Part shown: piece after piece, positions 1 to 13,373 of the stretch
How positions within the stretch are numbered: the first letter of the stretch is position 1
Layout: each line of letters starts with the position of its first letter
Assembly (NCBI GenBank): GCA_012511355.1
Contig: JAAZGG010000089.1
Coordinates: 1 to 13,373, forward strand
DNA: 13,373 bases
Direction of reading: 5' to 3'
DNA from: a bacterium
GTDB taxonomy: Bacteria; Bacillota_I; Bacilli_A; RFN20; UBA1709
The notes under the pieces: model-generated
What the model was told of the DNA's origin: nothing
The model's database searches: none
The model's input: the letters and a program-made list of their open reading frames with translations, nothing else
Program-made: the position numbers and the translations under genes

Positions 1-6
1 ATATAG

Positions 7-12
7 TATAAT
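7..12 (+). promoter_or_regulatory. -10 box of the probable rplK promoter
   Basis: A perfect TATAAT lies at 7-12, so transcription would start near 18-20 and give a leader of about 85 bases before rplK. The matching -35 would fall before base 1 and cannot be seen. A promoter here, separate from the usual upstream secE-nusG, is a common arrangement in Bacillota. Only half of the promoter is visible. Confidence 0.5.
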
Positions 13-30
13 TCCATATGCGTCGCTAGA

Positions 31-104
31 GGCACGCACCTGCGTGGGAGGGTTTGATTCGCCCGTTACCACTGCACGGACAAACAAGTTAGGAGGTATG
101 TTCC
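31..104 (+). promoter_or_regulatory. rplK-rplA mRNA leader, probable L1 autoregulatory site
   Basis: The leader can fold as GTGG (44-47) pairing with CCAC (69-72), then an asymmetric internal loop, then GGG (50-52) pairing with CCC (62-64). The pattern of GTGGGAGGG, then CCCGTTACCAC, then CACGGAC and a strong ribosome binding site resembles the conserved leader before rplK in many Gram-positive bacteria. In E. coli, ribosomal protein L1 binds the L11 leader to shut off translation of both genes, so the same role is inferred here. A competing hairpin, CACGC (33-37) with GCGTG (42-46), uses the same GTG bases. The ribosome binding site AGGAGG is at 91-96. Confidence 0.55.
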
Positions 105-518
105 GTGAGTAAAAGAGTCGCAAAAGTTGTTAAACTGGAGATCTTGGGAGGACAGGCTAAGCCGGGTTCGGCTTTGGCATCCGCTGGGATTAATATGCCA
201 AAATTTTGCTCGGCATTTAATGACCAAACCAAAGATCGAATGGGGGAGGTTGTCCCTGTTATCATCACAGCTTATGAAGATAAGTCCTGTGATTTTGTAA
301 TTAAAACAACCCCAGCTGCCGTTTTATTGAAAAAAGCGGCCGGTATTAAAACGGCTTCTGGCCAGCCCAATACTGTCAAGGTTGGCAGTGTCACCAAAGA
401 ACAAGTTAGAAAAATCGCCGAGTACAAAATGCCTGATTTAAATGCCAATGATATTGAGTCTGCTATCAAAATCATCGAAGGCACTGCCCGCAACATGGGA
501 ATTGAGGTCAAAGAATAG
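105..518 (+). CDS. rplK: 50S ribosomal protein L11 with a shortened N-terminal proline segment
   Basis: L11 sits at the base of the L7/L12 stalk with the 23S rRNA GTPase-associated centre. It takes part in work with EF-G, IF2, release factors and the stringent factor. The C-terminal rRNA-binding half is typical, with [13 protein letters not shown] (68-80) and [12 protein letters not shown] followed by EGTARNMGI near the end. The start is GTG at 105, eight bases after AGGAGG (91-96). The protein has 137 residues against about 141 in Bacillus. The four missing residues fall between Pro20 and Gly21: the family has PAPPVGPALGQ and this protein has PGSALAS. The two helix prolines linked to thiostrepton binding are therefore absent and the third (Pro26) is Ser22. 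The rest of the protein is well conserved and the frame is intact, so this is not a pseudogene. rplA follows after two bases. Confidence 0.97.
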
Positions 519-520
519 TT

Positions 521-1207
521 ATGGCTAAGCAAGGAAAGAAATATCGCGAGGCTTTAGCGAAGATTGATCCTAAGAAAGTTTATACTATCAGTGAAGCAGT
601 GGCAGCAGTTAAAGAGGCAAAATACAGTAAATTTGATGAAACCATTTGTGTTTCCTTCCGTTTAGGTCTTGACCCTAAGCAAGCGGATCAGCAAATTAGA
701 GGAGCCATGGTTTTACCTAATGGAACAGGCAAAGATAAGATAGTTCTAGCTATTACCCAAAATGAAGCCGTGGCTAAAGAAGCCGGTGCTGATTTTGTTG
801 GTGGCAAAGAGTTGTTAGCCAAAATCAAAAATGAAAACTGGTTTGGCTTTGATGTTATCGTGGCAACCCCAGATATGATGGGTGAGCTTGGTAAAATGGG
901 TAAAATTTTAGGCCCTAAGGGTCTAATGCCCAACCCTAAAACTGGAACAGTTTCCACAGATATCGCTAAGGCGATTAGCGAGCAAAAAGCGGGTAAGGTC
1001 AATTATCGTTTAGATCGGGAAGCCAATATGCATGTAATTTGTGGACGGACGGGTTTTGAAGATCAAAAATTAGCCGAAAACATTAAAGCAGTTTGTCAAC
1101 AGATCATACGTGTTAAACCAGCAGCCTGCAAAGGCACTTATATTAAGACCTGCGTCTTATCATCAACAATGGGGCCAGCCGTAAGGATGAACCCAGAATC
1201 AGAGTAA
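521..1207 (+). CDS. rplA: 50S ribosomal protein L1
   Basis: L1 binds 23S rRNA and forms the mobile L1 stalk that steers deacylated tRNA out of the E site. In many bacteria it also represses its own rplK-rplA mRNA. The 228-residue length is normal for the family. The L1 signature region GKILGPKGLMPNPKTGTVS lies at about residues 127-145, and the KAGKVNYRLDREANMHVICGR stretch follows. The start ATG is two bases after the rplK stop. The only upstream purine run is GAGG at 504-507, 13 bases away, so translational coupling to rplK is likely. The stop codon lies inside a hairpin (1201-1230). There is no unusual feature in the protein. Confidence 0.97.
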   Translation: MAKQGKKYREALAKIDPKKVYTISEAVAAVKEAKYSKFDETICVSFRLGLDPKQADQQIRGAMVLPNGTGKDKIVLAITQNEAVAKEAGADFVGGKELLAKIKNENWFGFDVIVATPDMMGELGKMGKILGPKGLMPNPKTGTVSTDIAKAISEQKAGKVNYRLDREANMHVICGRTGFEDQKLAENIKAVCQQIIRVKPAACKGTYIKTCVLSSTMGPAVRMNPESE

Positions 1208-1230
1208 ACTTGAATCTTTAAGTTGACTCT
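1201..1230 (+). other. Stem-loop over the rplA stop codon
   Basis: AGAGT-A-AACTT (1201-1211) pairs with AAGTT-G-ACTCT (1220-1230), giving ten base pairs with one A/G mismatch and an eight-base loop. It covers the rplA stop codon. No T-run follows, so it is not an intrinsic terminator. It could protect the 3' end of the rplKA message or be a processing site between rplKA and rplJL. Confidence 0.45.
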
Positions 1231-1238
1231 GCTAGAAT
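1210..1238 (+). promoter_or_regulatory. Probable rplJ promoter
   Basis: TTGAAT (1210-1215), a 17-base spacer and TAGAAT (1233-1238) form a reasonable sigma-A promoter, with a start site near 1245. That start gives the complete L10 leader at its 5' end. A separate rplJ promoter is known in B. subtilis. The elements overlap the hairpin at 1201-1230. The call rests on sequence match alone. Confidence 0.5.
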
Positions 1239-1246
1239 TAGTTAGT

Positions 1247-1358
1247 CATCAATATACCAAAGACAGTAACGGCCGTTTAGGCTTAATCAGGTTACCGAGG
1301 TGTGCAAGATGCGTATTTCATTTATGCGCTTAAACCCACACATCTCATGTGGGTTTTT
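1247..1358 (+). promoter_or_regulatory. Ribosomal protein L10 leader (rplJL attenuator)
   Basis: The conserved core is at 1261-1301. GTAAC (1266-1270) pairs with GTTAC (1291-1295), and GCC (1272-1274) pairs with GGC (1280-1282) around a GTTTA loop. The characteristic GGCTTAATCAG asymmetric loop and CCGAGGT end follow. This is the known binding site of the L10(L12)4 complex. Downstream, GAGGTGTG (1297-1304) can pair with CACACATC (1337-1344), with seven of eight positions matched, around an inner hairpin GCGTAT (1311-1316) with ATGCGC (1324-1329). That structure would block the terminator at 1332-1358. In B. subtilis, L10(L12)4 lowers rplJL expression by transcription attenuation. Here, binding at CCGAGGT should prevent the antiterminator and let the terminator form. 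Confidence 0.9.
1332..1358 (+). terminator. Intrinsic terminator of the L10 leader
   Basis: AAACCCACA (1332-1340) pairs with TGTGGGTTT (1348-1356), a nine-base-pair stem with a seven-base loop and a T-run to 1358. It lies 57 bases before the rplJ start and is the regulated terminator of the attenuator. Confidence 0.9.
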
Positions 1359-1414
1359 AATTAAAAGGTATATTGTTGCCTATAGATTATTGCAACAAGG
1401 AGGTGCAAAAAAGA

Positions 1415-1915
1415 ATGAACAAAGCGATTGTTGCCGAAAAGGAAGCGACGATTCAAGAGATTGTTGAAGCCATAAAGGCTGCTAAGTCAGTCTCGATTGT
1501 CGAATATCGTGGCTTGACAGTAAACAAACTCGAGGGATTGCGTCGCGATTTGCGCAAGGAGGAATGTGAACTAAAAGTTTACAAAAACACCCTTGTTCAT
1601 AAAGCGGCCGATCAATTGGGTTATGAAGCTCTTAAAATTCACCTTGTCGGACCTAACGCCTTTGTCTTCTCTAGGAAAGACGAAGTCAGCGCGCCCAAAA
1701 TTCTAGCCAAATTTGCTAGGCGCAATGAGAAATTAGTTTTAAAAGGTGGCATCATTGATGGCAAAGTTATTGATGCCAATGAATTAAAAGTCGTCTCAAC
1801 CTTACCAAACAAGGAAGGAATGTTATCCATGTTGCTCAGTTGCTTAACCGCCCCAATTCGCGGTTTTGCCTGTGCTGTTAAAGCCATTGCTGACAAAATG
1901 GAAACCCAAAATTAA
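1415..1915 (+). CDS. rplJ: 50S ribosomal protein L10
   Basis: L10 anchors the L7/L12 dimers to the ribosome stalk base. As L10(L12)4 it represses its own operon through the leader just upstream. The N-terminal rRNA-binding domain is recognisable, with SVSIVEYRGLTVNKLEGLR, then KVYKNTLVHKAA and the VGPNAFVFS strand. The C-terminal helix that carries L12 dimers is LLSCLTAPIRGFACAVKAIAD. The start chosen is ATG 1415, nine bases after a perfect AAGGAGGTG (1397-1405). A frame-open TTG at 1373 would add 14 residues, but it lies before the ribosome binding site and inside the leader. The length of 166 residues is normal. rplL follows after 21 bases. Confidence 0.97.
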   Translation: MNKAIVAEKEATIQEIVEAIKAAKSVSIVEYRGLTVNKLEGLRRDLRKEECELKVYKNTLVHKAADQLGYEALKIHLVGPNAFVFSRKDEVSAPKILAKFARRNEKLVLKGGIIDGKVIDANELKVVSTLPNKEGMLSMLLSCLTAPIRGFACAVKAIADKMETQN

Positions 1916-1936
1916 TTAAAGAGGAGGAAAATTATT

Positions 1937-2314
1937 ATGGCAAAAATTGCAAATGCTGACATCATTGCCAGCCTAAAAGAAATGTCAATCTTAGAATTAA
2001 ATGAATTAGTTAAAGCTATTGAAGAAGAATTCGGTGTTACAGCGGCAGCTCCCGTGGCGGTCGCAGCAGCAGCGCCTGCTGAGGAAGCCGTGGCTACTGG
2101 TCCTAGTGAGGTTGCTGTTTGGTTAAACAATGTTGGGCAAACCAAAGTTGCCGTTATCAAGGTTGTTCAATCAGTTACCGGTTTAGGTTTATTGGATGCT
2201 AAGAAATTAGTTGACAAAGCTCCCTGCGCTATTAAAGAAAAAATTGCGCCAACCGAGGCTGATGAAATCAAGGCCAAACTTATTGATGCCGGCGCTGAAG
2301 TTGAGATTAAGTAA
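1937..2314 (+). CDS. rplL: 50S ribosomal protein L7/L12
   Basis: L12 is the multi-copy stalk protein that recruits and activates translational GTPases. The layout is canonical: an N-terminal dimerisation domain (about 1-33), an Ala-rich hinge (about 35-55) and a C-terminal domain with KVAVIKVV and [16 protein letters not shown]. The start ATG follows GAGGAGG (1921-1927) by nine bases. Two positions on the factor-binding face differ from the usual sequence: the conserved Arg (E. coli Arg73) is Gln78, and the Lys of GLGLKEAK is Leu86. The usual KTEFDV entry strand is PSEVAV, and Cys97 is unusual for the family. A strong terminator follows the gene. Confidence 0.97.
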
Positions 2315-2326
2315 TTAAAAAAGTAG

Positions 2327-2358
2327 AAACCCGCGCCTTTTAATCAAGCGGGTTTTTT
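2327..2358 (+). terminator. Terminator after rplL
   Basis: AAACCCGC (2327-2334) pairs with GCGGGTTT (2348-2355), followed by a T-run to 2358. The 13-base loop is long but the GC stem is strong. It separates the ribosomal protein genes from the methyltransferase and rpoBC, so it probably lowers downstream transcription. Confidence 0.9.
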
Positions 2359-2378
2359 ACTGATTTTAGGAGCAGGTT

Positions 2379-2978
2379 ATGGGGCAGTATTTTGATAATG
2401 ATCCAAATTTAAAAAGCGAAAAATTTAACATAAAATACTATGTTAATAATCAAGAATTGCTTTTTAAAAGCGATAGAGGTGTCTTTTCAAAAAGAACCGT
2501 AGATTTCGGTACAAAAACGATGTTGGAATACCTGTTAAAACAGCCGCTTTCAGGTCGAGGTGTAGACCTTGGTTGTGGCTTAGGAATAATCGGTATTACG
2601 CTGTCTTTATTTAAGGATGTTACTATCGATATGGTCGACATTAATAAACGCGCGGTTTTGTTAGCGAAAGAAAATGCCAAACAATACAACATTGACAAAA
2701 GTTTGATTTTAGAGAGCGATGGTTTAAAGGCCTTAACTCAAAAAAACTATGACTTTATTTTGACCAATCCGCCGATTCGTGCCGGAAAAGCCACAGTCTA
2801 TTCCTTTTTCACAGAAGCCTATGAATACTTAAAAACTGGCGGTTTTTTACTAGTGGTCATTCAAAAGAAACAAGGAGCCCCAAGTGCCAAAAACAAAATT
2901 CTTGAACTTTTTGGCAATTGTCAAATAGTAGACCGGAAAAAAGGATATCATCTTTTAAAAGCATTTAAAGAAGTTTAA
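2379..2978 (+). CDS. Class I SAM-dependent methyltransferase, YbxB/RsmC-like
   Basis: This is a Rossmann-fold methyltransferase of the RsmC/RlmG group, which methylates guanine in rRNA. It has the position between rplL and rpoB that ybxB holds in B. subtilis. The N-terminal YFDNDPN (4-10) and FKSDRGVFSKRTVDFGTK (29-46) match that family. The SAM-binding motif I is VDLGCGLGIIG (62-72), the acidic residue after strand 2 is Asp87, and the catalytic NPP motif is at 130-132 in TNPPIRAGK. The length of 199 residues matches the short single-domain Gram-positive form, without the extra N-terminal domain of E. coli RsmC. The ribosome binding site TAGGAG (2367-2372) is six bases before the ATG. No promoter was seen after the rplL terminator, so expression may come from read-through. 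The exact rRNA target is not shown by the sequence. Confidence 0.88.
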   Translation: MGQYFDNDPNLKSEKFNIKYYVNNQELLFKSDRGVFSKRTVDFGTKTMLEYLLKQPLSGRGVDLGCGLGIIGITLSLFKDVTIDMVDINKRAVLLAKENAKQYNIDKSLILESDGLKALTQKNYDFILTNPPIRAGKATVYSFFTEAYEYLKTGGFLLVVIQKKQGAPSAKNKILELFGNCQIVDRKKGYHLLKAFKEV

Positions 2979-3025
2979 AAAAGCCAGACTTTCACATCAA
3001 TTATTGGAAAAGTGTAAAAAAAGAC

Positions 3026-3054
3026 TTGCAAAGCAATTGTTAAATTGCTATAAT
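3026..3054 (+). promoter_or_regulatory. rpoBC promoter
   Basis: TTGCAA (3026-3031), a 17-base spacer and a perfect TATAAT (3049-3054) predict a start near 3061 and a 79-base leader. A seven-base inverted repeat, AGCAATT (3032-3038) and AATTGCT (3043-3049) around GTTA, fills the spacer and runs into the -10. A further AATTGC is at 3059-3064, and TGCATA (3054-3059) mirrors TATGCA (3070-3075). The leader can form two small hairpins, CTTTTTT/AAAAAAG (3076-3095) and TTTGC/GCAAA (3097-3110). The rpoB ribosome binding site AAGGAG is at 3125-3130. Confidence 0.85.
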
Positions 3055-3139
3055 GCATAATTGCCTTTATATGCACTTTTTTCATTTAAAAAAAGATTTG
3101 CTAAAGCAAAAGAAGTCAAATTCGAAGGAGTGAAAGCTA

Positions 3140-6100
3140 GTGGTTAAAAAAAATCAGCCTATACCTAGTGAAACAAAGAGAATAGATTTCTCAAAGATTA
3201 GCGGCACTTTAGAGTTACCATATTTGGTGAGAATTCAAACTGATTCTTTCAGAAATTTTGTTGAAGAGGGAATTGTTGAGGTGTTCAACGATATTTATCC
3301 CATAGTTGCACCTAGTGGAAACATTGAATTAAATTACTTAGACTCGCATTTTGAGGAACCAAAATATTCAATTGAAGAATGTAAAGATCGTGATATGACC
3401 TATGCCAAACCCTTAAAGGTTCGCTTAGGTCTGTTTGATAATTCTGAACACGGAGAGATTAAAGTCAGTGAAGTTTTTATGGGAGATTTTCCCTGGATGA
3501 CCGATAGTGGCACTTTCATTATCAATGGTGCTGAAAGAGTCATCGTTTCACAATTAGTTAGATCACCCGGTGTTTATTTTAGCAAAGAAAGAGACAAATC
3601 TGGTAAATTCGTTTTTGGTGGCGATATTATTCCAGGGCGTGGGACTTGGTTACAATTTGAGACCGACGCTAAAGGTTTAATCAATGTAAGAATTGATCGA
3701 AATCGTAAGGTTTCAGCAACTACTTTGTTAAGAGCTTTGGGGTTGACTGGTGATGTCAAAGATTTGTTTGGTGATTGTGAACAATTAAGACAGACGATTG
3801 AAAAAGATAATACGATGAGCGAAATGCTTGATCGTGAAGATATTATTCGGGCAGCGATGATTGAAATCTACAACCGCTTGCGCCCAGGCGAGCCCGCAAC
3901 TGAGGAAGGAGCAAGAACTCTCCTTTTCCAGAAGTTTTTTGATGCTCGTCGCTATGATTTAGCTAAGGCTGGGCGCTTTAAATTCAAAAAGAAACTAGGT
4001 CTTTACAACCGTTTACTTGATCGTGTTTTGGCTGAAGACTTATGTGATGAAAATGGTGAACCTATTTATCGGGCAGGCACCCATATTGGTAAAGAAGAGT
4101 TGGCTGATTTAAGAGAGCGAAAAGTCTTCGAAAAAGGCGCACATAATCTAGAGTTACAGACTAATACAGCAATTGAAGATGGTGATACCAGTTGTCGGAC
4201 CATTGTTCAAAAAATTCTAGTTTATAGCGATGAATCTCGTGAAAAAGTTCTTCCAATCATTGGAACTGATTTGACGATTGAAAAACGCTGTTTAACTATA
4301 GCAGATATCATCGCGGCTTTTTCCTATTACGTCAACATCATTGAGGGTATTGGTGATACAGATGACATTGATCATCTTGGGAATAGACGCGTTAAGACCG
4401 TTGGTGAACTATTGCAAAATCAATTTAGAATTGGCCTTTCTCGGATGGAAAGAAGCGTTAAAGAAAGAATGACAATTGCGGAAAGTGATAAAATTACCGC
4501 TCAAAATTTAACCAACATTCGCCCTTTAACTTCCTCTATTAAGGAGTTTTTCTCTAGTTCTCAATTATCACAATTTATGGATCAGACTAATCCTTTAGCT
4601 GAACTTACTAATAAACGTCGGCTTTCGGCTCTAGGGCCTGGGGGCTTATCGCGTGAGCGCGCAGGGATGGAAGTTCGTGACGTTCACTCCAGTCACTATG
4701 GGCGGATTTGTCCAATTGAAACGCCCGATGGTCCCAACATTGGTTTAATTAACAATCTTGCGACTTATGCTCGAGTAAATGAATATGGTTTTCTTGAAAC
4801 CCCCTATCGTAAGGTCGTAAAACAAGATGACAAATATGTGGTATTAGAAGAAGAAATAAGATATCTTTCGGCTGACGATGAATATGATAAGTATATCGCT
4901 CAAGCCAATGTGCGTTTAGATGCTGATCATTCCATTGCTGATGAGGTAGTAGTTGTTCGTCATAAAGGCGAAAACATGATGGCGCCTAGAGAGATCGTTG
5001 ATTTTGTTGACGTTTCTCCTAAGCAAATTGTTTCTGTAGCCGCCGCTTGTATTCCCTTCTTAGAAAACGATGATGCCAAACGTGCCCTTATGGGGGCAAA
5101 CATGCAGCGGCAAGCCGTTCCTTTACTGAAGCCTGAAGCGCCTTTTGTTGGTACGGGTATTGAAGCCAAGATAGCCCATGACTCGGGTTTAGCGGTGATC
5201 GCCAAAGATGATGGCTTGGTCACTTATGTTGATTCAAAGAAAATTATCGTTCAAGAAAGTGGGGGCACACGCGAGTATCGTCTTAGCAAGTTTGCCCGCA
5301 GCAATCAAGGCACAGCCATCAACCAGACGCCTATTGTTAAAAGAGGCCAGAAAATACGGGCTCGGGAAGTTATTGCTGATGGTCCTGCTATGGAAAATGG
5401 CGAACTAGCGCTCGGTCAAAACGTCACCATCGCTTTTATGACTTGGGATGGTTATAACTATGAAGATGCGGTCATCATGTCTGAACGCATGGTTAAGGAT
5501 GATATTTATACTTCCATCCATATTGAAGAATATGATGTCGAATGTCGTGATACTAAACTGGGACCTGAAGAAATAACTAGGGATATTCCCAATATTTCGG
5601 AAGATTCAATGACCCAACTTGATGAACGCGGCATTGTTATTCCGGGGGCGGAAGTTAAAGAAGGCGACATTTTAGTCGGTAAGATTACCCCTAAAGGTCA
5701 AAGTGAACCGACCCCTGAAGAAAAACTTTTGATGGCTATCTTTGGTGACAAAACTAAAGATGGCAAAGATAACTCTTTGAGAGTTCCTCATGGCGGGGCG
5801 GGAATTATTTTGGATGTTAAGGTTTTCTCGCGCTCTAAAGGTGATGAGTTACCACCAGGGGTTAACGAAGTTGTTAGAGTTTTCATTGTTCAGAAAAGAA
5901 AGATTTCTGAAGGCGATAAAATGGCTGGTCGTCATGGTAACAAAGGTGTTATCAGTCGGATTTTGCCAGTTGAAGATATGCCATATCTAGCGGATGGTAC
6001 GCCAATTGACATCATGCTCAATCCTTTAGGTGTCCCCAGCCGGATGAATATTGGTCAAGTTCTTGAAGTGCACTTGGGTGTTGCTGCCAAAAAACTAGGT

Positions 6101-6730
6101 CTAAAAGTAGCATCTTCTGTCTTTGATGGTTGCACTAATGAAGAACTACTTGATTTTATGGAAAAAGCCCAACTAGAAAAAGATGGTAAAGTTGTTCTTT
6201 ATGATGGACGTACAGGGGAACCTTTTGATGAAAGGATTACCGTTGGAATCATGTATATGATTAAGCTTGCCCACATGGTTGATGATAAATTGCATGCCCG
6301 GGCTGTTGGTCCTTATTCTTTGGTAACTCAGCAACCATTAGGAGGTAAGGCGCAAAATGGTGGTCAACGTTTTGGCGAAATGGAAGTTTGGGCCTTGGAA
6401 GCCTATGGTGCCGCCCATACATTACAAGAAATTTTAACGGTCAAATCGGATGATATGATCGGTCGTGGTAAGACCTATGAAGCGATTACTAAGGGAAACA
6501 TTATTCCAGATCCTGGTATTCCCGAATCCTTTAGAGTCTTACAAAAAGAATTACAAGCTTTAGCAATTGATGTGAAGATTTTAGATAAAGACGGTCAAGA
6601 AATTGACATGAAAGAAATGGTCAAACATCGCGACCGCGAAGAAAGGCGCATCAGCGATTATGCGCGTGAGGTTGTCAGTGATTTCCGCTACGAGAGTAGT
6701 GAACAAGTCAATGATGACTTGGTAGAATAG
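3140..6730 (+). CDS. rpoB: DNA-directed RNA polymerase subunit beta
   Basis: This is the beta subunit, forming one pincer and part of the active centre of RNA polymerase. It has 1196 residues, close to B. subtilis (about 1193), and lacks the large lineage inserts of Proteobacteria. The rifampicin-pocket cluster [19 protein letters not shown] runs from about 474 to 492. It is followed by [17 protein letters not shown] and the fork region with [14 protein letters not shown]. The active-centre lysines are in [12 protein letters not shown] (Lys927 and Lys935). The start is GTG 3140, nine bases after AAGGAG. Asn491 stands where E. coli has His526, and Ala487 where it has Ser522. rpoC starts 13 bases after the stop, so the two are co-transcribed from the promoter at 3026. 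Confidence 0.98.
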
Positions 6731-6743
6731 GGGGTGTAGGGTA

Positions 6744-9700
6744 ATGTTTGATGTTAATCGTTTCGCCGCCATTCAGGTTGGCTTAGCATCGCCAGAAAAA
6801 ATCCGTGAGTGGTCCCATGGGGAAGTAACTAAACCCGAAACCATCAATTATCGCAGCCAAAAACCCGAAAGAGATGGGTTATTCTGTGAGAGAATTTTTG
6901 GACCTAGTCGCGACTATGAATGTTACTGTGGTAAGTATAAGAAAATGTACTATCGGGGTTTTATTTGTGAAAAGTGTGGTGTGGAAATAACCACCAAGTC
7001 TGTAAGACGGGAAAGAATGGGGCATATTGATTTAGCGGCACCAGTCGCTCATATTTGGTATTTAAAGGGCATCCCTTCTAGAATGGCTCAAGTCCTCAAT
7101 GTTTCACCTAAAGATTTAGAGGAGGTCATTTACTTTATTTCCCGCATTTGTTTAAATCCTGGAACCACCAAGTACTTATCATACCGCGAGATTTTAGATG
7201 AGCGTAAAGCTCGTGAGAGTTTTTGTATGATTGTTGAAGAAATTCAAAACACTCTTGCCGAAGACGACCCTGATTATGCTCGTTGCAGCGAGATGATTTT
7301 AAAGATGAAAAATCTTAAAGAAACCTTTGATTTTTATAGTGTTTCCAATTTTATTAATAAATATACTGGGGCAGAATTTGGCGTTGGAGCTGAAGCGGTC
7401 CAAAGACTTTTAAGAGAAGTTGATATTGAAAAAGAATTCCAACAGGCCCAAGAAGAGTATCGAGAAACCCAAGGAACCAAGAATCCCAAAAGAGCGAAAT
7501 TAATCAAAAGGCTTGAGGTTCTTGATGCTTTTAGACAGTCAGAAAACAAACCTGAATGGATGGTTCTCGATGTCTTGCTAGTTTTACCACCGGAGTTAAG
7601 ACCGATGCTACCTTTGGATGGTGGACGCTTTGCTGCCTCCGATATGAATGATCTCTATCGGCGGGTAATTTCGCGTAATCTTCGTTTGAAGAAACTTTTA
7701 GAAATCAAAGCACCATCAGTCATTTTGATGAATGAAAAGCGGATGTTACAAGAAGCCGTTGATGCCTTAATTGATAATGGGCGTAGGGCGAAGGCTGTAA
7801 CTGGACCCAGTGGCCGGCAATTAAAATCCTTGTCGCATAGTCTCAAGGGAAAACAAGGACGCTTCCGTCAAAATTTACTCGGCAAACGGGTGGATTATTC
7901 AGGACGTTCTGTCATCGTCGTTGGTCCAGATCTTAAGATGGATCAATGCGGGATTCCTCGTGAGATGGCGATTCAACTATTTAAACCTTTTATCGTCTGT
8001 AAGATGATTAAGCAGGGTTTAGCTTTGAGTAGTAAGAATGCTGATAGATTGATTGAAAGATATGATGACCGCATCTGGGGTGTTTTAGATGAGGTTATCA
8101 TTGATCATCCCGTTTTACTAAACCGGGCACCAACTCTACACCGCTTAGGTATTCAAGCTTTTGAACCCAAACTAGTGGATGGTCGAGCCATTCGTTTACA
8201 CCCCTTAGTCTGTGCGGCTTTCAACGCTGACTTTGATGGTGACCAGATGGCCGTCCACGTTCCCTTAAGCAACGAGGCGATTTGGGAAGCGCGTAATTTA
8301 ATGCTTGGTGCTAACAATATTTTGGGTCCTAAGGATGGTAAGCCCATCGTTACCCCTTCGCAAGATATGGTTTTAGGTAACTATTACCTTACTAGTGAAG
8401 AAACCGCTGAGGGTTTTCAAAAGCAGGCGGAACAAGCGCGCAAATGGCATAATGTTAAGAAAGCCGAGAGATATGAACTTTATGCCCAATGTGAAGGCAA
8501 GGTTTTTGGTTCCCCAGAAGAAGCAATAATGGCCTGTCAAACTAAACAAATTCATATTCAAAACCGCATTGCTATCCGTGCAAGCGCGATGCATAAAACA
8601 ACTTTTAGTGAAGAGCAGAAAAAATGTTATCTTGTCACTACGGTTGGCAAGTTGATTTTTAATCAAATTTTCCCTGAAGATTTCCCTTACATCAATTGTA
8701 CCGATACTGCTAATATCCAGGCGACTCCTGATTATTTCTTCCTAAGACCGGGAGAAAACATCAAGGATTGTATTGCTAAAATGCCGCTTAATAGTCCTTT
8801 CAAGAAAAAGGAACTTGGCAAGGTTATCAATGCTTTCTTTGGTCGTTATGGAACGCAGGCAACTTCTAAGATGTTAGATATGCTTAAAGATCAAGGCTTC
8901 AAATATGCCACTTTTGCAGCAGTCACGGTTTCTTTGTCGGATATTGTTGTCATGGAAAAGAAGGAAATCTTTGATGCGGCAGAAAAAGAAATCGCTGAAT
9001 ACACCGAATATTACAATGATGGTTTATTGACCGATGATGAACGCCATAATCAGGTAATTAAAATTTGGTCTCGGGTTAAAGATAATCTTACAGAAGAACT
9101 TTACGATAAGTTTGCTGAAAATAAACGCAACCCCATCTTCATGATGGCTGATTCGGGAGCGCGTGGTGACAAATCCAACTTCGCTCAATTAGCAGGTATG
9201 CGTGGCCTTATGAACAACCCGACAGGAGAAATTATTGAATTACCAATCAAATCTTCTTTCCGGGAAGGTCTTAATGTTTCAGAATACTTTATTTCAACTC
9301 ACGGTGCCCGTAAGGGTGGAGCGGATACCGCTCTTAAAACCGCGGAGTCTGGTTACTTAACTAGGCGTTTAGTCGACGTCGCTCATGATGTCATTGTCCG
9401 CGAAGAGGATTGTCATACTGATCATGGAACAATGGTTTCTAAGATTGTTGATTCCTTTGATGGTTCCATTATTGAAGAATTCCGCGATCGTTTGATTGGC
9501 CGTTATGCCATGCATGATATTATCAGTCCCAAAACCAAAGAAGTGTTGGTGGCGGCGAATGAGATGATTAACGAAGCTGAAGCCGATGCCATTATTGATT
9601 CAGGCTTAGAAAGCGTGGAGATTAGGACGCTCTTTTCCTGCAAAACTAAAGAAGGCGTTTGTAAGATGTGTTATGGTCGCAATTTGGCGACCGGTCGTCC

Positions 9701-10604
9701 CGTTGAAATTGGTGAAGCGGTTGGCGTTATGGCGGCCCAGTCCATCGGTGAACCAGGAACTCAATTAACCTTAAGAACTTTCCACACCGGTGGTGTGGCG
9801 GGTGGTAGTGATATCACACGTGGTCTACCAAGAGTTCAAGAACTTTTTGAAGCAAGAAATCCCAAAGGCGAAGCTTTAATCACCGAAATTAGTGGTGAAG
9901 TTGCTTCAATTGAGGAAAAAGAGCCAGGTCGCTCCGAAGTGACAATTAAGAATGATTTTGAGGAAAAGAAATATTTGACACCTTTTAATGCTAAACTGAA
10001 GGTCGCTCAAAAAGATAAGGTTCAAAGTGGTCAAATGTTGACCGAAGGAGCAATCAATCCCAAACAGTTACTGGATGTTACTGATGTTACGACCGTTGAG
10101 AATTACCTTCTCAAAGAAGTTCAAAAAGTTTATCGTCCTGTTCAGGGTATTGAAATTGCCGATAAGCATATTGAAGTTATTATTCGTCAGATGTTTAGAA
10201 AAGTTTCCATCATCGATGGAGGCGATACCAATCTTTTGCCAGGACGTAGAGTTAGCTTAAGGAAATTTACGGAAGCGAATAGAAAGATTTTACTAGAAGG
10301 TAAAAGACCAGCAGTGGCTCGTCCCATCATTCTTGGCATTACCAAGGCCTCATTAGAAACAGATTCCTTCCTTTCAGCGGCTTCTTTCCAAGAAACCACC
10401 AGAGTCTTAGCTGATGCTACCACGAAAGGTAAAACTGATTATCTGCATGGTCTTAAGGAAAACGTTATTATTGGTAAGTTAATTCCGGCTGGCACTGGCT
10501 TATGTCGCAACCGGCGTTTTGCCACTGAAGGCTTTGATGAAGACGGGAATCCTATCCCTGTTGTCAAAGAAAAAGTTGAGGACGAAGAAATAGAAACTGA
10601 ATAG
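6744..10604 (+). CDS. rpoC: DNA-directed RNA polymerase subunit beta'
   Basis: This is the catalytic beta' subunit. The N-terminal zinc site is Cys60, Cys62, Cys75 and Cys78. The catalytic NADFDGD has Asp496, Asp498 and Asp500 for Mg2+ binding. The bridge-helix region contains [23 protein letters not shown]. The second zinc site is Cys890, Cys966, Cys973 and Cys976. The C terminus ends in an acidic tail. With 1286 residues it is about 85 longer than my recollection of B. subtilis RpoC. Most of the extra length is at about residues 145-205 (between EEVIYF and GAEA) and about 548-590 (after NYYLT). The ribosome binding site GGGGGTG (6730-6736) is seven bases before the ATG. The usual downstream rpsL-rpsG-fusA cluster is absent. 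Confidence 0.98.
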
Positions 10605-10609
10605 TTAAT

Positions 10610-10636
10610 AGGGCTCACAAAAAGTGAACCCTTTAT
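10610..10636 (+). terminator. Terminator after rpoC
   Basis: AGGGCTCAC (10610-10618) pairs with GTGAACCCT (10624-10632) with one C/A mismatch and an AAAAA loop. The T-run after it is short (TTTAT). It starts six bases after the rpoC stop and probably ends the rpoBC transcript, perhaps with some read-through. Confidence 0.7.
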
Positions 10637-10637
10637 C

Positions 10638-10667
10638 TTGAAATATCCTTTGATTATGGCATAAAAT
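10638..10667 (+). promoter_or_regulatory. Candidate glycosyltransferase promoter
   Basis: TTGAAA (10638-10643), an 18-base spacer and TAAAAT (10662-10667) lie between the rpoC terminator and the next gene. The predicted start is near 10674, giving a leader of about 32 bases. AT-rich flanks make chance matches likely, so this is tentative. Confidence 0.45.
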
Positions 10668-10705
10668 AAAATAAAGCATTACTATAAAAGGGGAGAAAAT
10701 CAAAG

Positions 10706-11887
10706 ATGCCCAAAAAACTCAGAGTCTTAGAAGGCATGGATGTCTATTTACCAGACACTGATGGGGTAATCAACGCCTTACATAATTATAGTTTGAACCT
10801 CTATAAAAGAGTTGATTTAACTGTCATGGCCCCTAAGCATCGCGGTCATATTGATAATCAAGCGTACAGAATTATTCGCTGTCGTTCTTTGCGTGTGCCT
10901 ATTATCGATAATTATTATGGTTTACCAAGTAGAGATAGCAAGTTTAAACAAAGGCTTTTGCGAGAAGATTACGATATCATTCATATTCATTCACCTTTTG
11001 CCATGTTGCGTTTTGGACTTAAACTTGCTAGGAAAAAGGGCATTCCTATCGTCGCTACTTTTCATAGTGATATGCGCACAATTTTTAAAAGCATGTTCTT
11101 CTTTAATTGGATTGTTAATGCTTTGGTCAATAGGATAGGCAAACTTTATAATCAAGTAGATGAAGTCTTCTGTATTTCCTCTTTAGTTGAAGAGCAATTG
11201 CGCTCTTATGGCTATACAGGCAAGGTTACTTATTTACCTTATGGTACTGATTTTGCGCGTTCAAATAAAGTAGAAGAACTTTGGGAAGAAGGCAATCAAA
11301 AATTCGATCTTGAGAATGAAGAAACGCTCTTTATTTTTGTTGGTAGAATCATGAAATTAAAAAGGATTGATTTCATCCTTGAAAGTTTAAAAATTGTCAA
11401 GGAAAATGGCTACAAATTTAAATTCAAAATTGTAGGAAAAGGCCCTGAAACTCGTATTTTAAAAAGAAAAGTTAAAGAGTTAAAATTAGAGAATGAAGTT
11501 TGCTTCCTTGGTTTCATTCCGCGTGAAGATTTTCCAGCCCTTTATGCACGCGGCGATCTACTTTTATTTCCCTCTTTATATGACAATTTCGGTCTTGTTA
11601 AAGTGGAAGCTGCCGCCTTTGCTACCGCGGGTTTATTTATTGAAAATTCCTGTGCTGGCGATGGGATAATTGATGGAGTTAATGGCTACTTAGCCGCTAA
11701 CAATCCTGAGGCTTTTGCTAGTAAAATTATAGAAGCAATTAAGGATAAAGAAAAACTTCGACAGGTGGGTTTAAAAGCCTGGGAAGATGTTTATATTTCT
11801 TGGGATGAATGTTCGCAACAATTATTAAAGCGACTTGAGGCCATTGTTTTAGATAAGAAAGCTCAAAAGGAAAAGGTGTCCGCGTGA
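10706..11887 (+). CDS. GT4-family (GT-B fold) glycosyltransferase
   Basis: This is a retaining glycosyltransferase of the GT4 group, probably cytoplasmic or membrane-associated. It moves a sugar from a nucleotide sugar to a lipid or glycan acceptor. The N-terminal acceptor domain has PDTDGVINALHNYSLNL (16-32) and IHIHSPFA (92-99), then VATFHSD (116-122). These resemble diacylglycerol glycosyltransferases of Gram-positive bacteria. The C-terminal donor domain has FVGRIMKLKR (211-220) and GKGPE (244-248), then LYDNFGLVKVEAAA (291-304). In that last motif Asp293 and Glu301 fill the E-x7-E positions, with Asp in place of the first Glu, as in some family members. There is no signal peptide or clear membrane segment, although FFFNWIVNALV (131-141) is hydrophobic. 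AGGGGAG (10689-10695) precedes the ATG by ten bases. The acceptor cannot be read from the sequence. The end overlaps the convergent NifU-type gene by 25 bases. Confidence 0.85.
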   Translation: MPKKLRVLEGMDVYLPDTDGVINALHNYSLNLYKRVDLTVMAPKHRGHIDNQAYRIIRCRSLRVPIIDNYYGLPSRDSKFKQRLLREDYDIIHIHSPFAMLRFGLKLARKKGIPIVATFHSDMRTIFKSMFFFNWIVNALVNRIGKLYNQVDEVFCISSLVEEQLRSYGYTGKVTYLPYGTDFARSNKVEELWEEGNQKFDLENEETLFIFVGRIMKLKRIDFILESLKIVKENGYKFKFKIVGKGPETRILKRKVKELKLENEVCFLGFIPREDFPALYARGDLLLFPSLYDNFGLVKVEAAAFATAGLFIENSCAGDGIIDGVNGYLAANNPEAFASKIIEAIKDKEKLRQVGLKAWEDVYISWDECSQQLLKRLEAIVLDKKAQKEKVSA

Positions 11888-12126
11888 CACCTTTCTTGTT
11901 TAACAACTTCGACTCCGCAAACGCCAGGGACTTCATCCATGAGAATCATTTCGATGCCGCCATAGACGGTACTATCTTGTAGGGGGCAATCAACACAGGC
12001 ACCTTTCATTCGAATTTTAACGATGCCATCCTGATAACTGACAAATTCACAATCGCCACCTTCCCTTTGGATAAAGGGCCGGATTTTATCTAAAACTTCC
12101 TTAATTTGTTCTTCAATATTTTCCAT
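11863..12126 (-). CDS. NifU C-terminal-domain protein (Fe-S cluster scaffold or carrier)
   Basis: This small protein consists only of the NifU C-terminal (Nfu-type) domain, which holds a labile Fe-S cluster between two subunits and passes it to target enzymes. IRPFIQREGGDCEFVSYQDG (15-34) and KGACVDCPLQDSTVYGGIE (41-59) are diagnostic, with cluster ligands Cys44 and Cys47. EVPGVCGVEVV (65-75) closes the fold. The length of 87 residues is somewhat shorter than B. subtilis YutI but covers the whole domain. The last residues, HADTFSF, are encoded in the terminator hairpin and are probably a late extension. AGAGGTG (12131-12137 on this strand) lies four bases before the ATG and fixes the start. 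The gene runs from a promoter that overlaps the one for the S1-isomerase gene. Confidence 0.9.
   Translation of the reverse strand: MENIEEQIKEVLDKIRPFIQREGGDCEFVSYQDGIVKIRMKGACVDCPLQDSTVYGGIEMILMDEVPGVCGVEVVKQERCHADTFSF
11872..11894. terminator. Bidirectional terminator in the overlap of two convergent genes
   Basis: AAAGGTGTC (11872-11880) pairs perfectly with GACACCTTT (11886-11894) around a CGCGT loop. On the plus strand CTTGTTT follows. On the minus strand the stem is followed by TTCCTTTTGA, so a T-rich run exists on both sides. The plus-strand stop codon (11885-11887) lies within the hairpin, and the minus-strand stop (11863-11865) lies just past its T-run. Confidence 0.7.
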
Positions 12127-12153
12127 AATACACCTCTATTAGTTTGTGTAGTC

Positions 12154-12181
12154 AGTATAGCATCTTGCACTAATTTCGTAA
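12154..12181 (-). promoter_or_regulatory. Extended -10 promoter of the NifU-type gene
   Basis: Read on the minus strand, TTACGA (12181-12176), a 16-base spacer and TATACT (12159-12154) are present, with the extended -10 motif TGCTATACT (12162-12154). The predicted start is near 12147, about 21 bases before the ATG. It overlaps the plus-strand promoter at 12165-12193. Confidence 0.6.
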
Positions 12182-12193
12182 AGAAATTATAAT
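12165..12193 (+). promoter_or_regulatory. Promoter of the S1-glucose-6-phosphate isomerase gene
   Basis: TTGCAC (12165-12170), a 17-base spacer and TATAAT (12188-12193) predict a start near 12200, leaving a leader of only about 18 bases. A seven-base inverted repeat, TAATTTC (12171-12177) and GAAATTA (12183-12189) around GTAAA, fills the spacer. The -35 has the same TTGCA core as the rpoB promoter. Confidence 0.8.
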
Positions 12194-12217
12194 CAAGAAA
12201 ACACGATGGGGGATTCA

Positions 12218-13373
12218 ATGGCCAGAATTTATCGAACAGGAGAAATCATTTACGGGATAGTTACCGGTTTTCAGCCTTATGGGGCTTTTGTCGAATTAAA
12301 GGATGGTGGCACGGGTTTAGTACACATCTCTGAGATCTCGGCGGACTATGTTCGTAATATTGAGGATTATCTTAAATTAGGCGAGGAGACACTTTTTTAT
12401 GTCATTGATTATGATGAAGAACGCGCCCACGCCCGTTTAAGCTTAAAGCGTTTAAGAAAAGAGGGAAGAAATAAAAGAAAGGCCGCCTTGTTTAAACGCA
12501 ATAAGAAAGAACTAGATAAAAACAAGGATCTTTTCCCCTTTATTTCCGAAATAGTAGATGAAATTTTAAAGAAAGAGCAGGCTCAAAAAATGTTAAGTAT
12601 TGATAAAAATTATTGTTTAAGAGATTTCGATTATCAAAATTATCAAAGTGAAATTGATAGGGTCGATGAATTAATTCGTAAGCGAACAGGACTTGGTGGG
12701 GATTTTTTAGGTTTCTTAGATTATGCCCATACTTTTGATGATAAAGAACTTTTAAGAATCCTGCGTTTAGCAGAAGAAATTCGTGGCAAATACGACACCT
12801 TTGTTGTCTGTGGTATCGGGGGTTCTTATCTAGGGGCAAAAGCAGGCATTGAAATGCTTAAAACACCTAATTTTACTAATGATATAGAACTATTATTTTT
12901 AGGCAACACCTTTTCTTCTGACTATACGAAAAACCTTTTAGAATATTTAGAGAGCCGTGATTTTGCTATCAATGTTATCTCTAAGAGTGGCTCAACCTTA
13001 GAAACCGCCATCGGCTTTCGTTTCCTAAGGGAGTTGCTAATCAAAAAATATGGCAAAGAAGAGAGTAGAAGACGCATTTTTATCACTACTGATAGTGAAA
13101 AAGGCGAGTTGCGAACTTTAAGCAACAGGGAAGGTTACACTTCTTTTGTAATACCCGATAATATTCAAGGTCGTTACTCGGTTTTCACTCCCGTCGGTCT
13201 TTTTCCTTTAGCAATAGCAGGTGTAGATATCGCTAGTTTGTTACAGGGAGTAAGAAAAGCGATGCTTAATCTTGAAGGTAAAAGTGTTCAAGAAAATGCT
13301 GCTTATCAGTACGCTCTTTTAAGAAGAGAGTTAGCAAAAGAAAAAACGGTTGAACTTTTCGTCAGTTATGAAC
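12218..13373 (+). CDS. pgi: Fusion of an S1 RNA-binding domain with glucose-6-phosphate isomerase (cut by the window end)
   Basis: One open frame of 385 codons reaches the right edge without a stop. Residues 1-80 are an S1 domain of the YugI/CvfD (general stress protein 13) type, with GIVTGFQPYGAFVEL (13-27), GLVHISEISADYVRNI (33-48) and LSLKRLR (74-80). Residues 81-103 form a very basic linker, and 104-128 a helix-like stretch. From about 130 the protein is glucose-6-phosphate isomerase, which interconverts glucose 6-phosphate and fructose 6-phosphate. The isomerase half shows GGDFLGFLD (160-168) and GIGGSYLGAKAGIEML (199-214), then NVISKSGSTLETA (252-264) and GRYSVFTPVG (318-327). The usual Gly before GRY is Gln317. 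The last active-site residues lie beyond the window. ATG 12218 follows GGGGGA by four bases. ATG 12206 is in frame but only about six bases from the predicted transcript start. Met125 (12590) could restart a plain isomerase, but its ribosome binding site is weak. Confidence 0.93.
   Translation, partial: MARIYRTGEIIYGIVTGFQPYGAFVELKDGGTGLVHISEISADYVRNIEDYLKLGEETLFYVIDYDEERAHARLSLKRLRKEGRNKRKAALFKRNKKELDKNKDLFPFISEIVDEILKKEQAQKMLSIDKNYCLRDFDYQNYQSEIDRVDELIRKRTGLGGDFLGFLDYAHTFDDKELLRILRLAEEIRGKYDTFVVCGIGGSYLGAKAGIEMLKTPNFTNDIELLFLGNTFSSDYTKNLLEYLESRDFAINVISKSGSTLETAIGFRFLRELLIKKYGKEESRRRIFITTDSEKGELRTLSNREGYTSFVIPDNIQGRYSVFTPVGLFPLAIAGVDIASLLQGVRKAMLNLEGKSVQENAAYQYALLRRELAKEKTVELFVSYE

Follow-up and report, generated by a model that had tools for sequence, protein, structure and literature searches.

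Glucose-6-phosphate isomerase (PGI) is a homodimer, and its Bacillus-type form is represented by the structures 3ff1, 3ifs and 1b0z and by the family model PRK14097. Bacteria also possess in-frame dual-start genes, such as clpB. The S1 proteins closest to the locus treated here are the single-S1 posttranscriptional regulators CvfD and YugI (GSP13), covered by the models NF040579 and PRK08059 and by the structure 2k4k from Bacillus subtilis. In Streptococcus pneumoniae, CvfD is described as an RNA-binding regulator affecting manganese and zinc balance and virulence (PMC9334652). CvfD and GSP13 are free-standing proteins of about 113 to 130 amino acids, whereas the S1 protein of the present locus runs on in frame into PGI; compared with Bacillus-type PGI, the locus adds an S1 protein at the N terminus.

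The fused reading frame and its two halves

The window, the whole stretch of 13,373 nucleotides analysed, ends together with its contig (C50) in the draft assembly G000 (886,552 bases, 201 contigs, 66.6% complete). The S1-PGI reading frame occupies positions 12218 to 13373 on the forward strand, comprises the 5' 1156 bases of the gene and runs off the contig end. It is open and unbroken from the ATG codons at 12206 and 12218 to the window end. Position 12218 appears the likelier start because its Shine-Dalgarno (SD)-like sequence (GGGGG at 12208 to 12212, forward strand) pairs with the anti-SD at -8.4 kcal/mol, compared with -0.5 kcal/mol for 12206, and the N terminus of the relative P0001 corresponds to it. 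Upstream lies a divergently transcribed NifU-like gene (PF01106, 82 bits; 11863 to 12126, reverse strand), and a 91-amino-acid gene that resembles it by eye stands at the equivalent place in genome G001 (L003:125-400). The NifU-like gene and a glycosyltransferase gene (PF00534; 10706 to 11887, forward strand) overlap tail to tail at their 3' ends, with a terminator-like hairpin at 11872 to 11894. Elsewhere in the window, a ribosomal protein L10 leader (RF00557, 58.4 bits) is found at 1239 to 1368; the following gene is presumably rplJ, in a cluster resembling rplKAJL-rpoBC.

The preliminary description had proposed a true in-frame fusion and recommended a frameshift check of the junction. The open frame, both Pfam domains above their cut-offs and the uninterrupted P0001 bear out the fusion. 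P0001, a full-length protein of 545 amino acids from a separate source, is 97% identical to the window and reads through the junction, and S1 and PGI occur together in 119 of the best 120 of 7460 matches; no frameshift is therefore needed. A false fusion produced by assembly or sequencing error is hardly conceivable. A contig end in a draft assembly of this completeness would leave room for it, but independent full-length relatives, including fused genes in the single-contig genomes G578, G617 and G598, exclude an artefact. The one exception among the best 120 matches, P0023, contains PGI alone. This protein shows an internal PGI duplication of more than 100 residues and is perhaps an assembly chimera.

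The S1 RNA-binding domain (PF00575; 12233 to 12448, forward strand) reaches 58 bits in the Pfam search, above the curated cut-off of 22. The best S1-type NCBIfam matches are CvfD (NF040579, 93.2 bits) and PRK08059 (88.6 bits). The CvfD score of the window, 93 to 96 bits, lies below the whole-protein cut-off of 117, which is passed in 5 of the 21 genomes searched, all five with fused genes. The CvfD/YugI type assigned earlier agrees with a profile of 41 fused proteins, whose positions 2-127 match chain residues 2-129 of 2k4k, nearly the full length of GSP13. Residues 1 to 124 of the window match nearly the whole of GSP13, tail included, with the basic linker and then the helix encoded at 12449 to 12589 (forward strand). 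In the AlphaFold2 model of P0001 (mean pLDDT 87.0), an S1 barrel is followed by a linker of low confidence at about 81 to 100, a helix at 107 to 121 and PGI from residue 127. The helix-like stretch 104-128, earlier suspected to be a remnant of the family's tail, is thus the GSP13 tail by both the profile match and the modelled helix. The PNPase S1 domain has the conserved residues F19, F22 and H34 (PMC6832287); Y21, F24 and H36 stand at similar positions here, matched by eye on sequence only.

The PGI part (12590 to 13373, forward strand) comprises the first 261 codons of a Bacillus-type enzyme. PF00342 scores 38.6 bits at 12800 to 13297 (curated cut-off 22), and PRK14097 scores 287 bits, below its whole-protein cut-off of 443, the window PGI ending at the contig edge. 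Residues 125-547 of the 41-protein profile match the PGI structure 3ff1, and residues 151-543 of P0001 align to residues 36-437 of the 453-residue 3ifs chain. Because the profile matches GSP13 nearly whole and then PGI from 125, the joint is placed at Met125 (base 12590). As judged from these matches, the protein is a complete CvfD/GSP13-type S1 protein (residues 1-124) and a Bacillus-type PGI (from Met125), joined end to end. P0001 keeps 15 active-site positions, and the fused proteins in the alignment have an intact active site as well. The catalytic residues, which are taken to be Arg, Glu, His and Lys, correspond to R319, E401, H422 and K535 of P0001; the window itself extends only to the Arg. 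In contrast to Bacillus-type PGI, the motif IGGRYS reads IQGRYS in P0001, P0002, P0003 and P0005; in P0004 it reads ILGRYS. PGI seems to evolve fast in the window's clade, since the stem of this clade on the PGI tree is long (0.5).

Distribution and origin of the fused genes

The S1-PGI architecture, thought in the preliminary description to be without a named representative, is already public but unremarked in databases, where it goes under the name glucose-6-phosphate isomerase only. The named proteins among the best 120 matches include some from Erysipelothrix and one from an Erysipelotrichales metagenome-assembled genome, which bear this name. The Erysipelothrix proteins (e.g., P0033, under the NCBI name E. 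inopinata, to which the protein of G622 is 100% identical) share the architecture at 543 to 545 amino acids; their group is separate from the window on the tree, and they keep a strong internal start. No description of the S1-PGI fusion was found among the open-access papers listed, judged partly from titles.

In fused genomes, one gene appears to stand for two. A search with the CvfD model found no second CvfD-size gene in 17 fused genomes; in all 17, the other matches lie in frames of 454 to 762 amino acids, presumably S1 proteins such as PNPase or Tex. Twelve of the matches (11 with internal stops and one weak) were re-read as frames, which places S1 at the C-terminal end of frames of 702 to 731 amino acids, apart from two incomplete frames at contig ends (454 and 671 amino acids). 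The unfused genomes G208 and G209 contain a CvfD gene of 127 to 129 amino acids. The missing second gene in G000 is weak evidence because of the low completeness of that assembly. Within the window's family of four genomes, Pfam PGI is found in G000 and G001 and phosphofructokinase (PFK) in all four. Pfam PGI was not found in G002 (95% complete) or G003 (93% complete), and the CvfD-model search likewise gave no CvfD-size S1 gene in G002, though PFK is present there.

Relatives of the window have an S1 gene at the equivalent place before pgi. Of the 74 unfused rows in the tree set, 68 have the S1 gene immediately upstream of pgi, which agrees with the old neighbourhood of the two genes proposed earlier; these rows were mostly chosen among genomes most like the query and are no census. 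The S1 gene was not seen in five of the remaining rows (one at a contig start), and the PGI ATG is unclear in one. The spacing between the two genes is -26 to +63 bases in 67 of the 68 rows and 439 in one, and in 24 of the 68 the genes are in phase. Loss of the stop between these adjacent, often overlapping, codirectional genes would produce the fusion. In L108 (G193), at about 1864, the S1 stop TAA abuts an in-frame PGI ATG, with GGAGG before the stop, an arrangement close to fusion.

An order survey (PGI match at 1e-40 in 251 of 279 genomes) contains at least 12 verified true fusions among the places listed, window included, and a class survey (PGI match at 1e-60 in 317 of 395 genomes) at least six further ones among its listed places. 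Several candidates were rejected: the reading frames of G023, G038, G048, G019 and others show in-phase neighbours, and those of Granulicatella and a contig labelled Carnobacterium (L032, L033, L055, L090) are likewise neighbouring genes. On the PGI tree (105 rows, 31 fused), the fused state needs at least seven changes, all of them forced by starred branches. Forcing the fused rows into one clade costs 524 log-likelihood units, and a single ancestral fusion is rejected by the AU test (p 3.2e-61); the rows flagged as long (L182, L183, L184 and L195) are all unfused. By this tree, which does not give the direction of change, the fused state is gained or lost several times. The clearest case of fusion is a single genus with G211 and G212 fused beside G208 and G209 unfused.

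The PGI start inside fused genes

A fusion protein, as in the earlier account, falls short as a description of these genes, most of which, among those examined, keep PGI's own start inside the frame. An in-frame ATG stands at the joint column in all 18 fused loci analysed, and in 14 of them it is preceded by SD pairing of -8.1 kcal/mol or stronger; weaker sites occur in the window (-5.0 kcal/mol), G261 (-4.4), G189 (-5.8) and G331 (-6.4). Only 6 of the 223 other in-frame ATGs in these loci have pairing that matches the joint of their own gene. When compared with synonymous recodings of the seven codons that precede the ATG, the joint SD yields a Fisher p of 2.9e-4 over 11 lineages, with single p values from 0.005 to 0.69. 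The test covers 11 of the 18 loci, seven close relatives being dropped: L109, L111, L113, L118, L136, L137 and L138, with p values of 0.013, 0.016, 0.13, 0.021, 0.085, 0.035 and 0.043, respectively. The recoding p value is not significant for G261 (0.69), G331 (0.38), G008 (0.16) and G018, which has a strong SD but a p value of 0.49. In 22 of 26 fused loci, the SD before the internal ATG surpasses the one at the S1 start. This comparison is biased towards the S1 start, for which the start codon with the strongest nearby SD was chosen. The junction SDs of the 26 loci average -8.9 kcal/mol, and the median of unfused pgi genes is -8.9 (n = 73). By alignment column, Met stands at the joint in 110 of 119 fused proteins, many of them near-copies, and is absent in nine; a motif search, which missed variants, gave 103 of 119.

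The site is best preserved in the Erysipelothrix-type genus. Here, 12 of 13 genomes gave a match (G624, 88% complete, being without one), and ATG and SD (-8.1 kcal/mol or stronger) are kept in 12 of 12, compared to 0 of 174 other in-frame ATGs as strong. The amino acids at the joint vary between species while the SD remains constant. Lys and Glu at this joint are mostly encoded by AAG and GAG, which make up 14 to 31% of the Lys or Glu codons of these genes. Elsewhere, SD motifs within coding regions are depleted in highly expressed genes (PMC5100845). Because PGI's own SD and ATG are kept in frame in most fused genes examined, those that retain the internal start probably make both S1-PGI and free PGI. 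They would share with clpB-like genes the single frame with two starts and a long and a short product; unlike in those genes, the second start here once belonged to a separate gene next door and was taken in when the two fused.

The window's clade differs in this respect. The window has an S1-start SD of -8.4 kcal/mol versus -5.0 for the internal one (GAGCAGG at 12575 to 12581, forward strand), which precedes the in-frame ATG of Met125 (12590 to 12592, forward strand) in the alignment column where unfused PGI genes start. The pairing of the internal SD does not exceed what synonymous recoding yields (p 0.36), and of the four other in-frame ATGs in the window's part of the gene, two have equally strong pairing, so that the window's own sequence does not support a dual-start gene. 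The joint Met is kept in P0001 and P0005 and replaced by Leu, Leu, Phe and Tyr in P0002, P0003, P0004 and P0006, respectively, at the protein level, where a TTG or GTG start thereabouts is possible. From the weak internal site and the Met lost in four of the five next relatives after P0001, it follows that the window's clade probably makes mainly or only the fusion.

The pseudo-isomerase branch and the proposed role of PGI

Four protein clusters inside the window's clade (P0122 to P0124 and P0160) form an S1-pseudo-PGI family, which also occurs in the window's own family of genomes (G003, L181:1072-1941). None of the four gives a Pfam PGI match; their PGI active-site residues are lost and their S1 domain is intact. 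Derivation from PGI is supported by hhalign for P0122 to P0124, and the fold was modelled for P0122 (mean pLDDT 58; usable parts 1-81 and about 139-310); P0160 is included in neither, nor in the tree. According to the P0122 model, the family retains the PGI fold. The constraint on S1 is undiminished though the ligand site is gone, and the stem of the branch is very long (2.66). An intact S1 domain on a retained PGI fold without its active site suggests that S1 is what selection maintains and that PGI serves as its scaffold. No description of this family was found among the open-access papers listed, judged partly from titles.

An account that covers all these states is slightly favoured: dual products, with PGI as enzyme and S1 dimer scaffold, then a (nearly) obligate fusion and finally a pseudoenzyme. 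The first start would yield S1-PGI and the internal start free PGI, and since PGI is a homodimer, both forms would mix in dimers with zero, one or two S1 domains. PGI would then be a glycolytic enzyme and at the same time the scaffold that dimerizes the single CvfD-type RNA binder of the cell; CvfD joined to a dimeric enzyme would become a two-headed RNA binder, and the output of free PGI would tune the share of S1-tagged dimers. In the window's clade, with its weak or lost internal start, nearly every PGI would carry S1, and one branch would have given up catalysis and retained what was left of PGI to carry S1. The further proposition that PGI turned into the structural partner of a posttranscriptional regulator, through (nearly) obligate fusion and then a pseudo-isomerase that carries and dimerizes S1, is held tentatively. 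The obligate protein of the window's clade would then unite the sole CvfD-type RNA binder of the cell with what is, so far as the searches reached, also its sole PGI. S1 may also be what counts by itself, PGI simply being carried along.

Full-length S1-PGI could instead be the sole product, the internal SD and ATG being left over from the former pgi start and no longer used. The window's clade, where the site is weak or the Met gone, fits this, and inertia could keep the SD in recent fusions; the Erysipelothrix-type fusion, however, goes back as far as the sampled genus does (12 of 12 matched genomes), SD and ATG persist there with rarer AAG/GAG codons despite the turnover of neighbouring amino acids, and junction SDs equal those of unfused pgi, which makes this reading unlikely. 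A neutral ratchet is doubtful; under it, the fusion would bring no function beyond the joining, and loss of the stop would be tolerated since each half still functions and PGI continues to be supplied from the internal start. Close, often in-phase spacing puts the fusion nearly one step away, and several state changes on the tree fit a high input of such mutations. Yet the internal start is mostly gone from the window's clade, and the pseudo branch keeps a PGI-derived domain on S1 in four clusters, which goes beyond passive tolerance. Still another possibility, raised in the preliminary description, ties translation to glycolysis: sugar-phosphate bound to PGI would control RNA binding by S1, or S1 would place PGI on ribosomes or mRNA. 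The intact active-site positions of the fused proteins aligned and the close neighbourhood of S1 and pgi over a wide clade speak for such a tie, but it is quite improbable: free PGI is probably made as well, and sugar-phosphate control is disfavoured as the core function because S1 persists under constraint in the pseudo branch, where the sugar-phosphate site is missing.

The history of the family holds more interest than the fusion alone. It forms a readable series of intermediates on the way from two genes to one multifunctional protein, from in-phase neighbours to a fusion with the old start, to loss of the old start and to a pseudoenzyme. It flags proteins named glucose-6-phosphate isomerase, in 12 of 12 matched Erysipelothrix-type genomes, as probably present in two lengths and RNA binding, and it suggests a physical connection of mRNA handling with central sugar metabolism. 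If the tentative proposition of PGI as structural partner of the regulator is true, a glycolytic enzyme would have become part of an RNA regulator by way of neighbouring genes, a two-start fusion, an obligate fusion and a pseudoenzyme.
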